Shown here: piece by piece, positions 1 through 64,000 of the stretch | Layout: every line of letters starts with the position of its first letter | Position numbering within the stretch: position 1 is the stretch's first letter | Assembly (NCBI GenBank): GCA_015061815.1 | Contig: SUVW01000002.1 | Span: 62,001 to 126,000 of the forward strand | Direction: 5' to 3' | Source: Lentisphaerota bacterium | Lineage (GTDB): Bacteria > Verrucomicrobiota > Lentisphaeria > Victivallales > Victivallaceae | Length of the DNA stretch: 64,000 nucleotides | Position numbers and translations under genes: made by a program | Notes under the pieces: generated by a model | Told to the model about the DNA's origin: nothing | Seen by the model: the letters and a program-made list of their open reading frames with translations, nothing else | The model's database searches: none

Positions 1-78
1 ATCAAATTTGACGGTTTTGGGTTCTGCCGCTGCTGCACCGAGAACCGACAGCGCGAGGAGCATCATGATTTTTTTCAT
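1..78 (-). CDS. N-terminus of a secreted protein (cut by the left edge)
   Basis: Only the first 26 codons are in the window. They encode a signal peptide: Met-Lys-Lys, a hydrophobic stretch MMLLALSVLG, then AAAA followed by Glu, a typical signal peptidase I site. A purine-rich stretch (GGAAAAAAGAAA) precedes the ATG. The gene lies 66 bases after the secreted protein at 145-1716 on the same strand, so it probably continues that locus. Its function cannot be told from this fragment. Confidence 0.7.
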   Translation of the reverse strand, partial: MKKIMMLLALSVLGAAAAEPKTVKFD

Positions 79-144
79 TTTCTTTTTTCCTTTTTATTGT
101 TTCAATTTTTGTAAAATTTTCCCGGCAAATAAGATTGCAGCATC

Positions 145-1716
145 TTATTTATCCCCTTCCAAAAAATACTTCCGGCACATATCATCGACCTTCTCTTTCA
201 ATCCCGGCAATGTGGCCGCACTGAAAAATGCCATTCCCGGCGATTCCGGAGCCAGTTTTCTGATCAATGCGATCTGTTTTTCCAGATAAGCCGCATGATC
301 TTCCGCGCTGCCGAATCCGGCGTAATTACGGTGAGTGCCCAAACCGATAATGGTTTTGTCGAGCACCCCCATCCGGCGAAGCATATTTATATCCTTTTTC
401 AAACTCTCTTCCATCGGAGCATTAAAGGTATGATAACGCTCCGGCATAACCAGATCGATCGTACCATCTTTCAGAGCTTCAACGATCTCCGGCTTGAGAT
501 TTGCCCCGATGTGCCAGAGAGCGATAAATGCATCCGGGTGGGTTTTACGCAACTGGCGCAATACGGAAATATATTTTTCCGGTTCAATATTTCCGCCCAG
601 TTCATCATACTGCAAACCATCCGGAGCATCCGTTGAATCAAGTATCTTATGGTAACCGGAAATATCATCCGATTTGACACAAATATGCAATCTTTTACCG
701 CCAACCCGTTTCCAGTGTTCCGGATTATCTGTCCCGGCGGTAGCGTGATCCAATTCAGCGGCATTTCCGTACCAGATGAAGTGCAGCGGCTTATCTGCCG
801 CATGCAGCTGCAGCAGAAGTGAATTATTCTCCATCTGCCGGTCACTGTCGGCGGCGATATTCAAAGCCAGCTGATGTTTTCCCCGTTTTTCCGGCTGCCA
901 ATTCCCTGCGACCATCACCGATTCTCCGGGGGCCAGAGAAATCTTTTCCCGGATCACCCCCGGCAAAGTAACTTCGGCACTGCCAGCTTTTCCGCCGCAG
1001 TTGCTTATCCGGAACGCTATACGGTTTTCCCGGCCGGTCACCGGATAGCGGGTACTCAAGAAGACATCCTGATTTTTCACCACATTACTTTGGCCATCGA
1101 TCATGAAGTCAGGGAAATCCCCGTAACAGAAGTAACTTTTTGCGGCAGAATCCCTGCCATTCACATCCTGAATGCACACCGTATAAAATTCGCTTTTCCC
1201 CGGCTGCGGCGCAGGCAGACGGAATTCTGTCGCGGACACCGGTGCTTGTTCAATAATTTTACCGGCCTTGTTTTTGAGCTGTATTGTCCGGCTCATGCCC
1301 CGGATCTCCAGCGGCAGCGGTTCCCACACCAGCCTCGTTCCCTGCTTGTCACTCCGGACTGAAAAATCCACCGGCGGCAAAGTATAAGCCGGATTCTCAT
1401 CCACCGGCCCGGCCTGAATGGTATAATCGCGGGTTTCTCTGCCGAATTTATCGCACGATGTCACCATATAGTAGCCCTGACCGCCGGACTTCGGCACGAT
1501 CAGGCAGCTGCCGTCGGCGGCCCGGCACCGCTGGCGAACGGCAAAAAAGATATTCTGCGGAGTGATCTTTTCCGAATAACGGTAGATCATCACATATTCT
1601 GCCGGGGCATTTTTCCACGCCACCAGTGTTTTACCGCCATCCGGACGGCACTCTGTGATCTCCAAAGCCCCCAGATACAACGGCAGTAAAACTGAAATCA
1701 ACCATAACTTTTTCAT
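145..1716 (-). CDS. Secreted multi-domain protein with CARDB-like and TIM-barrel-like domains
   Basis: A 523-residue protein with a signal peptide (about residues 1-17). Residues 20-195 look like fibronectin-III-type beta domains, and about 215-305 resembles a CARDB-like beta sandwich (NCGGKAGSAEV, then EKRGKHQL). The last 200 residues resemble the barrel-like part of the neighbour at 1721-3139: both begin F-W-[YF]-G and carry an acidic pair (QYDELG here, IDEIG there) at the end of a predicted strand, followed by a strand with IALW/VALW. The acidic pair is where a retaining glycosidase would place its acid, but I do not recognise a named GH family. The ATG is preceded by GGTGAAAAG and lies 4 bases after the upstream stop, so the two genes are co-transcribed. 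Probably periplasmic or surface polysaccharide processing. Confidence 0.75.
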   Translation of the reverse strand: MKKLWLISVLLPLYLGALEITECRPDGGKTLVAWKNAPAEYVMIYRYSEKITPQNIFFAVRQRCRAADGSCLIVPKSGGQGYYMVTSCDKFGRETRDYTIQAGPVDENPAYTLPPVDFSVRSDKQGTRLVWEPLPLEIRGMSRTIQLKNKAGKIIEQAPVSATEFRLPAPQPGKSEFYTVCIQDVNGRDSAAKSYFCYGDFPDFMIDGQSNVVKNQDVFLSTRYPVTGRENRIAFRISNCGGKAGSAEVTLPGVIREKISLAPGESVMVAGNWQPEKRGKHQLALNIAADSDRQMENNSLLLQLHAADKPLHFIWYGNAAELDHATAGTDNPEHWKRVGGKRLHICVKSDDISGYHKILDSTDAPDGLQYDELGGNIEPEKYISVLRQLRKTHPDAFIALWHIGANLKPEIVEALKDGTIDLVMPERYHTFNAPMEESLKKDINMLRRMGVLDKTIIGLGTHRNYAGFGSAEDHAAYLEKQIALIRKLAPESPGMAFFSAATLPGLKEKVDDMCRKYFLEGDK

Positions 1717-1720
1717 CTTT

Positions 1721-3139
1721 TCACCGTACCATTACCGGCAGTATCTGCTGATGATCCAACAGCGTATCGCTGATATTTTCCGGGATTATCTCCATGAAAA
1801 TTTCCGTTCCTCCCCGCTTTTCCGGGGTCCACTGCACTTCAACAGTCGCCGGTTTCGGGTAACTCTCCAGGCGGAAAGCCGGTACGCTGTTGATTTTACT
1901 GCTGCCGATAAGTTTACCGCCGTAAGCCGGATTGCCGCAGTAAAAATTGACCGTGACCGCCCCGGAATCCATTCCGCCGGCATTGAAAACTCTGCCGATG
2001 ATTTTGACCTTTTTTCCCGCCACCGGCGTGTCAATGATCCGGATCGCTTTGGGATAAAGGGTCAATACCGGAGAGATAAAATATTTCTCACACAAACTGT
2101 CGGCGAAAAATATCAGCGGTTTATTGGTCATCTTTTTTCCGGTGGCATAAATACCCATCCCCGGCATTTCCGGAGCAAAACGTTTGATCGTGCGCACCTG
2201 CTCTTCCAATTCATCATTGGTCATGGTGAAAACTTTGGAATTGCCGTGAATGCCGACCGTAATGACGGAACTGTGCAGTACATCCTGACGGCGCGCCAGA
2301 TCGATCCGGAAACGCATGGTGTCATCAGGACGGAAACTTTTCAAATCCGGAATAAGATAATTCACATAATTTTCCAGCATCAGCAGATCGACACCTTTTT
2401 TGCGGTAAAGGCCTTTGGCCAGATTCAGCGTGGAAGTGGTCGGCACCCCGCACACCCAGAGTGCAACAAAGAGGTCTTCATTAACCGCACACATCTCCTG
2501 CAATCCCCTGAATGCCGTACTTTCCCGGAGCTTGAAGTCATCATAACTGCCGATCTCGTCGATCATAATGCCGTCAAATCCCTCTGTCCCGCGCCGGTAA
2601 TACTTTATGGCTTCGGCGATGCCCTGTTTTTCATTGAACTTCGCTCCGCGCCACTTACCGGCCATCACACCGCGATGTTTCCAGTAAGCGATATCTCCGG
2701 CATTTTTTGCCAGAACCATCGTCGGATATTTGCACAATTCCAGTTTTCCCTCATTATCGTGACTGCCGAACCAGGGGAAGTGCAATTTCCGGGCAGTTAC
2801 CGGGAATACCTTTTCCGCCGTCACCGACTCTTTGCCGCATTTGGCGGCAACCATGACTTTTTTCCAGCCGGTACTCTCCGGTTTATAATCGAATAACGCT
2901 TCATTTTTTCCGGAAGTGAGCTGTACTTCTCCGATTTTTCTGCCGTCAACTTCAGCGGTGACTGTCAGCGGCATTCCGGAGGCAGCTCCGGAGACCCGCA
3001 CCGCCAGCACCGCCGGAGCATTCACCACCGGAATCGCCGGACGCACCGCGATATCATGATTATTCACATCGATTTTCAAACTTCCCGCCATAACCGCGAC
3101 TCCGGCTGCCATCAAACCCATAACTATAAACTTTCTCAT
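1721..3139 (-). CDS. Secreted TIM-barrel-like protein with C-terminal CARDB-like domain
   Basis: About 472 residues, starting at the ATG of MRKFIVMG. An in-frame TTG nine bases upstream is possible but less likely. Signal peptide about 1-20, a short beta domain to about 115, a barrel-like region about 120-350 with the acidic pair in GIMIDEIG, and a CARDB-like domain about 360-472 (VFNAGGMDSGAV, PEKRGGTEI). It is paralogous to the protein at 145-1716, but the CARDB-like domain follows the barrel here and precedes it there. It sits 28 bases after a prepilin-like gene and 4 bases before its paralogue. Likely a secreted carbohydrate-active or carbohydrate-binding protein; the enzymatic role is inference. 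Confidence 0.75.
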   Translation of the reverse strand: MRKFIVMGLMAAGVAVMAGSLKIDVNNHDIAVRPAIPVVNAPAVLAVRVSGAASGMPLTVTAEVDGRKIGEVQLTSGKNEALFDYKPESTGWKKVMVAAKCGKESVTAEKVFPVTARKLHFPWFGSHDNEGKLELCKYPTMVLAKNAGDIAYWKHRGVMAGKWRGAKFNEKQGIAEAIKYYRRGTEGFDGIMIDEIGSYDDFKLRESTAFRGLQEMCAVNEDLFVALWVCGVPTTSTLNLAKGLYRKKGVDLLMLENYVNYLIPDLKSFRPDDTMRFRIDLARRQDVLHSSVITVGIHGNSKVFTMTNDELEEQVRTIKRFAPEMPGMGIYATGKKMTNKPLIFFADSLCEKYFISPVLTLYPKAIRIIDTPVAGKKVKIIGRVFNAGGMDSGAVTVNFYCGNPAYGGKLIGSSKINSVPAFRLESYPKPATVEVQWTPEKRGGTEIFMEIIPENISDTLLDHQQILPVMVR

Positions 3140-3167
3140 AATTTTCAACTGCTCCCCTTATCCAATA

Positions 3168-3851
3168 TCAAAGAAATGACGGTCCACGAGTTTGCAATGG
3201 ATTAAACATATACTGCCCTTCATCCGTGTAAACTGTTTCATACGGCAATGCCACTGCATGACCGTCATTGAAAAGATAGTTGCCGGTTTTGGAATGTCGG
3301 TAACTGATTTGACTTTTATAGGCACTCCTGCCACTGCTGTTATCTGAAGCGACCTTGTACTTCTGCGCAGCCGTATCACAGAAAATGGCAATGTATGACG
3401 GAATTTTTGCCCGTTTGACCACAGTTCGAAGACTGATATTATAACCGTAGGTCAGTCTGGCCGGATAGTATGTCCACGCAGCATTCTGTACAGTAGCCAC
3501 CCAGGGATCATCGGCTCCGCAATCGTAAATAGCCCATTGACTGCTATTGGCATCAACTGCCTGCGGGAAAGCAACCTTACGCAGAATGATCGGCCAGTTT
3601 TCCGAACTTCCATCCGCAAGTACCACATCATCCATCGCATCGCAATAGTAGCTGAAGTCGTGATAGACCTGTTTCAAATTGCTCAAGCAGCTCGTAGCGA
3701 TCCCCCGTTGACGGGCCGAATTGAGTGCAGGCAGCAATATCGCCGCCAGTATCGCGATTATCGCGATGACTACAAGAAGCTCAATCAATGTGAAGCGTAA
3801 AAGCTTCACATCCGTATACGGATGTTGATGTTTCATTTTTACCCTTTTCAT
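3168..3851 (-). CDS. Prepilin-like protein with type IV pilin leader (DUF1559-like)
   Basis: 227 residues. A short basic leader is followed by the prepilin motif [18 protein letters not shown], where prepilin peptidase would cut before Phe with Glu at mature position 5, and then LLPALNSAR. The C-terminal part carries the His-(x)-Asp-Gly element [10 protein letters not shown] typical of DUF1559-type proteins of Planctomycetes and Lentisphaerae. Family knowledge suggests export through a type II secretion or type IV pilus-like machine; the role of these expanded proteins is unknown. It lies 14 bases after a GntR-type regulator and directly before two secreted proteins. Two ATGs (3851 and 3836) each have an AAGGG box five bases upstream. 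The leader codons contain two adjacent inverted repeats, listed separately. Confidence 0.88.
3789..3810. repeat. Inverted repeat in the prepilin leader, 8-bp arms
   Basis: TGTGAAGC and GCTTCACA are separated by six bases, inside the codons just before FTLIE. The core GTGAAGC/GCTTCAC is shared with the inverted repeat at the same place in the prepilin gene at 12770-13576. Confidence 0.75.
3808..3825. repeat. Perfect 18-bp palindrome in the prepilin leader
   Basis: ACATCCGTATACGGATGT is its own reverse complement. It overlaps the neighbouring inverted repeat by three bases (ACA) and lies entirely within the leader codons of the 3168-3851 gene. Confidence 0.8.
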
Positions 3852-3865
3852 TTTTTCCCTTTCAT

Positions 3866-4894
3866 TCAGTTGATTATTAATTTTCCGGCGATCCTGACTG
3901 ATTCTGCCGGATCACCCCCGAAATTTTCCAACAATTCAAATGCCTTTTCCGCCATTTTGATATTATTATGCCGGTAAGAGGCGAATAATCCGGTTTCCAT
4001 CAGCGGGATATCATCCAGCGCGGCCAGAGAAAATTCTCCGAGCAGCGGTCTGTTTTCCCGGTTCCATATATCATGGATATTCACCCCGTAAGCAAAAACC
4101 AGAGCCGTAATTCCTTCTGAAAGAGCAGCTGTCAATTGCGCCGCGACCGGTATCTCGCCGGATAAACAATAACATACACTGTGCCGCATCAACGGCAGAT
4201 CATGCTCCCAGTGCCAACGCCAGAATGCACTCTGGATATCCGGGCGCACCCCATTGAATGTTTCCTGAACCAATCCGATTTTACGGTGACCGGCAGCATA
4301 AAACGCATCCAACATCTGTTTCAAACCGTCAACTTCATCAACTTTCACCGTTGGAAAACTTCCCGCCCGCCACCAGTCATTTATCATCACACAAGGCAGT
4401 TTACTGCGGATAAGTTCTTCGCGTATCAGGCTTTCACCCCCGCCGACTCCGCAGGGAAAACGGATCACCCCATCCACAGAAACCGCAATCGCTTTCTGCA
4501 GAAATGCGATTTCAGTATCACTGTGTTCACCATTGCCCATCAGCAGCCGGATACCGCGTTTCTCGGCTACTGCGGATAAAGCTTCGTAAAAATCCAGCAC
4601 CTGCGGATTGCCCTGCAGCCGCAACGGCAGAGCTATCAGCTGCAAATCCTTTTTCCCCGGTAAATTAACGTACACTCCCAAGCCGTTGCGCCCGACAAGA
4701 ATGCCGCGCCGGATCAAACCGGTCAATGCCCGGTAAGCTGTCGGCGGCGTGACCTGATACCTCTCCGACACTTCCCGTACTGAATAAAAACGATCCTCAT
4801 GGGAAAAATTGCCGGAATTCAATTCCTGCAATAATTTCTGTTCCAGAATTTCCACTTTGCCCGGAGTGATTTTCCGGTTGCCGGGAATGATCAT
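3866..4894 (-). CDS. GntR-type winged-helix regulator with LacI-like sensor domain
   Basis: About 342 residues. Residues 1-75 form a GntR-type winged helix ([20 protein letters not shown], then a wing with GRNGLGVYV). The rest resembles a LacI/periplasmic-binding-protein sensor (GHRKIGLV near residue 200), as in AraR-like regulators that bind sugars. Start chosen at the ATG because AGGTGG lies five bases upstream; a GTG nine bases earlier is the alternative. It has its own near-consensus promoter (4940-4968) and is followed at 14 bases by a prepilin-like gene and secreted proteins, so it most likely controls that locus in response to a sugar. Ligand unknown. Confidence 0.88.
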
Positions 4895-4939
4895 TTTGAC
4901 CACCTTTTCATTTGCCTTTCCATGATTATCAACACTTTA

Positions 4940-4968
4940 AACATATCCCAACTTTTTATTTATGTCAA
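4940..4968 (-). promoter_or_regulatory. Sigma-70-type promoter of the GntR-regulator operon
   Basis: On the minus strand TTGACA (4968-4963), a 17-base spacer and TATGTT (4945-4940). A start near 4933 would leave a leader of about 40 bases. Confidence 0.7.
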
Positions 4969-5065
4969 GTATTTTAATGATCAGACTGACAAAATTTTAT
5001 CAAAAAAACAGCTTTTCAAACCTTTTCATACGCCATTTCTATTTTCCCGTATAAAGGTTCCGGAC

Positions 5066-5120
5066 AAAAAAAACGCGCCGTCGTTTTTATTCTCCGCATA
5101 ACGGAGGATCAACGGGCGCG
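5066..5120 (-). terminator. Rho-independent terminator of the rhamnosidase/deacetylase locus
   Basis: On the minus strand an outer GC-rich stem (CGCGCCCGT with ACGGCGCG) encloses an inner hairpin CTCCG-TTATG-CGGAG and runs into eight T. It lies 32 bases after the stop of the M24-like gene and separates this locus from the GntR-regulator operon. Confidence 0.8.
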
Positions 5121-5152
5121 ATCAGGGGGTGTGATTTACAGTGATGAAAAGA

Positions 5153-6499
5153 TCAGTTTCCGGAATTCTGCACCAGATGCTGAACATTGATGGGCAAATT
5201 AGTGACAGTTTCCACTTCTCTGCCGCTTTTGATGAGAGTATTTTCGATGACCAGATAATCGAATCCGGGGATAATGACATCGTTCCAGTGGTTCCCGATG
5301 CCGCGCAATGCCACATCGAGCATGGTAACGATATTTTCGCCCAGCGGTTCTTCAGATTCCAGAGTTATCGCTCCGAAAAACTCCTGACACTCGGTATAAC
5401 CGGAATTGTGAGTCCCGGTATAAGGTTTCAGATTGGCGAGGTCGATCTTTTTCCCGAATCTGGCACTGACTTCACCGGCTTTACCGGCAAAATAATCGAC
5501 CAGAGCCTGTTCCTGGATCTTGGCGGGCAGAGCGTTTTCCGCAACGCGGCAGTAGGCATCGAATCCGGTTTTATACGCTCCTTCCACCAGATCGAAAAAG
5601 TATTTCTGACCGTCAGTCACCTCATCCGGAGAATTCACCGCAATTACAGAACGCCGGATGCAGCTGTTCAAACCGTCGCACTTTGCTCCGACGCCGAGAT
5701 GCACATAATCACCGTATTTTATCTCCCGGTTGAGAGCTTTACCGATAAGCGAACGGTTGGCTTCATTGGCTCCGACCATAATATCAAAACCCAACTCTTC
5801 CGCGCCCATTTCCCGGGCGGCGAAGTATCCCCATGCGGCGACTTGCGTTTCCAGCATTCCCGGTTTCAAAACCGCCAGCATCACGCGCATGATGATATCG
5901 GAAATTTTCCCTGCCTGACGGATAAGTTCTTTTTCAGCGGGACTTTTTTCATACTTGATTTTGTAGTAAAGTTCCTGGGCATCGACCACTTGCGAAATCT
6001 GCTGACAGTAATCGACCAGCGAAGCCGGGATCACCTGTCGCGGGGTCAGCAAAGCGATTTTTTCCGGGAGGATCCCGCCATTGGCGGCGGCGAGGATATC
6101 TTCAAATTTTTCAGCGGCAACAGGATATTTTTCATCAGCCAGTTGGAGCAATTCAGCTTTGTGGACAGTTACCGGATGATCAGCCGTAAGCTGTTCGGCG
6201 ACATAACCGCCTTCCAGACCGGCGATCAGATGGGTTCCGGTTTTTCCGACGACGGCGGCGACCTGTTCGACCGTCAGATTGCAGTTGCCGCACAGATACG
6301 GCACATCGCCGCAGTAGTGTTCATCGGAAAAAACCAGACCGACCTCCAGACCGTTGTCTTTCAGAGCATGGTAAAGTTTTTCAGAACGCGTCCGGTACTC
6401 TTCCGCAGGTATCCGGGCAAATTTATTGATTTCAGGAGCTTGGGCCAGAATATTTTTTACCAGTTCGAAATCATTTTCCAATCTTTTTATATCAACCAT
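5153..6499 (-). CDS. M24-fold (Xaa-Pro aminopeptidase/creatinase-like) protein, metal ligands not conserved
   Basis: About 448 residues: an N-terminal creatinase-like domain (to about 170) and a C-terminal pita-bread domain that opens with EKSPAEKELIRQAGKI. In active M24 peptidases the metal ligands are two Asp, one His and two Glu. Here the stretch that should carry the Asp pair reads HLGVGAKCDGLNSCIRRS (about residues 267-284), with Gly and Cys at the ligand positions. The His region is altered (TGTHNSGY), and the Glu positions read TMLDVAL and NHWNDVII. It is therefore either non-catalytic or a metal-free hydrolase like creatinase. ATG chosen with GGAG eight bases upstream; a GTG at 6505 would overlap the deacetylase stop. 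Last gene of its operon, before the terminator. Confidence 0.82.
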   Translation of the reverse strand: MVDIKRLENDFELVKNILAQAPEINKFARIPAEEYRTRSEKLYHALKDNGLEVGLVFSDEHYCGDVPYLCGNCNLTVEQVAAVVGKTGTHLIAGLEGGYVAEQLTADHPVTVHKAELLQLADEKYPVAAEKFEDILAAANGGILPEKIALLTPRQVIPASLVDYCQQISQVVDAQELYYKIKYEKSPAEKELIRQAGKISDIIMRVMLAVLKPGMLETQVAAWGYFAAREMGAEELGFDIMVGANEANRSLIGKALNREIKYGDYVHLGVGAKCDGLNSCIRRSVIAVNSPDEVTDGQKYFFDLVEGAYKTGFDAYCRVAENALPAKIQEQALVDYFAGKAGEVSARFGKKIDLANLKPYTGTHNSGYTECQEFFGAITLESEEPLGENIVTMLDVALRGIGNHWNDVIIPGFDYLVIENTLIKSGREVETVTNLPINVQHLVQNSGN

Positions 6500-6501
6500 T
6501 T

Positions 6502-7203
6502 TCACATCTCCAGCAATTTATCCAATCCGGTAATTTTCCGGGGTCTCATTTTGTTGCGTATCAGGGCCTCGGCGTAACGGACACCGATCATTTGTCCGCG
6601 CATGGCGGCACGGGATGACAACATCTGATCAGCTCCGCCGACCACTCCGGTCTGTGAAGCGTAAACCGCCATAGCTTCCAGTTTGGCACTCATAGTACCG
6701 GAAATATCGACAAGCAGTTCCGGTTCGGGCATAAGTTTGATAACTTCGAAGTGATACAGCGGCACATCTTTATACACCGGTGCGGCTTCGATCGCACAGG
6801 CCAGAGAAGCATGGAAGTGTCCTTCGGCGACGGCGACACTTACGTTCCGGTGGTCGCGGTAGTCGCTCTCCAAGTGGGTGAATACCGCATCGGGTTTGAA
6901 AGAACGGATCTCTTCAATGACCAGACGGTAAGTGGAATTATCCGCCGGAATGCTCCAATCCAGCAAATTGAAGTTGCGGTAACTGCTCACGCCCAAGATA
7001 CTGCACACTCTGGCCACCTCTCCGGCCCGGGTGGCACAGATGGTATCTTTTTCTTCCGGTGAAGCATACCCCTCGGCTCCGGCGGAGAAGTGGACCAGCC
7101 GGATCTCCGCGCCGGCATCGGCAAATTTGCGGATCGTACCGCCCAGACCGATAACTTCATCATCGGCATGTGCGCAAAAAACCAGTATTTTCATAGTTTT
7201 CAT
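6502..7203 (-). CDS. PIG-L/LmbE-family N-deacetylase
   Basis: About 233 residues with the PIG-L metal motif HADDE (CAHADDEVIGLGG, near residue 12) and the second motif YRDHRNVS near residue 110. Family members remove N-acetyl groups from GlcNAc-containing substrates with zinc. It lies between an unknown TIM-barrel-like gene and an M24-like gene in a rhamnosidase locus, so a glycan or glycoconjugate substrate is likely. Start at 7203 gives an ATGA overlap with the upstream gene. The ATG at 7194 (MKILVF) has a better-spaced GGAAAG and may be the true start. A longer reading to 7293 adds residues unlike the family and was not used. Confidence 0.88.
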   Translation of the reverse strand: MKTMKILVFCAHADDEVIGLGGTIRKFADAGAEIRLVHFSAGAEGYASPEEKDTICATRAGEVARVCSILGVSSYRNFNLLDWSIPADNSTYRLVIEEIRSFKPDAVFTHLESDYRDHRNVSVAVAEGHFHASLACAIEAAPVYKDVPLYHFEVIKLMPEPELLVDISGTMSAKLEAMAVYASQTGVVGGADQMLSSRAAMRGQMIGVRYAEALIRNKMRPRKITGLDKLLEM

Positions 7204-8045
7204 CTTTCCAGAAAGGTGTGGACTCCAAGATAATGTTCGATATAATCGTGGACAAAACGGATGCTTTCGCGGTGGTCTTCTCTGGAGAACCATCCGGGCT
7301 GCAGCAGAACCAATCCGCCGATAATACCTTTGCGCAGCGCATGGAAAACATTGGGCAGCATGACTTTAAATGTTTCAACCGGCATAGGACCGCCCTCGGC
7401 GCAACCGTTGCAATTGGCGTAATTGTGCATATAAATACCGCTGAAAACCGGTTTTTTGAAACGTTTGGCGATCATCTGCACATCCCGGATATAATCGCAC
7501 TCCCAGTAAGCGGTACTGGTGGTCATATTCCAGTAATTTATCACGTCAAAATAATCCCGTACATCCTCCAGCTGATCCTGATTCTGCCAGGTGTAGCGCA
7601 CCAGATGGAGCTGCAGAGCCGGATTTATCCGTTTTATGGCGGCATAAATTTCGGCGAGTTCTCCGGCCTGCATATCTTTCGTCGGGCCGACCAGATCGCG
7701 GAAGTCATCGATGATAAGGGCGGTTATCCGTTTGTCTTTCAGTGACATTTCCGCAATTTTCACGGCCGTAGCCAGATATTGCAGATCCCACTTTTCGCCG
7801 ATATTATCCAGCGGCACATGGGAAAGCGGCATCATCAGTTCCCGGGCATTCTGCAGCCGGCTCCAGAAAGTCGGATCATCCAGTACTGCCGGATCAAAGG
7901 TGCTGTTCATGGGCACAAGATTATCAGCGGACATGTAGCGCGCTCCGGTTTCCAGACTGCACCAGGTCGGATATTCCACCGACGGAACCAATGAGGGGAA
8001 CTTTTCGATGGTATATCCCCACATCCAAATTCGGTTGTTTTGCAT
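7200..8045 (-). CDS. Unknown protein, probable TIM barrel, in rhamnosidase locus
   Basis: 281 residues, no signal peptide. Features suggest an (alpha/beta)8 barrel: alternating hydrophobic strands such as ITALIIDDF (with a double Asp) and YFDVINYWNM, and a Trp/Tyr-rich first strand (RIWMWGY). A cluster CNGCAEGG near residue 215 might bind metal. I do not recognise a family. It overlaps the deacetylase by four bases and follows the GH78 gene by 20 bases, so it should act in the same pathway, perhaps on a cytoplasmic rhamnose-containing product. Confidence 0.7.
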   Translation of the reverse strand: MQNNRIWMWGYTIEKFPSLVPSVEYPTWCSLETGARYMSADNLVPMNSTFDPAVLDDPTFWSRLQNARELMMPLSHVPLDNIGEKWDLQYLATAVKIAEMSLKDKRITALIIDDFRDLVGPTKDMQAGELAEIYAAIKRINPALQLHLVRYTWQNQDQLEDVRDYFDVINYWNMTTSTAYWECDYIRDVQMIAKRFKKPVFSGIYMHNYANCNGCAEGGPMPVETFKVMLPNVFHALRKGIIGGLVLLQPGWFSREDHRESIRFVHDYIEHYLGVHTFLER

Positions 8046-8065
8046 AATTCAGTTAATCCTTTACG

Positions 8066-10222
8066 TTACTGATCAATAGTGAACCGGTTTTCGCCGGGGT
8101 GCAAATCATACACCCGGTTTGACGATTCCAATTTTCCGGATGCCGGAGAGGTTACCTGCAGGGAAATTTTATCATCCTGCTTCTGCCATGCCAGAGATAT
8201 CCAGCCTGCTGAATGACGGTACTTGACGGCAAAGTCATCCAAACCCTCCGGAAAAACCGGCTTAAGGATCAATTCTCTCATCGCCGGATTTTCCCATGAC
8301 GGAGCGATACCGCCGGGATAACGCATCATCCATGCGGCGATATCACCGAACATGATATGGTTGCGGGAAAAACTGCCGTCCCAATATTCCCAGAGGGTGG
8401 TTGCACCCTGTTTTATCCAGTTGCCGTAGCCGGGATATCCGGTTTGAGTGAGGATTTTAAATGCCAGATCGCTTCTGCCGCAGTCGGCCAGCAGCCGGGG
8501 GATGAATTTGGCTCCGACGATGCCGAAATCGGCTTTGCCGCCGGAATTTTCATAATTGCCGATGAGACTTTTCAAAGCCTGCTCCCGGTCGATATCCAGC
8601 AGATATTTCAATGCCAGCGAAGTGCTTTCCTGCCGGTCGGCGTGGACGGCCATCAACTCTCCGCGCAATTTTTCACCGCAGGCGGTAAAGTGTTTACGAT
8701 CATCATCACAGCCGAGCAATCCGGCAAATTTCGCCAGCATATCCGCTTCCATAATGTAAAAACAACTGCTGACGAACTCCACCGGGGCCGCCTTTTCCGG
8801 AAACGGATGGCAGTGGTCGCCCAGACCGAAACGGATGATGCCGTCTTCAGAAATGGTGCCGAGATAGTTGAAGTGACGGACGATCGCGCTGTAAAATCTT
8901 TCAATGGCAGATGGATTGCCGGTGTGGATATAAATTGCGTAAGGTATCAGCCAGAGAGCCGAATCCCATACCGGCCCGGAACCGTAATTGTAACCCCAGC
9001 CCGCAGAAGGCGCAACTGCGGCAAGTTGACCGGAACCCCTCTGGGTGTCAACGATACACTGCAGGTAACGCAAGTAACTCGTTTGAGCATCAAATGCACT
9101 CAAACCGCTTTCGGCGGCAAAAGCGGCATCAGCGGTCCAGCCGTTCTTTTCCCGGTGGGGGCAGTCGGTGGGGATGCCGACGAAGTTGCCGGAGTAAGAG
9201 GCTATCGCCGCAGAATACAACTTCTGCATGATCTCATGGGAAGTGGAAATTTCCCCGATCCGGTCAAAATTTGTCCGGATCTCCTGCACATCCATTCTCA
9301 CGACTTCCGCGTTGCCGGAAATACTCACTTCGATATATTGAAATGAGTGATAGACAAACTTCGGCGACCACACCTCGTCGACCCGGTTGCCGCGCAGCGT
9401 GTATGAATCGGTCTGCACCGCATCGCCGGGGATGAATTGTCCCAGATCCACCTGCGTGAATTTTCCTTCTGCAGAGAGATGGTCGCTGTAACGCAAAGTG
9501 ACTTTGCTGCCGGATTCACCCCGGACGGTGATCCTGACCGTACCGGTAACGATGCGCCCGGCATCATAGACAAAAGGAAAAAGTTTTTCCGTGACGGCAA
9601 AGGTGTTGACCACTGCGGCCGCCGGAGCATTTTCCGGCAGCAATTCACCGCCCGGTCCGGGTTTGATCACCGCCCGGTGCCACGCGGAAACATCAAATCC
9701 CGGAGCCAACCAGTTGTCAAATTCCAGACGGGCATCATAATACTCCCCGCCGTGCCAGTTGTTGAAAACGATCGGCGAAACTCCGGAAACCTGCCATGAC
9801 GTATCGCTGACCAGCAGAACTTCTCCGCTGGAACGCAATTCAAATATCATTTTCGGATAATCCCGCCACGAAGCAGTGTTGAACTGCCAGAAATCATTGA
9901 CCTGACAATTATACAATCCATTGCCGAGGATCGCACCGAAAACATTTGTTCCGGGCTGCAGAGCAACCGGGTATTCCCGGAAGTAACAATGCCGGTCGTA
10001 AACAGACGGTGCCGGATCAAGGATACCGGCAGAGAGCTTTTCCCCGTTGAAATAAAGTTCGGCCAATCCGATACCGCAGAAGCGGACAACTGCCGCTGCC
10101 GGAGCATCACCGGACCAAAGGTATTCCCGGCGGAAATATGGCGCAGGCAGCCGTTTGGCATAACGGCTGGTCATTATATCCGGAACGGAAATCCACTTGG
10201 CTTGTTCTGAAAAATTTTTCAC
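8066..10222 (-). CDS. GH78 alpha-L-rhamnosidase, cytoplasmic
   Basis: About 718 residues without a signal peptide, so the substrate is probably imported first. N-terminal beta domains are followed by an (alpha/alpha)6 barrel. The GH78 motif DCPHREKNGWTAD places Asp353, Glu358 and Asp365 with the spacing of the Asp-Glu-Asp set known from Bacillus BsRhaB, and Glu612 in TTLWEYWD fits the fourth catalytic acid. The GTG at 10222 is chosen over a TTG at 10243 because a partial copy of this gene start (10599-10778) retains the same GTG and has an in-frame stop upstream of it. Cleaves terminal alpha-L-rhamnose. Transcription may come from the promoter at 10459-10486 as well as read-through. Confidence 0.93.
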   Translation of the reverse strand: MKNFSEQAKWISVPDIMTSRYAKRLPAPYFRREYLWSGDAPAAAVVRFCGIGLAELYFNGEKLSAGILDPAPSVYDRHCYFREYPVALQPGTNVFGAILGNGLYNCQVNDFWQFNTASWRDYPKMIFELRSSGEVLLVSDTSWQVSGVSPIVFNNWHGGEYYDARLEFDNWLAPGFDVSAWHRAVIKPGPGGELLPENAPAAAVVNTFAVTEKLFPFVYDAGRIVTGTVRITVRGESGSKVTLRYSDHLSAEGKFTQVDLGQFIPGDAVQTDSYTLRGNRVDEVWSPKFVYHSFQYIEVSISGNAEVVRMDVQEIRTNFDRIGEISTSHEIMQKLYSAAIASYSGNFVGIPTDCPHREKNGWTADAAFAAESGLSAFDAQTSYLRYLQCIVDTQRGSGQLAAVAPSAGWGYNYGSGPVWDSALWLIPYAIYIHTGNPSAIERFYSAIVRHFNYLGTISEDGIIRFGLGDHCHPFPEKAAPVEFVSSCFYIMEADMLAKFAGLLGCDDDRKHFTACGEKLRGELMAVHADRQESTSLALKYLLDIDREQALKSLIGNYENSGGKADFGIVGAKFIPRLLADCGRSDLAFKILTQTGYPGYGNWIKQGATTLWEYWDGSFSRNHIMFGDIAAWMMRYPGGIAPSWENPAMRELILKPVFPEGLDDFAVKYRHSAGWISLAWQKQDDKISLQVTSPASGKLESSNRVYDLHPGENRFTIDQ

Positions 10223-10239
10223 TTTTTTTATCCGTAATT

Positions 10240-10341
10240 TCAAGGTTCCTGCAGCGGTTCGGGCGAGATTTTACCCGGATCAAGAACTTCACCTTTACCG
10301 ATGACTTTCATCACTGCTCCTGAACTCAACAGCTTCCATTC
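10240..10341 (-). pseudogene. C-terminal remnant of a paralogue of the 10794-12767 glycosidase-like gene
   Basis: Read on the minus strand, the last 25 codons before the TGA spell AVMKVIGKGEVLDPG, KISPEPLQ and EP. This matches the intact neighbour's KAVMKVYGG, ENISLEPLQ and terminal QEP. About 55 residues between LQ and EP are missing. Both break points carry GCAGG, so a deletion between short direct repeats is the likely cause. The frame stays open to about 10341 and then joins unrelated sequence. The rhamnosidase GTG follows 20 bases downstream. Confidence 0.75.
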
Positions 10342-10409
10342 CCGGCCTGTACCGCAACAGCAGCAGATATCAATAATAATGATAACATTTTATACATTGA
10401 CACTTTCAT
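10326..10409 (-). pseudogene. Truncated gene start: signal peptide only
   Basis: An ATG with AAAGGG eight bases upstream opens MKVSMYKMLSLLLISAAVAV, then QAGNGSC and a stop. This is a convincing signal peptide with nothing after it. The following sequence is out of frame with the C-terminal remnant at 10240-10341, so the body of the gene has been lost. A promoter lies just upstream at 10459-10486. Confidence 0.6.
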
Positions 10410-10458
10410 ACAATATCCCTTTCGTGATACTATATAACCGACCCCATACAGATGACAT

Positions 10459-10486
10459 AATATATAATTTACGAAGAAAAAAGCAA
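10459..10486 (-). promoter_or_regulatory. Promoter in the remnant region, pointing at the rhamnosidase
   Basis: Minus strand TTGCTT (10486-10481), a 16-base spacer and TATATT (10464-10459) in an AT-rich patch. It once served the truncated gene at 10326-10409 and may now drive the rhamnosidase operon. Confidence 0.5.
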
Positions 10487-10598
10487 TGTTATAGTGCATT
10501 ACAGCCGGCATTGGAACTGAAAAAAATAATTTTCCAACGGCAACACAAAAATAATTAAGTGTATTAATATTAAATTCATGCATTAATTTTCCGATGGC

Positions 10599-10778
10599 GG
10601 GAACAGTTACACTGCCGGAACGTTTTTCGCTGATACCGTAAATATTACCGTTGTATTCATAAAACGCACACCGGATCTCATCGTTGGGAACCGGAACATC
10701 AGCCAGCCGCCGGGCAAAACGGCTGGTCATTATTTCCGGAGAAGATATCCATTTGGCCTTTTCTGAAAAACTTTTCAC
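10599..10778 (-). pseudogene. Chimeric remnant: rhamnosidase start fused to glycosidase-like C-terminal part
   Basis: Starting with GTG, 24 codons copy the rhamnosidase N-terminus (KSFSEKAKWISSPEIMTSRF against KNFSEQAKWISVPDIMTSRY). At RRLA the reading switches to the C-terminal part of the neighbouring glycosidase-like protein (DEIRCAFYEYNGNIYGI against DVRCALYEYNGNIYGI). Six codons are then missing before SEKRSGSVTVP. After that the frame stays open into unrelated AT-rich DNA. With 10240-10341 this implies a former tandem array of glycosidase-like and rhamnosidase genes that collapsed by deletion. Confidence 0.75.
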
Positions 10779-10793
10779 TTTCTCATCCGCATT

Positions 10794-12767
10794 TTATGGT
10801 TCCTGCGGGGGAGTGATCCCATGCTTTTTCCAATGCTCAAATCTCCGCGCTCTCCGGCGGTCGATCGCCTTTTTGAAAGCGTTCTGTCCCTCCAGAACTT
10901 CATCCCGGGGGATCTGCTGCCAGCACGGTTCCGGCAGTGGAGAATTGCCCCAGACGATCACCTGCAGCGGTTCCAGAGAGATATTTTCCGGAGCCAAAGC
11001 AGCAGAGTTTCCGCCGTAAACTTTCATCACCGCTTTTTCCGGCAAAGTGACCTTGACCCGGCGTTTTTCCACTGAAGTATTGAGCAAAATACCGTAAATA
11101 TTGCCGTTGTACTCATAGAGCGCACAGCGGACGTCGGGATCGGAAACCGGCGCATCTGCCAGACGTTTGCCGTTGATGAACAATCCGGAAAGCTCCTGCA
11201 GCTCTCTGGAAACTTTGAACAACTCCTGCTGGAACTTCCAGTTTTTGATTTGTTCAGGCGAATAAAGTATATACCCGTGACTGCCGCTGGTCATTGCATC
11301 GAATGCCATAAAGCGCGACTCCTCATAAGTCGGGTAACGCTGCAATTTTGCCGGATAACCGTAATCGCTCCATGAATTGCCCTGCAGACACATCCAGACC
11401 GGCTTTTTGCCCTCGACCACTTCGGTGAATCTGCGGGTGTAATCTCCCACCACACCGGGCAGTTTATTGGGCAGATTGGAGTGTCCGTTGGGGTACGGTA
11501 TCGGGTAGATATCCACGCCGAAAATATCAGCGCATGCCGCATAAAGTTTCAGATCAGGAATTTCGTTGCGGGGAGCTTCATTGATCCAGACCGGGTGATG
11601 CGGGTCGGCAGTTTTGACAAAGTTGTAATAGTCCGCCATCCGCTGTACCGGCCACCCTTTCCAGAATGGTTCATCGCTGGTCATATAACCGAAAAATGCG
11701 GGGTGATCCATCACTTTTTTGGTGACTCTGGCGGCGAAATCCCGTTTGAATTCCTCAAAACGGTTGGGATCTTTGATATGTCCGTACTGTTCCAGATAAA
11801 TGATGCCTTTAATACCGTATTTGTGGAAGCGGTCAAGTTCCCGGAGCATGTGAGCTTCGGCGTTAAAACCCATTATGCACATATTCACCCCGTTGCGGGA
11901 AGCTTCATAGAGCAGGCCGTCCTCGACCATTTCAAAGAAGTAAAAGACCGGGAAAAGCGGTTTGCCATTGACGTAAAAGTAGTGATTTTTTCCGGCGATG
12001 ACTTCATTGGGCGACGGCGGAGCGACGGTGACCCGCTGACGGATGGTTTTCTGAATACCGTTTTTGCCGGTCAGCAGCGAGATCAACTCATATTCACCCC
12101 CGGGCATTTTGGCCATATCGATGGCAACGACCCCGCCTTTATCCGGAGAAACCGGGCCCTTGACAGCGGCGACACAAACTTTTTGAGCATCGATCAATTC
12201 TGTATCGTGCCAGGTGGCTCCGCCGGAAACGGCAAATTGCAGTACCCGGTTCTTCTCTCCGGCATAGAAGGTCTGCCGGTAAGCCGGATGGATGATTTCA
12301 ATTTTCCACGCATCCCGGATATCCTCTTGGAGTTCTTCCAGACGGAGGTTGGAAATTTTCACTGCTCCCTTGCGGGTTTTCAATTCAAAGAGGATATCGA
12401 TCTTTTTATAACGGACTTTGGACGGGATGGAAAAATTCTGAAATGCATTTTGTTCCTTGTTTCTCACATCCTGAATGAGAAATGAACCCAGTACACGCGG
12501 AGCGGTGGATATCTGCAAGTTGTGAAACATCGCCGTCGCTCCCGAATCCCCCACGCCGCAGGCGGTGTAGTGCAAACGGTACTTTTTGCCCGGGACGACC
12601 GGTACGCCAATGAGTTTTGCCGCCCCTTTTCCCGCATTGATGGTGATACTCTCACCATCCACCGTGTGCCTGCCGCCGCCATCCCAGGTGAATTTCACTT
12701 CCCCGGAAGCGGAAAAAGTCCGCAATAATAACAGAGAAAGGATTGATAACGGAAAAAATAATCGCAT
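10794..12767 (-). CDS. Secreted TIM-barrel glycosidase-like protein
   Basis: 657 residues: signal peptide (about 1-20), an N-terminal jelly-roll-like domain to about 150, an Ig-like linker, then FYVNGKPLFPVFYFF opening a TIM barrel (about 250-540) and a small C-terminal beta domain. The barrel carries TSDEPFW, whose Glu is a plausible catalytic acid as in clan GH-A enzymes, and later conserved-looking strands VDIYPI and CLQGNSW. Family assignment is open (GH2/GH42-like in layout). It is translated two bases after a prepilin-like gene. A tail and an internal piece of paralogues lie downstream as remnants. Probably acts outside the cytoplasm on the glycan whose rhamnose is removed by the GH78 enzyme. 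Confidence 0.8.
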   Translation of the reverse strand: MRLFFPLSILSLLLLRTFSASGEVKFTWDGGGRHTVDGESITINAGKGAAKLIGVPVVPGKKYRLHYTACGVGDSGATAMFHNLQISTAPRVLGSFLIQDVRNKEQNAFQNFSIPSKVRYKKIDILFELKTRKGAVKISNLRLEELQEDIRDAWKIEIIHPAYRQTFYAGEKNRVLQFAVSGGATWHDTELIDAQKVCVAAVKGPVSPDKGGVVAIDMAKMPGGEYELISLLTGKNGIQKTIRQRVTVAPPSPNEVIAGKNHYFYVNGKPLFPVFYFFEMVEDGLLYEASRNGVNMCIMGFNAEAHMLRELDRFHKYGIKGIIYLEQYGHIKDPNRFEEFKRDFAARVTKKVMDHPAFFGYMTSDEPFWKGWPVQRMADYYNFVKTADPHHPVWINEAPRNEIPDLKLYAACADIFGVDIYPIPYPNGHSNLPNKLPGVVGDYTRRFTEVVEGKKPVWMCLQGNSWSDYGYPAKLQRYPTYEESRFMAFDAMTSGSHGYILYSPEQIKNWKFQQELFKVSRELQELSGLFINGKRLADAPVSDPDVRCALYEYNGNIYGILLNTSVEKRRVKVTLPEKAVMKVYGGNSAALAPENISLEPLQVIVWGNSPLPEPCWQQIPRDEVLEGQNAFKKAIDRRRARRFEHWKKHGITPPQEP

Positions 12768-12769
12768 AC

Positions 12770-13576
12770 TTACATTTCCTTATACACAGTGGCACTGGTG
12801 GTCGGCATATCATAATATGCAAATTTCGTGGAAATCCCGGATTCTTCCCGGACTTTCCCGAACCATCCCGGCTGCAATGACTCAACGTGACCGTCAGCAA
12901 ATGATGCACTCATTGTACCATTGTGACCGAAAAAAGGTTTTGCATCTTCTCCGGTTCCCAGTCCATAGTTTGAATGTTGACGTTTGTTGGAGGCACTCCA
13001 TGCTTCGGAAAAAACCATCATCCCGGAAGGATTTTTCAACTTCCGCATATCAATCACAAAATAGGCATTCGGCCAACCAAGTGGATTTTGAACCGCATCT
13101 TTTTCATTTACCTGATTTGGGGAATAAAGGGCGGTAGAATTTCCCGGTATTGCGATATAAGGTACGGCATAAAAAGCTCTGTATGTAGTTGCGTTATCAC
13201 CTTTTTTGGGAATCCATCCCGTGTATTTGGGGCAAGTGATCACATTGAAATCGGGCAACAGTTCCATGCCGTTTTTATTATCTTTACCAACCTGATTTCC
13301 ATTCACAATTGAAAACAATGTAAAATTCAATGCGTTTTCTCCGTTTTTCAGCAGCAGAACATCATTATTACTTTCAGCATACATAAATCCGGCATAGCCA
13401 CACTGTTTAAGATTGTTGATACAGCTTGCTGTACGTCCGCGTTCTCTTGCGGAATTGAGCGCAGGCAGCAAAATCGCCGCCAGGATCGCGATGATGGCAA
13501 TGACAACAAGAAGTTCTATAAGAGTGAAGCACACGTGCTTCACTCCAGTTGACTGGAGTGATTGATACTTTTTCAT
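12770..13576 (-). CDS. Prepilin-like protein with type IV pilin leader (DUF1559-like)
   Basis: 268 residues with the prepilin segment [18 protein letters not shown] after a 16-residue leader, followed by [17 protein letters not shown], the usual start of the family's mature part. The C-terminal [18 protein letters not shown] contains the His/Asp-Gly element. It lies between another prepilin-like gene (34 bases) and the secreted glycosidase-like gene (2 bases), so the two proteins are made together. The leader codons hold two overlapping inverted repeats. Family knowledge supports processing by prepilin peptidase; the role in glycan use is inference. Confidence 0.9.
13522..13545. repeat. Inverted repeat in the prepilin leader, 11-bp arms
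   Basis: The core GTGAAGCACACGTGCTTCAC is an inverted repeat with two central bases, and two more pairs extend it on each side. It shares GTGAAGC/GCTTCAC with the repeat at 3789-3810 at the same place in a second prepilin gene. Confidence 0.8.
13540..13561. repeat. Second inverted repeat in the prepilin leader, 10-bp arms
   Basis: CACTCCAGTTGACTGGAGTG plus one more pair on each side. It shares TCACTC with the first repeat, so in RNA this segment can pair with either flank but not both. Confidence 0.8.
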
Positions 13577-13610
13577 AATAATGGAGCCTTTCCTGTTTTT
13601 TGTTTTTCAA

Positions 13611-14348
13611 TTAAAGTCCGACAGTTTCCCGCTTACTGTCGTATACAAACCATTTGCCGGAAATACCGGAAGCCTCACGCTGTTCAGTTATAAATGCCAG
13701 CTCTTTACCATCGGCATGGCCGTCGGCGAAAGCCATATTGTTTTTGCCGTTATGCCGGAAATCCAGTTTGGTGTTCTCATTTTTTGCCAGACCGTAGGTG
13801 CTGTGCGCCTTTTTGCCTTTGGCATTCCACGCTTCAGCATAGATCACCGCCGAATCAGGGTACTGCAGTTTTTTGAAGTTCACCGCCACATCAGCATTGG
13901 GCCACTTGCGGAGCATGTGGAAGCCTTCCGGTTTCTCATAGGGAGTAAGAGAATAGTTGTTGTTGAATAATCCGTAGGGAACCGCATAAAATTCACTGAA
14001 ATGCCAAGTGATCCTTTTGGGAAGCACCGTTGTTTCCGGGCAAATTATCTCGTTGATACTCAATCGCTTGACACTCTTTTCCCCCGGATTGCCCACACTG
14101 ACCCCATACGCCATCGTCATCAAAAGTTTACCGGTACTGCTGTCACCGTACTTCAGAATGGCCCGGCCGTCGTGGTCACCGGCATAAGCCAGTGTCGCCC
14201 GTATGCACGCGCGCAGATTATCCAGACAGGATACCTCTTTGCCCGCACTCTGCGCCGAAGTCGCCGCCGGAACAACCAATGCCAGCATCACCGCAGCCAT
14301 CCCGATGATCAGACACAATTCCGACAGGCGGAAACAATAATTTTTCAT
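13611..14348 (-). CDS. Degenerate prepilin-like protein
   Basis: 245 residues. The C-terminal half matches the prepilin-like protein at 12770-13576 (IYAEAWNAKGKKAHSTYGL against [29 protein letters not shown] against [10 protein letters not shown]), so the two are paralogues. The leader is altered: FRLSELCLIIGMAAVMLALV replaces [10 protein letters not shown]. It keeps Phe and the Glu at position 5 but loses the TLIE core. It may still be processed or may be a plain membrane-anchored protein. GGAGG lies nine bases before the ATG. First gene of the operon behind the promoter at 14444-14472, divergent from the AraC regulator. Confidence 0.82.
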   Translation of the reverse strand: MKNYCFRLSELCLIIGMAAVMLALVVPAATSAQSAGKEVSCLDNLRACIRATLAYAGDHDGRAILKYGDSSTGKLLMTMAYGVSVGNPGEKSVKRLSINEIICPETTVLPKRITWHFSEFYAVPYGLFNNNYSLTPYEKPEGFHMLRKWPNADVAVNFKKLQYPDSAVIYAEAWNAKGKKAHSTYGLAKNENTKLDFRHNGKNNMAFADGHADGKELAFITEQREASGISGKWFVYDSKRETVGL

Positions 14349-14443
14349 TCCTTTTCACCTCCACTGGATTTTTTGAGAACTTTTACTTACCTCTTTGATT
14401 TTTAATCAGGAAACCGTTTCAGGGAACGTTATCCATCAACTCT

Positions 14444-14472
14444 ATAATAAATATACTCCGGAAGTACTTCAA
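14444..14472 (-). promoter_or_regulatory. Promoter of the prepilin/glycosidase operon
   Basis: Minus strand TTGAAG (14472-14467), a 17-base spacer and TATTAT (14449-14444), giving a leader of about 90 bases. The AT-rich 241-base gap 14349-14589 between this gene and the divergent AraC gene is where an AraC operator would be expected; no clear repeat pair was identified. Confidence 0.6.
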
Positions 14473-14589
14473 AAAAAATATCACAAAATATCATTAATTA
14501 TCCTGCGCTGTCTTTAAGTTGAAATTTTGTCATTTTGGATTAAAGTATATTCATAACCGGACGGTATGACAGACAAATCCGGAGGGGGT

Positions 14590-15552
14590 ATGACAGAAAT
14601 CAGCAAACATTGGGAAAATGCCATTATTATTCAGGCGACATGCCGGGAGTTCCGCATGGGGGAAAATTACCATTATCCGCAGGTGCAGAGCTGTTATCTG
14701 GCGGCATGTTTCACCGGTTCCGGGCGGATAAAGGTCAACAACCAGACCTTCGATATCACCGCCGGCAAAGTGATCTTCGCCCCCTGGAACCATACCATAA
14801 CCTATATGCCGCACCCGGATTCACCATTTGTGCTGGGCTGTATCCACCTCATCCCCGAAGCTCTGGAACACGGCGACATCCATTACAATGCTTTCCATAC
14901 CGTGCATCCGGATCATCCGTTGTATTTTTTGCGCAAAAATGAGGTGGTTTCCCGCTTCAACCGGGCGGTGTGCCGGACTTTTTCACCGGACAGCAACTTT
15001 TTCTATCTTCTGCGCTATGCCATTGATTGCTTCGTTTCCCAGGGAACTGAAGAACAGTTGCGGCTGCTGGCAAGATTGTTCTTTTACGAAATACACGCCA
15101 TGATCAACCGCATTCCGGAAAATAATGAAAAATACCCCTCCGCACTGCAGAGGATGCTCCATCATATAGATGATTATATGGAACTGCCGATACTTATGCA
15201 GCAGTTGACGTTTCACAGCAACTTATCTCCGGCGAGCATCTACCGGATGTTCCGCAAATATCTGGGGACCACGCCGCAGAAGTACATCATCCGCCGGAGA
15301 CTGCACCATGCGGCCCGGATATTGCGCAGTAATACCGTTTCCATATCCGCGCTGGCCCAGAGTCTGCAATTTTCCACCGCCGGAAACTTTTCCCGGGCGT
15401 TCAAAGAGGAATTCGGCATATCTCCCCGGCAATTCCGCAACAATCCGGCCATAAAACTGCCCGCCGGGAAACTCTCGCGCCCACCGCGCCACATCGACGA
15501 CGGAATGAATCCCCACTTCACCCCGAAATTCATCCCCGAATCAGAATTTTAA
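14590..15552 (+). CDS. AraC-family transcriptional regulator
   Basis: About 320 residues. An N-terminal cupin-like sensor (GSGRIKVNNQTFDITAGKVIFAPW) is followed by a C-terminal AraC/XylS double helix-turn-helix: SPASIYRMFRKYLGTTPQKY, then ISALAQSLQFSTAGNFSRAF and FKEEFGISPRQFR. The start follows GGAGGGGG by a few bases; an upstream ATG at 14566 lacks such a site. It is divergent from the prepilin/glycosidase/rhamnosidase operon and most likely its activator, responding to a sugar. The 3' end overlaps the convergent GT10 gene by four bases. Confidence 0.9.
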   Translation: MTEISKHWENAIIIQATCREFRMGENYHYPQVQSCYLAACFTGSGRIKVNNQTFDITAGKVIFAPWNHTITYMPHPDSPFVLGCIHLIPEALEHGDIHYNAFHTVHPDHPLYFLRKNEVVSRFNRAVCRTFSPDSNFFYLLRYAIDCFVSQGTEEQLRLLARLFFYEIHAMINRIPENNEKYPSALQRMLHHIDDYMELPILMQQLTFHSNLSPASIYRMFRKYLGTTPQKYIIRRRLHHAARILRSNTVSISALAQSLQFSTAGNFSRAFKEEFGISPRQFRNNPAIKLPAGKLSRPPRHIDDGMNPHFTPKFIPESEF

Positions 15553-16517
15553 CCGCGTTTTTGCAGATAATTTTCATACAGATAGTCCATCGGGACATGC
15601 ATCTTTTTTATCCGTTCATAATTATCCAATACCGCCGGTAAACGCTGTTCATACTCCTCTTTGGTACACATTTTCAACACCTTCTCCATATCCGATGCTG
15701 TCGTGATCTGAATGATGCCATCCGTATTGAAATAATCCCCAATTCCGGTTGCACCAAGATAGATCGGAATAGTCTGATTAGCCAATGCAGAAACAATTCT
15801 TTCGGTCCAGAAATATGGTTCCACACAATTTTCAATGGCGATGGTGAAACGGTAATTGCGCAAAACATTATCCAGAGTAACATATTTACCGCCGTCAAAT
15901 GTGCCATATGTGTCGGCCCAGTGATTATTTTTACACCGGAAAGCCAAATCCAAACGGAATTTATGCAAATCGCACATAATCTTGTCTGATGAGATGATAG
16001 ACACATTACGATCCTTGCGCGTATAAATATCCGCCGGAGCAAAAGAGGCATTGTACAAAAAGGAAGCAAACGGAACAAATCTGGCATTATCAATTTGTTG
16101 TAAAATTTTATCAGAATAGGTAAAAATATATTCAAAATCCTTTTCCAAGCCTTTATATTTGTCAAAAAGCTTGTAGGATTTCGGTACGATCGCCGGAGAT
16201 TCACACAGAAAACCATAACGTCTATCCGGATTCCCCTGGGTTTCCAACATGGATTCGTGACTGTAAAAATGTGTTTTCAGACCAATATTATACCGGTCAA
16301 AAACAAAATAACGGGACATCCGGTATGGGGTGGTGCGAAAATGCTTATCACGCAGAAAAAACTCATCCAGCTTTTCACCGAATTCATTATACAGATTGGA
16401 TGAACCTTCTTCTATTCTGGCCCTGGTATTGTAATTGGGAAGATATACATAACCATAAGCCCGGTTCTTTTTTCTCCGGAAACGGCGATAAAAAAATTCA
16501 AATATTTTGTGATACAT
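15549..16517 (-). CDS. GT10 (alpha-1,3-fucosyltransferase-like) glycosyltransferase
   Basis: About 322 residues. The C-terminal half shows the GT10 donor-binding pattern: SSDKIMCDLHKFRLDL, then FTIAIENCVEPYFWTERIV, SALANQTIPIYLGATGIGDYF. Bacterial members transfer fucose (or a related sugar) from GDP-sugar to GlcNAc-type acceptors. The start is the ATG with GGAG nine bases upstream; longer forms overlap the upstream acyltransferase more deeply. Last gene of a four-gene polysaccharide operon. Acceptor and donor cannot be read from sequence. Confidence 0.85.
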   Translation of the reverse strand: MYHKIFEFFYRRFRRKKNRAYGYVYLPNYNTRARIEEGSSNLYNEFGEKLDEFFLRDKHFRTTPYRMSRYFVFDRYNIGLKTHFYSHESMLETQGNPDRRYGFLCESPAIVPKSYKLFDKYKGLEKDFEYIFTYSDKILQQIDNARFVPFASFLYNASFAPADIYTRKDRNVSIISSDKIMCDLHKFRLDLAFRCKNNHWADTYGTFDGGKYVTLDNVLRNYRFTIAIENCVEPYFWTERIVSALANQTIPIYLGATGIGDYFNTDGIIQITTASDMEKVLKMCTKEEYEQRLPAVLDNYERIKKMHVPMDYLYENYLQKRG

Positions 16518-17145
16518 CAAATTTATCTCCATCTGTCGGGTAATCATAGTTCCAATTTATATTTTCTTTGAGCAGCCGGGCCGGAGTTCCTCCATATATT
16601 GCGTTGGGGATCAAACAACTTTTGGTAACAACACTGTTTGAAGCTATGACGGTATTGTCTGCAATTTCCACCCCTTTGAAAATGGTTATTCCGGTGGTCA
16701 TCCAAACATGATTGCCAACAACGATATCCTTGCTGCGATTGAGAACTTCACCCGTATTGATGTCATAAATAGCGTGACCATCAGAAGCTGCGATTTTGGA
16801 CCCGGGGCCGAAAAGACAGTTGTCACCAAGTTTAATATGCAAACCGGGTTCCCGGTTTGCCCGGATGCTTGTATTCGGGCCGGGCAGCAGATTATGCCCG
16901 ATGTCAATGGAGTTATTCAAAGGTGAAGCATCCAGCTCCATATATTTAAGTTTGGTATTTGACGATTGAAATTCGATCCGGCAATCATCGCCCAACCGGG
17001 CGACACAATGACGGAAGCGTACACAAGGCTCGTGCAAAATAACCGTTGAATTTTTCCCCTTGAATCTTATTTTCAGACCGAATACCCAGAAAACCCGCCG
17101 TTTTTTACCATTCCGGTCAATTTTATAAATGCGATTGCCTCTCAT
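16498..17145 (-). CDS. Hexapeptide-repeat acyltransferase (WbbJ/xenobiotic acetyltransferase-like)
   Basis: 215 residues with left-handed beta-helix hexads (IKLGDN-CLFGPG-SKIAAS, IVVGNH-VWMTTG-ITIFKG-VEIADN-TVIASN-SVVTKS) and the typical ending IYGGTPARLLKE. Such enzymes O-acetylate sugars using acetyl-CoA. It overlaps the upstream GT2 gene through TAATG and the downstream GT10 gene by 20 bases. Probably decorates the polysaccharide built by its neighbours. Confidence 0.9.
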   Translation of the reverse strand: MRGNRIYKIDRNGKKRRVFWVFGLKIRFKGKNSTVILHEPCVRFRHCVARLGDDCRIEFQSSNTKLKYMELDASPLNNSIDIGHNLLPGPNTSIRANREPGLHIKLGDNCLFGPGSKIAASDGHAIYDINTGEVLNRSKDIVVGNHVWMTTGITIFKGVEIADNTVIASNSVVTKSCLIPNAIYGGTPARLLKENINWNYDYPTDGDKFDVSQNI

Positions 17146-18002
17146 TATTTCACCGGCTTGACTGATAATTTAACTCTTATTCCTAAAATCTGCATAATTT
17201 TAACCTTGTTCAAACCGCGCCACTCATTGCGGATGGAAAACAGCCATTCTCCCCAAGAACACTTTTTACGGTCACACCGGGCAACAACAGCAGCAATTTC
17301 CCGCCGCAATACCGGATCATCTGTCAACTGATCCAAAATAAATTTTTTTATCTCCCGGTCATTCTGCGCTCCGGCAGAACCATGTAAATGAACCAGAGAG
17401 GTTGATACCCGCCTGTATTTCAGCAATATTTCCGGCAAATTGGCAAATTTTAATCCTTTTACCATCGCCCGCACCCACAAATCATAATCTTCGGATGTTT
17501 TCAACCCTGGATCATATTGTAATGCATTATCACGGAAATTTTTTATCCGGAGCATAGCACAATTGCTAATAAACTTGCAGCCGCCCAGAGAATCCAATAT
17601 TTTTGGAAAAAGCAGAGGCGTTGAAACCAAACCATGCGGAAACGGCTGCACTTTACCGCTTACTCCGGAAAAATCCGGATTTTCATCCAGAAACAACACT
17701 TGCCGTTCCAATCTGTCCGGCACAGAAATATCATCGGCGTCCTGCCATGCGATATACTCTCCAACGGCAGTTGCCATCAAACGGTTGCGGGTAGCTGAAA
17801 CTCCAAGATTTCTCTCATTCTGCAAAAACTTTATTCTCGGGTCGGAAAAACTTTCTGCTGTTTCCCGGGGAGAAGAAGCCGAACCATCATCGCAAATCAG
17901 CAATTCAAAATCGGTAAATGTCTGTTCGAGAATGCTTTTAATTGATTCACGCAGATATTTCTCATCTGTATTGTACACCGGCATCAGAACAGAAACTTTC
18001 AT
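17145..18002 (-). CDS. GT2-family glycosyltransferase
   Basis: 285 residues with the GT-A fold start VSVLMPVYNTDEKYL, the nucleotide-binding LLICDDGS and the metal-binding DAD in IAWQDADD (about residue 88). EDYDLWVR near residue 185 supplies the usual acceptor-side acidic motif. Overlaps both neighbours by a few bases in the polysaccharide operon. The sugar transferred is unknown. Confidence 0.92.
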   Translation of the reverse strand: MKVSVLMPVYNTDEKYLRESIKSILEQTFTDFELLICDDGSASSPRETAESFSDPRIKFLQNERNLGVSATRNRLMATAVGEYIAWQDADDISVPDRLERQVLFLDENPDFSGVSGKVQPFPHGLVSTPLLFPKILDSLGGCKFISNCAMLRIKNFRDNALQYDPGLKTSEDYDLWVRAMVKGLKFANLPEILLKYRRVSTSLVHLHGSAGAQNDREIKKFILDQLTDDPVLRREIAAVVARCDRKKCSWGEWLFSIRNEWRGLNKVKIMQILGIRVKLSVKPVK

Positions 18003-19780
18003 CGGCTCTCCTGCTCCAATCTGGATAAAATTTCCGGATAACGTTCAAAAATTCTGCGAAAAGCCTCATGCGGCGACATCCCGGCACTGCCATTGTTTAT
18101 TTTGCATAAACCACTGCTGCCGGTTTCTTCACGCTGCCATATATTTACATCATGATTTCTGACCGTTGCAATCTTTTTGCCGTTAATAACCGCCATCGCC
18201 CAGAAGTATATATCATCATAAGTCGGGATAAGGGTCTTTACCTGTTCAATATCAAAAATATCCTTATGCAACGAATGCGGCGGATAAACAGTTCCTGCTC
18301 CGCCCATTAATTGATTCCCGAAAAACGGAGCAAAACGGTTATTGGCATAATGCGCATAAATACCGATTTCACCGTTGCAAGCACGCAAAAAAGCTGCCCT
18401 GCGGGTATGGATATAATCCGGACTTTTCAAATAAGCATGATAAAGACTTTGCAGCCAATCCGGCTGATAATAAATATCATCATCAGCGGTAACGATGATA
18501 TCATCCGGGAAATCCCGCAATGCCGGGATCAGTTTTTTATAACTCCTTAAATCCTCACACCAACGGATCTCCAATCCCAAATCACACAGTTTCAATAACT
18601 TTTCCGGCAAATCAGCGGTCTTGCCGGGAAATTGGGAATCAGCAAGATATAAAATCACTTTATCCGGTTTCACACTTTGCTGCAACAATGTATTTATTGT
18701 TTTATCGACAGAATCGATCCGCCCGGGGAAGCTGGTCAGAGATACGATCAATTGCGGTGAACGTTTTTCTTCAGAAAGTCCGTTGTTTGTTGCTGCATGA
18801 TACTCAAACTGCGCTCCATTTTTCGCCGCTATCCGGATTTTTCCGAAAAGCTCGATATTTATATGAGCATCTAAAAATCTTATCAGAAAAAATTTCCTTT
18901 TATTTTGTATCACCAATCCGGAACGAAGTTTTTTCCGGTAAAAAGGAACTATACCGAAAAGGCAGAAAGTTTCCTTGCCATTAAACTCTTTTATTTTCAA
19001 CAAATTAAATTTGCCGATGGATACAATTTTTTTGTTGATCGTCCGGTCGCGTCTGGATAACGGCAAACCATTTTCTTCAAAAAATCTGATGATATATCTT
19101 TTGGAATTCACCCGGTCGGCGATCTTTTTTGCCGACTGTTTCTGCTTGACCGTCGATGCCGGATTGGCGCGGTAATAGTAAACTGCTCCGGCAGCAGTGA
19201 CCATAACAGCAGATTTCTTCAAAACCCCAGGCAGCCACAAAACATCTTCAAAATAAACGTTTTCAGTAAATTTCTCGTCAATGATCAATTCCCGCCGGTA
19301 AAGCTTGCTTACCACATAACAGCATTTCGGGACATTGCAGAGTGCAATTTTTTCCGGCAGAGTTTTCACCCGTTTTTCTCCGGTATAATGCACCCGGAAT
19401 TTTTCATGACGCTCCCGTTTGCGGATAATACTGCCGGCGGCTATATCAGCCTGATTCCTTTCGGCAGCATCATAAAGCTTCTCCAGAAATTCAGAATTTA
19501 CAAAATCATCTGAATCAACAAAATTTATATATTTGCCGGATGCTTCTTTCAGACCGCTGTTTCTGGCGTTGGACAATCCACCGTTTTTCTGATGGATGAC
19601 CTTTATCCGGGGATCTTTTCCGGCATATTCATCCAGAATTTTTCCGCAATTATCCGGAGAACCGTCATCCACACAGATGATCTCGATATCTTTCAAACTC
19701 TGACCCAACAGAGAATCCAGACACTCCGGCAAGTATTTTTCCACCTTATAGACTGGAACGATCACTGAAACAAGAGGCAT
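17999..19780 (-). CDS. Two-domain protein: GT2 glycosyltransferase fused to a second GT-A-like domain
   Basis: About 593 residues. Domain 1 (about 1-230) is a standard GT2: VSVIVPVYKVEKYLPECL, IEIICVDDGSPD, and FVDSDDFV with its DxD. Domain 2 (about 345-593) opens PQLIVSLTSFPGRIDSVDKT, with KVILYLADSQFP and the acidic IVTADDDIYY, resembling capsule/LPS glycosyltransferases that are usually separate proteins. The linker is basic. Start chosen at the ATG with AGGA seven bases upstream; an ATG at 19801 has no such site. First gene of the operon behind the promoter at 19824-19852 and overlapping the next gene by ATGA. It may add two successive sugars. Confidence 0.85.
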   Translation of the reverse strand: MPLVSVIVPVYKVEKYLPECLDSLLGQSLKDIEIICVDDGSPDNCGKILDEYAGKDPRIKVIHQKNGGLSNARNSGLKEASGKYINFVDSDDFVNSEFLEKLYDAAERNQADIAAGSIIRKRERHEKFRVHYTGEKRVKTLPEKIALCNVPKCCYVVSKLYRRELIIDEKFTENVYFEDVLWLPGVLKKSAVMVTAAGAVYYYRANPASTVKQKQSAKKIADRVNSKRYIIRFFEENGLPLSRRDRTINKKIVSIGKFNLLKIKEFNGKETFCLFGIVPFYRKKLRSGLVIQNKRKFFLIRFLDAHINIELFGKIRIAAKNGAQFEYHAATNNGLSEEKRSPQLIVSLTSFPGRIDSVDKTINTLLQQSVKPDKVILYLADSQFPGKTADLPEKLLKLCDLGLEIRWCEDLRSYKKLIPALRDFPDDIIVTADDDIYYQPDWLQSLYHAYLKSPDYIHTRRAAFLRACNGEIGIYAHYANNRFAPFFGNQLMGGAGTVYPPHSLHKDIFDIEQVKTLIPTYDDIYFWAMAVINGKKIATVRNHDVNIWQREETGSSGLCKINNGSAGMSPHEAFRRIFERYPEILSRLEQESR

Positions 19781-19823
19781 AAAATTTTCCTGATTTGCCA
19801 TACATTTACAATAAATACGGCTT

Positions 19824-19852
19824 AATATATACTCTTTACGGACAATAATCAA
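19824..19852 (-). promoter_or_regulatory. Promoter of the polysaccharide glycosyltransferase operon
   Basis: Minus strand TTGATT (19852-19847), a 17-base spacer and TATATT (19829-19824), 44 bases before the chosen start codon. Confidence 0.65.
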
Positions 19853-19859
19853 GTATTTT

Positions 19860-20576
19860 TCAACCGCCGGTCAAATTTTTTACCGAAATGCCGCAATCCA
19901 GAGGAATGACAGCTCCGGTCATGGAATCGCAGGATAAAAGAAAACGGACCAATCCGGCCAATTCTTCCGGGGGCACCGCCCGGTGCAGAGGAACTGCCGG
20001 CAAAATTTTTTCCATCCGGGATTCGGGGGCCCAGGGGGGCGGCAGCATCGGTCCCGGAGCAACGGCATTGATCCGGAAACCGCGCTTCGCCCAGCCGGGA
20101 GCAAGGCGGCGGGTCAATTCATTAAGCTGCTGTTTGCTCTGATGGTAAGCTCCGGTTCCCGGCAGCAGGGCAAAAGCATCGGTGATATTGACAGCGGCAC
20201 CGGCGGGAATATTTTGTGCAAAAAAGTATTCCAGCAATCTTTGCGGGGCGCGGAAATTTATTTTGTCATAAAGTTCGGCGGCATTCAGATCCTCCGGCGA
20301 CCCCGGCCGGTGAAAGATCGCTGCATTATTTACCAGAAGTTCAAATTCCCCGATCCCGGCAAGCATATTACCGATCTCCCTGTCATCGGCCAGATCGGCA
20401 CTTACCACCATGTGTCCGGTTCCCGGCAGAGCCGCACACAACTCCTGTGCCGTATCCGCCGATTCCCGGCAATGGATGATCACCCGACAACCGGCTCCGG
20501 CCAGTTCGCGGACGATGGCTGCTCCTGCTCTTTTTGCCCCGCCGGTAACTAAAACTCTCTTTCCTTGCAAAATCAT
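19860..20576 (-). CDS. SDR-family reductase, FolM/pteridine-reductase-like
   Basis: 238 residues. The Rossmann motif reads VTGGAKRAG, the form seen in pteridine reductases and FolM (TGG-x-[KR]-R) rather than the usual TGxxxGxG. NNAA follows near residue 85, NITDAF takes the place of the catalytic Ser strand as in FolM, and YHQSK supplies Tyr and Lys. This points to NADPH reduction of dihydromonapterin, dihydrobiopterin or dihydrofolate. It stands alone between the polysaccharide operon and the divergent pseudopilin gene. The exact pterin substrate is inferred. Confidence 0.8.
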   Translation of the reverse strand: MILQGKRVLVTGGAKRAGAAIVRELAGAGCRVIIHCRESADTAQELCAALPGTGHMVVSADLADDREIGNMLAGIGEFELLVNNAAIFHRPGSPEDLNAAELYDKINFRAPQRLLEYFFAQNIPAGAAVNITDAFALLPGTGAYHQSKQQLNELTRRLAPGWAKRGFRINAVAPGPMLPPPWAPESRMEKILPAVPLHRAVPPEELAGLVRFLLSCDSMTGAVIPLDCGISVKNLTGG

Positions 20577-20578
20577 CC

Positions 20579-20607
20579 TTGAAATTTCTCCTTTTGCATA
20601 TTATATT
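20579..20607 (+). promoter_or_regulatory. Promoter of the pseudopilin/ribulokinase operon
   Basis: TTGAAA (20579-20584), a 17-base spacer and TATATT (20602-20607), 33 bases before the pseudopilin ATG. Confidence 0.7.
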
Positions 20608-20640
20608 CCGTCATTGCACATATTTCAAGGAGGTGTCTGT

Positions 20641-21177
20641 ATGAAAAAAGATAATTTTACATTAATTGAGATTCTCGGCGTGACCGCACTTATCATCATA
20701 CTTCTGCTTATCGGTGTCGGCGCATACAGTTATGCTGTGGATTCATCCCGGGAAAAGTCCACCCGGGCGACCATCATCCGCCTGGAAAATGCTTTCAAAA
20801 TGATCCAGGACAGAGGACTGCTGCAGGTGACTACCGGTTCTGCGTATGTAAAGATCAAATTTGACAGCGAAAATAAAGAAGTATCTCTCGGCAGTAAGGA
20901 AATTTCCGGTGAAGCGTGGAAACTCTTTGTCAAAGCGGTGGATGCCGACAGTATCGACAGTATTCTGGACAGCGATAATTTCATCTGCGACGGCTGGGAA
21001 CAACCGCTTTATCTCCGTTTCCCCGGCAAATTCAATCGCGGCGGCTTCGACATCATCAGTGCCGGCAGTGACGGAAAATTCGGCAGCGAGAATGAGGATG
21101 TTCCGGCAACTGAAATCGGCAAATACAAAGACAATGCCGGTGAACTTATTTGCGATGATATTGCCAACTTCCTCTGA
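20641..21177 (+). CDS. GspG-like type II secretion pseudopilin
   Basis: 178 residues. A very short leader (MKKDN) precedes FTLIEILGVTALIIILLLIG, a prepilin segment. The C-terminal region DGWEQPLYLRFPG followed by FDIISAGSDGKFGSEN matches the GspG/major pseudopilin fold, in which Asp and neighbouring residues bind calcium. It differs from the DUF1559-type proteins elsewhere in the window. AAGGAGG lies seven bases before the ATG. It is followed 67 bases later by ribulokinase with no clear terminator between. It is far from any secretion machinery in this window, so it is an orphan pseudopilin here. Confidence 0.85.
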   Translation: MKKDNFTLIEILGVTALIIILLLIGVGAYSYAVDSSREKSTRATIIRLENAFKMIQDRGLLQVTTGSAYVKIKFDSENKEVSLGSKEISGEAWKLFVKAVDADSIDSILDSDNFICDGWEQPLYLRFPGKFNRGGFDIISAGSDGKFGSENEDVPATEIGKYKDNAGELICDDIANFL

Positions 21178-21244
21178 TCTTTTAACATTATCGTTATTGT
21201 CTCATGGGACATTCCCAAAATATTCAGGAAAGAAACCATATTTT

Positions 21245-22822
21245 ATGAAAGAAAAACTTTTGATCGGGATCGACTTCGGTTCAGACAGTGTCCGGGCGGT
21301 TCTTGTAAATGAAAACGGAGAAAATCTGGCAACTGCCGTAAGTTTCTACCCCAGGTGGAAAGAGAAAATGTACTGCAATGCCGCCGGAAATTTATTCCGT
21401 CAGCACCCGCTGGACTATCTGGAATCCATGACCGCAGTCCTGCTGCAGGTGTTGGAAAATCAGGATCGCAGCGCAGTTGCCGGTATCGGCGTGGACAGTA
21501 CCGGTTCCACTCCGTGTGCTGTCAATGCTGACGGCGTGCCGCTGGCTCTGCTTCCGGAATTTTCCGGAAATCCCAACGCCATGTTTATTCTCTGGAAAGA
21601 TCACACCGCCGTTTCCGAAGCAGAAAAAATCACCCTGACCGCAAAAAATTCTCCGGTGGATTATACCATGTACTGCGGCGGTTCATACTCTTCGGAATGG
21701 TTCTGGGCCAAATATTTGCACATTCTCAAAGAGGATGTATCCATCCGCCGGGCCTGCCGGGGATTTGTGGAAAATTGCGACTGGATAACCTCTCTGCTAG
21801 CGGGAGTGCCGGTCAAAGCCGGCCGCTGTGCCGCCGGTCACAAAGCGTTATGGCACGCCTCGTGGGGCGGTCTGCCGCCGGAAGAATTTTTCACCGCCGT
21901 TGACCCGCTGCTTGCCGGACGGCGCGGCGAATTGTATACCGACACATTCACCGCTGATATTCCGGTGGGTAAACTCTCTGCTCAATGGGCGGAAAAACTT
22001 GGCTTATCCACCGATGTGGTGATCGCCGGAGGGGTGCTGGATGCTCACGCCGGAGCAGTCGGCACAGGCATCAAACCCGGAGAATTGGTGAAAGTTTTCG
22101 GCACATCCACCTGTGATATGCTGGTCACGCCGTCGCTTGACCGGTGTATTCCCGGCATTTGCGGACAGGTTGACGGTTCCATCGTTCCCGGGATGATCGG
22201 TCTGGAAGCCGGTCAGTCGGCATTCGGTGATATTTATGCCTGGTTCAAAAATGTCATAAGCTACGGCGGAGAAGTTTCTATGGAAAAACTCTCTGCCGAA
22301 GCGGCATTGCTGCCGGATAATGAGATCATCTCTCTGGATTGGATGAATGGCAGACGCACTCCGGATGCCAACAATTCCCTCACCGGGGCGATCTTCGGCT
22401 TGAATCTGGGTTCTTCCGCGCCGATGATCTTCAAATCTCTGGTGGAATCCACCGTTTTCGGAGCCAAACGCATCGTTGACCGTTTTGTTGCCGAAGGTAT
22501 CGGGATCGAAAAGATCATTGCCGTCGGCGGCATTGCCGGTAAATCACCGTATATCATGCAGTTGTGTGCAGATGTGCTGGATATGCCCATAAAAGTTTCG
22601 GCCGCCGCGCAAAGTTGTGCATTGGGTTCGGCGATGCTGGCGGCAGCGGCCGCCGGAGTACATGAGAATATCGCCGTTGCCATGCAGAAAATGCATGCCG
22701 GATATGCAGTGGAATATCTGCCGGACAAAAGCAAAAAGGAGATGTTCCGTAAAAAATATGAGCGTTATCTGCAGTTGGGGAAACTCTGGGAAACGGAGAT
22801 AATGGAACATTACCGGCAATAA
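21245..22822 (+). CDS. araB: Ribulokinase-like FGGY carbohydrate kinase
   Basis: 525 residues. IGIDFGSDSVRAVLV starts the ATPase domain. GVDSTGSTPCAV, PNAMFILWKDHTA and SSEWFWAKYLHI are the AraB signature rather than that of xylulokinase or glycerol kinase. FGTSTCDML and GGIAGKSP give the phosphate and adenosine motifs of the second lobe. Phosphorylates L-ribulose (or a related ketopentose) with ATP. No araA or araD is next to it; instead it leads into the CapA/racemase/ligase genes, with 10 bases to the next start. The link between sugar kinase and those genes is unexplained. Confidence 0.9.
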   Translation: MKEKLLIGIDFGSDSVRAVLVNENGENLATAVSFYPRWKEKMYCNAAGNLFRQHPLDYLESMTAVLLQVLENQDRSAVAGIGVDSTGSTPCAVNADGVPLALLPEFSGNPNAMFILWKDHTAVSEAEKITLTAKNSPVDYTMYCGGSYSSEWFWAKYLHILKEDVSIRRACRGFVENCDWITSLLAGVPVKAGRCAAGHKALWHASWGGLPPEEFFTAVDPLLAGRRGELYTDTFTADIPVGKLSAQWAEKLGLSTDVVIAGGVLDAHAGAVGTGIKPGELVKVFGTSTCDMLVTPSLDRCIPGICGQVDGSIVPGMIGLEAGQSAFGDIYAWFKNVISYGGEVSMEKLSAEAALLPDNEIISLDWMNGRRTPDANNSLTGAIFGLNLGSSAPMIFKSLVESTVFGAKRIVDRFVAEGIGIEKIIAVGGIAGKSPYIMQLCADVLDMPIKVSAAAQSCALGSAMLAAAAAGVHENIAVAMQKMHAGYAVEYLPDKSKKEMFRKKYERYLQLGKLWETEIMEHYRQ

Positions 22823-22832
22823 TAAATTATAC

Positions 22833-24005
22833 ATGAAAAGTAAAAAACTGATTTTCGCTTCGGATTTTGCTCCGATCCGTCACTTTGCCCCGATGATGAA
22901 AGATCATCCGCAGGCGGTTTACGGTGATTTGCTGCCCCGGCTGCAGAAGGCGGATTTCGCGATAGTTAATCTGGAATCCCCGCTGCACAATGACGGCACT
23001 TTCATCGCCAAAAGCGGCGCAGCTTTTTCCGGGGAAAAAGAGCATATCCACGCGCTGTGTGCCGGAAATTTCCGGGCCGCCATCCTTGCCAACAATCACA
23101 CTTTTGACAGCGGGATATCCGGTTTTGAAGCAACTTGCCGTCTGCTGGATGAATACCATATCGCCCATGCCGGAGCCGGAAAAAATATCGGTGAAGCGCG
23201 CCGGGAACTAAAGATAACCGCCGGTGATATCCGGATCGCGGTATTTGCGATCTCTGAAGGCGAAGATATGCGCGGGGCCGCCGACAACACTCCCGGAGTA
23301 CGCCCCTGGGAGGTCGACCGTCTGGCCGGTGATATCCGTGCGGCCAGAGATAAATACGATATCATTCTGGTTTCCGCCCACTGCGGTCTGGAATATCAGC
23401 CTTTCCCATCATTTTACGTTTATGAAGCCTTTGAAAAATGGGCAGCTTCGGGAGCGGATATGATCATCGGGCATCATGTACATGTTCCGCAGGGGATGAC
23501 ACATTTCGGTCATACACCGGCCTACTTCAGTCTGGGCAATTTTGTCTTTTATCAGCCGGTGGATCTGCTTTACCGCAAAACTGGATACTTTCTGGAACTT
23601 GAGGTAAATAAAAGCGGCATAATTTCCCATAAAGCAGTACCTTACCGTATCAGTGACAACGGCCTGAAACTTCTTGCCGGGGAAGAGGGAAAGCAATTTT
23701 TCCGGCTTTTCGACCGGCTTTCAGCACCACTGCAGAGCCGGGAAAAGGCCCGGCAGGCGTGGCATGCAGTACTGGCATACAACGGTTTGGGCGGATTTCA
23801 GGATGAGTTGTCGCGCATACTCAAAACCATGCAGGATGATCCGGTCAAAGGAGCTGCGATGCTCCGCAACCGGCTGACCTGTATCCAGCACAGCAGTCAA
23901 TGGATCGACGGAATGAGCCGGATAATGGATGGAAGCATCAATGATGCACCGGAAGAATTGGTCGCGCTGGTCCGGGAATTTATGACGGAGAAAAGTGCAA
24001 AATGA
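22833..24005 (+). CDS. CapA-family (poly-gamma-glutamate synthesis-like) metallophosphatase-fold protein
   Basis: 390 residues with the PGA_cap pattern: FASDFAPI, ADFAIVNLESPL (about residue 45), ILANNHTFDSG, VSAHCGLEYQPFPS, IIGHHVHVPQG and YFSLGNFVFY. The family has a metallophosphatase-like fold and includes CapA/PgsA. Unlike those, this one has no membrane anchor or signal peptide, so it is probably cytoplasmic. It overlaps the racemase gene by ATGA. In this context it may act on a gamma-linked amino-acid polymer or peptide; that is inference. Confidence 0.87.
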   Translation: MKSKKLIFASDFAPIRHFAPMMKDHPQAVYGDLLPRLQKADFAIVNLESPLHNDGTFIAKSGAAFSGEKEHIHALCAGNFRAAILANNHTFDSGISGFEATCRLLDEYHIAHAGAGKNIGEARRELKITAGDIRIAVFAISEGEDMRGAADNTPGVRPWEVDRLAGDIRAARDKYDIILVSAHCGLEYQPFPSFYVYEAFEKWAASGADMIIGHHVHVPQGMTHFGHTPAYFSLGNFVFYQPVDLLYRKTGYFLELEVNKSGIISHKAVPYRISDNGLKLLAGEEGKQFFRLFDRLSAPLQSREKARQAWHAVLAYNGLGGFQDELSRILKTMQDDPVKGAAMLRNRLTCIQHSSQWIDGMSRIMDGSINDAPEELVALVREFMTEKSAK

Positions 24006-24868
24006 AAAGGATAATCGTCTGCGATTCCGGTTTGGGCGGATTGAATATCGCCGCCCGCTTCTGCAATACGGAAGCTCCCGGCCTTGAGGCGTGCGAATTG
24101 ATTTACTTCAACGCTTATCCGGAAGCGGGGATGGGGTTCAACAAACTGCCCTCTTCCCGGAGTCAGGAGGATCTGCTGCAGACAATTCTTGAAAGCATGG
24201 AAAAGTTTTCTCCGGATATGTGCCTGATAGCCTGCAATACGTTGAGCATCGTCTATGAAAAACTTGCCGCACGGTACACTCCGGGATTTCCGGTTCTCGG
24301 CATAACCGGTGCCGCGCTGGAGGGCATGTACGGTGCTCTGCAGAAAGAACCGGCAAGTTCCCTGCTTGTTCTCGGGACCAAAACCACCGTTGACTCCGGA
24401 CTTTATATCCGGCGTCTTACCGACCGGCAGATCCATCCTTCGCGTCTGGCCTCACTGGCCTGTCCCGGTTTGGCGACAGCTCTGGAATCTGATCCGCGCG
24501 CTCCGGAAACAGTCGGCATGATAGAACGCTGCGCCCGGGCGGCGGCAGAACTGCTGCCCGGAAATATCCCGGTGCTGCATCTGGCGTTATGCTGTACCCA
24601 CTTTGAATTTGCCGGAGACCTGTGGACGGAAAAATTCAGCCGCTTTTTTACCGGCAGGATCAATATCGTCAACCCCAATTCTCTGATGCAGACCGGTACA
24701 GCGGCGGCGAACTGCCGTTATCTTTCGCGTATCGGATTTTTCCCCGGGGCCCGGGAGAATATGATCCGGTTTTTTTCCGGCAACGCCCCCATGCTGGCTT
24801 GCGCACTGGAACAGGCGCAGGCGGATAAAAATTTGTTTGCTTTTGACAGCAGTGTATATAAAGGATGA
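24002..24868 (+). CDS. Aspartate/glutamate racemase-family protein (MurI-like)
   Basis: 288 residues with the MurI landmarks: Asp in CDSGLGGLNIAA, the first catalytic Cys in IACNTLS (about residue 80) and the second in CCTHFEF (about residue 200). Catalytic residues are therefore intact. The sequence between the motifs is divergent, so the amino acid (Glu, Asp or other) is uncertain. It is translated between CapA-like and D-Ala-D-Ala-ligase-like genes with four-base overlaps, suggesting it provides a D-amino acid for that ligase rather than for general peptidoglycan synthesis. Confidence 0.85.
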   Translation: MKRIIVCDSGLGGLNIAARFCNTEAPGLEACELIYFNAYPEAGMGFNKLPSSRSQEDLLQTILESMEKFSPDMCLIACNTLSIVYEKLAARYTPGFPVLGITGAALEGMYGALQKEPASSLLVLGTKTTVDSGLYIRRLTDRQIHPSRLASLACPGLATALESDPRAPETVGMIERCARAAAELLPGNIPVLHLALCCTHFEFAGDLWTEKFSRFFTGRINIVNPNSLMQTGTAAANCRYLSRIGFFPGARENMIRFFSGNAPMLACALEQAQADKNLFAFDSSVYKG

Positions 24869-24873
24869 GAATC

Positions 24874-25854
24874 ATGAATAAACCATGCGTGGTGCTTTTG
24901 ACCGGAGCCGGGGGCGATGCCCAGGGCTGGGGCAATATGCAGGTGACTGAAGCGGTGAAAGCGGCGGTCATTGCCAACGGTTTTGATTGCCGGATAATCA
25001 CGGCTGAAAACCGCGAAGAGATGATTGCCGGAGTGAATGCCGGAAAGTGCAGCATTGTCTGGAGTGCGCTTTACTTTTTCACCTCCCGTGAAGATATTAT
25101 CGGCATTCCGCCGGATGCGGTGTGGGTGGCGGATGTGCTGGATGAACTGCATATCCCGTATATCGGACCGTCGGCCCGGACCATGAAGTCCCTTATCGGC
25201 AAATTTGACACCCATGAAATACTTTCCGCCGGAAACATCATGGTCCCGAAACATATCCTCTGCCCGCCGCAGCCGGTTGAAGCGGTGGACTTTTTCCCGG
25301 CCTTTGTCAAACCCAACGGTGAATCCCGTTCTGTGGGGATAAATGAAAACAGCGTGGTGGAAGATCCCGCCGCTTTAGCCCGGCAGACAGCTTTCATACA
25401 TGATGAATTGCAGCAATCGGCCCTGATCGAGGAGTATCTGCCCGGCAGAGAGTATACCGTGCTGGTCATCGGCAACGGTAAAAACCGCGAAATACTGCCC
25501 GGCAGAGTCACCGTCGATCCTCAACATTACGGCAAGTACCCGGTATTGCGCAGTGACTTGCGCGGCGTTGGTCTGACTCATGTTTCCCTGCCGGATGATC
25601 ACCATGATGAAGCGGTGGCTCTGGCCGCCGGAGCATGCGATATTTTGAAGTGTGAAGATCATGTGAGGATCGACATGCGTGAAGGAGCCGACGGAAAATT
25701 GCGGATCATAGAGGTGAACGGGATACCCGGATTGAAACCGGAAAAAAGCTGGAGTCCGCAGATATACAGTCTTTATCACCGGTCGGATGATCCATATAAG
25801 GCATTGATCGGGAAAATCGTTTCCTGTTCGCTGGAGAGGATTTATGAAAAATGA
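24874..25854 (+). CDS. D-alanine-D-alanine ligase-like ATP-grasp enzyme
   Basis: About 326 residues. The ATP-grasp core shows the Ddl pattern: FVKPNGESRSVGI (ATP-binding loop), ALIEEYLPGREYTVLVIG, and the metal site DHVRIDMR with LRIIEVNGIPGL near the end, as in Ddl (RxDxR and EVNTxPG). The N-terminal third is divergent, so the amino acids joined may not be D-Ala. ATG at 24874 has AAGGA eight bases upstream; an ATG at 24865 would give an ATGA overlap. The next gene starts inside its last codons. Confidence 0.85.
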   Translation: MNKPCVVLLTGAGGDAQGWGNMQVTEAVKAAVIANGFDCRIITAENREEMIAGVNAGKCSIVWSALYFFTSREDIIGIPPDAVWVADVLDELHIPYIGPSARTMKSLIGKFDTHEILSAGNIMVPKHILCPPQPVEAVDFFPAFVKPNGESRSVGINENSVVEDPAALARQTAFIHDELQQSALIEEYLPGREYTVLVIGNGKNREILPGRVTVDPQHYGKYPVLRSDLRGVGLTHVSLPDDHHDEAVALAAGACDILKCEDHVRIDMREGADGKLRIIEVNGIPGLKPEKSWSPQIYSLYHRSDDPYKALIGKIVSCSLERIYEK

Positions 25855-26548
25855 TCGTGCCAGACCGCTGATCCTGCTCAACACTGCCGTCAATACTTAT
25901 ATGGGACGGGAGTGTGAACAGCTTATCAGCAATTACGCGGAAATGGTTTACGCTTCCGGAGCATTGCCGCTGCTGCTGCCGTCGCTGGAAAAAAGTGATC
26001 ATATCAATGCGGCACTGGATATGGCGGATGCGGTGGTATTGATCGGCGGAAAAGATTATCCTCCGGAATATTACGGTGAAAAGCCGCATCCGGAAACCAA
26101 ACTTGACCGTCTGCGCCCGCACTTTGACATTGCCCTGGGGCTGGAGATCATGCGCCGCGACCTGCCGGTTCTCGGTATTTGTGCCGGCTGCCAGCTGCTG
26201 AATATCGTCAACGGCGGCAAACTTATCCAACATCTGCCCAATGCATCTGAACATACGCAAGGGGTGATGCATCCGGCCCGGATCATCAAAGAAGGATTTT
26301 TTTCACGTGCAGTCGGTGTCAGACCCGGTGATACCATCACTGTAAACAGTTTTCATCATCAGGCTCTGGATAAAGAATATATCGGCAGCGGTCTGACCGT
26401 AACAGCGGTTGCCTTTGACGGTTCACCGGAGGTGGTGGAATACTCCGGAGAACGGATGATCATGGGTGTACAGTTTCATCCGGAACGCATGGAGGATATC
26501 GGAGGAAAAATATTTTCAATGCTCTGTGAAGAGGCAATGAAATACTAA
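25844..26548 (+). CDS. Peptidase C26 (gamma-glutamyl hydrolase, PuuD-like)
   Basis: 234 residues of the class I glutamine-amidotransferase fold. The nucleophile is in VLGICAGCQLLN (about residue 113), ALVLIGG-type start ADAVVLIGGKDYPP, and the His/Glu pair in MGVQFHPERME near the end. Family members cleave gamma-glutamyl bonds, as in gamma-Glu-GABA or folyl-polyglutamate. It is coupled to the ligase by an 11-base overlap, with GAGAGG before its ATG. It could degrade or proof-read the gamma-linked product of the upstream enzymes. Last gene of the overlapping set. Confidence 0.9.
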   Translation: MKNDRARPLILLNTAVNTYMGRECEQLISNYAEMVYASGALPLLLPSLEKSDHINAALDMADAVVLIGGKDYPPEYYGEKPHPETKLDRLRPHFDIALGLEIMRRDLPVLGICAGCQLLNIVNGGKLIQHLPNASEHTQGVMHPARIIKEGFFSRAVGVRPGDTITVNSFHHQALDKEYIGSGLTVTAVAFDGSPEVVEYSGERMIMGVQFHPERMEDIGGKIFSMLCEEAMKY

Positions 26549-26648
26549 ACCTGCCCGGCTGAACCGGACTGAAAAGGGAAACGGTTTGACCCAACCGGTG
26601 GATGTATCACAACACAACATAAAATAAAAGAAAGAAAGGTTAAAGATC

Positions 26649-27206
26649 ATGGATTTTCTGGAAGTAATGCGTTCCAGACGCAGCTGCCGTTCATACGACC
26701 CCGCCCGGGGCGTTTCCCGGGAAGAACTTCTCAAAATCGTTGAAGCCGGAAGACTTTCTCCCAGCGGCTGTAACTCTCAACCCTGGAAATTTATCATCGT
26801 TGATTCTCCTGAAGCAAAAGAAAAGTTGTGCGATGCCGTCGTTGTCGGCAATGGTGTTACCGGCGCTCCCTGGCGGCACCAGGTTCCGGCCTTTATCATT
26901 CTGGTCGAACAGCCTGCCCGGGTGATGCAGAGCGTGCTTGACCACTATCAGGACAGTCAGCACTTTGCTCCCGGTGATATCGGAGCAGCCTGCATGAATA
27001 TGTGTCATGAAGCTTTTTCACTGGGGTTGGAAAGTTGTATCATCGGGATGAATGATCAGGAAAAAATGGAAAAACACTTCCATATCCCGCATGGTTCACC
27101 TGTCCGGCTGGTTCTGGCCGTCGGTCACGCTGCGGCTGGGGATGTCCCGCAGAAAAAAGTCCGCAAAGAGCTGAAAGAAATCTGTTCATTCAACGATTGG
27201 GAATGA
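26649..27206 (+). CDS. Nitroreductase-family FMN oxidoreductase
   Basis: 185 residues. FLEVMRSRRSCRSYD and SPSGCNSQPWKFIIV are the FMN-binding start of the family, with ESCIIGM near residue 140 and VLAVGHA near 160. Reduces nitro or quinone-like compounds with NAD(P)H; natural substrate unknown. It lies 100 bases after the C26 gene and 6 bases before an SDR gene. Confidence 0.9.
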   Translation: MDFLEVMRSRRSCRSYDPARGVSREELLKIVEAGRLSPSGCNSQPWKFIIVDSPEAKEKLCDAVVVGNGVTGAPWRHQVPAFIILVEQPARVMQSVLDHYQDSQHFAPGDIGAACMNMCHEAFSLGLESCIIGMNDQEKMEKHFHIPHGSPVRLVLAVGHAAAGDVPQKKVRKELKEICSFNDWE

Positions 27207-27212
27207 TTTTTT

Positions 27213-27944
27213 ATGATGGATACTCTGCATGACAAAGTGGTTCTTCTGACCGGCGGAGGTGGAGGCATCGGCCGCGCCATTGCCGAAACTCTGGCCCGTC
27301 AGAAGATGAAGATAATCCTTTTAGGCGGTAAATCCCGGGAAAAACTGGCCGAAACTGCCGGCATTGCCGGTCAATACGCTCCGGTGGAAATCATCCCCGG
27401 TGATCTGACTGATCCGGAATTCATGCGCTGCGCAGTGGAAAAAGCTGCCGGAATATTCGGCGGCACAGATATCCTGATAAACAATGCCGGAGTTGCCCAG
27501 AGTACGCGTTTTGAAGATGTTTCGGCAGAAGAATTTGACCGGATAATGAACATAAATTTCAGAGTTCCTTTTTTCCTGACCCGGCAGGTTTTGCCGCATC
27601 TGAAAAGATCCGGACACGCCACCATCATCAATATCGCTTCAGTAGTATCCCATGCCGGCTATCCGCTGCAGAGCGTCTATACGGCCTCCAAGCATGCTCT
27701 TTTGGGTTTTACCAAGAGCATTGCCCGGGAGTACTGGCAGGAAAATATCCGGGTCCATGCCATCTGTCCGGGCGGCGTTTACACTGACATGGTAAAAATT
27801 TCCCGGCCGGATCTTTCGCCGCAGGGGATGATCCAACCGCAGGAAATAGCTCAAATCGTGCTTTTTTTCCTGCAGAACCGGGGGAATGCGGTCATTGATG
27901 AAATATTGGTACACCGGGTGAATAAGGAACCTTTCACGGTTTGA
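27213..27944 (+). CDS. SDR-family dehydrogenase/reductase (FabG-like)
   Basis: 243 residues with TGGGGGIGRAIA, NNAG (about residue 92), the catalytic Ser in INIASVVSHAG and YTASK, and the usual ICPGGVYTDM after it. Classical short-chain dehydrogenase; the C-terminus is slightly short. It is paired with the nitroreductase gene. Substrate unknown. Confidence 0.9.
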   Translation: MMDTLHDKVVLLTGGGGGIGRAIAETLARQKMKIILLGGKSREKLAETAGIAGQYAPVEIIPGDLTDPEFMRCAVEKAAGIFGGTDILINNAGVAQSTRFEDVSAEEFDRIMNINFRVPFFLTRQVLPHLKRSGHATIINIASVVSHAGYPLQSVYTASKHALLGFTKSIAREYWQENIRVHAICPGGVYTDMVKISRPDLSPQGMIQPQEIAQIVLFFLQNRGNAVIDEILVHRVNKEPFTV

Positions 27945-27998
27945 AAGGATTTTCCGGCCGCCGTGAACATTTTTTCCGGGGTTTTATCCATCTGCTCC

Positions 27999-28027
27999 TT
28001 GAAAAAATCCGTTCAAAGTATTATTCT
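27999..28027 (+). promoter_or_regulatory. Promoter of the rseP-ispG operon
   Basis: TTGAAA (27999-28004), a 17-base spacer and TATTCT (28022-28027), about 40 bases before the start codon. Confidence 0.55.
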
Positions 28028-28067
28028 ATATGGATGGCAGTAATTTACCTCAATGGAGTATGATTTT

Positions 28068-29735
28068 ATGGATATTTTTCTGGAATATTTGAGTGTCGCC
28101 GGCTCGGTGATTTTTGTTTTCATAGCTTTGGGCTTCTGTATTTTTTCCCATGAATTGGGCCACTTTCTGGCCGGGAAACTGATGGGACTGCATATCGATG
28201 CATTTTCTCTCGGGTTCCGTCCCATCTGGCGGAAAAAATACAAAGGCGTGGAGTACCGTATCGGTTGGCTGCCGCTGGGCGGTTATGTGGAACTGCCGCA
28301 GGTGGATGCTTCCGATGATGTCCCCAAAAGCGCGGATGGCACTGAATTGCCCCGGGCCACACCCAGGGCACGGATCGTCACGGCCGTTGCCGGTCCGCTT
28401 TTCAACATAATTTCCGGTTTGCTGCTGGGCTGTATCGTATGGTGGGCAGGGATACCGGAAGCCACCCCCAGAATGAGGGAGATCGAAGTTTTGAGTGTCC
28501 CGGAAAATTCTCCGGAATACGCTGCCGGTCTGCGGAACGGGGATGTGATCGTAAAACTCAACGGCGAAGAATTCCATGACACCTGGGAAAATTTCGTCAA
28601 AAAGGTGCTTTTTACCATCAATGAGATATCTCTGGAAGTACGCCGCAACGGTGAGATCATCAATATCAGTTATCTTCCGGCGGAAAATCCCAACGCTCCC
28701 GGCGGCGAAAAGATCGCGTATCCATTTTTCAAACCGCTGCTGCCGATCAAACTGTATCCGGTCAGCGGCGGGATCGCTGACCGGGCCGGTATCCGCAACG
28801 GCGATATCGTCACCGCTGTGGATGGTAAGGAGATCACCGGAGCAGAAAACTTCCAGTCGGCACTGAATTTTTCCAACGGGAAACCGTTGACCGTGACATT
28901 GCTGCGTGATGGTGAAAAGTTCGATGTCACCCTCACTGCGCAAGCGGTCAAGGCTCTGGAACATGAAGAGCGTTTCCTTACCGGCATAACGATGAGTCAG
29001 AGTGGAAACGACCGGGTCCGGATCGCGGCTCTTATGGCCGGAGGTGCTGCCGCAGAAGCCGGAGTGCAAGTCGGTGATGAGCTGCTTAAAGTCGATGACC
29101 GTCAGATCACAGCGATGCAGGATATGCAGGCATATATTGCAGAAAAGCGTTCCGAACCGGTAACACTGCTTCTGAAACGTGACGGCAAAGAACTGACAGT
29201 CACTCTGGCCGCCCGCCGCTTCGCCGCTTATGAGATCGGTGTTTCACTGGCCGCTTACAATCACCCCAACCCCATTGAATTATTCATCGACACTATTGAT
29301 ATGAGCTGGAAAAGTTTGCGGGGCATAGCCACTACTGTCGGCAACAAGCTCCACCTGACCGGAAACAGCAGTTCGCTCAAGCCGAGTCACATGTCCAGCA
29401 CGCTGGGTATCGGAATGGTGCTGTACACCTCGATCCGCACCAGCTGGTCATACGCGCTGTATTTTGTTGTGGTGATCTCTTTTGCGCTGGCGATATTCAA
29501 TCTGCTGCCGCTGCCGGTACTTGATGGCGGCCACATCTTTTTCGGTGTTCTTGAGTGGATAACCGGACGTCGGATACCATCAGCAGTGATGAAGGTCATT
29601 TCGGCAATATTCATCACCCTTTTGATCATGCTGACATTGTATATCACCTTTTTTGACGGCAAGCGGCTGATCCGGAAAATTTCCGGCAATACCGTCCCGC
29701 CGGTGGAGCAGAAAAATGCGCCGGACAACCCGTAA
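28068..29735 (+). CDS. rseP: RIP metalloprotease RseP (site-2 protease) with three PDZ domains
   Basis: About 555 residues, longer than the usual 450 or so. Zinc site HELGHFLAG in the first membrane helix (about residue 28), third ligand in the NLLPLPVLDGGHIFF helix (about residue 475), and membrane helices at both ends. Between them three PDZ-like repeats are visible, each with an A-G-x-x-x-GD element: YAAGLRNGDVI, RAGIRNGDIV and EAGVQVGDELL. E. coli RseP has two. Cleaves membrane-bound anti-sigma factors and signal-peptide remnants. ATG with GGAG nine bases upstream chosen. The next gene starts inside its last codons. Confidence 0.93.
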   Translation: MDIFLEYLSVAGSVIFVFIALGFCIFSHELGHFLAGKLMGLHIDAFSLGFRPIWRKKYKGVEYRIGWLPLGGYVELPQVDASDDVPKSADGTELPRATPRARIVTAVAGPLFNIISGLLLGCIVWWAGIPEATPRMREIEVLSVPENSPEYAAGLRNGDVIVKLNGEEFHDTWENFVKKVLFTINEISLEVRRNGEIINISYLPAENPNAPGGEKIAYPFFKPLLPIKLYPVSGGIADRAGIRNGDIVTAVDGKEITGAENFQSALNFSNGKPLTVTLLRDGEKFDVTLTAQAVKALEHEERFLTGITMSQSGNDRVRIAALMAGGAAAEAGVQVGDELLKVDDRQITAMQDMQAYIAEKRSEPVTLLLKRDGKELTVTLAARRFAAYEIGVSLAAYNHPNPIELFIDTIDMSWKSLRGIATTVGNKLHLTGNSSSLKPSHMSSTLGIGMVLYTSIRTSWSYALYFVVVISFALAIFNLLPLPVLDGGHIFFGVLEWITGRRIPSAVMKVISAIFITLLIMLTLYITFFDGKRLIRKISGNTVPPVEQKNAPDNP

Positions 29736-30801
29736 CTTTTTCCTCGGAACCATTGGTATCGGTTCATCCCACCGGATAACCATCCAATCCATGTGCAATA
29801 CCCGGACACAGGATGTTAACGCCACACTGGCGCAGATCGGGCGTCTGGCAAATGCCGGTTGTGACATTATCCGGGTGTCGGCAGATACCCCGCCGGATGT
29901 GGCAGCTTTGCGGGAAATTTGTGCCGCATCCCCGCTGCCGGTGATAGCGGATATCCAGTTTTCCGGTGAAAGTGCCATCGGTGCGATCACCGGCGGCTGT
30001 GCCGGTATCCGGGTCAATCCCGGGATCATCCATGACCGGAAACTTCTGGAAAATATTGCCGGGGCCGCGAAAGATCATGGAACCGTGATCCGGGTGGGAG
30101 CCAATGGCGGCAGTTTGAAACTGCACCGTATCCCCGAATTGACTGCACAAGGTCTTTCAAGGGAAGAGGCAATGGCCCGGCTGCTGTGCGAAGCGGTCAT
30201 TCAACAGTGTGAATTACTCGACAGTTTCGGGGTTACCCGGATCAAGGCGGCGGTAAAAAGTTCAGATTTGATCGTCACATTGAAAGCATACCGCCGTCTG
30301 GCGGCAATGTGCGACCTGCCGCTGCATCTGGGACTGACTGAAGCTGGCACTGCCGCGCGCGGTGAATTACGTTCAGCGATCGCCATCGGTTCACTGCTTG
30401 CAGAAGGGATCGGAGATACCATCCGGGTGAGTCTGACCGCCGAACCGGAAACGGAAATCGCTGCAGCCAAACGGATTTTGGAAGCTTGCGGTCTGGGGGA
30501 AGAGAGTGTGGAGATCATCTCCTGCCCGACCTGCGGCCGTACCGAAGTGGATTTGATCGGACTGGCTGAAAAAGTGGAAAATATCATCGGGCAGATGCAG
30601 CGGGAAAAACGCCGGTTGCGCTGGAAAAAAATTGCCGTAATGGGCTGTCCGGTCAATGGCCCGGGAGAGGCCCGCAATGCCGATATCGGTATCGCCGGCA
30701 GCCGCAACGGACAACTGATAATCTTTCAGCACGGCAAAGTTGCCGGAGCGTATCCGGAAACTGAAGCATGGAAAATTTTTATCCGGATGCTTGAAGCATA
30801 A
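29716..30801 (+). CDS. ispG: 4-hydroxy-3-methylbut-2-enyl diphosphate synthase IspG (GcpE)
   Basis: 361 residues. SHRITIQSMCNT and IIRVSADTP open the TIM barrel. The iron-sulfur ligands are in ISCPTCGRTEVDL and MGCPVNGPGEA near the C-terminus. It makes HMBPP from MEcPP in the non-mevalonate isoprenoid pathway. GGAG lies seven bases before the ATG, so the 20-base overlap with rseP is real and implies coupled translation. Confidence 0.96.
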   Translation: MRRTTRNFFLGTIGIGSSHRITIQSMCNTRTQDVNATLAQIGRLANAGCDIIRVSADTPPDVAALREICAASPLPVIADIQFSGESAIGAITGGCAGIRVNPGIIHDRKLLENIAGAAKDHGTVIRVGANGGSLKLHRIPELTAQGLSREEAMARLLCEAVIQQCELLDSFGVTRIKAAVKSSDLIVTLKAYRRLAAMCDLPLHLGLTEAGTAARGELRSAIAIGSLLAEGIGDTIRVSLTAEPETEIAAAKRILEACGLGEESVEIISCPTCGRTEVDLIGLAEKVENIIGQMQREKRRLRWKKIAVMGCPVNGPGEARNADIGIAGSRNGQLIIFQHGKVAGAYPETEAWKIFIRMLEA

Positions 30802-30878
30802 AAACTTCCGGCACAACAGAACACTGACATCAAAAAATCTTCCTGTTTTCAAAAAACACTTGAAATATAGTGGAATAC

Positions 30879-30908
30879 GAGGTATTACACAATACCCCCT
30901 CCGTTTTT
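30879..30908 (+). terminator. Possible weak terminator after ispG
   Basis: GAGGTATT-ACAC-AATACC followed by CCCCTCCG and five T. The six-base-pair hairpin is perfect but short. The rest of the 268-base gap 30802-31069 holds only the promoter of the next gene. Confidence 0.3.
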
Positions 30909-31000
30909 CCCGTTGGGCAACTGCGTTTTCCGCAGAACAGATATCAAAGGTACGGAAGAGCATTTGTTGATGTTTTCACAATAGTATTGCCATTTGCAGC

Positions 31001-31029
31001 TTGAAAAAAGTTTGTCTGACAGATAAATT
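31001..31029 (+). promoter_or_regulatory. Promoter of the MFS exporter
   Basis: TTGAAA (31001-31006), a 17-base spacer and TAAATT (31024-31029), about 40 bases before the start codon. Confidence 0.5.
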
Positions 31030-31069
31030 ATATAAGTGCCCAAAAAAAGACAATGGAAGGATATAAAAA

Positions 31070-32293
31070 ATGCCTCGCATCTCGTGGAAGGTCAATCTGG
31101 CCGCGTTATGGTTCTCACAATTGATGGTTCTGGCCGGATTCGGGGCATTGATCCCGTTTATTCCGCTGTTTATCAAGAATGAATTGGGGGTTTCCGACCC
31201 GGGACAGCTGGCACTGGCGGTCTCTTCATTCAACTTTTTCGGAACTTTGGCTTATGCGATATTCTGTCCGGTCTGGGGAGTGCTTTCCGACCGTTTCGGA
31301 GTAAAACCGATGCTTTTGCGCGGCACGTTTCTGACGGCGGTACTCTTTCCTCTGATGGCCTATTCCACCTCTGTTTTCTGGTTGGTATTCATCCGTTTTC
31401 TCTCTGCCGGCTGTGCCGGAACCACTGCGGCATCCCAGGCGATGGTCGCCCGGAATACTCCGGATGAATATCAGGGATTTGCCCAGGGGGTTTTGAGTAC
31501 GGCCATCTGGGGAGGTTCGATGCTGGGTCTGGTTGTCGGCGGTCTGATGATCCACTACTTCAACTACAATGCGGCATTCTGGTTTTGCGGGGTGCTTTAT
31601 ATTCTCGGCGGAGTGGCGGTGTTATTCACCCGGGATATATCCGTCCGGAATATTCCGGTGAAGCACAACAACTCCGGGACTCTGTGGGAGAGGATTTTTC
31701 CGAAATTCACCAAAGCGGTGTGGGCGATGCTCTGGCTCTTTATGCTCATGGGATTGGTGCGCAGTTTTGAAGTAGGCTATATTGCATTGAAAGTTGAGGA
31801 ATTGACCGGAAAAGACAGTGCGCCATTGTGGACAGGACTCGTCAGTGCAGCAGTATGCGGTGCGGCAATTATTTCCGGAGTGTTTTCCGGTTATCTGGCG
31901 GACCATTGCCGTCCGGTTAAAATACTGGTTCCGGTAATGCTTTTTTCGGCAGCGGCAATGGTGATGCAGGGTATGGCGGACAATCTCTGGATCTTTGCCA
32001 TCGGCCGGGTGCTTCTCTATCTGGCGGCGGGAGGATTACAACCGTTGCTGCAGAAAATACTCTCTTCCATCACTCCGGCGCGCAAACGCGGTTCGGTATT
32101 CGGTTTTGCATCCTCCGGCAGCTCTGTCGGCAACATGACAGCGGCGGTATTAAGCGGATTTGCCATGACATTTTTCGGGATATCCGGAGTATTTTATATA
32201 GGTGGAGCCTTATTTGTCATCGGCCTGCCGCTGTGCATACATGGCATCATGCTGGCGACCCGGCCTTTTGTTTTTCACCGGGCGCGCCACTGA
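31070..32293 (+). CDS. MFS transporter, drug-exporter-like
   Basis: 407 residues with about twelve hydrophobic helices. The loop 2-3 motif GVLSDRFGVKPMLLRG is the MFS signature, and GYLADHCRPVKIL is its counterpart in the second half. The layout resembles MdtG/TetA-type proton-driven exporters. AAGGA precedes the ATG. Single gene, convergent with dinG. Substrate unknown. Confidence 0.88.
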   Translation: MPRISWKVNLAALWFSQLMVLAGFGALIPFIPLFIKNELGVSDPGQLALAVSSFNFFGTLAYAIFCPVWGVLSDRFGVKPMLLRGTFLTAVLFPLMAYSTSVFWLVFIRFLSAGCAGTTAASQAMVARNTPDEYQGFAQGVLSTAIWGGSMLGLVVGGLMIHYFNYNAAFWFCGVLYILGGVAVLFTRDISVRNIPVKHNNSGTLWERIFPKFTKAVWAMLWLFMLMGLVRSFEVGYIALKVEELTGKDSAPLWTGLVSAAVCGAAIISGVFSGYLADHCRPVKILVPVMLFSAAAMVMQGMADNLWIFAIGRVLLYLAAGGLQPLLQKILSSITPARKRGSVFGFASSGSSVGNMTAAVLSGFAMTFFGISGVFYIGGALFVIGLPLCIHGIMLATRPFVFHRARH

Positions 32294-32358
32294 CAAAAGC
32301 GGCTGTTTTGGCAATTTCCGGTTTGTTGTGATGTGCCGCCCGGTAACATGCAGTTTAT

Positions 32359-34416
32359 TCAGAAATATTCAACCTTGTATGGCAGAGATGTGATAAAATC
32401 CCTGCCGTATCTCCGGGTGACGATACGAGAATCCAGTACTGCGATCTTCCCTCTGTCCTGCCGGGTGCGTATCAACCGTCCCGCCCCCTGCCGGAACTTC
32501 AATACCGCTTCCGGCAGAGAGTAACCGGTAAATGAACTTTTGCCGGAATTTTCCAGCTTTTCCATGCGTGCCGAAGTCAGCGGTGAACCGATGGAAGCAA
32601 ACGGCAGCCGGGTGATTATCACCAGACTCAAATTCTCTCCCGGCACATCCACTCCCGTCCAGAAACTGTCCGTCCCGAAAAGCACCGAATGCGGAGTACT
32701 CTGAAATGTCCGGAGCATAGCGGAACGGGTCATCCCATCCCCCTGAACCAGCAGCGGCAGACCTTTAAGGGCAAAACTGTCTTTTAATGCCTCCTGACAA
32801 TACTTCATACTCTGATAACTGGTGAAAAGCACAAAAGCACTGCCATTGTTTTCAATGACCAGATTCCGGATGGCATCGGCCAGTTTCGGCAGATAATCCG
32901 GCACTGCCGGTTCCGGCATCCGGTCAGTCAGGAGCAGTTTTGCCTGTTCCGGAGAAAAAGGAGAATCCAGTTTCATCACTTCGCCGCCGGCAAAACCGAT
33001 ACGGTCGATAAAATAATCAAATCTGCCGGATACAGTCAATGTTGCACTGCACAACATGACCGGGATTTCACCGTTAAACAGCAAATCATTGAGCAGCTGT
33101 GCCACATTCAACGGCGCGGCACAACAATTTATGCTGTTTTGCTCATCCTCGATAAAATAGACGGCATCAGGGATCATCCGGCCGGTGAAATTGACCAGTG
33201 CATCGGTAAAACTGCGGCATTTTTCACTGTTGGCGGTCAATTCCGTACGGAAATTTTCATCATCGGTATTTTCCGCCAGACGGTCAAGTTTTTCAGTCAA
33301 TTCGCAAAGAATATTCACCAGTGTTTCCGGCATTGCATCCGGCAGTTTTTCATTCAGCCGCAAAGAGTGAGTGCCGCTTTTTTCCAGCATTTCACCGTAA
33401 GGGGCAAAAAATCCGTAACTCTCATCTCTGGCCCGCTGTACCAATGCGCGCAACTCCGGCATATCCGTCCCCGGCCGCATCAGAAGTCCTTTGGCCCGTT
33501 CCGGATGAAACAGCCGGTTGAATGTACTTAAAAATGCCGTCCGGGAAAAATGCAGTCCCAAATGGGAAGCTGCACTGTTTTCCAATGTATGTGCCTCATC
33601 GATCATCACGGCATTGTAATCCGGCAGCAGAGTGCCGCCGTTGCCATGTTCCCGGCGGATGGCGATATCAGTAAGAAACAACGCATGATTGGCGACCACG
33701 ATATCCGCTTCATCCCATTTGCGGCGGGCCTTGAAATAGTAACAATTCCGGTAAAATTCGCACTTCGGCCCCGCACAATTACCGCTTTCACAGCAAACCA
33801 GATGCCAGATGGAACTGCTGTCCCGCACGCCATCGACATAGTTGCGGTCCCGGCCGTTTTCCAGATCGCTTATGACTCTTTCGGTTTCCAGGATCATCTG
33901 CGGCACCGGCAGCAATTGATCGCGCTGTTCACCGGAAAGCAGTGCCAACCGGCGGCGGCACAAATAGTTGCTGCGCCCTTTGGCAAGCGCGACATTGAAG
34001 TTCATTCCGGTCAAATCCTGCAGAAACGGCAAATCTTTCTCGATCAGTTGATGCTGAAGATTGATCGTTTCGGTCGAAATCAGGGCCGGTCGGCGGCTGT
34101 TGACGGCAAAGTATATCAACGGGAGAAGATAGGCAAAACTTTTTCCGACACCGGTGGGAGCTTCAATACAGATATTGGCTCCTGTTCCGAGAGCCCGGGC
34201 GATGGCCAGTGACATGGTCAACTGCTGGGGACGCTCCTCACATGGAGAATTATTGACTGCCCCGGCTCCGGCGAGTATACCGCCGGGAGAAAAAAATTCC
34301 CGGCAGCAGGCTTCAAGATCGATCTGCTCATCCTGCGCGGTTTCATAACTTACAGCAAATTCATCCAGATTGAAATTTTCTGCAAATTCTTCTCCTCCCT
34401 CATGGTCGATCATCAT
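32359..34416 (-). CDS. dinG: DinG-family ATP-dependent DNA helicase with iron-sulfur cluster
   Basis: About 685 residues of XPD/DinG superfamily 2 type. Walker A is in EAPTGVGKSFAYLLP, the DEAH box in AVMIDEAHTLENS, and motif VI in FRQGAGRLIRT near the end. Cysteines in NYLCRRRL, GNCAGPKC and RNCYYFK between motifs Ia and II fit a 4Fe-4S site. No exonuclease domain is present. ATG at 34416 overlaps the upstream stop as TGATG and has GGAG eight bases before it. It unwinds DNA 5' to 3' and is thought to resolve R-loops and replication blocks. Confidence 0.93.
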   Translation of the reverse strand: MMIDHEGGEEFAENFNLDEFAVSYETAQDEQIDLEACCREFFSPGGILAGAGAVNNSPCEERPQQLTMSLAIARALGTGANICIEAPTGVGKSFAYLLPLIYFAVNSRRPALISTETINLQHQLIEKDLPFLQDLTGMNFNVALAKGRSNYLCRRRLALLSGEQRDQLLPVPQMILETERVISDLENGRDRNYVDGVRDSSSIWHLVCCESGNCAGPKCEFYRNCYYFKARRKWDEADIVVANHALFLTDIAIRREHGNGGTLLPDYNAVMIDEAHTLENSAASHLGLHFSRTAFLSTFNRLFHPERAKGLLMRPGTDMPELRALVQRARDESYGFFAPYGEMLEKSGTHSLRLNEKLPDAMPETLVNILCELTEKLDRLAENTDDENFRTELTANSEKCRSFTDALVNFTGRMIPDAVYFIEDEQNSINCCAAPLNVAQLLNDLLFNGEIPVMLCSATLTVSGRFDYFIDRIGFAGGEVMKLDSPFSPEQAKLLLTDRMPEPAVPDYLPKLADAIRNLVIENNGSAFVLFTSYQSMKYCQEALKDSFALKGLPLLVQGDGMTRSAMLRTFQSTPHSVLFGTDSFWTGVDVPGENLSLVIITRLPFASIGSPLTSARMEKLENSGKSSFTGYSLPEAVLKFRQGAGRLIRTRQDRGKIAVLDSRIVTRRYGRDFITSLPYKVEYF

Positions 34417-35639
34417 CAGCGGCACTCCAGAAAACTGCGTATGGCCGCAGAATAACGGTCTATCACCTTATCCGGCAGCTGAAAGTGTTCTCCCACCCGC
34501 CGCAATACTCTGGCCGCATGATTTTCCCTGCCGCTGGCCAGATCGGCAGCACTGCGGCGGATTTCAACGGCTATCTCCTTTTCCGGTGAATGATAACTGC
34601 CGTCAATGCTCATCACCGCAGTTGATGAGAGCGCAAACTGTAAAGAGAACAATTCTTCTCCGAGATTGAGAGCCAGCCCCAGATTTCCGGCAAATGCCGT
34701 TGCCTCGGCGCAAAATCTGGCCAGCTCTTCCAGCGTGATCTGATTGCTGTCACTGTAGCGGAAATAACAGAATGAACCATTGTCAAACATCTGCCACATC
34801 AGCGGTTTATTTTGAGCCAGAAATCGCACCGAACCGGGAGTTTCCTGACCGGATGCTGCTTCATCCCGGCTTAAAAACAGCGGTTTGCTGCAGGGGAACA
34901 CCGAATTTTGAATAAGCGCAAGCCATTGCCGGATATCTGCCGGTAAAGTCAGCGGCACATCCGGAATAATGGCAAATTTCAACAAAATCCCCTTTCTCCC
35001 GCTGCCGCGCCGACGGCGGAAATAGTTGCCGGCATCGAGGATCAAATCGTTGCAATGAGCCGCATCATCGGGGATATTCTGCCTGCTTTCGTAGAGTATT
35101 CCGCGCAAAATACGGCCGAGCTGTTCTCTTTCATTGCGCATACAGCGGCGGAGAAGTTCCTGCATTTCATGAGCGCGGCGGGCCGGACGGCTGGAAGCTT
35201 CTGCGGTGCGGATGTAAAAAATTCCCTCCTGCAACTCCCCTTCCACTCCCCGGGAACAGACATGCGGCAGATTTTTGAACGGCTTGACCGCAAATATCAC
35301 ATACCGTTTCCCATCCACCAGCGGACGTTCGATAATATAATCCAGCGGCGGTTCGATATGAGAATTGATAAAGTTCCCCACCGGAGTCGGATCAAAAGTC
35401 GCGGCCTGCTCTTCAGACACCCCGGTGTACATGCAGGGGATACCGGAAGCATCTTCGGATACTCCGATCACCAGAAATCCCCCCCGGGTGTTGGCAAAAG
35501 CGGTCAGATGGCGGACGATCTTGCCCTTTTCCTGACGGCTCATATCCCGCCAGGACATCGCGGATTTGTAATCAAGTTCATCTGATTCAACTTTCCGCTT
35601 CACCAATTCAGCAAAATCATAAGAACGCATCGCACACAT
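34416..35639 (-). CDS. AlbA_2 (Schlafen-like, divergent AAA-4) domain protein
   Basis: 407 residues. The N-terminal 160 residues match the AlbA_2 putative nucleic-acid/ATP-binding domain: ELDYKSA, KGKIVRHLTAFANTRGGFLVIGV and the later GIFYIRTAEASSRPA. The C-terminal 250 residues have no recognised motif apart from a basic patch FRRRRGSGRKG. It is translationally coupled to dinG and behind a near-perfect promoter, so the two likely act together on DNA or RNA. The function of the domain in bacteria is poorly known. Confidence 0.82.
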   Translation of the reverse strand: MCAMRSYDFAELVKRKVESDELDYKSAMSWRDMSRQEKGKIVRHLTAFANTRGGFLVIGVSEDASGIPCMYTGVSEEQAATFDPTPVGNFINSHIEPPLDYIIERPLVDGKRYVIFAVKPFKNLPHVCSRGVEGELQEGIFYIRTAEASSRPARRAHEMQELLRRCMRNEREQLGRILRGILYESRQNIPDDAAHCNDLILDAGNYFRRRRGSGRKGILLKFAIIPDVPLTLPADIRQWLALIQNSVFPCSKPLFLSRDEAASGQETPGSVRFLAQNKPLMWQMFDNGSFCYFRYSDSNQITLEELARFCAEATAFAGNLGLALNLGEELFSLQFALSSTAVMSIDGSYHSPEKEIAVEIRRSAADLASGRENHAARVLRRVGEHFQLPDKVIDRYSAAIRSFLECR

Positions 35640-35674
35640 AAGGATAATTCTCCATAGAATTCTTTCTCCGGGAA

Positions 35675-35703
35675 AATATATGGCTGTTTCTGCCGCTTGT
35701 CAA
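35675..35703 (-). promoter_or_regulatory. Strong promoter of the AlbA_2-dinG operon
   Basis: Minus strand TTGACA (35703-35698), a 17-base spacer and TATATT (35680-35675), one mismatch from the sigma-70 consensus, 36 bases before the start codon. Confidence 0.75.
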
Positions 35704-35759
35704 GCCGGATTGCACAATAAAACGCGGAAAAATTTTCCCTGTCCGCAACACTCCGGTGA

Positions 35760-37160
35760 TCAGGGCCGGTGAATGACGATCATGGTCTGGTCATCATTCT
35801 GCTCATATTCAAATTCATGGACCGCTGCCATAACTTCATCTATTATCGCATTTGGCGTATCGCGGTGATCGCAGGCGACATGAAAGGCGTTGGCCAGACG
35901 TTCGGTGCCGAATTCTTCCCGGTCATGGTTGAGAGCTTCGCTCAAACCGTCGGAAAAGAGCATGATGCTGCTGCCGTGATCCACTGCCAGACAGATCGTG
36001 TCAAATTCAGCATCTTCATCCGAAAGCATGCCCAGAGCGGTCCCCAATGGCGAAAACCGGCGCAGATGGTCGTGAACATGCATGATCATATCCGTATGTC
36101 CGGCGCGGCCGAATTCCACCAATCCTCCGCGCTTATCGATCAGACAGCACCCCATCGTAATAAAGCGGTCGGCATCCGAATCCCGGTTCAAATTGGCATT
36201 GACATCCCGCAGAAATTTGGTCAGTGTGGTAAATTCCGCTGCCATCGCCCGGGCAAAACTGCGGGTCATCGAAGCAAGGATACACGCCGGCATACCTTTG
36301 CCGCAGGCATCACCGACCATCACCAGCAAGCGGTTTTCATCGATTTTGACCATATCGAAAAAGTCACCATTGACCTCTTTGGCACTGGTGGTTCTGGCGC
36401 AGACAGAGAAATCCCCGATAGTGACCTCACCCGGCGGCAGCAGCGAATTCTGAAACTGCCGGACAAACGCCAGTTCCTGATCGATCCGTTCCCGGCGGCT
36501 GATCTCACCGTAAACCTGTACCAGCTGCTGCACCATCAACACCTGGGCGGAAAGGGCCTTCAAACGGTTGTACTGGGCGTTGGAAAATGGTTTGCCGGGA
36601 AGCATCCGGTTATCGACCGCGCATATCACGCCGTAAACGATCCCCTCTTTGCTCATCGGCACAGCCATGATGCTGCCCAGATCATCTTTATCCGGATAAC
36701 TGGCGAAACGTTCATCAATACTGGCCAGCGGAACCAATTCCCCGTGCCGGGATTTGGCGATGGAACCGATGAAACCTTCACCGACATTGACCGTTTCCCG
36801 GCGGAGCTCCTCCAGAGATTTCTGATCGGACGACGAAAATTTACCGGCCGCAGCACACAACGGATACTCTCCGCAAACGCCCAGCGCGATCAATCTGCCG
36901 TCGTTGATCCCGTAGATGGCCACTGAACCGGCTTCTATCTGTTCCCCGACGTAACGTGCCGATGAATGCAGTGCGCCATCCAGACCGTCTTCACAATTTA
37001 TCCCGGCGGAAAAACGGGAGAGAAAGTTGGATATTTCCGTGCGGCTCATCACCGCACCGGTCAAATCCATACGCAACTCATGCGCTTTACGGTAGAATGA
37101 AGCGGCGGCGATCAGTGCGATCACCAGAAATACCGATAATATTGCTACCGCAACAGTCAA
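35760..37160 (-). CDS. Membrane-anchored GAF-SpoIIE (PP2C-type) serine phosphatase
   Basis: 466 residues: one N-terminal membrane helix (about 3-22), a GAF-like domain (about 50-205) with VGEGFIGSIAKS and IMAVPMSKEGIVYGVICAV, a short coiled linker, and a SpoIIE/PP2C phosphatase domain (about 240-466). The phosphatase metal ligands are present in EVNGDFFDM, VGDACGKG, LFSDGLSEA and NDDQTM. Such proteins act in partner-switching cascades that control sigma or anti-sigma factors; no antagonist gene is nearby. It lies 15 bases after carB and may be co-transcribed. Confidence 0.92.
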   Translation of the reverse strand: MTVAVAILSVFLVIALIAAASFYRKAHELRMDLTGAVMSRTEISNFLSRFSAGINCEDGLDGALHSSARYVGEQIEAGSVAIYGINDGRLIALGVCGEYPLCAAAGKFSSSDQKSLEELRRETVNVGEGFIGSIAKSRHGELVPLASIDERFASYPDKDDLGSIMAVPMSKEGIVYGVICAVDNRMLPGKPFSNAQYNRLKALSAQVLMVQQLVQVYGEISRRERIDQELAFVRQFQNSLLPPGEVTIGDFSVCARTTSAKEVNGDFFDMVKIDENRLLVMVGDACGKGMPACILASMTRSFARAMAAEFTTLTKFLRDVNANLNRDSDADRFITMGCCLIDKRGGLVEFGRAGHTDMIMHVHDHLRRFSPLGTALGMLSDEDAEFDTICLAVDHGSSIMLFSDGLSEALNHDREEFGTERLANAFHVACDHRDTPNAIIDEVMAAVHEFEYEQNDDQTMIVIHRP

Positions 37161-37175
37161 TTTTCAACTCCTGAA

Positions 37176-40100
37176 TTAATCCGCCAGATATTCCTGCAGT
37201 GACTTCAACACCGGATTGCCCTGCCGCGCTTCCCGGATACCGGTTTCAGTAGCACGGGCGGCAGCGATGGTGGTCATATACGGTATCTTGTATTGGATGG
37301 CCAGCATCCGGATGCAGCTGTCATCGATCTTGCTCAATTTATCCATCGGAGTATTGATGATAAGCGCGACCTCCCGGTTGCGGATGAGATCGGCAACATT
37401 GGGACGGCCCTCATTGAGCTTGCAGACATCACCGTGTTTGATACCGTGCGCATCAAGGAATTCCCCTGTACCCTCGGTGGTGATCAATTCAAATCCCATT
37501 TCAGCCAGACCTTTAACTATCGGCAGCATCTCATCCCGGTCGCGGCGGCGGACCGTCACCAGCACTTTGCCCTCAAGCGGCAGCCGGGAACCGGCAGCCT
37601 GCTGGGCTTTGTAGTAAGCCATGCCGAAGGTGGGAGCCAATCCCATAACTTCGCCGGTGGCCCGCATTTCCGGACCGAGAACCGGATCGACTTCCGGGAA
37701 CATGTTGAAGGGGAAAACCGCCTCTTTGACACCGAAATATTTGGTCGGCGGATTGCGGAGAAGTGATTTGAATTCGCTCAATTTCGCCCCCAGCATCAAG
37801 TTGGTGGCGATCCGGGCGATCGGAGCTCCGGTAACTTTGGATACGATCGGCACGGTCCGCGAGGCGCGAGGATTGGCCTCAATGATCCACACTTTGTCAT
37901 CACAAACCGCGAACTGGACATTGAGGATACCAATCACATGGAAATCCCGGGCGATAGCCGTTGCTTTTTCCGCAATGACATCCAGATGTTTTTTGGCCAG
38001 TGTCACCGGCGGAATGGAACAGGCCGAGTCACCGGAATGGATACCGGCAAGTTCCACGTGTTCCATAACGGCGGGGATATACACCTCATTGCCGTCACAG
38101 ATGGCATCGACTTCACATTCGATGGCCGGATCAAGGAAACGGTCGATAAGCATCGGATATTCCGGACTGACCTGAATAGCCTCCACCGCATAGCGTTCCA
38201 GAGTTTTTTCATCATAAATCACCGCCATGCCCCGGCCGCCGAGAACGAATGAAGGACGCACCATGACCGGATAACCGATCTTCCGGCCCAGAGCGACGGC
38301 CTCATCCAGAGAACGGGCGATGCCGGATTCCGGCTGATTTACTTTCAGTGCAAGCATTCTTTCGCGGAAATACTCCCGATCCTCTGCCAGACGGATGCCT
38401 TCGGGCTGGGTACCGACGATATTGACTCCGGCATCTTTGAGTTCCTGGGCGATATTCAACGGAGTCTGACCGCCGAATTGTACGATGACACCGGCAGGTT
38501 TTTCCTTGTTGTATATGCTCAAAACATCTTCAGTGGTAAGCGGTTCAAAATAGAGTTTATCACTGGTGTCATAGTCGGTGGAAACAGTTTCCGGGTTGCA
38601 GTTCACCAAGACCGATTCATAACCGGCATCACGCAGCGCAAAGGCGGCATGCACGCAGGTGTAGTCGAATTCGATACCCTGACCGATACGGTTGGGGCCG
38701 CCGCCGAGGATCATGATCTTTTTCTTACCGGAAACCGGCACTTCATCAGGTGCGCCGCTGTAAGTGGAGTAGTAGTAATCCTCATCGCCTTTGACTCCGG
38801 AAACCGGCACACGGCAGTAGGTGGCAACACAGCCGAGTCTCATCCGGCGGCTGCGGATATCCTTTTCGGAAACGCTGAAAAATTTGGCCAGATACTTATC
38901 GGAAAAGGCATATTTTTTCGCCGTGATCAGCAGTTCATCGGGCAGATTCATCCAGGTGAATCTGGCCAGTTCCAGCTCAAATTGAGCCAGCTCCCGGATC
39001 TCGCCGAGGAAGAATTTGGCAATGCTGGTCAATTTGAATGCTTCATCGACGCTCAAGCCCTTTTTGAATGCTTCATAGAGATGGAAAAATCTTTCACTGG
39101 AAGGACTCGCCACCAGCGGACGCAACTCATCAAGAGTCAACTCTTCGATCTTGCGGATCAATCCCGGGCCGCTGCGGCCGATCTCCAGAGAACGGATGGC
39201 CTTCTGGAAAGCTTCTTTGAAGTTTTTACCGATACTCATCACTTCGCCGACGGCTTTCATCTGGGTGCCGAGAGCATCTTTGGCCTGCGGGAACTTCTCA
39301 AAGGCCCAGCGGGCGAATTTGGCTACCACATAGTCACCGGAAGGAGTGTATTTATCCAGAGAACCATCCCGGTAATAGGGCATCTCATCCAGTGTGACTC
39401 CGGTGGCCAGCACGGTGGAAACCCGGGCGATGGGGAATCCGGTCGCTTTGGAAGCCAGCGCACTGGAACGGCTGGTACGGGGATTGATCTCAATAACGAT
39501 CACCCTGCCATCCACCCGGTTGCGGGCAAACTGGACATTGCAGCCGCCGGTAACGCCGATGGCATCAATGATCCGGTAACTGTAGTCCTGCAGCTGCTCC
39601 TGCACCTCTTTGGATATGGTAAGCATGGGAGCAACGCAGAAACTGTCGCCGGTATGCACACCGATCGGATCGACATTTTCGATGAAGCAGACTGTTATTT
39701 TCTGTCCTTTGGCATCGCGGACGACCTCCAGTTCCAGCTCTTCCCAGCCAAGCACGCACTCCTCGACCAGCACCTGACCGATCAGGCTTGCGGCCAATCC
39801 CCGGGAAACGACTTCGCGCAATTCTTCAACATTGTAAACGATACCGCCGCCGGTTCCGCCCATCGTATAGGCGGGACGGAGGACTACCGGATAACCGAGT
39901 TCAGAAGCGATTTTTTCCGCTTCTTCAACGGAATAAGAGGGTTCGGATTTGGCCATCGGGATGCCGAGGCGGTTCATGGTGTTTTTGAATTCGATACGGT
40001 CCTCGCCCCGTTTGATCGCTTCCAGATCGACACCGATGACCTCGACGCTGTGTTTTTCCAGAATTCCGGCATCGTGCAGAGAGATCGCCAGATTCAATGC

Positions 40101-40382
40101 AGTCTGTCCGCCGAGATTCGGCAGCAGGGCATCGGGTTTTTCTTTGGCGATGATGCGCTCCAGACTGTCTACGGTAAGCGGTTCGATATAAGTGTGATCC
40201 GCCATGCCGGGGTCGGTCATGATAGTTGCCGGATTGGAGTTGGTAAGCACCACTTCATAACCATGTTCGCGCAAAGCCTTGCACGCCTGGGTACCGGAAT
40301 AGTCAAATTCACATGCCTGCCCGATAATGATCGGACCGGAACCGATGATGAGAACTTTTTTGATATCTGTCCTCTGTGCCAT
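37176..40382 (-). CDS. carB: Carbamoyl-phosphate synthase large subunit CarB
   Basis: About 1068 residues, the usual length. Two homologous ATP-grasp halves are visible: KVLIIGSGPIIIGQACEFDY at the N-terminus and KIMILGGGPNRIGQGIEFDY in the middle. Each has its own ATP-grasp signature (EINPRTSRSSALASK and EANPRASRTVPIVSK), and a C-terminal MGS-like allosteric domain begins at about 940. Makes carbamoyl phosphate for pyrimidines and arginine. AGAGG lies six bases before the ATG chosen; ten extra upstream codons were not used. It has its own promoter (40457-40485). carA is not in the window. Confidence 0.97.
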   Translation of the reverse strand: MAQRTDIKKVLIIGSGPIIIGQACEFDYSGTQACKALREHGYEVVLTNSNPATIMTDPGMADHTYIEPLTVDSLERIIAKEKPDALLPNLGGQTALNLAISLHDAGILEKHSVEVIGVDLEAIKRGEDRIEFKNTMNRLGIPMAKSEPSYSVEEAEKIASELGYPVVLRPAYTMGGTGGGIVYNVEELREVVSRGLAASLIGQVLVEECVLGWEELELEVVRDAKGQKITVCFIENVDPIGVHTGDSFCVAPMLTISKEVQEQLQDYSYRIIDAIGVTGGCNVQFARNRVDGRVIVIEINPRTSRSSALASKATGFPIARVSTVLATGVTLDEMPYYRDGSLDKYTPSGDYVVAKFARWAFEKFPQAKDALGTQMKAVGEVMSIGKNFKEAFQKAIRSLEIGRSGPGLIRKIEELTLDELRPLVASPSSERFFHLYEAFKKGLSVDEAFKLTSIAKFFLGEIRELAQFELELARFTWMNLPDELLITAKKYAFSDKYLAKFFSVSEKDIRSRRMRLGCVATYCRVPVSGVKGDEDYYYSTYSGAPDEVPVSGKKKIMILGGGPNRIGQGIEFDYTCVHAAFALRDAGYESVLVNCNPETVSTDYDTSDKLYFEPLTTEDVLSIYNKEKPAGVIVQFGGQTPLNIAQELKDAGVNIVGTQPEGIRLAEDREYFRERMLALKVNQPESGIARSLDEAVALGRKIGYPVMVRPSFVLGGRGMAVIYDEKTLERYAVEAIQVSPEYPMLIDRFLDPAIECEVDAICDGNEVYIPAVMEHVELAGIHSGDSACSIPPVTLAKKHLDVIAEKATAIARDFHVIGILNVQFAVCDDKVWIIEANPRASRTVPIVSKVTGAPIARIATNLMLGAKLSEFKSLLRNPPTKYFGVKEAVFPFNMFPEVDPVLGPEMRATGEVMGLAPTFGMAYYKAQQAAGSRLPLEGKVLVTVRRRDRDEMLPIVKGLAEMGFELITTEGTGEFLDAHGIKHGDVCKLNEGRPNVADLIRNREVALIINTPMDKLSKIDDSCIRMLAIQYKIPYMTTIAAARATETGIREARQGNPVLKSLQEYLAD

Positions 40383-40456
40383 AAAAAACCTCTTTTCCCG
40401 TAATATTTTCAAAGTGCGCTCAAATCTGAAAGAGCCGCCGCATAAGACCGGGATGT

Positions 40457-40485
40457 AATATACACCCGGAACACGATTTAGTCAA
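40457..40485 (-). promoter_or_regulatory. Promoter of carB with flanking inverted repeat
   Basis: Minus strand TTGACT (40485-40480), a 17-base spacer and TATATT (40462-40457). The -10 lies between CCGGG and CCCGG (40448-40469), which could be an operator or a leader hairpin. Confidence 0.65.
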
Positions 40486-40490
40486 GCGGT

Positions 40491-41078
40491 TCAGAGCATT
40501 CCTTTAGTGGAAAGAACGCCTTTTACTCTCCCGTCATAAGAAAGTGCCTGATCCAAAGCTTTGGCCAACCCTTTGAATATCGCTTCAAAGAGATGGTGGG
40601 TTTCGCAGGACGAGAACATTTTTATATGAAGATTGAGTCCGCTTTGGATGGCAAACGCCTGGAAAAATTCGTGGAAAAGCCGGGTGTCGATATTATTCAG
40701 CTGTGCTGCCGGCGGAGTCACATCATAATAAAGTCCGCCGCGTCCGGAGAGATCAAGCGCGATCATAACCAGAGTTTCATCCATCGGCAGCAGAAAGTTG
40801 CCATACCGGCGGATACCGGCTTTATCTCCGGCAGCTTTGGCCAGCAGCTGACCAAGCACGATCCCCAGATCCTCCATCGTATGGTGGCAATCGACCTCCA
40901 GATCACCTCTGGCCGAAACATTCAGATCGAAAAAACCATGTTTGGCAAAGAGTGTGAGCATGTGATCCATAAAGGGGATACCGGTGGATATCTGCGATTT
41001 GCCCTCACCGTCAAGTTCGATGGAAACGGTGATATCAGTTTCGGCGGTCTTACGGGAAATTTCAGCAAAACGGCTCAT
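40491..41078 (-). CDS. hisB: Imidazoleglycerol-phosphate dehydratase HisB
   Basis: 195 residues, the normal size of the monofunctional enzyme. DCHHTMEDLGIVLGQ and the C-terminal ETHHLFEAIFKG carry the manganese-binding His/Glu pairs; GIPFMDHMLTLFAKHG is the family's N-terminal signature. Dehydrates imidazoleglycerol phosphate in histidine synthesis. It follows folD by two bases and no other his gene is nearby. Confidence 0.96.
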   Translation of the reverse strand: MSRFAEISRKTAETDITVSIELDGEGKSQISTGIPFMDHMLTLFAKHGFFDLNVSARGDLEVDCHHTMEDLGIVLGQLLAKAAGDKAGIRRYGNFLLPMDETLVMIALDLSGRGGLYYDVTPPAAQLNNIDTRLFHEFFQAFAIQSGLNLHIKMFSSCETHHLFEAIFKGLAKALDQALSYDGRVKGVLSTKGML

Positions 41079-41080
41079 GA

Positions 41081-41977
41081 TTATTTTCCTTCGCGTTCCA
41101 ATTTCAGTTGCAGAGCGATACAGGCATTACGGAGCAGACCGGCGATGGTCATCGGTCCGACACCGCCGGGGACGGGGGTGATGAATGAAGCTTTTTCCAC
41201 TGCTTCGGCATATTTGACATCCCCGACCAGCCGGTTTTTACCGAGAGCTTCATCAAAAATGCGGTTGATCCCCACATCTATGACCACTGCGCCATCTTTG
41301 ATCATGTCGCCTTTGACGAATTCCGGTTTGCCGATCGCGGCGACCAGAATATCCGCATCAAGCGTATAACGGCGGATATCCGGAGTTCCGGAGTGAACGA
41401 CCGTTACAGTGGCGTTGGCACCGGCGGCTTTCTGCATCAGCAGTGCCGCCATCGGTTTGCCGACAATGTTGCTGCGGCCGATAACGACTGCGTGTTTGCC
41501 TTTGGGATCGATCCCGGAATAACGGAGCAGTTCCATCACGCCCCAGGGGGTACAGGGGTGGAAACCCGGTTTCTCACCGATCAGCAATCTGCCGACATTG
41601 CGTTCCGCAAAACAATCCACATCCTTATCCGGATCAATGGCCAGAATCACCGCACTTTCATCGACTTGCGGCGGAGGAGGCGACTGCACCAGAATGCCGT
41701 CGATATTCTCATCGGCGTTGAGTTCCCGGATGACCTGCAGCACCTCTTCTGTGGTGCTGGAAGCACTCATGGCGATCATCCGTGATTCGATACCGGTATC
41801 CGCGCAGGCTTTGACCTTGTTGCGGACATAAACGGCACTGGCTGGATCATCGCCAACCAGAACTACGGCCAAACCGACTTTTCTGCCGGCACGTTCCGCC
41901 AGTTTTGCGGCGATGGCGGCAGTTTCCTGATTGATTTTCAGGGCGATGGATTTACCATCAATGATGGTTGCTGGCAT
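41081..41977 (-). CDS. folD: FolD methylene-THF dehydrogenase/cyclohydrolase
   Basis: About 298 residues. YVRNKVKACADTGIES holds the catalytic Lys, VQSPPPPQVDE is a variant of the usual QLPLP motif, and VVIGRSNIVGKPMAALLM and PVPGGVGPMTIAGLL are the NADP-domain signatures. Interconverts methylene-, methenyl- and 10-formyl-THF. Start at the ATG nine bases after GGAGG; 26 upstream codons were rejected. Confidence 0.96.
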   Translation of the reverse strand: MPATIIDGKSIALKINQETAAIAAKLAERAGRKVGLAVVLVGDDPASAVYVRNKVKACADTGIESRMIAMSASSTTEEVLQVIRELNADENIDGILVQSPPPPQVDESAVILAIDPDKDVDCFAERNVGRLLIGEKPGFHPCTPWGVMELLRYSGIDPKGKHAVVIGRSNIVGKPMAALLMQKAAGANATVTVVHSGTPDIRRYTLDADILVAAIGKPEFVKGDMIKDGAVVIDVGINRIFDEALGKNRLVGDVKYAEAVEKASFITPVPGGVGPMTIAGLLRNACIALQLKLEREGK

Positions 41978-42026
41978 GGGAATTATCCTCCATATATATT
42001 TATTGAAACAGTTTTGTCCTGCAGAA

Positions 42027-42055
42027 AATATAACACCATTTCTCCGGGAAAACAA
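42027..42055 (-). promoter_or_regulatory. Promoter of the folD-hisB operon
   Basis: Minus strand TTGTTT (42055-42050), a 17-base spacer and TATATT (42032-42027), about 50 bases before the folD ATG. Confidence 0.6.
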
Positions 42056-42082
42056 CTCCTTGTATCCGATTATCCGGCAAAA

Positions 42083-43414
42083 TTACTTTTTCTGTCCCGG
42101 CGATTGTCCCCGTTCTCCGGCGATCCGGCGGCGCAGCTGCTCCCAATAATCCAGACGGCGGCGGATCTCCCGTTCAAATCCCCGTTCCACCGGATGGAAA
42201 AACTTCTGCCGGCTCATGGATTCCGGAAAGTAATTCTGCCCGGAAAAACCTTCCGGGGTGTCGTGATCATAAATGTACCCCTCGCCGTAACCAAGTTCTT
42301 TCATCAATCCGGTCGGAGCATTGAGAATGTGGGATGGCGGCGTAAGTGAAGAGTACTCTCTGGCGCACTTTTTCGCCGCCATCCAGGCTGTTTCCACCGA
42401 ATTTGACTTGGGTGCTGTACCCAGATATACGATCAATTCCGCAATCGCCAGTTCTCCTTCCGGAGAGCCGAGCCGGTCATAACTTTCCCATGCGGCAATG
42501 GCCAGCGGCAATGCCTGCGGGTCAGCCAGTCCCACATCTTCAGAAGCGAATCTGGTCAGACGGCGCAGCAGATATTTCGGGTCCTCGCCGCCCTCGATCA
42601 TTCTGGCGGCCCAGTATAATGCGGCATCGGTATCCGAACCGCGCAGGGATTTATGAAGTGCGCTGATCAGATTGTAGTGTCCTTCCCGGTCCTTATCATA
42701 TACCGGAGCGCGTTTCTGAACGACTTTCAGCAGAGTTTCCGGGTCAAGCACCTCATTCATCCCGGTCAAATCATAAACCGTTTCCAGCAGATTGATGAAA
42801 TATCTGCCGTCACCATCAGCCAATTCGACAAGTATCTTTCTTGCGGCATCATCCACCGGCAGCGGACGGTGCTGCAAAGCTTCGGCACGGGTGATAAGCT
42901 GTTCCAGAGCCTCCGGCGCAAGCGGTTTGAGTACAAAGACCTTGCATCTGCTCAACAACGCGCTGTTCAATTCAAAAGACGGATTTTCCGTTGTCGCTCC
43001 GACCAGAGTGACCGTACCGTTTTCCACATAAGGCAGAAAACCATCCTGCTGGGCACGGTTGAAACGGTGTATTTCGTCGATAAAAAGCAGTGTACCTTCG
43101 CCGTAGGCCCGGTACTTCTCCGCCTCTTCAAAAGCTTTACGCAAATCCGCCACTCCGGAAAAAACCGCCGACAGTGCCACAAAACGCATACTTGTGACAT
43201 TGGCCAATATCCTGGCCAGAGTGGTTTTCCCGCACCCCGGCGGCCCCCAGAGAATGAAGCTTGACAGCTTTCCGGAGTCGATCATCCGCCGCAAAGGCGC
43301 ACCGGAACCGAGCAGATCATCCTGACCTACGATCTCGCCGATAGTCCCCGGACGCATCCGGTCGGCCAGCGGCCGGGAAACGGTATCTCCGAAAAGTGAT
43401 TGCTGGCCATTCAT
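42083..43414 (-). CDS. rarA: Replication-associated recombination protein RarA (MgsA)
   Basis: 443 residues, AAA+ ATPase. Walker A is WGPPGCGKTTLARILA (about residue 60), Walker B is LLFIDEIHRFN, sensor 1 is LVGATTENPSFELN, and the C-terminal tetramerisation part has YDHDTPEGFSGQNYFPE. Acts at stalled replication forks. It overlaps the upstream CYTH gene by four bases at the end of the accA operon. Confidence 0.95.
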   Translation of the reverse strand: MNGQQSLFGDTVSRPLADRMRPGTIGEIVGQDDLLGSGAPLRRMIDSGKLSSFILWGPPGCGKTTLARILANVTSMRFVALSAVFSGVADLRKAFEEAEKYRAYGEGTLLFIDEIHRFNRAQQDGFLPYVENGTVTLVGATTENPSFELNSALLSRCKVFVLKPLAPEALEQLITRAEALQHRPLPVDDAARKILVELADGDGRYFINLLETVYDLTGMNEVLDPETLLKVVQKRAPVYDKDREGHYNLISALHKSLRGSDTDAALYWAARMIEGGEDPKYLLRRLTRFASEDVGLADPQALPLAIAAWESYDRLGSPEGELAIAELIVYLGTAPKSNSVETAWMAAKKCAREYSSLTPPSHILNAPTGLMKELGYGEGYIYDHDTPEGFSGQNYFPESMSRQKFFHPVERGFEREIRRRLDYWEQLRRRIAGERGQSPGQKK

Positions 43415-43893
43415 TTTTCCGCTTCGCTCCAGCAGGAATACGGTTTGCGGCTCAATGCCCGGTTGGTATAACGGCTGTCGGCTGAAATTTCCTCACCCAG
43501 CCACGACGGACGTACAAAAGCAGTATCCTCTGACGGCAATTCGATTTCAGCGGTAAAAAGTGGAGCATTGGCCTTTTCATACTCGTCGATCTCCCAGAAA
43601 AGACCATCTCCGGCGGGTACTATGTAACGCCTCTTTTCCACCGGACAATCAAGGGCAAGCGAATCAAACATCGCAACTGCATCTGCCATCGGGATCGGGT
43701 ATTCAAACTCCAGACGGCTGAAATTTTCCGCCTTGCCTTTGATCGCCAGAAAAGCCTCATCGTCCTGAATACGGACCCGCACCGTTGTCCCGGAGGCCGT
43801 CAGATATATTTGAGAGATCCTTTTGACCGCGATCGCCTGCGGCCGCCAGGAATCATCCTTTACCAGAAATTTGCGTTCTATTTCCAAAGCCAT
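43411..43893 (-). CDS. CYTH-domain (triphosphate tunnel) protein
   Basis: 160 residues starting MALEIERKFLV, the ExExK signature of CYTH proteins, with alternating basic and acidic strands typical of the tunnel (TVRVRIQDDEAFLAIKGK, EKRRYIV, WEIDEY). The family hydrolyses triphosphates or tripolyphosphate; some make cAMP. Overlaps by four bases with rarA and by one base with the GNAT gene. The physiological substrate is unknown. Confidence 0.92.
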   Translation of the reverse strand: MALEIERKFLVKDDSWRPQAIAVKRISQIYLTASGTTVRVRIQDDEAFLAIKGKAENFSRLEFEYPIPMADAVAMFDSLALDCPVEKRRYIVPAGDGLFWEIDEYEKANAPLFTAEIELPSEDTAFVRPSWLGEEISADSRYTNRALSRKPYSCWSEAEK

Positions 43894-44375
43894 TATATAT
43901 CTTCCGCTTCCATAAGCATTGCAGTTTCATCGCAACAGTGCCGTTTTTCACATCTGGAACAATCGCTCCATATCTTCTCCGGGAAAAGAGATTTGGGGAC
44001 CTCCCGGAAACCGATCTTGCAGAAAAAATCCACCTGCAAAGTCAAGGCAAAAAGCCGCCAGTCTTTACGGCTGACTTTCAGTTTTTCGATAATGGAAGCG
44101 ATCATTGCGCGGCCGATACCGCTGCCCTGATACTCCGGAGAAACCACCAGTGAACGGACTTCCAACAAATCATTACCGAAGTCCCGCACCGCCACACAAC
44201 CGCACAATTTGCCATCGCAAATTGCGACAGTAAAATTACTTATGAAAAACGTAATATCCTCACGGGAACGCGGCAGAACGATTCCCTGCGGAGAATACAA
44301 CTCCAGCAGCCGGAATATCTCCTCCACATCTTCCGTTGCCGCTTCCCGGATAATCAGAAGTTTTTTCACGGTCAC
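43893..44375 (-). CDS. Short ArgA-like GNAT N-acetyltransferase
   Basis: 160 residues with the acetyl-CoA loop VSPEYQGSGIGRAMI (about residue 80). The C-terminal FPEKIWSDCSRCEKRHCCDE resembles the Cys-rich end of single-domain N-acetylglutamate synthases found in bacteria without the kinase-like ArgA domain. It may make N-acetylglutamate for arginine synthesis. Coupled to accA upstream (ATGA-type overlap) and the CYTH gene downstream. Confidence 0.82.
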   Translation of the reverse strand: MTVKKLLIIREAATEDVEEIFRLLELYSPQGIVLPRSREDITFFISNFTVAICDGKLCGCVAVRDFGNDLLEVRSLVVSPEYQGSGIGRAMIASIIEKLKVSRKDWRLFALTLQVDFFCKIGFREVPKSLFPEKIWSDCSRCEKRHCCDETAMLMEAEDI

Positions 44376-45361
44376 TCTCCGGTGATTCCGTCTGCTGCAG
44401 AAAAATTTTCTTCAAAACATCCGAAGGCGCGGAATTTTTTGTAGCGGTCAGCTTTGAGTTCCTCCCCGGATAAAGCGCACAATTCATCCAACTGTTGCGC
44501 CAGCACCTCTCCCAGCAATCCGGCGGCCCGTTCATGGTCGCGGTGCGCTCCGCCCTCCGGTTCCGGGATTATGGCATCTGCTATGCCCAGCTCTTTGAGC
44601 TTGGCGGCGGTCAACTGCAATGCATCTGCCGCTTTGGGAGCAAACTTGCGGTCCTTCCACAAAATGGCCGCACATCCCTCGGGGGTGATAACTGAATAAT
44701 AAGCATTTTCCATGATCAATATCCGGTTGCCCACTCCGATGCCGATTGCGCCGCCGGAACCGCCTTCGCCGATGATGACTGAAATCACCGGGACTGTCAA
44801 ATTGAACATCTCCCGCAAATTTACCGCGATCGCTTCAGCGATATGACGCTCCTCACTGCCCACCCCGGGATATGCTCCCGGAGTATCAATGAAAGTGATG
44901 ACCGGAATTCCGGCCTGATTGGCCAGACGCATCAACCTCAATGCCTTACGGTATCCTTCCGGCTGCGGCCATCCGAAGTTGCGGAATACATTCTCTTTCA
45001 TATCCCGCCCCTTCTGGGTTCCGATGACCATCACTTTGCGCCCTCTGAATGTCGCCGGACCGCCGACAACAGCTTTGTCATCGCTGTACCGGCGGTCACC
45101 GGAAAGTTCCATAAAATCCGGGCAGAGGAATTTTATATAATCCATCGTGTACGGCCGGGCCGGATGACGGGATATCTGTACCTTCTGCCAGGGGGTGAGA
45201 TTGGAATAAATTGAGTGCATGGTACTATCCAGCTTCTCTTTCAATGCAGCAGTTTCCGCAGAAACATCGATCCCGCTGGCGGCAGAAAACTTTTGCAATT
45301 CTTCGATCTTTTTACGCAGTTCCATCATCGGAGCTTCAAAATCGAGCATGATTTCAGACAT
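44372..45361 (-). CDS. accA: Acetyl-CoA carboxylase carboxyltransferase subunit alpha AccA
   Basis: About 329 residues. The N-terminal helical part is followed by the crotonase-like core: RDMKENVFRNFGWPQPEGY, FIDTPGAYPGVGSEERHIAE, IGEGGSGGAIGIG and VITPEGCAAILWKD. Transfers CO2 from biotin to acetyl-CoA in the first step of fatty acid synthesis. GGAAAG lies seven bases before the ATG chosen; 41 upstream codons are out of line with the family. accD is not nearby. The 257-base gap upstream (45362-45618) holds a palindrome at 45522-45536 and no gene. Confidence 0.96.
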   Translation of the reverse strand: MSEIMLDFEAPMMELRKKIEELQKFSAASGIDVSAETAALKEKLDSTMHSIYSNLTPWQKVQISRHPARPYTMDYIKFLCPDFMELSGDRRYSDDKAVVGGPATFRGRKVMVIGTQKGRDMKENVFRNFGWPQPEGYRKALRLMRLANQAGIPVITFIDTPGAYPGVGSEERHIAEAIAVNLREMFNLTVPVISVIIGEGGSGGAIGIGVGNRILIMENAYYSVITPEGCAAILWKDRKFAPKAADALQLTAAKLKELGIADAIIPEPEGGAHRDHERAAGLLGEVLAQQLDELCALSGEELKADRYKKFRAFGCFEENFSAADGITGE

Positions 45362-45521
45362 AAGAAAACTTTCCGTTATTTTAATATTTATTGTCTTATT
45401 TATTGAGGCAATTTCAAAAGTCCTCAAAAATTCTTGAAACTCCGCATCGCGGAACTTCTTCCCACTTTCGCTCCGCCATGACAAACCGGATGGAACAGAG
45501 CGTTATTGCGCGGTTGACCGA

Positions 45522-45536
45522 TCACAATATTTGTGA
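45522..45536. promoter_or_regulatory. Palindrome upstream of accA, possible operator
   Basis: TCACAATATTTGTGA has perfect six-base arms around TAT. It lies 160 bases before accA in the otherwise empty 45362-45618 gap. Palindromes of this size bind dimeric regulators, but no family is recognised and no good promoter was found near it. Confidence 0.35.
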
Positions 45537-45618
45537 CCTGCTTCTGCATACAGCAATAAACGCAGCTGCACCTTCAGGCGGGTAAATTTCACAAAATTCC
45601 GGACATTACCTTTCAGTT

Positions 45619-46641
45619 TCACTCCACTATCCTGACCGGCGAACCTTCCGGGATCAGACTGTAAAGCAATGAAATATCTTCGTTATTCAATTGTACCGCG
45701 CCGCTGCGCAGAGAATTTTCAGCTGCCGCTTGAGAACCGCTGCCGTGTATCGACAGGTGAAGTATCGGAGCATCAGGACGTTTTTTCCCGGCCAGAGTGA
45801 TGAGAAAATCGCCATAGGGATTCCCTTCACTGCCATTGGGGAAGACCCGCCCGTGCGCATCCCGGAAAACCGGCTTGGCAATACGGCTGCAAACCACCAG
45901 ATCGTCCCGCAACACTCCGGGAAGAGTCCGGATGGGGAAGAGGACAAAGGGTACTTGTGAATCGCCGGTGACCCGGTTCAGCTGCAACGTGCCGCTTTTC
46001 CGGGAAATGACCAACTGCCATGAATCAGCTTTGATGAAGGTTATTTTCTGCCCGATACGGATGCTGTCCGGATTGTCGATATGGTTGTATTTCCGGACAA
46101 AGTGGCGGGTGTTTTTATACTTTGCCGTAAGCAATCCGAGGGTGTCGCCGCCCTGAACAGTGTGGGTGACGGCATATTTTGCCTGCTTCCAGGAACCATC
46201 CTGCAAAGCTTGACGGAACATTTTGGTATGCACAGCAAGTTCCGGAGCCGGCGGATCATATTTGGCATCATTGTTTCCGGGAACGGAGACGCTGTTTTCC
46301 ATTTTCCCATCTCCGGCCGGATCAGGGACACCCCCCCCCGGCTCCCCGGGCTCTCCTGAAATGCCGGTCGCCGTTTCTCCCGGGGTATCGCGGTTTACCG
46401 GATCAGCCGTTTTGCTGCCGGTATCAGAAGCGGCACTGTTTTTTTCAACAGCCGCCGGAATATTTTCCTTTCCGGCCTTTTGCTCCTGATCGTTTGCACT
46501 GTCATCCGGCACAATGGCGTAAATGACCGCTGTCGTAACAGCTGCGACAATGCAGAAAAGCACTGTTGTACGCATGATTTTATCCCGGCGGTAACGCGGC
46601 CTTTTGACTTCGCGCTCCACCTCAAAATTGAATCGCGGCAT
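45619..46641 (-). CDS. LysM protein with L,D-transpeptidase (YkuD) fold lacking the catalytic Cys
   Basis: About 340 residues: cytoplasmic basic tail, one membrane helix (about 25-42), a long low-complexity linker rich in Pro/Gly/Glu, LysM (about 160-205: THTVQGGDTLGLLTAKYKN) and a C-terminal YkuD-like domain. The conserved His is in HLSIHGSG, but where YkuD has SKGCIRMHNKD this protein has RSGAVQLNNED. The nucleophilic Cys is Ala and the following Arg is Gln, so transpeptidase activity is unlikely. ATG chosen over a TTG five codons earlier. It could bind peptidoglycan as a non-enzymatic protein. The linker codons include a run of nine G. Confidence 0.88.
   Translation of the reverse strand: MPRFNFEVEREVKRPRYRRDKIMRTTVLFCIVAAVTTAVIYAIVPDDSANDQEQKAGKENIPAAVEKNSAASDTGSKTADPVNRDTPGETATGISGEPGEPGGGVPDPAGDGKMENSVSVPGNNDAKYDPPAPELAVHTKMFRQALQDGSWKQAKYAVTHTVQGGDTLGLLTAKYKNTRHFVRKYNHIDNPDSIRIGQKITFIKADSWQLVISRKSGTLQLNRVTGDSQVPFVLFPIRTLPGVLRDDLVVCSRIAKPVFRDAHGRVFPNGSEGNPYGDFLITLAGKKRPDAPILHLSIHGSGSQAAAENSLRSGAVQLNNEDISLLYSLIPEGSPVRIVE
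46331..46339. repeat. Run of nine C (nine G in the coding strand) inside the LysM gene
   Basis: The run encodes Gly-Gly-Gly in the linker before the LysM domain, near residue 102. A slip of one base would cut off both LysM and the YkuD-like domain. Confidence 0.8.
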
Positions 46642-46700
46642 ATTTATATTTCCCAAATTGTCTATATTTCAGGCAGTTCCATTGCCATTGCGCCTTATAT

Positions 46701-46729
46701 AATATAAGACCGGAGTGTGATTTTTTCAA
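46701..46729 (-). promoter_or_regulatory. Promoter of the LysM/YkuD-like gene
   Basis: Minus strand TTGAAA (46729-46724), a 17-base spacer and TATATT (46706-46701). The -10 lies in the palindrome CTTATATAATATAAG (46694-46708). Confidence 0.7.
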
Positions 46730-46737
46730 GGGGAGTA

Positions 46738-46767
46738 TTGGCATTCCTGAACTTTTGATGTTATATT
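46738..46767 (+). promoter_or_regulatory. Promoter of tsaD
   Basis: TTGGCA (46738-46743), an 18-base spacer and TATATT (46762-46767); TTATAT with 17 bases is equivalent. It is back to back with the LysM gene promoter. Confidence 0.6.
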
Positions 46768-46870
46768 ATGCACAGATACAAAGCGGTGTATCCGGATCAA
46801 TGAGGTGAATGTTTAACAGACCGTCACCGGAAAAATCACGGTTCCGGAGAGCAGAAAGAGGTAATTGCAA

Positions 46871-47944
46871 ATGAGTCTGATATTGAGTATTGAGAGCAGT
46901 TGTGATGAAACTGCCGCTGCAGTAGTGGAATCCGGTTCACGGGTTTTATCCAGCGCAGTCGCTTCGCAAATCGCCAAACACGCCCCGCACGGCGGCGTGG
47001 TGCCGGAACTGGCGGCACGGGAACATCTCAAAGCCGTGATCCCGGTCACCGAAGGAGCATTGAAAGAGGCCGGAGTCACTCTGAAAGATATCAGTGCCGT
47101 TGCCGTTACCCAGGGGCCGGGATTGATACCGGCTCTGCTGGTCGGGATGAATTTTGCCAAAGGTATCGCCCAGGCCAATAATCTGCCGCTGATCGGAGTG
47201 AACCACTTCCTCGCTCATATCTACGGGGCATTCCTCGATGGCGGGGAAACCATCCTGAAAGAAAAATCCACCTATCCCATTCTGGCCCTGGTCGTTTCCG
47301 GCGGACACACTTCTCTGCTGCTTATCAGCGAAGACGGTTCGGCGCGGCAGTTGGGATGCACTATCGATGATGCCGCCGGAGAGGCTCTGGATAAAGGGGC
47401 CAAACTGCTTGGTCTGGGATATCCCGGCGGCCCGGTGATGCAGAAAACCGCCGAAACCGGTGATCCGGAAAGATTCGACTTCCCCCGGCCGCTTACCGGC
47501 GGTGCTGGCAGAGCATTGAGTCAGGAAAATCTTTACAACTTCAGTTTCAGCGGCATAAAAACTGCCTTGCTCTATCATGTCCGCAAGTCGCAGGAAGCTG
47601 GCATCTGTGATGAAAAATGGCTGCATGACACCGCCGCCGGATTCCAGAGAGCAGTGGTTGATGTGCTGGTCAGAAAAACATTGAGCGTACTGAAAAACTT
47701 TCCGGTGAAAACCGTTGTGGTCGCCGGCGGCGTGGCCTGCAATGCCGAATTACGCCGGATGATGGCCGAACGGATCGGACGGCGGGTGGATCTGCGTATC
47801 GCTCCGCCGAAATATTGCACCGATAACGCCGCAATGGTCGGCGGCATTGCCTGGCACGCATTCAAAAAGGGTATCTTTTCACCGCTGAATATCGATTCAT
47901 TCGCCCGGCTGCCGCAAATCGTGGATGTGCCGTTTGTCGATTGA
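46871..47944 (+). CDS. tsaD: tRNA threonylcarbamoyladenosine transferase TsaD
   Basis: 357 residues. LSIESSCDETAAAV starts the ASKHA fold; NHFLAHIYGAF gives the HxxxH iron ligands; VSGGHTSLLL, LGLGYPGGPVMQ, VVAGGVACNAELR and the final CTDNAAMV complete the signature. Installs t6A37 in ANN-decoding tRNAs. GAGG lies nine bases before the ATG chosen; a TTG two codons earlier is possible. Convergent with ybeY after 17 bases. Confidence 0.97.
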   Translation: MSLILSIESSCDETAAAVVESGSRVLSSAVASQIAKHAPHGGVVPELAAREHLKAVIPVTEGALKEAGVTLKDISAVAVTQGPGLIPALLVGMNFAKGIAQANNLPLIGVNHFLAHIYGAFLDGGETILKEKSTYPILALVVSGGHTSLLLISEDGSARQLGCTIDDAAGEALDKGAKLLGLGYPGGPVMQKTAETGDPERFDFPRPLTGGAGRALSQENLYNFSFSGIKTALLYHVRKSQEAGICDEKWLHDTAAGFQRAVVDVLVRKTLSVLKNFPVKTVVVAGGVACNAELRRMMAERIGRRVDLRIAPPKYCTDNAAMVGGIAWHAFKKGIFSPLNIDSFARLPQIVDVPFVD

Positions 47945-47961
47945 ACCGGATCTTTTGTGTG

Positions 47962-48450
47962 TCAGAGAGGATTTTCCGTAAAAAGCGTGGAAAAATCAAA
48001 CTCTTTTTCCAGTTGGGTCAAACACTCTCTTTCCCGGCGGCGCATCCGGCGGCGCGGTGCCGGTGAAAGATCATCTTCCCCGGCACTGTGCAGAAGACCG
48101 TGAACTATATATAACGCCATTTCCCATGAGTATCCGCCGGGACGTTTACTGCCTTCGCGGACAGCGGCATCCGGATTGATGATCAATTCGATCATAGTTT
48201 CATTTTCCGGATATCCACTTTCATCATCGAAGTATGAAAAAGTTATCACATCAGTCGTCCCTTCATGGCCAACCAATTCTGCATTGTACCGGGCCATGCT
48301 CCGGTCATTGACAAAGAGCAGATTGAGATCCCAGACCGGTTCCACCGGCAATCCGGCAGCGACGGCAGCGGCGTGGCAGAAGCGGCGCAAATCACTCTTT
48401 TTCGGCGGCCGCATCCGGCGGTTCTGCCAGCGGCAATGCAGTTGTATCAT
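47962..48450 (-). CDS. ybeY: Endoribonuclease YbeY
   Basis: About 162 residues. NLLFVNDRSMARYN and GTTDVITFSYF are the family's N-terminal blocks. The zinc motif reads HGLLHSAGEDD, with Asp in place of the third His, a variant I recall from related phyla. The C-terminus is rich in Arg (RRRMRRRE). Needed for 16S rRNA 3' end maturation and ribosome quality control. GGAG lies seven bases before the ATG chosen, giving a 59-base overlap with the upstream gene. Confidence 0.93.
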   Translation of the reverse strand: MIQLHCRWQNRRMRPPKKSDLRRFCHAAAVAAGLPVEPVWDLNLLFVNDRSMARYNAELVGHEGTTDVITFSYFDDESGYPENETMIELIINPDAAVREGSKRPGGYSWEMALYIVHGLLHSAGEDDLSPAPRRRMRRRERECLTQLEKEFDFSTLFTENPL

Positions 48451-50665
48451 CTGTACTCTCCTTTTTGTATGCGATCCGTCCATGATTGAAACTTATCAGA
48501 TCGGTAATGAAACACTCCCGGATAACATCCAATTCATGCATCGTCAAATTGGAATTCCGCAGCTGTCCGCCCCGTATCCGGCCGATAAAAATATCGTTGA
48601 CCAGCGATTCCAGCTTGGCCGGAGAAGGCTTGTTGAGCGAACGGCTGGCCGCTTCACAGGCATCCGCCAGAGAAATGATGCTCAACTCCTTGCCCACCGG
48701 CGGTTCTCCGTCATAGCGGAACTGGGATTCAAGCACCGGCAGATTTTCGCCGTGACTCTGCTCCAGCGCGCGGTGATAAAAAAATGAGATCAGATCATCT
48801 CCATGATGCGTGGCGATAGCCTCCCGGACAAAGCTGCACAACCGGTACTCCCGGGCCAGCAGAAGTCCCTCTTTAACATGCCCCCGGATGATCCCGCAGC
48901 TGCGTTGCGGCGGCATTTTAAGATACTCTTTGGGACTGTCCACATTGTTTTCCACAAAGTATTGGGGCATGGATAATTTGCCGATATCATGAAACAGCGC
49001 ACCGGCTTTGGCCCGGGCCGGATTGGCGCGGATGGCTCTGGCGGCATCTTCAGCCAGAGTGGCGACCGTCATGGAGTGGAACATCGTCCCCGGAGCTTCA
49101 CGTTTCAATTTTTCCAGCAGAGGATGGTTATAATCGCTCAACACCATCAGCGACATACTGGTATCCACATTGAAAAGCAATTCAAAAACAAATACAGCCA
49201 GCAGTGCGGCCATTGCACCGGCAAATGCATTGCCGATGATCAGCAGCGGAATAAGTTTCAACATCCGGATATCGCTGTGCAGAGAGTAGATCGCATCGCA
49301 ATTTACCACTGCCGTAAGCACCGCACCGCAAAAAAACACCCTCACGAAAAAGCTGCGGTAATTGGTCACATCCCGGATGAAAAGCGTCACCAGTGCCGCA
49401 ATGGCAAACCAGCGCAAAGCCAATTCAAATGAACGGTCAGGCAGGATCATCAACGCTGATACCGAAGCTATCAGAAATCCGGAAAACAGAGCAGTCCGGT
49501 TGCCCAGCAGAATTGACAGCAGAGCCGCACCGAAAGGCATCGGGATCATAAAGAGCATCAACTCATAATCCGGCAGAAAACCTTTACGGAAGAGATAAAA
49601 GAAGAGCTGTATCGCTCCGAAATTGGCCAGCAGAGAGAGAATTATCGCAAATCCGGCAATAGTGAATTGACGCGGCGTCCGGAATATTTGCGGGTAGACC
49701 CGGTATAAGAAAAAGAAGGAGGTCAAAAGCAGAATAAAGCTCAAAACCAGCTGATTGCCCAACAGAGCCAGACCGTATCCCCGGGGCAAAGCAAGTTTTT
49801 CAGCTTCAAACATATCGACATTTTCCCGGGTGATAAGCTGATTGCGTTCGATAAGCAGTTCCCCCCGCCGCCGTTCTTTGACCACCGGTTCAACATTTTC
49901 GGCAGCAGCATCCGCCGCTTTTTCACTGGCGGCACGGTCAAAACGGAGATTACCCCGGGAAAGCAGTTTGATCAATACCGCTGTGAATTCTTCAGCTGTC
50001 AGCGGCGGCAGATGGAGCAAACCGGATAATTCAGCGGCACATTCCGCAGCGGTCGGCGGCTGAAGAGTGTAGGAGATATCTTCCGGGGAGAGGATGTGAA
50101 CATTCCGGTTCTCCGGAAGTTTTTCACTGCTCCCGGCGATACCGTGATGCAGAACATCCTGCAGTTTCTGCTCCAGAACCGTTTGCTTTTGTTCCAGTTC
50201 CGGCAGGATGTGCGACAATCCGTGCATCTCCATTGCCAATTGAGAACCGAAAGAATCCCCCGGAGAAAATTTCGGATCGCGGCGGTTGCGGAGAGTGGCA
50301 AAAAAAGTTGAACACTCCTGGCGGATCTTTTGAGCAGCTTCCGGATCGATCCGGTATACCGGAAGTTGGGCTTTGCGTGCCTCTTCCTTTTTTTTCAAAG
50401 TCGCCGTAGTATCGGTATAGGAAAAACCGGTTCTGGCCCAAACGGAAAAGGGGGCATGCTGGCCATCGACCCAAACGGTCAAATCCCGCTGGCGGTTTTC
50501 CGAAAGCAGCAGCAATACCGATGCGACCGTCCAGATAAGTACGGTAACCAGAATATACGGTACGGGAGATGAAGATAAACTTTCTTCGATATATTCCCGG
50601 TCGAGCAGCGGTTTTCCGGCAACTCCGGCGCGCCGGACAAACGGAAAAAACTTCCGCCAGTTCAT
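48392..50665 (-). CDS. 7TMR-HD family cyclic-di-AMP phosphodiesterase, PgpH-like
   Basis: 757 residues: an N-terminal helix (about 35-55), an extracytoplasmic 7TMR-HDED region (about 60-290), seven membrane helices (about 300-490) and a cytoplasmic HD domain. The HD motif is GALFHDIGKLSMPQYF with HSMTVATLAEDAA before it and IATHHGDD after it. In Listeria PgpH this architecture degrades c-di-AMP. The order phoH-pgpH-ybeY is conserved in many bacteria. GAGGAGG lies seven bases before the ATG, which overlaps the phoH stop. Confidence 0.94.
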   Translation of the reverse strand: MNWRKFFPFVRRAGVAGKPLLDREYIEESLSSSPVPYILVTVLIWTVASVLLLLSENRQRDLTVWVDGQHAPFSVWARTGFSYTDTTATLKKKEEARKAQLPVYRIDPEAAQKIRQECSTFFATLRNRRDPKFSPGDSFGSQLAMEMHGLSHILPELEQKQTVLEQKLQDVLHHGIAGSSEKLPENRNVHILSPEDISYTLQPPTAAECAAELSGLLHLPPLTAEEFTAVLIKLLSRGNLRFDRAASEKAADAAAENVEPVVKERRRGELLIERNQLITRENVDMFEAEKLALPRGYGLALLGNQLVLSFILLLTSFFFLYRVYPQIFRTPRQFTIAGFAIILSLLANFGAIQLFFYLFRKGFLPDYELMLFMIPMPFGAALLSILLGNRTALFSGFLIASVSALMILPDRSFELALRWFAIAALVTLFIRDVTNYRSFFVRVFFCGAVLTAVVNCDAIYSLHSDIRMLKLIPLLIIGNAFAGAMAALLAVFVFELLFNVDTSMSLMVLSDYNHPLLEKLKREAPGTMFHSMTVATLAEDAARAIRANPARAKAGALFHDIGKLSMPQYFVENNVDSPKEYLKMPPQRSCGIIRGHVKEGLLLAREYRLCSFVREAIATHHGDDLISFFYHRALEQSHGENLPVLESQFRYDGEPPVGKELSIISLADACEAASRSLNKPSPAKLESLVNDIFIGRIRGGQLRNSNLTMHELDVIRECFITDLISFNHGRIAYKKESTDDTTALPLAEPPDAAAEKE

Positions 50666-51618
50666 AATTCGGCCTCCTCTTTATTGTAAGCGGTTATGAT
50701 CTTTTCCAGCAGCCAGTGCCGGACGACATCTCCGGGTGAAAAATGTATAAAGCTGATCTCTTTGACGGACCGCAAAGTTTTCATAGCACGTGCCAGACCG
50801 GATTTTTCGTTTTTCGCCAAATCTGATTGAGTCGGATCTCCGGTGATAACACAGCGTGACCCGAAACCGGGACGGGTAAGAAACATCAGCATCTGTTCTT
50901 CAGTGGTATTCTGCGCTTCATCCAGAATGATGAAAGCGTTATTCAATGTCCGGCCCCGCATGAAAGCCAGCGGCGCAACTTCGATAATATTCCGGGCGAT
51001 CAGGGTTCCGGCCTCTTCCTGCGGGATCATATCAAAAAGAGCATCATAAAGCGGACGCAGATACGGAGAAACCTTATCCTCCAGAGAACCGGGCAGAAAA
51101 CCGAGTCTTTCGCCGGATTCCCGGGCGGGACGGGTCAGGATTATGCGGGAAACTTCTCCTTTCAAAAAGAGGTTGACCGCCATTGCCATTGCCAGATAAG
51201 TCTTGCCGGTCCCGGCCGGACCGATACCGAAAACCACCTCATGTTTGCGCATGGCATCGAGATATTTTTTCTGGGTAAGCGACCGGGGAAGGATCTCCCG
51301 TTTCCCCGGACTGACCTGAACCCGGCTCTCCCAGAGCGAAGATACCGGCTCCCGGTTTTTCCGGCGCAGAATCGTTTCCGCATCATGGCGGTCAAGTTCC
51401 CTGCCCCGCAGAATAAAAAGACTCTGCAATTCGGATAAAGCGTTTACGGCCTCACGCAGATCATCCGGTTCTCCACTCAATTCCACCCAGTTTTCCCGGG
51501 CGACAGCGGAAACTCCGAAGCTCTGACGGAATTTTTCAAGCAAACGGACTTCATCTCCAGTGCCGACGGCACGCAGAGAGAAGCCCGGTTCAAAATAAAA
51601 ACGCTCGCTTTCGGCCAT
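50662..51618 (-). CDS. phoH: PhoH-family ATPase
   Basis: 318 residues with an N-terminal KH-like part, Walker A in GIGPAGTGKTYLAMAMA (about residue 135) and Walker B in AFIILDEAQNTT. The order and overlaps with the PgpH-like gene and ybeY fit the RNA-metabolism cluster. Presumed ATP-dependent RNA helicase or RNase partner. Confidence 0.95.
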   Translation of the reverse strand: MAESERFYFEPGFSLRAVGTGDEVRLLEKFRQSFGVSAVARENWVELSGEPDDLREAVNALSELQSLFILRGRELDRHDAETILRRKNREPVSSLWESRVQVSPGKREILPRSLTQKKYLDAMRKHEVVFGIGPAGTGKTYLAMAMAVNLFLKGEVSRIILTRPARESGERLGFLPGSLEDKVSPYLRPLYDALFDMIPQEEAGTLIARNIIEVAPLAFMRGRTLNNAFIILDEAQNTTEEQMLMFLTRPGFGSRCVITGDPTQSDLAKNEKSGLARAMKTLRSVKEISFIHFSPGDVVRHWLLEKIITAYNKEEAEL

Positions 51619-51632
51619 TTAAATGCGCTTTT

Positions 51633-52280
51633 TCAAAGTTTGGGAATAATCAGTTTCATTCCCGGTTTCAGGGTGTGCGGGCTTTTCAGGATATCGCTGT
51701 TGGCCTTGAAAATAACGTCGCTGAAACGGGCATTGCCGTATGATTTCTGCGCGATCGAACCGAGTGTATCACCGGAACGCACCTCATAAACGGTACTGTT
51801 GGTCGGATCCGGCGGAATAACTTTATTCTCATTTGCTGCCGGAGCAGTTTCGACCGGTTTTTCTGCTTCTGCAACCGGAGTTTCTGCCGGTTTATCCGCT
51901 TCTGCAGCCGGAGTTCCGGCTTCTGCGGCCGGAGCAGCTTCTGCCGGTTTTTCAGCCTCTGCGGCCGGAGTTTCAGTTTTTTCTGCCGGCAAAGTCATGA
52001 CTTCCGGTTTCACCTCTTCATCTCCGGGCTGTCCGGCCGGTTCATCCGCCTGCGACCGGGGGGCACGCACATTTGCTGAAACGCGATCTTCAGTATGCCC
52101 CTTGAAAGATCTGGATGTTTTCGGCGGCGGATTGTAGTTGGGATAACTTTCCCGGATGATTGCCTGCCATGCCGCTTCCTCCTGACTCAACGGCGGTGTG
52201 GCAATCCGGGTGTGGCGGCAGCCGGCGGCAAAGATTGCCAATGTCGCACTTATTGCGGCCAGAACCAGATGTTTTGTCAT
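51633..52280 (-). CDS. LysM lipoprotein with Pro/Ala/Glu tandem repeats
   Basis: 215 residues. A lipoprotein signal peptide ends at FAAGC (Cys21). A disordered region carries 11-residue repeats (TPAAEAEKPAE, TPAAEADKPAE, TPVAEAEKPVE), and a C-terminal LysM domain (about 166-213, YEVRSGDTLGSIAQKSYG) binds peptidoglycan. Probably tethers the outer membrane or another layer to the wall. GGAGG precedes the ATG. It lies 32 bases after fabF and 14 before phoH, so it may be transcribed with either. Confidence 0.88.
   Translation of the reverse strand: MTKHLVLAAISATLAIFAAGCRHTRIATPPLSQEEAAWQAIIRESYPNYNPPPKTSRSFKGHTEDRVSANVRAPRSQADEPAGQPGDEEVKPEVMTLPAEKTETPAAEAEKPAEAAPAAEAGTPAAEADKPAETPVAEAEKPVETAPAANENKVIPPDPTNSTVYEVRSGDTLGSIAQKSYGNARFSDVIFKANSDILKSPHTLKPGMKLIIPKL
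51849..51971. repeat. Imperfect 33-bp tandem repeats in the LysM lipoprotein gene
   Basis: Three full units and one partial unit encode the 11-residue Thr-Pro-Ala-Ala-Glu repeats. The units differ at a few bases, so the array is fairly old but could still change length. Confidence 0.75.
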
Positions 52281-52312
52281 GATCTTTCCTCCAAACTTAT
52301 TGATTGTAAATA

Positions 52313-53575
52313 TTATGCTTCAAACTTTTTGAAAAGCATCGTACCATTGTGACCGCCGAAACCGAGATTGCAATTCATCGCATAACGGACATCCCGCTTG
52401 CGCGCAGTATTCGGGGTGATATCCAAATCGCACTCCGGATCGGGATTTTCATAGTTGATCGTCGGCGGAATGATACCGTCTTCGATACTCTTGATACAGG
52501 CGATACACTCCAAACCGCCGGCTGCCCCCAGACCGTGTCCGGTGGTTCCTTTGGTACTGCTGACCGCAACTTTGCCGACAGCATCCCCCAGCGCGGCTTT
52601 GATCGCCAGAGTTTCGTATTTATCGTTGAGTGAAGTACTGGTACCGTGAGCGTTGATGTAATCCAGCTCATCCGGAGCGATCCCGGCGTGACGCAGAGCC
52701 ATCTGAATGGCCCGGGCACAACCGTTGCCGTCCGGCGCAGGACTGGTGATGTGATAAGCATCCGCAGTTGCCCCGTAGCCCACTACCTCCGCAAGGATCG
52801 GAGCTCCCCGGCGGACAGCATGGCCCAGCTCTTCAAGAACCAGCACACCGGCACCCTCGGACATGACAAAACCATCACGGTCACGATCAAACGGACGGCT
52901 GGCATGCAACGGATCATCATTGCGGGTACTCAAGGCTTTCAGGGCACAGAATCCGGCCAGACCCAACGGCACGATGCTGGCTTCAGCACCACCGGCGACC
53001 ATCATATCCGCATCGTCATGTTTGATCGTCCAGAAAGCTTCACCGATGGAGTGACAACCGGTGGCACAGGCGGTGACCAATCCCAGGTTCGGACCGCGCA
53101 GATCGTAACGCATAGCTACTGCACCGGCAGCCATATCGCTGATCATCATGGGAATAAGGAACGGGGAGACCCGGTCGGGGCCCTTTTCCAACAGCACCTG
53201 ACACTCCTTGCCCATCGTGGCCAAACCGCCGACACCGCTGGAAACCATACAGCCGAAACGGTCGCCATCCGGCCGCTTTTCCCCGGGATTATTGCTCAAA
53301 CCGGCGCACTGCAGTGCCTCGGCGGTGGCGATAATTGCGTACTGGGTGAAAAGATCCATCCGGCGGGCCTCTTTCGGAGAGATGAAGTTACTGACATCCA
53401 ATCCTTTGATCTCTCCGGCGATATGGGTGCGGTAAGCACTGGTATCAAACCGGGTTATAGTTCCGATACCGCATTTGCCGTTGACCAGAGCGTCCCAAAA
53501 AGCCGGAACATTATTTCCGACACAGGACAACACCCCGTATCCGGTCACCACTACTCTGCGTTCATTCATATTCAT
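52313..53575 (-). CDS. fabF: 3-oxoacyl-ACP synthase II FabF
   Basis: 420 residues. The thiolase-fold triad is intact: Cys in VTACATGCHSIGEA (about residue 170), His in INAHGTSTSLND (about 310) and His in GTTGHGLGAAGGLE (about 345). Elongates fatty acids by condensing acyl-enzyme with malonyl-ACP. Two start codons (53575 and 53569) are equally placed relative to GAGG. It follows acpP, as in many fab clusters, but fabD, fabG and fabH are not here. Confidence 0.96.
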   Translation of the reverse strand: MNMNERRVVVTGYGVLSCVGNNVPAFWDALVNGKCGIGTITRFDTSAYRTHIAGEIKGLDVSNFISPKEARRMDLFTQYAIIATAEALQCAGLSNNPGEKRPDGDRFGCMVSSGVGGLATMGKECQVLLEKGPDRVSPFLIPMMISDMAAGAVAMRYDLRGPNLGLVTACATGCHSIGEAFWTIKHDDADMMVAGGAEASIVPLGLAGFCALKALSTRNDDPLHASRPFDRDRDGFVMSEGAGVLVLEELGHAVRRGAPILAEVVGYGATADAYHITSPAPDGNGCARAIQMALRHAGIAPDELDYINAHGTSTSLNDKYETLAIKAALGDAVGKVAVSSTKGTTGHGLGAAGGLECIACIKSIEDGIIPPTINYENPDPECDLDITPNTARKRDVRYAMNCNLGFGGHNGTMLFKKFEA

Positions 53576-53746
53576 TATGCCTCAATGCTTTGATTTCACT
53601 GACTCAAAATCCGCGCTGTTTCCGGATATACTGTTGTACGATCCTGACCGGTCATGCGCAGCAATTTTCCGGAAATAAGAGAAAAGGGCCACCAATCATC
53701 ACTGATCAGCGACCCCATTCGTGAAACTGTTATGCGCAAAACGCAA

Positions 53747-53983
53747 TCAGTTCGCTTTGCTCTCGACGTAAGCGATAGCGTCACCGACAGTGGTCAGCTT
53801 TTCCGCTTCTTCGTCCGGAATATCGGCACCGAAGGCCTCTTCCAGAGCCATGACCAGCTCGACCTGATCGAGAGAGTCGGCACCGAGGTCTTCCACAAAT
53901 TTGGCTTCCGGGGTGACCTGATCTTCAGCAACACCCAACTGCTCGACTACGATACTTTTTACTTTATCAGCGATTTCGGACAT
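53747..53983 (-). CDS. acpP: Acyl carrier protein AcpP
   Basis: 78 residues, acidic. [19 protein letters not shown] carries the Ser that receives 4'-phosphopantetheine (about residue 37). It is the carrier for fatty acid synthesis and is placed before fabF. The 171 bases between the two genes show no further gene. Confidence 0.97.
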
Positions 53984-54061
53984 CTTTTTTTCCCTTTCCT
54001 AAAGTTGGTTTTAGAGTCCCAGTTCTTTCAATTTTTATTGCACCAAAACAATGCGTCTGTT

Positions 54062-54092
54062 ATAATATCGCTTCTTAACAGCAAAAAGTCAA
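54062..54092 (-). promoter_or_regulatory. Promoter of acpP
   Basis: Minus strand TTGACT (54092-54087) with GATATT after 17 bases (54069-54064) or TATTAT after 19 (54067-54062). The leader is about 75 bases. Confidence 0.55.
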
Positions 54093-54176
54093 GTCTTTTT
54101 CCGCAAAAAGCTGCTTTTTTATTCCTTTTATCATATTTTTTTCTGATTTCACGACAATATTTTGTTCCGTTGCGGC

Positions 54177-54205
54177 TTGAAAAAATGATGGCGGCGGGAT
54201 ATTTT
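54177..54205 (+). promoter_or_regulatory. Promoter of the redoxin-mnmE operon
   Basis: TTGAAA (54177-54182), a 17-base spacer and TATTTT (54200-54205), about 40 bases before the ATG. Confidence 0.6.
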
Positions 54206-54246
54206 ATAACCAAAACATATCAACATATTGATTGAGGTTTCCGGTA

Positions 54247-55389
54247 ATGAAGAATTTATTTTTATCAACTGTTCTGCTCTCTGTTTTTTCCGTTTCGGCG
54301 GTATTGCCCGGCGACCGTCCGGGGGAGAGCCGCAGCAAACTTGAGTGGCTTGACTGTTCGCCCATGCCGCTGGGAAAACTGGATAAAGAAAAGCACCGCA
54401 GTATCCCCGGCTTGCGGGCGGTGGTTTTTATGTATACCCGGGCATCTGACAGTGACCGCCTGACCGCCATGCTGGAAAATTTCCGGCGGCAGTACCACGA
54501 CCGGCTGCTGATTTCGATCATTACGCCGGATACATTGAGCGATGCCCGGGAATTCCGGCAGCGTCACCGGGATGTCCGTCTGCGGATGGCGGTGGATATT
54601 GAAAGGAAAGTCACTCCGGAGTATATGCATCAAAGCGCAATGATCTTTCCGATGGCATTTCTGATGGATGCCGGCGGCACCATCCTCTGGCGGGGCGAAG
54701 CGGTGGATCTGCCGGAAGTCTGCGAAGCACAGCTGGCAGGCAAACTGGATTTGAATAAGCAGAAAAAACTTGATCCGATGATTTTGGAAATGCAGCAGCA
54801 CATGCGGGATGGAAATCTTTTCAAAGTCCGTGAAGCTGCCGGAAAGATCCTGCAGTTTGCTCCGGAAAACGGTTCCGCCCTGCGGATGGCGGTATTTGCC
54901 GCTGAAAATCTCGGGCAGACCGGTGAAGCATGGCAGGCGGTCGCCGGAGCATTGCAAAAAGCTCCTGATATCCCCAGACTCCACTTTTCAGCGTTGGATA
55001 TGGTCAGCCGCCACCGGCAGCTGCGCAAACATCTGGATGAGGTGATTGAAAAATTCCATGCCCGGCCGTTTGCTCCGGAAGTGCGTTGTGCATTCATCGA
55101 AAGACTGCTTACTGACTTCCCGTTTGAATCCCGGGCCCTGATCGGGGCGGAAAAGATCCTGGCCGGAACTCCGGCGGCATTGAATGCCATGCCGGAACAA
55201 TTGGGGATCATCCTGATGGTCCGTTCCCGTCTGCGCTATGCCTTCGGAGATTTGGTTTCAGCGGAAGCGGATGCTGCTGAAGCGGTGCAATACTTTAAGA
55301 GTGCGGGATTGGAAAAAGCCCGGATGCAGGCACAAATGCAGCTGGATTTTTACCGTACTTTGCTCAAACATCTTGATTCAGGCAAATAA
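54247..55389 (+). CDS. Secreted thioredoxin-like/TPR-like protein without CxxC
   Basis: 380 residues with a signal peptide (about 1-19). The first domain (about 40-175) looks thioredoxin/TlpA-like (AVVFMYTRASDSDRL, LLISIITPD, FPMAFLMDAGGTILWRG), but where CxxC belongs there is TRASDS, so it is not a dithiol oxidoreductase. The C-terminal half is helical with TPR-like repeats (GSALRMAVFAAENLGQTGEA). GAGG lies nine bases before the ATG. First gene of the operon with mnmE. Function unknown. Confidence 0.75.
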   Translation: MKNLFLSTVLLSVFSVSAVLPGDRPGESRSKLEWLDCSPMPLGKLDKEKHRSIPGLRAVVFMYTRASDSDRLTAMLENFRRQYHDRLLISIITPDTLSDAREFRQRHRDVRLRMAVDIERKVTPEYMHQSAMIFPMAFLMDAGGTILWRGEAVDLPEVCEAQLAGKLDLNKQKKLDPMILEMQQHMRDGNLFKVREAAGKILQFAPENGSALRMAVFAAENLGQTGEAWQAVAGALQKAPDIPRLHFSALDMVSRHRQLRKHLDEVIEKFHARPFAPEVRCAFIERLLTDFPFESRALIGAEKILAGTPAALNAMPEQLGIILMVRSRLRYAFGDLVSAEADAAEAVQYFKSAGLEKARMQAQMQLDFYRTLLKHLDSGK

Positions 55390-56715
55390 ATGAATCAGTC
55401 TGACAATATCACAGCTTTTGCCAGTGCCATCGGCGGCGCAGTCACCGTCATCCGCCTTTCCGGGCCGCAAGTTCTGGATATCGCCAATCGTGTCTGGCGC
55501 GGCCGCACTGCATTGAGTGCCGCCAATGTCCGGAAAATGATGCTTGGCCGCGCCGCCGGAGATCAGGTGCTGGCGGTCTACATGAAAGCTCCATTCAGTT
55601 ATACCGGGGATGATGTCGTTGAATTGCAGTGTCACGGCGGAGCAGCGACCGCCAACGCAGTGATGAAAGAACTCCTTGCCGCCGGATGCCGGATGGCAGA
55701 ACCCGGAGAATTCACCTGCCGGGCCTTTCTCAACGGCAAACTCGACCTGCTTCAGGCTGAAGCAGTCGCGGATATTATCGCCTCTTCCGGTTCAGCAGCA
55801 CTGCATCTGGCCCAGAAGCAGTTGGCCGGAAGTTTAAGCAACCGGATCAATGAGTTATACGATCAGATCATAACTTTGCGCTCGGAGTGTGAATCGCGGC
55901 TGGATTTTCCGGATGAGGAGCTGGATTTTGACAACAGCGTACCGGAAAAACTGCAAAATGCCGGAAAAAATATTGAAAAACTGCTGGAATCCGCCACCGC
56001 CGGAGCGATCATCCGGGATGGAGTACCGGTAGTTCTGGCCGGGAAGCCCAATGCCGGCAAATCCAGTTTGCTCAATGCCATTTTAGGTTTTGACCGGGCG
56101 ATCGTCAGTGCCATCGCCGGAACGACCCGGGATACGGTGGAATCCGATGCCGTCATCCGGGGCATCGGAGTAAAACTGACCGATACTGCCGGTCTGCGCG
56201 AAAGCGATGATCCGGTGGAAAAAATGGGGATCGAGCGTTCATGGAATATGATCCGTTCCGGTGCTGTCACCTTCTGGCTGCTGGATGCTTCGGCAGATGA
56301 TCTGCTTGCAGAAACAGCGGCCATCGACCGCAACGCCCCCGGATTGATCGCAGTCTGGAACAAGTGTGATATCGTTCCGGAACGGCAACTGCCGGAAACC
56401 GGTCTGCCGACGGTAAAAATATCAGCTCTGACCGGAGAAAACATCACCGGACTTTTTGATGCTTTTGAAAAAACCGTTTTCGGAGGTGCCGCTCCGGTCA
56501 TGCCGGAACTGGCTCTCAATGCCCGCAGTGCCGCTTTGCTGACTGCTTCGCTGGAACATCTCACGCGTGCGGCCGGATTTTTCACTGACGGAGATTATGA
56601 ATTGTCTTCGCTTGAATTGGCCGAAGCTTCGGTGAAGATCGGGGAGATCACCGGACGGAGTGCGGCTCCGGATATTCTGGATAAGATATTCCACAAATTC
56701 TGTATCGGCAAATAG
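55390..56715 (+). CDS. mnmE: tRNA modification GTPase MnmE
   Basis: 441 residues. The N-terminal folate-binding domain (DDVVELQCHGG, EFTCRAFLNGKLDLLQAEA), the inserted G domain (GKPNAGKSSLLNAI, TTRDTVE, DTAGLRES, NKCD) and the C-terminal FCIGK (Cys for modification) are all present. With MnmG it makes cmnm5U34. It begins directly after the upstream stop. Confidence 0.97.
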   Translation: MNQSDNITAFASAIGGAVTVIRLSGPQVLDIANRVWRGRTALSAANVRKMMLGRAAGDQVLAVYMKAPFSYTGDDVVELQCHGGAATANAVMKELLAAGCRMAEPGEFTCRAFLNGKLDLLQAEAVADIIASSGSAALHLAQKQLAGSLSNRINELYDQIITLRSECESRLDFPDEELDFDNSVPEKLQNAGKNIEKLLESATAGAIIRDGVPVVLAGKPNAGKSSLLNAILGFDRAIVSAIAGTTRDTVESDAVIRGIGVKLTDTAGLRESDDPVEKMGIERSWNMIRSGAVTFWLLDASADDLLAETAAIDRNAPGLIAVWNKCDIVPERQLPETGLPTVKISALTGENITGLFDAFEKTVFGGAAPVMPELALNARSAALLTASLEHLTRAAGFFTDGDYELSSLELAEASVKIGEITGRSAAPDILDKIFHKFCIGK

Positions 56716-56725
56716 GAGGTGATTC

Positions 56726-57298
56726 ATGGATTTTCAAACAGTGGCATCGACCCGGCGGACCATCCGCAGATTTGAACAGCGCGAAGTTCCTGAAACAGAG
56801 TTGCGCCATTTGATCGACATGGCCCGCTACTCATCGTGTGCATCCAACAAGCAACCTTTGCGTTATCTGGTAATCCGGGAAAAGGAGCTGGTGCGTCAGA
56901 TATTTGAAACCACCCGCTGGGCGGGATTGGTCGCTCCGCGCCGGACTCCGCAGTGGGGAGTCGATGCGCCATTGTGCTTCATTGCAGTGACCGCACCGGA
57001 AAATGCCGGAACCTTTATCCATGCCGATGCCGGGGCGGCGATCCAGAGCATGGAATTGGCCGCATGGGAAAGAAAACTCGGATGCTGCTGGTTTGCTTCA
57101 TTCGACCCGGAAAAGGTGCAGGAACTGACTCTGCTGCCCGCCGGATACAAAGTGCTTTATCTGGTCGCAGTGGGATTTCCCGCCGAAGAACCGGTGACCG
57201 AAAATGCGGAAAACGGCGATGTCGCCTATTATCTGGATGAAAATGATGTATTGCATGTCCCGAAACTGTCTGCTGACGAGATAACCAGATGGCTGTGA
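56726..57298 (+). CDS. Nitroreductase-family oxidoreductase
   Basis: 190 residues. TVASTRRTIRRFEQ and YSSCASNKQPLRYLVI are the FMN-binding segments; AAIQSMELAAWERKLGCCWF is the family's middle block. It is only distantly related to the nitroreductase at 26649-27206. GGAGG lies shortly before the ATG. It is followed by an O-antigen-ligase-like gene with a ten-base overlap. Substrate unknown. Confidence 0.88.
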   Translation: MDFQTVASTRRTIRRFEQREVPETELRHLIDMARYSSCASNKQPLRYLVIREKELVRQIFETTRWAGLVAPRRTPQWGVDAPLCFIAVTAPENAGTFIHADAGAAIQSMELAAWERKLGCCWFASFDPEKVQELTLLPAGYKVLYLVAVGFPAEEPVTENAENGDVAYYLDENDVLHVPKLSADEITRWL

Positions 57299-59022
57299 AC
57301 AAAAAAATCTTTCCATATCTGACAGCAGCGATACTGCTGGTACTGCCGTTTCTGGCCATGCCGCTGGCATTCTGCCGTTTTACCGGAAGACCGTTCCCTT
57401 TGTACGGGTTGGTAACGATGGTTACTCTGCCGGTCATCGCGCTCTTTTCCGCCGGGATGCTTCTTTTTTTTCCCGAAAGGCTCAAACAGCTTTTATCTGA
57501 CCGTAAGTTATGGCCGCTTGCCGCAAGCGGTATTTTGCTGACCGCAGTTGCCGGATATCAAACTCTGACCGGCATGATCACCGCCGAAGGTTTCCTGACC
57601 GTAATGTTTTACCTGCTGACACCGATGGCCGGGGCGATAGCAGCAGAAGAGTTGAAAAAACTTCTGCCCGTATTCGCTCCTGCCGCAGCGGGAATATTGA
57701 TATACAGCGGGGTCATGTCAGAAAAATTCACCGGATTGACCGGAAACTGGAATTGGACCCAGGGGGCGGTGGTCGCACTGCTGCCGGGAATATTGCTGCT
57801 GCGGAAAAAGTGGTACGATTCTCCGGCAAAATGGAAGTATGCCCTTATTTTTCCAGGAATTTTTCTGCTGCTGTTTGCAATATTTTTTCCGGATGGTGTG
57901 TCCCGTTCGGCTCTGACTGCAGCGGTGTTGACCGCCGGAATGATATTTACCGGTCACCGTTTGACTTCGCCCCGGAGCCGTAATATACTCATTCTGGCTT
58001 TTCTGGCAGTTGCAGCAGTGGTTTTTGCGGTGGCCGGATTTGCCGGGGACAGCGGTGAGACCCGTATCCACATCTGGCGCGGCGCGGCGGGGGTCATCGG
58101 GGAGTATTTTCTCACCGGCTGCGGACAATTCAGCGAATATATCCGGATGTATCTGCCGGAAGCCTACTTTTTCTCGTCATTTCCCGCCCCGCACATCGAT
58201 CATGCCCACAACGATCTGCTCAATATCTTTGCAGAAAACGGCATTGCAGGAGCGATATTTTACCTAACGGCGATCTGGACAATTCTGCGCCGGGAAGTGC
58301 ATAGCGCGCCGGAAACTTTCTGCCGGTGGATCTTTCTGACACTGCTGATCTGCGGATGGTTCGATCAGCACAACATCACGGTCCTGTGCGGCACGCTTCT
58401 GACGTTGAGTGCCGGAATACAGCTTGCATCCGGCAGGCATCCGGAAGAATCCGTCTGCCGGTGGCGTCCGGCGGCCATCCCGCTTGGAGCTGCAGCAATC
58501 ATTTATGCGTTTTTTATGATGGCGGTCAATCTGTCATCCGGCAGCTTTATCCGGCGCGGGGATCTGCAGCTGTTCCGGGGAGATATTGCCGGAGCGGTGA
58601 GATCGTACAATGATTCCATCCGGGAAAAACCGACAGTCCACGCCCTTTATCAACTGGCAGAATTGTCACTTGTCACCCAAAGACCGGATCGTACATTCCA
58701 TTATCTGGAAAAACTGGAAAGTGATTGCGCCCGCCGCTGCTACCGCCATTCCCAGCGGCTCAAAGGAGTGGCGGCGATGATGACCGGAAATTTCACCGTT
58801 GCCGCCGAAGCAATGACCAAAGAGTTGAAAAACGCTCCTTTCAGCATTATCAATGCCCGGTGGAATTATCTGCTGCTCTGTTCTATCGGCACTGCTCCGC
58901 AAACCCGGAACGCCGCCTGGGAACACTTGCGTTATCTCTGTTCCCTGCGCGGGATAACTCCGGAAGCGGCCGCCACCATCTCTCCGGCAGTCGATGACGG
59001 AGCATTTCCGGTCAATCCGTAA
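57289..59022 (+). CDS. O-antigen ligase (Wzy/WaaL-like) membrane protein with C-terminal TPR region
   Basis: 577 residues. About ten to eleven hydrophobic helices to residue 420, with the periplasmic loop motif HIDHAHNDLLNIFAENGIAG typical of the O-antigen ligase/polymerase family (conserved His and Asp). The last 150 residues are soluble and TPR-like (ALYQLAELSLVTQRPDRTFH). Transfers undecaprenyl-linked glycans to a lipid or protein acceptor. May act on the polysaccharide built by the operon at 15549-19780. The last codons overlap the convergent dus gene. Confidence 0.85.
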   Translation: MAVNKKIFPYLTAAILLVLPFLAMPLAFCRFTGRPFPLYGLVTMVTLPVIALFSAGMLLFFPERLKQLLSDRKLWPLAASGILLTAVAGYQTLTGMITAEGFLTVMFYLLTPMAGAIAAEELKKLLPVFAPAAAGILIYSGVMSEKFTGLTGNWNWTQGAVVALLPGILLLRKKWYDSPAKWKYALIFPGIFLLLFAIFFPDGVSRSALTAAVLTAGMIFTGHRLTSPRSRNILILAFLAVAAVVFAVAGFAGDSGETRIHIWRGAAGVIGEYFLTGCGQFSEYIRMYLPEAYFFSSFPAPHIDHAHNDLLNIFAENGIAGAIFYLTAIWTILRREVHSAPETFCRWIFLTLLICGWFDQHNITVLCGTLLTLSAGIQLASGRHPEESVCRWRPAAIPLGAAAIIYAFFMMAVNLSSGSFIRRGDLQLFRGDIAGAVRSYNDSIREKPTVHALYQLAELSLVTQRPDRTFHYLEKLESDCARRCYRHSQRLKGVAAMMTGNFTVAAEAMTKELKNAPFSIINARWNYLLLCSIGTAPQTRNAAWEHLRYLCSLRGITPEAAATISPAVDDGAFPVNP

Positions 59023-59992
59023 GGATCCTCCGGGGAGCAGTCGAAACAGCGGCCACTGCCGCACGGTCAAGCAGTTTATCCAGATCCGCAAAAGAACTCA
59101 ATCCGGATGCTTCCGCCCGCAACGCCGCTGGAAAACCGCGACCTTTGAGGTAATCATGCACGATTTTCCGCGCCTGACGCATGGCAGAAGCCTCCCCGTA
59201 AAGCGCGATCATTTCCGAAACATGGAAGCGGACGATGCTTTTCCACTCCGCCAGAGCCGGCGGCAATTTCCCTCCGGATAATTCACCGAAAAGCCAGGGA
59301 TTGCCCATGATCCCCTGTGCCAGCATCACCCTTGAACAACCGGTCTCCCGGCGGATGGTATCGTAAGTTTCCCGGGAATTCACCCCGCCGTTGGCAATCA
59401 CCGGAATATCCGGGAATGCCTCCCGGACCGCCCTGATGACCGAAAAATGTACCGTCCCGGTATAAAAGTGACTCCTTGTCCGGCCGTGAACCGTCAAAGC
59501 CTTCGCTCCGGCATCGACCAATCCGGCACACAATTCCAGCGTGGGAGCCGGATCAGTTTCATCCAGTATCCGCAATTTGGCCGTCACAGTAAAACGGCTT
59601 ACTCCGGCAATCGCCCGGAAACAGGCTACCGCCCGATCGATATTCTCTCCCAGAGCCGCACCGGCACCCTTTTTCACCACTTTGGGAACCGGACAGCCGA
59701 GATTGAAATCCAGAAGCGAAAAATCTCTCTCATTGAGTTTGGCAGTTGCGCGTTTGAGCAGCTCTTCATCTGCTCCGACCAGCTGCACCGCCAGAAAATC
59801 CTCTTCCGCGCCGCGTTTGAGCAGAGCTTCGCCGTTGCCGTTGGCGTAAGCAAGACTGGCCGCATCGACCATTTCGGTAAAAGCATACCGGCAGCCGCAA
59901 CGGTACGCCGCACGGCGGTATGCCAGATCGGTAAAACCGGATAACGGAGCCATGATCAGGGCATTTTCCGGATATATAAAGCCGGGTGTCAT
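59012..59992 (-). CDS. tRNA-dihydrouridine synthase (Dus family)
   Basis: 326 residues. APLSGFTDLAYRRAAYRCGC starts the FMN barrel, LDFNLGCPVPKVVKKGAGAAL holds the catalytic Cys (about residue 99), and TVHGRTRSHFYTG and VIANGGVNS are the later FMN/tRNA blocks. Reduces uridine in the tRNA D-loop; DusB-like, but the subclass is not certain. Last gene of the asd operon. Confidence 0.92.
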   Translation of the reverse strand: MTPGFIYPENALIMAPLSGFTDLAYRRAAYRCGCRYAFTEMVDAASLAYANGNGEALLKRGAEEDFLAVQLVGADEELLKRATAKLNERDFSLLDFNLGCPVPKVVKKGAGAALGENIDRAVACFRAIAGVSRFTVTAKLRILDETDPAPTLELCAGLVDAGAKALTVHGRTRSHFYTGTVHFSVIRAVREAFPDIPVIANGGVNSRETYDTIRRETGCSRVMLAQGIMGNPWLFGELSGGKLPPALAEWKSIVRFHVSEMIALYGEASAMRQARKIVHDYLKGRGFPAALRAEASGLSSFADLDKLLDRAAVAAVSTAPRRILTD

Positions 59993-59995
59993 CGC

Positions 59996-60529
59996 TTAAA
60001 AAAGTTCTTTGCGCTGACGTTTGGCTTCGGCGGTGGCTTCGGCAGTGACTTCCGCCAGCATAGTTTCGCGCATGTCTTTATCCATTGCCATGAAATTACC
60101 CATCAACTCATTTTCCGCCGCAGACAAACTGGAAAATCCAGCCGGTTCCGCCGGAGCAGGCAGAACTTCGGCGAAACGGCGGATGATCTGCTTTTTCTCC
60201 CTGTCGTTGAAAATGGCGAATTCATCCAGCAGAACTTTCTGCTCGCTGAGCATATTCACCAATTCCGGGTGACGGCGGTAGGCACTTCCCAGACGCGGCG
60301 GCGGAGTTTTGATCGGTTCGGGGCCCTCAAGATAAGGTTTGAGCAGCGGATAGAGTTTATCCCAGGTCTCACTGCGGATATTTTTTGCCTGACGGTCGAT
60401 ATAACGGCGCAACAATTCAATGCGAATGCCGTTGAGCCGGGAAATATCCTCAAAGGAGAGATTTTCCGAACACTTCTCCACCGCCTCAAGGAACTCTTTA
60501 TTGAAACTTTTTTCAACTTTGTCGGACAT
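59996..60529 (-). CDS. Unknown small protein with XRE-like helix-turn-helix
   Basis: About 177 residues. Residues 20-68 look like a helix-turn-helix of the XRE type (LSFEDISRLNGIRIELLRRY, then ETWDKLYPLLKPYL). The rest is charged and helical, ending in a Glu/Ala-rich stretch (MLAEVTAEATAEAKRQRKEL). ATG chosen with GAGG eight bases upstream. It sits between an unknown lipoprotein gene and dus, 2 to 3 bases from each. Could be a regulator or an adaptor; no family recognised. Confidence 0.7.
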   Translation of the reverse strand: MSDKVEKSFNKEFLEAVEKCSENLSFEDISRLNGIRIELLRRYIDRQAKNIRSETWDKLYPLLKPYLEGPEPIKTPPPRLGSAYRRHPELVNMLSEQKVLLDEFAIFNDREKKQIIRRFAEVLPAPAEPAGFSSLSAAENELMGNFMAMDKDMRETMLAEVTAEATAEAKRQRKELF

Positions 60530-60531
60530 GG

Positions 60532-62058
60532 TCAATTCCTCTCTTCCTGATAGTCAAATACTGCAGCCAGCTTTATCAGATGGCGGAATACTTTTTCATC
60601 ATATTTTTTTACGGTCTGCAAAAAAGCGATGATCCGCCGGAAATTGCAGTTGCCGGATAATTCAAATTTTTCGATCTTTCCGTCACTGAAAAGAATGCAA
60701 AAACTGTTCCCGTGCGGCATCAGAATAAATGACGGGACCGGAACTGCTGATTCGATCCTGCCGAAATAAAATACGGACAACTCCGGAGAAACTTCATATT
60801 TACCGGCGGCCATATCCGGCTTTTCTTTCAACATTCCGGCGGCTTCCGGCAATATCTGCTCACAGCGGCATGAAATATTTTCCTCATTCTCCGCCGCTTC
60901 ACTCTCTCCCGCGTTCTCCCCTGCCTCTTCCGCTTCCCCGGCATCCTGCTGTTTTGCACTCGGAAACTTGATTTTTCCCAGCAATTCAGCAAAATCCAGA
61001 GCGAGCAGCCCATCCTGAAGCTGCCATGCTCCGATCTGATTGCTGCGAAGCAGAAAACCCTCTTTTTCCCGGGTAACAGTGATGATTTCCGGTGCTTCAC
61101 AATCCGGATAAAGGATATTCAGCTCTCCGATGGCAGTGCAGCTGATCGATTCTCCGGCAGAGGCGATCATAACGGCTACTGCCTTTTCCGGCTGCCGGTA
61201 AAACAGGAATTCCCGTTCTTTCCCGGGTTGAAAACTGACGGAGGAACGGAACACTTTTTCCACATCTCCGGTGGAGTAGTATACCGTGCGCCCCTGATGA
61301 TGGGAAACAATGGCACCATTTCCCAATTTGATCCGGGAAAGCTGATTTTTCCCCCCGGGGCCCATCGCCGCCAAACGGCAGAAATTGAATACCTTGGCCG
61401 AAGGATCGGGAAATTCGATCTTGAATGAATCTTCACCCTCTCCGAGCAAAATGATCTCCCAGATGCCGGCACAGTTTTTCAGCAGTTCCGGCAGCGGGAA
61501 TCCGGATGGAAACGCTCCGGCAAAGGCATCCTGATACATCCCGGAACGGGAAAGTGCCGTCAGCAGAGCTTCCGGCCGCAGATCAGCAGCGGCAGCACTA
61601 TAATAACCCGCCGGCAAACCGGAAATAAAACCGGAAACATCGATCCGGTTTTCTGCCGCCGGCAATTCATTTATCAATCCGGGCGCAGACGGCTCCAGAG
61701 CCAGAAAGCCCCGGCTGTGACACCTTTCACCCGAAATCACGGTCGTACTGTGCCCGCTGCCGCCGGCATGTTCCAAACCGGAAAGGTCGCGCAAAAGATG
61801 CCATGAGCTTACATAAAACATCAATTTGCGCTGTTCAGTATCGACCAGATCACCTTTCCAGAGGGTCTTCTCAATGATCCGGTCAACATAATCGGAACTC
61901 ATCCGCCACGCAGAAGCGGCTGTCACCGAAAATTCGATGCCCTCCTTATCCAGATGTTTTCCGATACTCTCAATTACCGGACGCTCCGGCGGCACAGCGG
62001 CACAACCGGCCCAAGCCAGTGCCACCGCTGCCGAGATCAGCCGCCATCCGGTAATCAT
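60532..62058 (-). CDS. Unknown large lipoprotein
   Basis: 508 residues. A lipoprotein signal ends at LAWAGC (Cys19). The mature part is mixed alpha/beta with no recognised motif apart from an acidic low-complexity insert (about 365-395: EAEEAGENAGESEAAENEE). AAGGAG precedes the ATG. It lies 12 bases after asd. An extracytoplasmic role is likely; nothing more can be said from sequence. Confidence 0.75.
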   Translation of the reverse strand: MITGWRLISAAVALAWAGCAAVPPERPVIESIGKHLDKEGIEFSVTAASAWRMSSDYVDRIIEKTLWKGDLVDTEQRKLMFYVSSWHLLRDLSGLEHAGGSGHSTTVISGERCHSRGFLALEPSAPGLINELPAAENRIDVSGFISGLPAGYYSAAAADLRPEALLTALSRSGMYQDAFAGAFPSGFPLPELLKNCAGIWEIILLGEGEDSFKIEFPDPSAKVFNFCRLAAMGPGGKNQLSRIKLGNGAIVSHHQGRTVYYSTGDVEKVFRSSVSFQPGKEREFLFYRQPEKAVAVMIASAGESISCTAIGELNILYPDCEAPEIITVTREKEGFLLRSNQIGAWQLQDGLLALDFAELLGKIKFPSAKQQDAGEAEEAGENAGESEAAENEENISCRCEQILPEAAGMLKEKPDMAAGKYEVSPELSVFYFGRIESAVPVPSFILMPHGNSFCILFSDGKIEKFELSGNCNFRRIIAFLQTVKKYDEKVFRHLIKLAAVFDYQEERN

Positions 62059-62070
62059 TCAACTCTCCTT

Positions 62071-63075
62071 TCAGAGCAATTCCGCGATCTGTACTGCGTT
62101 GAGAGCCGCGCCTTTAAGCAGCTGGTCGCCGGAAACAAACATCTCCAGCCCGCGTTTGTCATTGCGGGAGATATCCTGACGGATACGTCCGGCAAGCACA
62201 TCATATTTTTCAGTAGCATCAACAGGCATGGGATAGAGTTTGGCATCCGGATCATCGGCCACCGTCACCCCGGGAGCTGCCGCGAGAATAGCGCGGGCTT
62301 CAGCAGGAGTGATCTCCTCCTCAAACTCCAGATTGAGAGATTCAGAGTGGGCGCGGAGAGCCGGAATACGCACACAGGTGCAGCTGACCGGCAGATCGGG
62401 CAGGTGAAGCATTTTGCGCGATTCATTGAGCATTTTCAGCTCTTCTTTGGTATACCCGTTATCGGTAAATGCATCGATATGCGGGATCAGATTGAATGCG
62501 ATCCGGTGGGCAAACGCTTTGGGCTCGATTGCCTGACCGTCAAGGATCTGCCGGGTCTGTTCAATAAGTTCAGCCATGCCTTTGGCACCGGCTCCGGAAG
62601 CGGCCTGATAGGTGGCAGCGACCAGACGGCGCAGTTTTTTGGCACGGTGCAGCGGCGCAACAGCGACCAGCATGATCGCAGTGGTGCAGTTGGGGTTGGC
62701 GATGACACCGTTATGTTTTTTGATATCTTCGGGGTTGACCTCCGGCACGACCAGCGGCACATCATCATCCATGCGGAAAGCACTGGAATTGTCGATCATC
62801 ACCGCACCGGAATCGACCACATATTTGCGGTACTCTTTGGAAATACTGCCCCCGGCACTGAAAAGAGCGATATCCACATCTTTGAATGAATCATACGTCA
62901 TCTCCTCGATAACGAGAGTTTCACCCTTGAATGTCATAGTTTTACCGGCGGAACGCGCAGAGGCGAGCAATTTGAGATTTTTCACCGGAAAATTGCGTTT
63001 TTCCAGTGTTTTGATCATTTCGACACCGACCGCACCAGTGGCTCCGGCGACAGCGACATTGAATTCTTTTGCCAT
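62071..63075 (-). CDS. asd: Aspartate-semialdehyde dehydrogenase
   Basis: About 334 residues. VAVAGATGAVGVEMIKTLE binds NADP; the catalytic Cys is in ANPNCTTAIMLV (about residue 130); QAASGAGAKGMAEL and the His in RIPALRAHSESLNLEFE complete the site. Makes aspartate semialdehyde for lysine/diaminopimelate, threonine and methionine. 32 upstream codons were dropped because the family begins at this ATG. Confidence 0.96.
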   Translation of the reverse strand: MAKEFNVAVAGATGAVGVEMIKTLEKRNFPVKNLKLLASARSAGKTMTFKGETLVIEEMTYDSFKDVDIALFSAGGSISKEYRKYVVDSGAVMIDNSSAFRMDDDVPLVVPEVNPEDIKKHNGVIANPNCTTAIMLVAVAPLHRAKKLRRLVAATYQAASGAGAKGMAELIEQTRQILDGQAIEPKAFAHRIAFNLIPHIDAFTDNGYTKEELKMLNESRKMLHLPDLPVSCTCVRIPALRAHSESLNLEFEEEITPAEARAILAAAPGVTVADDPDAKLYPMPVDATEKYDVLAGRIRQDISRNDKRGLEMFVSGDQLLKGAALNAVQIAELL

Positions 63076-63143
63076 AATTGTCTTTTTCTTTCTTTGGTAA
63101 AAAATATCCGGTCCATCCGGCTTTTTCCATTTATCAGGAATAT

Positions 63144-63171
63144 AATATAGCGGAATATTTGAAAAATGCAA
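63144..63171 (-). promoter_or_regulatory. Promoter of the asd operon
   Basis: Minus strand TTGCAT (63171-63166), a 16-base spacer and TATATT (63149-63144). It overlaps the divergent DNA ligase promoter. Confidence 0.55.
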
Positions 63172-63187
63172 TCTTCGGGGTTATATT
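63159..63187 (+). promoter_or_regulatory. Promoter of the DNA ligase gene
   Basis: TTGAAA (63159-63164), a 17-base spacer and TATATT (63182-63187), 36 bases before the ATG. Its -35 lies in the spacer of the asd promoter. Confidence 0.65.
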
Positions 63188-63223
63188 TTTATGGAATGTT
63201 TTAATATAATTGCAGGATTTTCT

Positions 63224-64000
63224 ATGGACTTCATCAATTTTGACCTGGAAAAGATGGATGTTTTTCAGGTGGCAGAACTTCTGACTTATCACGACAGGTG
63301 CTACTGGCAGAATAACGCTCCGGAGATATCCGATGCCCGTTATGATCAGATCGTTGAAAAACTCCGCGAACTTGCCCCTGAACACCCGCTGCTGACCCGG
63401 ATCAACACCCCGCAAGTAGCTTCCGGCGGCAAAGTTCATCACTCAAAAGCCATGCTCTCACTGGATAAAGCATACTCCCTCGATGCCCTTTTGCAGTGGG
63501 CGCAAAAGTATGCCAGAACTCCGGATGAATTGCTGCTGGTCGAACCGAAATATGATGGTATTTCCGCTGATTTTGACGGTACTGTCCTTTCCACCCGGGG
63601 CGATGGAAGCACCGGAGAGGACATTTCCGGCAAACTGCCGCTTATCGAACTGGAATCCCCCGGCTACCGGGGCAGAGTTGACCGTCCGGTGCGCGGAGAG
63701 ATCGTCATCCGGGATGATGATTTCAAAAACATCTATTCCCGTATCCGCAAAAAAGATGGCGGCACTTACAAAAATTCCCGCAATGCCGTTGCCGGCATCA
63801 TGACCTTGAAAGATATTTATCCCATGCAGATCCAGGGGGCCAAACTGACCCTGGTGGATTATTCGCTGATCTCGAAAAGCGTGCCGCTGGATAAATTGGC
63901 CGGACAATGGGAAGATTTGAAACTTGCCTTTGCCGGACTGCCCTATCCGATGGATGGTATCGTTCTGAAGTTTGCCGATGCCGCTTTCCGGGAATCCCTC
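63224..64000 (+). CDS. ligA: NAD-dependent DNA ligase, N-terminal part (cut by the right edge)
   Basis: The first 259 codons are present. The Ia domain (AELLTYHDRCYWQNNAPEIS, then DARYDQIVEKL) binds NMN. The nucleotidyltransferase domain has VEPKYDGISADF, whose Lys takes AMP, then STRGDGSTGEDIS and RGEIVIRDDDF. The stretch after STRGDG is shorter than in standard LigA (the usual GEDVTENLRTI-like block is reduced to GEDISGKLPL), and NSRNAVAGIM replaces NPRNAAAGSLR. It may therefore be a divergent LigA or a second ligase. AGGA lies seven bases before the ATG. Confidence 0.85.
   Translation, partial: MDFINFDLEKMDVFQVAELLTYHDRCYWQNNAPEISDARYDQIVEKLRELAPEHPLLTRINTPQVASGGKVHHSKAMLSLDKAYSLDALLQWAQKYARTPDELLLVEPKYDGISADFDGTVLSTRGDGSTGEDISGKLPLIELESPGYRGRVDRPVRGEIVIRDDDFKNIYSRIRKKDGGTYKNSRNAVAGIMTLKDIYPMQIQGAKLTLVDYSLISKSVPLDKLAGQWEDLKLAFAGLPYPMDGIVLKFADAAFRESL

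Follow-up and report, generated by a model that had tools for sequence, protein, structure and literature searches.

Two prepilin-like genes in the 64-kb stretch of DNA analysed here (the window) carry a pair of palindromes at the same place, beside the codons for FTLIE, and the palindromes differ in sequence from one gene to the other. An earlier note had read this conserved arrangement with changed stem sequence as structural selection or as a mobile or variable cassette. The locus raises the question of what keeps such an arrangement in place while its letters change, and what it does to the genes that carry it.

Two overlapping palindromes form one leader unit

The first gene (3168..3851, minus strand) encodes a protein of 227 aa with the type IV pilin N-terminus FTLIELLVV, and the second (12770..13576, minus strand) a protein of 268 aa. 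The TIGR02532 N-terminal cleavage/methylation domain was found above its cut-off (16.3 bits) in two of the three window genes, namely these two, with 22.7 and 22.6 bits, respectively. The third gene, 13611-14348, had no NCBIfam match and, just as the earlier note had said, lacks the GTGAAGC palindrome arrangement.

The inner palindrome of the first gene, GTGAAGC-N6-GCTTCAC (3790..3809, minus strand), ends in the Phe-Thr codons of FTLIE, and its counterpart in the second gene is GTGAAGCACGTGTGCTTCAC in the mRNA sense (13524..13543, minus strand). When up to two mismatches were allowed, these were the only matches in the 64-kb window (0.20 expected; two matches were reached in 3 of 100 shuffles). 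As the earlier note had stated, GTGAAGC/GCTTCAC does stand beside FTLIE in both genes. The outer palindromes do differ in sequence: the first gene has a 24-bp palindromic frame (3805..3828, minus strand) with the perfect 18-bp core ACATCCGTATACGGATGT (3808-3825, centred at 3816/3817), and the second has CACTCCAGTTGACTGGAGTG (13541..13560, minus strand), in which the central two bases are unpaired. No other perfect loopless palindrome with 9-bp arms exists in the window besides the one centred at 3816/3817. When one mismatch was tolerated, 13 centres were found, three of them in these two leaders, compared to 3-13 centres in ten shuffles, indicating no general excess of palindromes in the window.

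The palindromes had been described as adjoining. Two are indeed present in each leader, but they do not merely adjoin: they overlap by the five bases GTGAA, and the true unit is therefore X-c1-X'-c2-X, 34 bp to the next X. The same layout (mRNA sense) recurs in a listing of FTLIE sites. In it, X stands for the Phe-Thr codons of FTLIE (TTYAC) and X' for their reverse complement GTRAA, by which the two palindromes overlap; the cores c1 and c2, both palindromic, measure about 14 and about 10 nt, respectively. The 34-bp unit of the first gene (X-c1-X'-c2; 3795..3828, minus strand) has a degenerate left arm, TCAAC in place of TTCAC, and runs up to X = TTCAC (3790..3794, minus strand), the Phe-Thr codons at the start of the mature pilin and the 3' partner of the middle arm. 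The 34-bp unit of the second gene lies at 13529..13562 (minus strand), with X at 13524-13528. In both genes the unit is single-copy and the start codon is in frame.

The geometry of unit 3795..3828 is common to 124 of 150 distinct units, which likewise have a period of 34, counted from the left to the target X; this share is biased upward because part of the set was found with a fixed-spacing motif. Four of the 150 periods are multiples of three. In 84 of 128 measured leaders the unit lies 5-31 nt after the start codon. Among the 87 distinct sites with exact X' in the window's genome and its relatives G001 and G004 (37, 28 and 22, respectively), the 10-nt spacing was present in 76 and an outer palindrome with at least nine Watson-Crick pairs in 74, and these 74 units contained 60 distinct 14-nt cores.

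Distribution in the genome and the genus

The window's genome (2.5 Mb in 44 contigs) has 71 sites matching TIGR02532 at E <= 0.001, the 3168..3851 and 12770..13576 genes included, and 73 distinct FTLIE sites, 37 of which have exact X'. A genome-wide search for GTGAAGC-N6-GCTTCAC gave 15 exact copies versus none for the reversed pattern, so that neither of the outcomes that the earlier note had named as fatal to a general system, occurrence in the two genes only or a single recent duplication, applies. All 18 copies with zero or one mismatch were in prepilin leaders (16 directly before FTLIE, another as the leading member of a tandem pair, and the last 42 nt upstream), and none was found outside prepilin leaders in this genome.

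A relaxed form of the motif was present in 22 of the 34 genomes sampled within the genus and in none of 26 genomes from other genera, the sample comprising one genome per species and mostly metagenome assemblies; exact X' was likewise absent from 28 prepilin starts of three other-genus genomes. Since 12 of the 34 genus genomes are without the motif, the unit is not universal in the genus. In G012, X' was found at 36 of 78 fetched sites, 20 of which also had an outer palindrome or a duplication by our tests, and in G014 exact X' was found at 1 of 25 fetched sites. Named public genomes added at least 107 motif-bearing stretches, 101 of them from Lentisphaerae/Lentisphaeria and six not, among the matches listed. 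These genomes are mostly metagenome-assembled, and many of their titles name the colon or cecum of sheep, yak or roe deer. Five of the six non-Lentisphaerae stretches (L214, L229, L254, L258 and L263), which had an outer palindrome in none of their six FTLIE rows, were left out of the counts given here; the sixth (L297, Gemmataceae, one row) is included. In these uncultured gut bacteria, pilin-like genes by the dozen begin with their own pair of overlapping palindromes.

Other modules were seen in leaders of the same gene family. In other prepilin genes of the window's genome (L003, L025, L030, L031, L038, L040 and L045), a second, longer repeated leader element that encodes ERERGRGGKGKLSFPVKRKFSLSPAHS-like peptides stands directly before FTLIE. 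The leaders of L028, L029 and L031 in this genome and of L091 in G020 resemble arrays of short hairpins with GCTTCAY or CTTCAC as separators, and such leaders end in TCAGCG or TCAACG before TTCAC. In L085, L089 and L098, a module encoding KRSHLCCDRVYGKEEGFSPAHGQVKLYS-like peptides, with an X-c1-X'-c2-X unit of its own, comes after FTLIELLV, which is consequently present twice; G014 has many GTGAAGCTGTACAGCTTCAC matches, and this module looks like a spreading cassette in some species. Elsewhere in the window, ORF 10326-10778 (minus strand) looks chimeric by eye, its start resembling gene 8066-10243 and its middle the end of gene 10794-12767.

Symmetry is kept while the letters change

Covariation was scored in an alignment of 27 standard-geometry units at sites picked by the analyst. 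The 324 cells of the outer pairs comprised 100 changed on both sides, 3 changed on one side and 25 unpaired. The score of the outer arms was 0.729, compared to 0.203 for shuffled and 0.08-0.17 for slid partners, and that of the inner arms was 0.420, compared to 0.136 for shuffled and at most 0.234 for slid partners; the innermost c2 pair was mostly unpaired. The unit and the Watson-Crick covariation of its arms can thus be read from the sequences themselves, and the earlier claim of a conserved arrangement with changed stem sequence holds strongly and across the genus. What is conserved is the symmetry, not the letters.

Among 214 sites, the Val codon in X' and the Phe codon 15 nt away had G..C as their third bases in 96, A..T in 112 and a mixed pair in 6. 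A protein-level constraint on the Val-Lys encoded by X' is unlikely, given that the Val third base tracks the Phe third base in 208 of the 214 sites, and restart of translation at the GTG of X' was rejected as a general role, as 116 of the 214 have GTA. When five pairs were counted in 75 exact-X' standard-spacing sites, G.T mismatches were no commoner than A.C mismatches (10 versus 17). The central 4-mer was self-complementary in 37 of all 75 such sites and in 35 of the 59 units in which the next five pairs were intact, where 1 in 16 is expected. The Watson-Crick double changes, the scarcity of G.U and the self-complementary centres argue for copying or selection at the DNA level and not for an RNA hairpin, and together point to DNA-level templating.

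The cores vary both among paralogs and among orthologs. The first window gene has a syntenic ortholog in G004, L078, where the layout is preserved; the outer core differs at 8 of its 14 bases and is palindromic in both versions. In L138, the G004 ortholog of the second window gene, eight consecutive c2 positions differ with most pairs kept, against a single difference in the 22 bases that lead from the start codon to the core. The last 48 bases of the L069 and L206 leaders differ by exactly one complementary pair. Two cases were unlike this compensatory pattern: three unpaired central bases were changed between L046 and L201, and one c2 base between L057 and L152. The leader-by-leader comparison of orthologs covers five of nine pairs, and in these the turnover is directly visible. 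Multi-base compensatory changes have been described as a footprint of template switching in replication (PMC8794818, PMC8604942); here, too, the inverted repeat stays paired through compensatory and multi-nucleotide changes, as at a template-switch hot spot.

Leaders and pilin bodies appear to be shuffled in L034/L147, L069/L206, L040/L185 and L050/L137, perhaps through the shared FTLIELLVV coding stretch. The bodies of L034 and L147 are 99.2% identical with unrelated leaders, and the leaders of L069 and L206 are nearly identical with different bodies.

Duplicated units put the pilin gene out of frame

Two tandem units were found in 18 distinct leaders (six in the window's genome, four in G001, one in G004, four in G012 and three in the named genomes SIG90, SIG92 and SIG93), 8 of which had been caught by a first, stricter duplication test; no three-copy leader was seen. 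The duplicate periods were 34 (15 leaders), 35 (two) and 38 (one), none of the 18 a multiple of three. The same test, applied to 63,880 window positions, found no tandem duplication of 24-59 nt ending at any of them. Because most units share one geometry, it may be by chance that the period of 34 is indivisible by three. Asymmetric core bases repeat in the same orientation, which makes an assembly artefact (collapsed palindromic k-mers) improbable as the origin of the duplicates. Two further sites were not counted as duplications: L172, which is cut by a contig end, and L149 (G004:C29), which lies at a contig end and has the look of a fold-back artefact. The contig start in L149 is an inverted copy of the pilin start folded near the leader palindrome, which is probably an assembly artefact.

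An in-frame start linked to a Shine-Dalgarno sequence was found in none of the 14 duplicates of the first set. G012 was scanned after the frame rule had been formed; one of its four duplicates had an in-frame start and three were out of frame. Reading by hand showed that the in-frame ATG of the exception lies within c2 and that its upstream ATG is out of frame. Overall, 17 of the 18 duplicates had no in-frame start by the automatic test, and in the remaining one such a start lay only within the unit. Of the 143 distinct single-unit leaders whose start could be recognised, 137 were in frame through the unit into FTLIE, 126 of 132 from the first set and 11 of 11 single units from G012 that were new to it (nine G012 sites, five of them single units, were shared with the first set and counted once). 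The six that were out of frame by the automatic test mostly have a longer leader module with an upstream 12-letter protein stretch, and seven more single units have no recognisable start. The unit-free leaders were in frame in 136 cases, out of frame in 5 and without a recognisable start in 33; the five out-of-frame ones resemble other leader types. No clear case of an out-of-frame zero-copy scar was seen among the leaders, though deletion, too, would be expected of palindromes flanked by direct repeats.

In their sequenced form, the 14 duplicated genes would stop after 20-83 aa. When the same genes were read with one copy, 12 gave 179-290 aa and two ran off the fetched locus. In two of 45 reciprocal ortholog pairs, one species has one copy and the other two (L153/L053, body 98.0% identical; L009/L121, 93.1%). 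In the genomes as assembled, the unit thus lies within the ORF, its copy number differs between relatives, and the change in copy number shifts the frame. Within the duplicated leaders of L112 and L405, an in-frame ATG (..CATG..) lies in the palindromic core just before FTLIE, and this ATG might restart translation with a very short leader.

Direct repeats of 2-8 bp were found at the duplication junctions, and in 4 of 14 they measured no more than 2-3 bp. The first copy in each of these four has an imperfect left arm, and the left arm of the second copy complements the whole middle arm, except for the central bases of L278; what has been joined thus reads as the reverse complement of the middle arm. 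Repeats of 2-3 bp are shorter than we would expect for ordinary slippage and fit a splint provided by the middle arm.

A proposed hairpin-templated switch and its alternatives

The reading that we favour, and consider fairly probable on the sequence evidence, is that the unit acts as a self-templating, frameshifting phase-variation cassette in the cleaved prepilin leader. The switch on the prepilin genes would probably be hairpin-templated and reversible. The middle arm, which consists of X' and half of c1, would serve as the splint, its 3' half matching the start of the mature pilin, X, and its 5' half the left arm, to both of which it is complementary. During replication, the nascent strand, with X copied, would fold back on the middle arm and be extended along it; on re-annealing at the left arm, the extended strand would yield a further copy of the unit, its outer palindrome now perfected. 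The second copy would shift the frame and turn the gene OFF, and slippage between the two copies would remove one, restore the frame and turn the gene ON. Such fold-back templating would also carry mutations from arm to arm, allowing the palindromes to drift quickly and yet stay symmetrical. These replication steps, and reversibility within a population, are what we infer from the junctions and the copy numbers. For the genus as a whole, we put forward more tentatively that these are self-writing switches, in which the splint of each gene's private palindrome would template an exact duplication, usually of 34 bp, turn the pilin gene off and regenerate the palindrome. With the palindrome regenerated by the duplication, the capacity to switch would thus be inherited though the sequence of the switch keeps changing. 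Read as an adaptation, the units would in the simplest case serve phase variation of a large set of pilins, varying which of about 70 are made.

The serious rival is a neutral hot spot, in which template switching at TTYAC in the free sequence of a cleaved leader would make self-perpetuating palindromes and now and then a gene-breaking duplication, with no selected switch. All of the mutational evidence fits such a process without selection, one paper reports that template switching creates and maintains hairpins (PMC8794818), and the want of clear out-of-frame zero-copy scars speaks for it as well. We nevertheless regard it as unlikely: exact X' occurs at 37 of the 73 FTLIE sites of the window's genome and the motif in 22 of the 34 genus genomes, palindromes elsewhere in the window are at chance level, the geometry is narrow (period 34 in 124 of 150 units, a set partly found by a fixed-spacing motif), and the duplicated genes retain long frames. 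What leads us to favour selection is that near-exact copies in the window's genome are confined to prepilin leaders, that the geometry is narrow, and that long intact frames stand behind frameshifted leaders.

The remaining alternatives are much less probable. A pair of cis-acting mRNA hairpins controlling translation or stability of the pilin mRNA would suit both the closeness of the unit to the start codon (5-31 nt downstream in 84 of 128 leaders) and the strong covariation of the arms, but is very improbable, as G.U pairs are few, 3 one-sided cells stand against 100 double changes, and the would-be loop centres are often self-complementary. The one leader folded, from the window, had an ordinary folding energy (z = -0.54), and Rfam gave no match in 3600-14400. 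A structured cis-regulatory RNA, with a G.U-tolerant stem and an unconstrained loop, was therefore rejected, and of the structural selection suggested earlier what survives is the possibility itself, hardly as selection on an RNA hairpin. Slightly less probable again is a recombination site that exchanges leaders and promoters between pilin bodies. The near-identical bodies with unrelated leaders (L034/L147, 99.2%) and near-identical leaders with different bodies (L069/L206) are what it would produce, but the shared FTLIELLVV coding stretch is already enough homology for exchange, the arms are not conserved as a recombinase needs, and the duplications would be left unexplained. Palindromic elements are known to have inserted in rickettsial genes, and a mobile palindromic element targeting prepilin leaders would be harmless in a cleaved leader and would have company in the other repeated inserts of this gene family. 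It is nonetheless the least probable of these readings, since nothing is conserved beyond X and X' (60 distinct cores in 74 units), no copies with zero or one mismatch occur elsewhere in the window's genome, and X' tracks the target codon (GTG with TTC, GTA with TTT), unlike a mobile copy. Dispersal of a conserved element at unrelated loci was not seen, and a mobile or REP-type element was rejected as a general explanation; of the cassette that had been proposed, the variable half stands, with ortholog leaders that differ and a unit that duplicates, and the mobile half does not.

Comparison with known systems

In searches of the open-access literature, none of the titles listed reports a palindromic unit combined with a frameshift switch, which is weak evidence of absence. 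Template switching is known chiefly for the errors it causes. Should the switch prove real, it would be a case in nature of template switching maintained as a mechanism, and about 70 pilins would be varied combinatorially without a dedicated recombinase by a device that rewrites its own sequence.

Phase variation by frameshift through repeat number is itself already well known, and simple-sequence-repeat contingency loci resemble the present units in that the copy number of a repeat within the ORF sets the frame of a surface-type gene (PMC11475388). Unlike those loci, the prepilin leaders have no standing repeat tract, and a gene with one copy is in frame; the unit, usually of 34 bp, consists of two overlapping palindromes with gene-specific sequence and seems to be perfected by self-templating, and X' occurs at about half of the prepilin sites of the window's genome. 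Quasipalindrome or template-switch mutagenesis perfects inverted repeats by compensatory and multi-base changes (PMC8794818, PMC8604942), whereas here the process is seen repeatedly at a single place across many paralogs and is coupled to a duplication that changes the frame. Perfect inverted repeats inside protein-coding genes are described for mitochondrial genes of Nematomorpha (PMC6649704); those palindromes reach 284 bp and encode conserved protein, whereas the units here are short, lie in a cleaved leader and are duplicated. Pilin variation in Neisseria includes ON/OFF change by non-functional sequence (PMC11475388); pilin expression would be variable in both systems, but in the bacteria studied here many genes are involved, each with a unit of its own.
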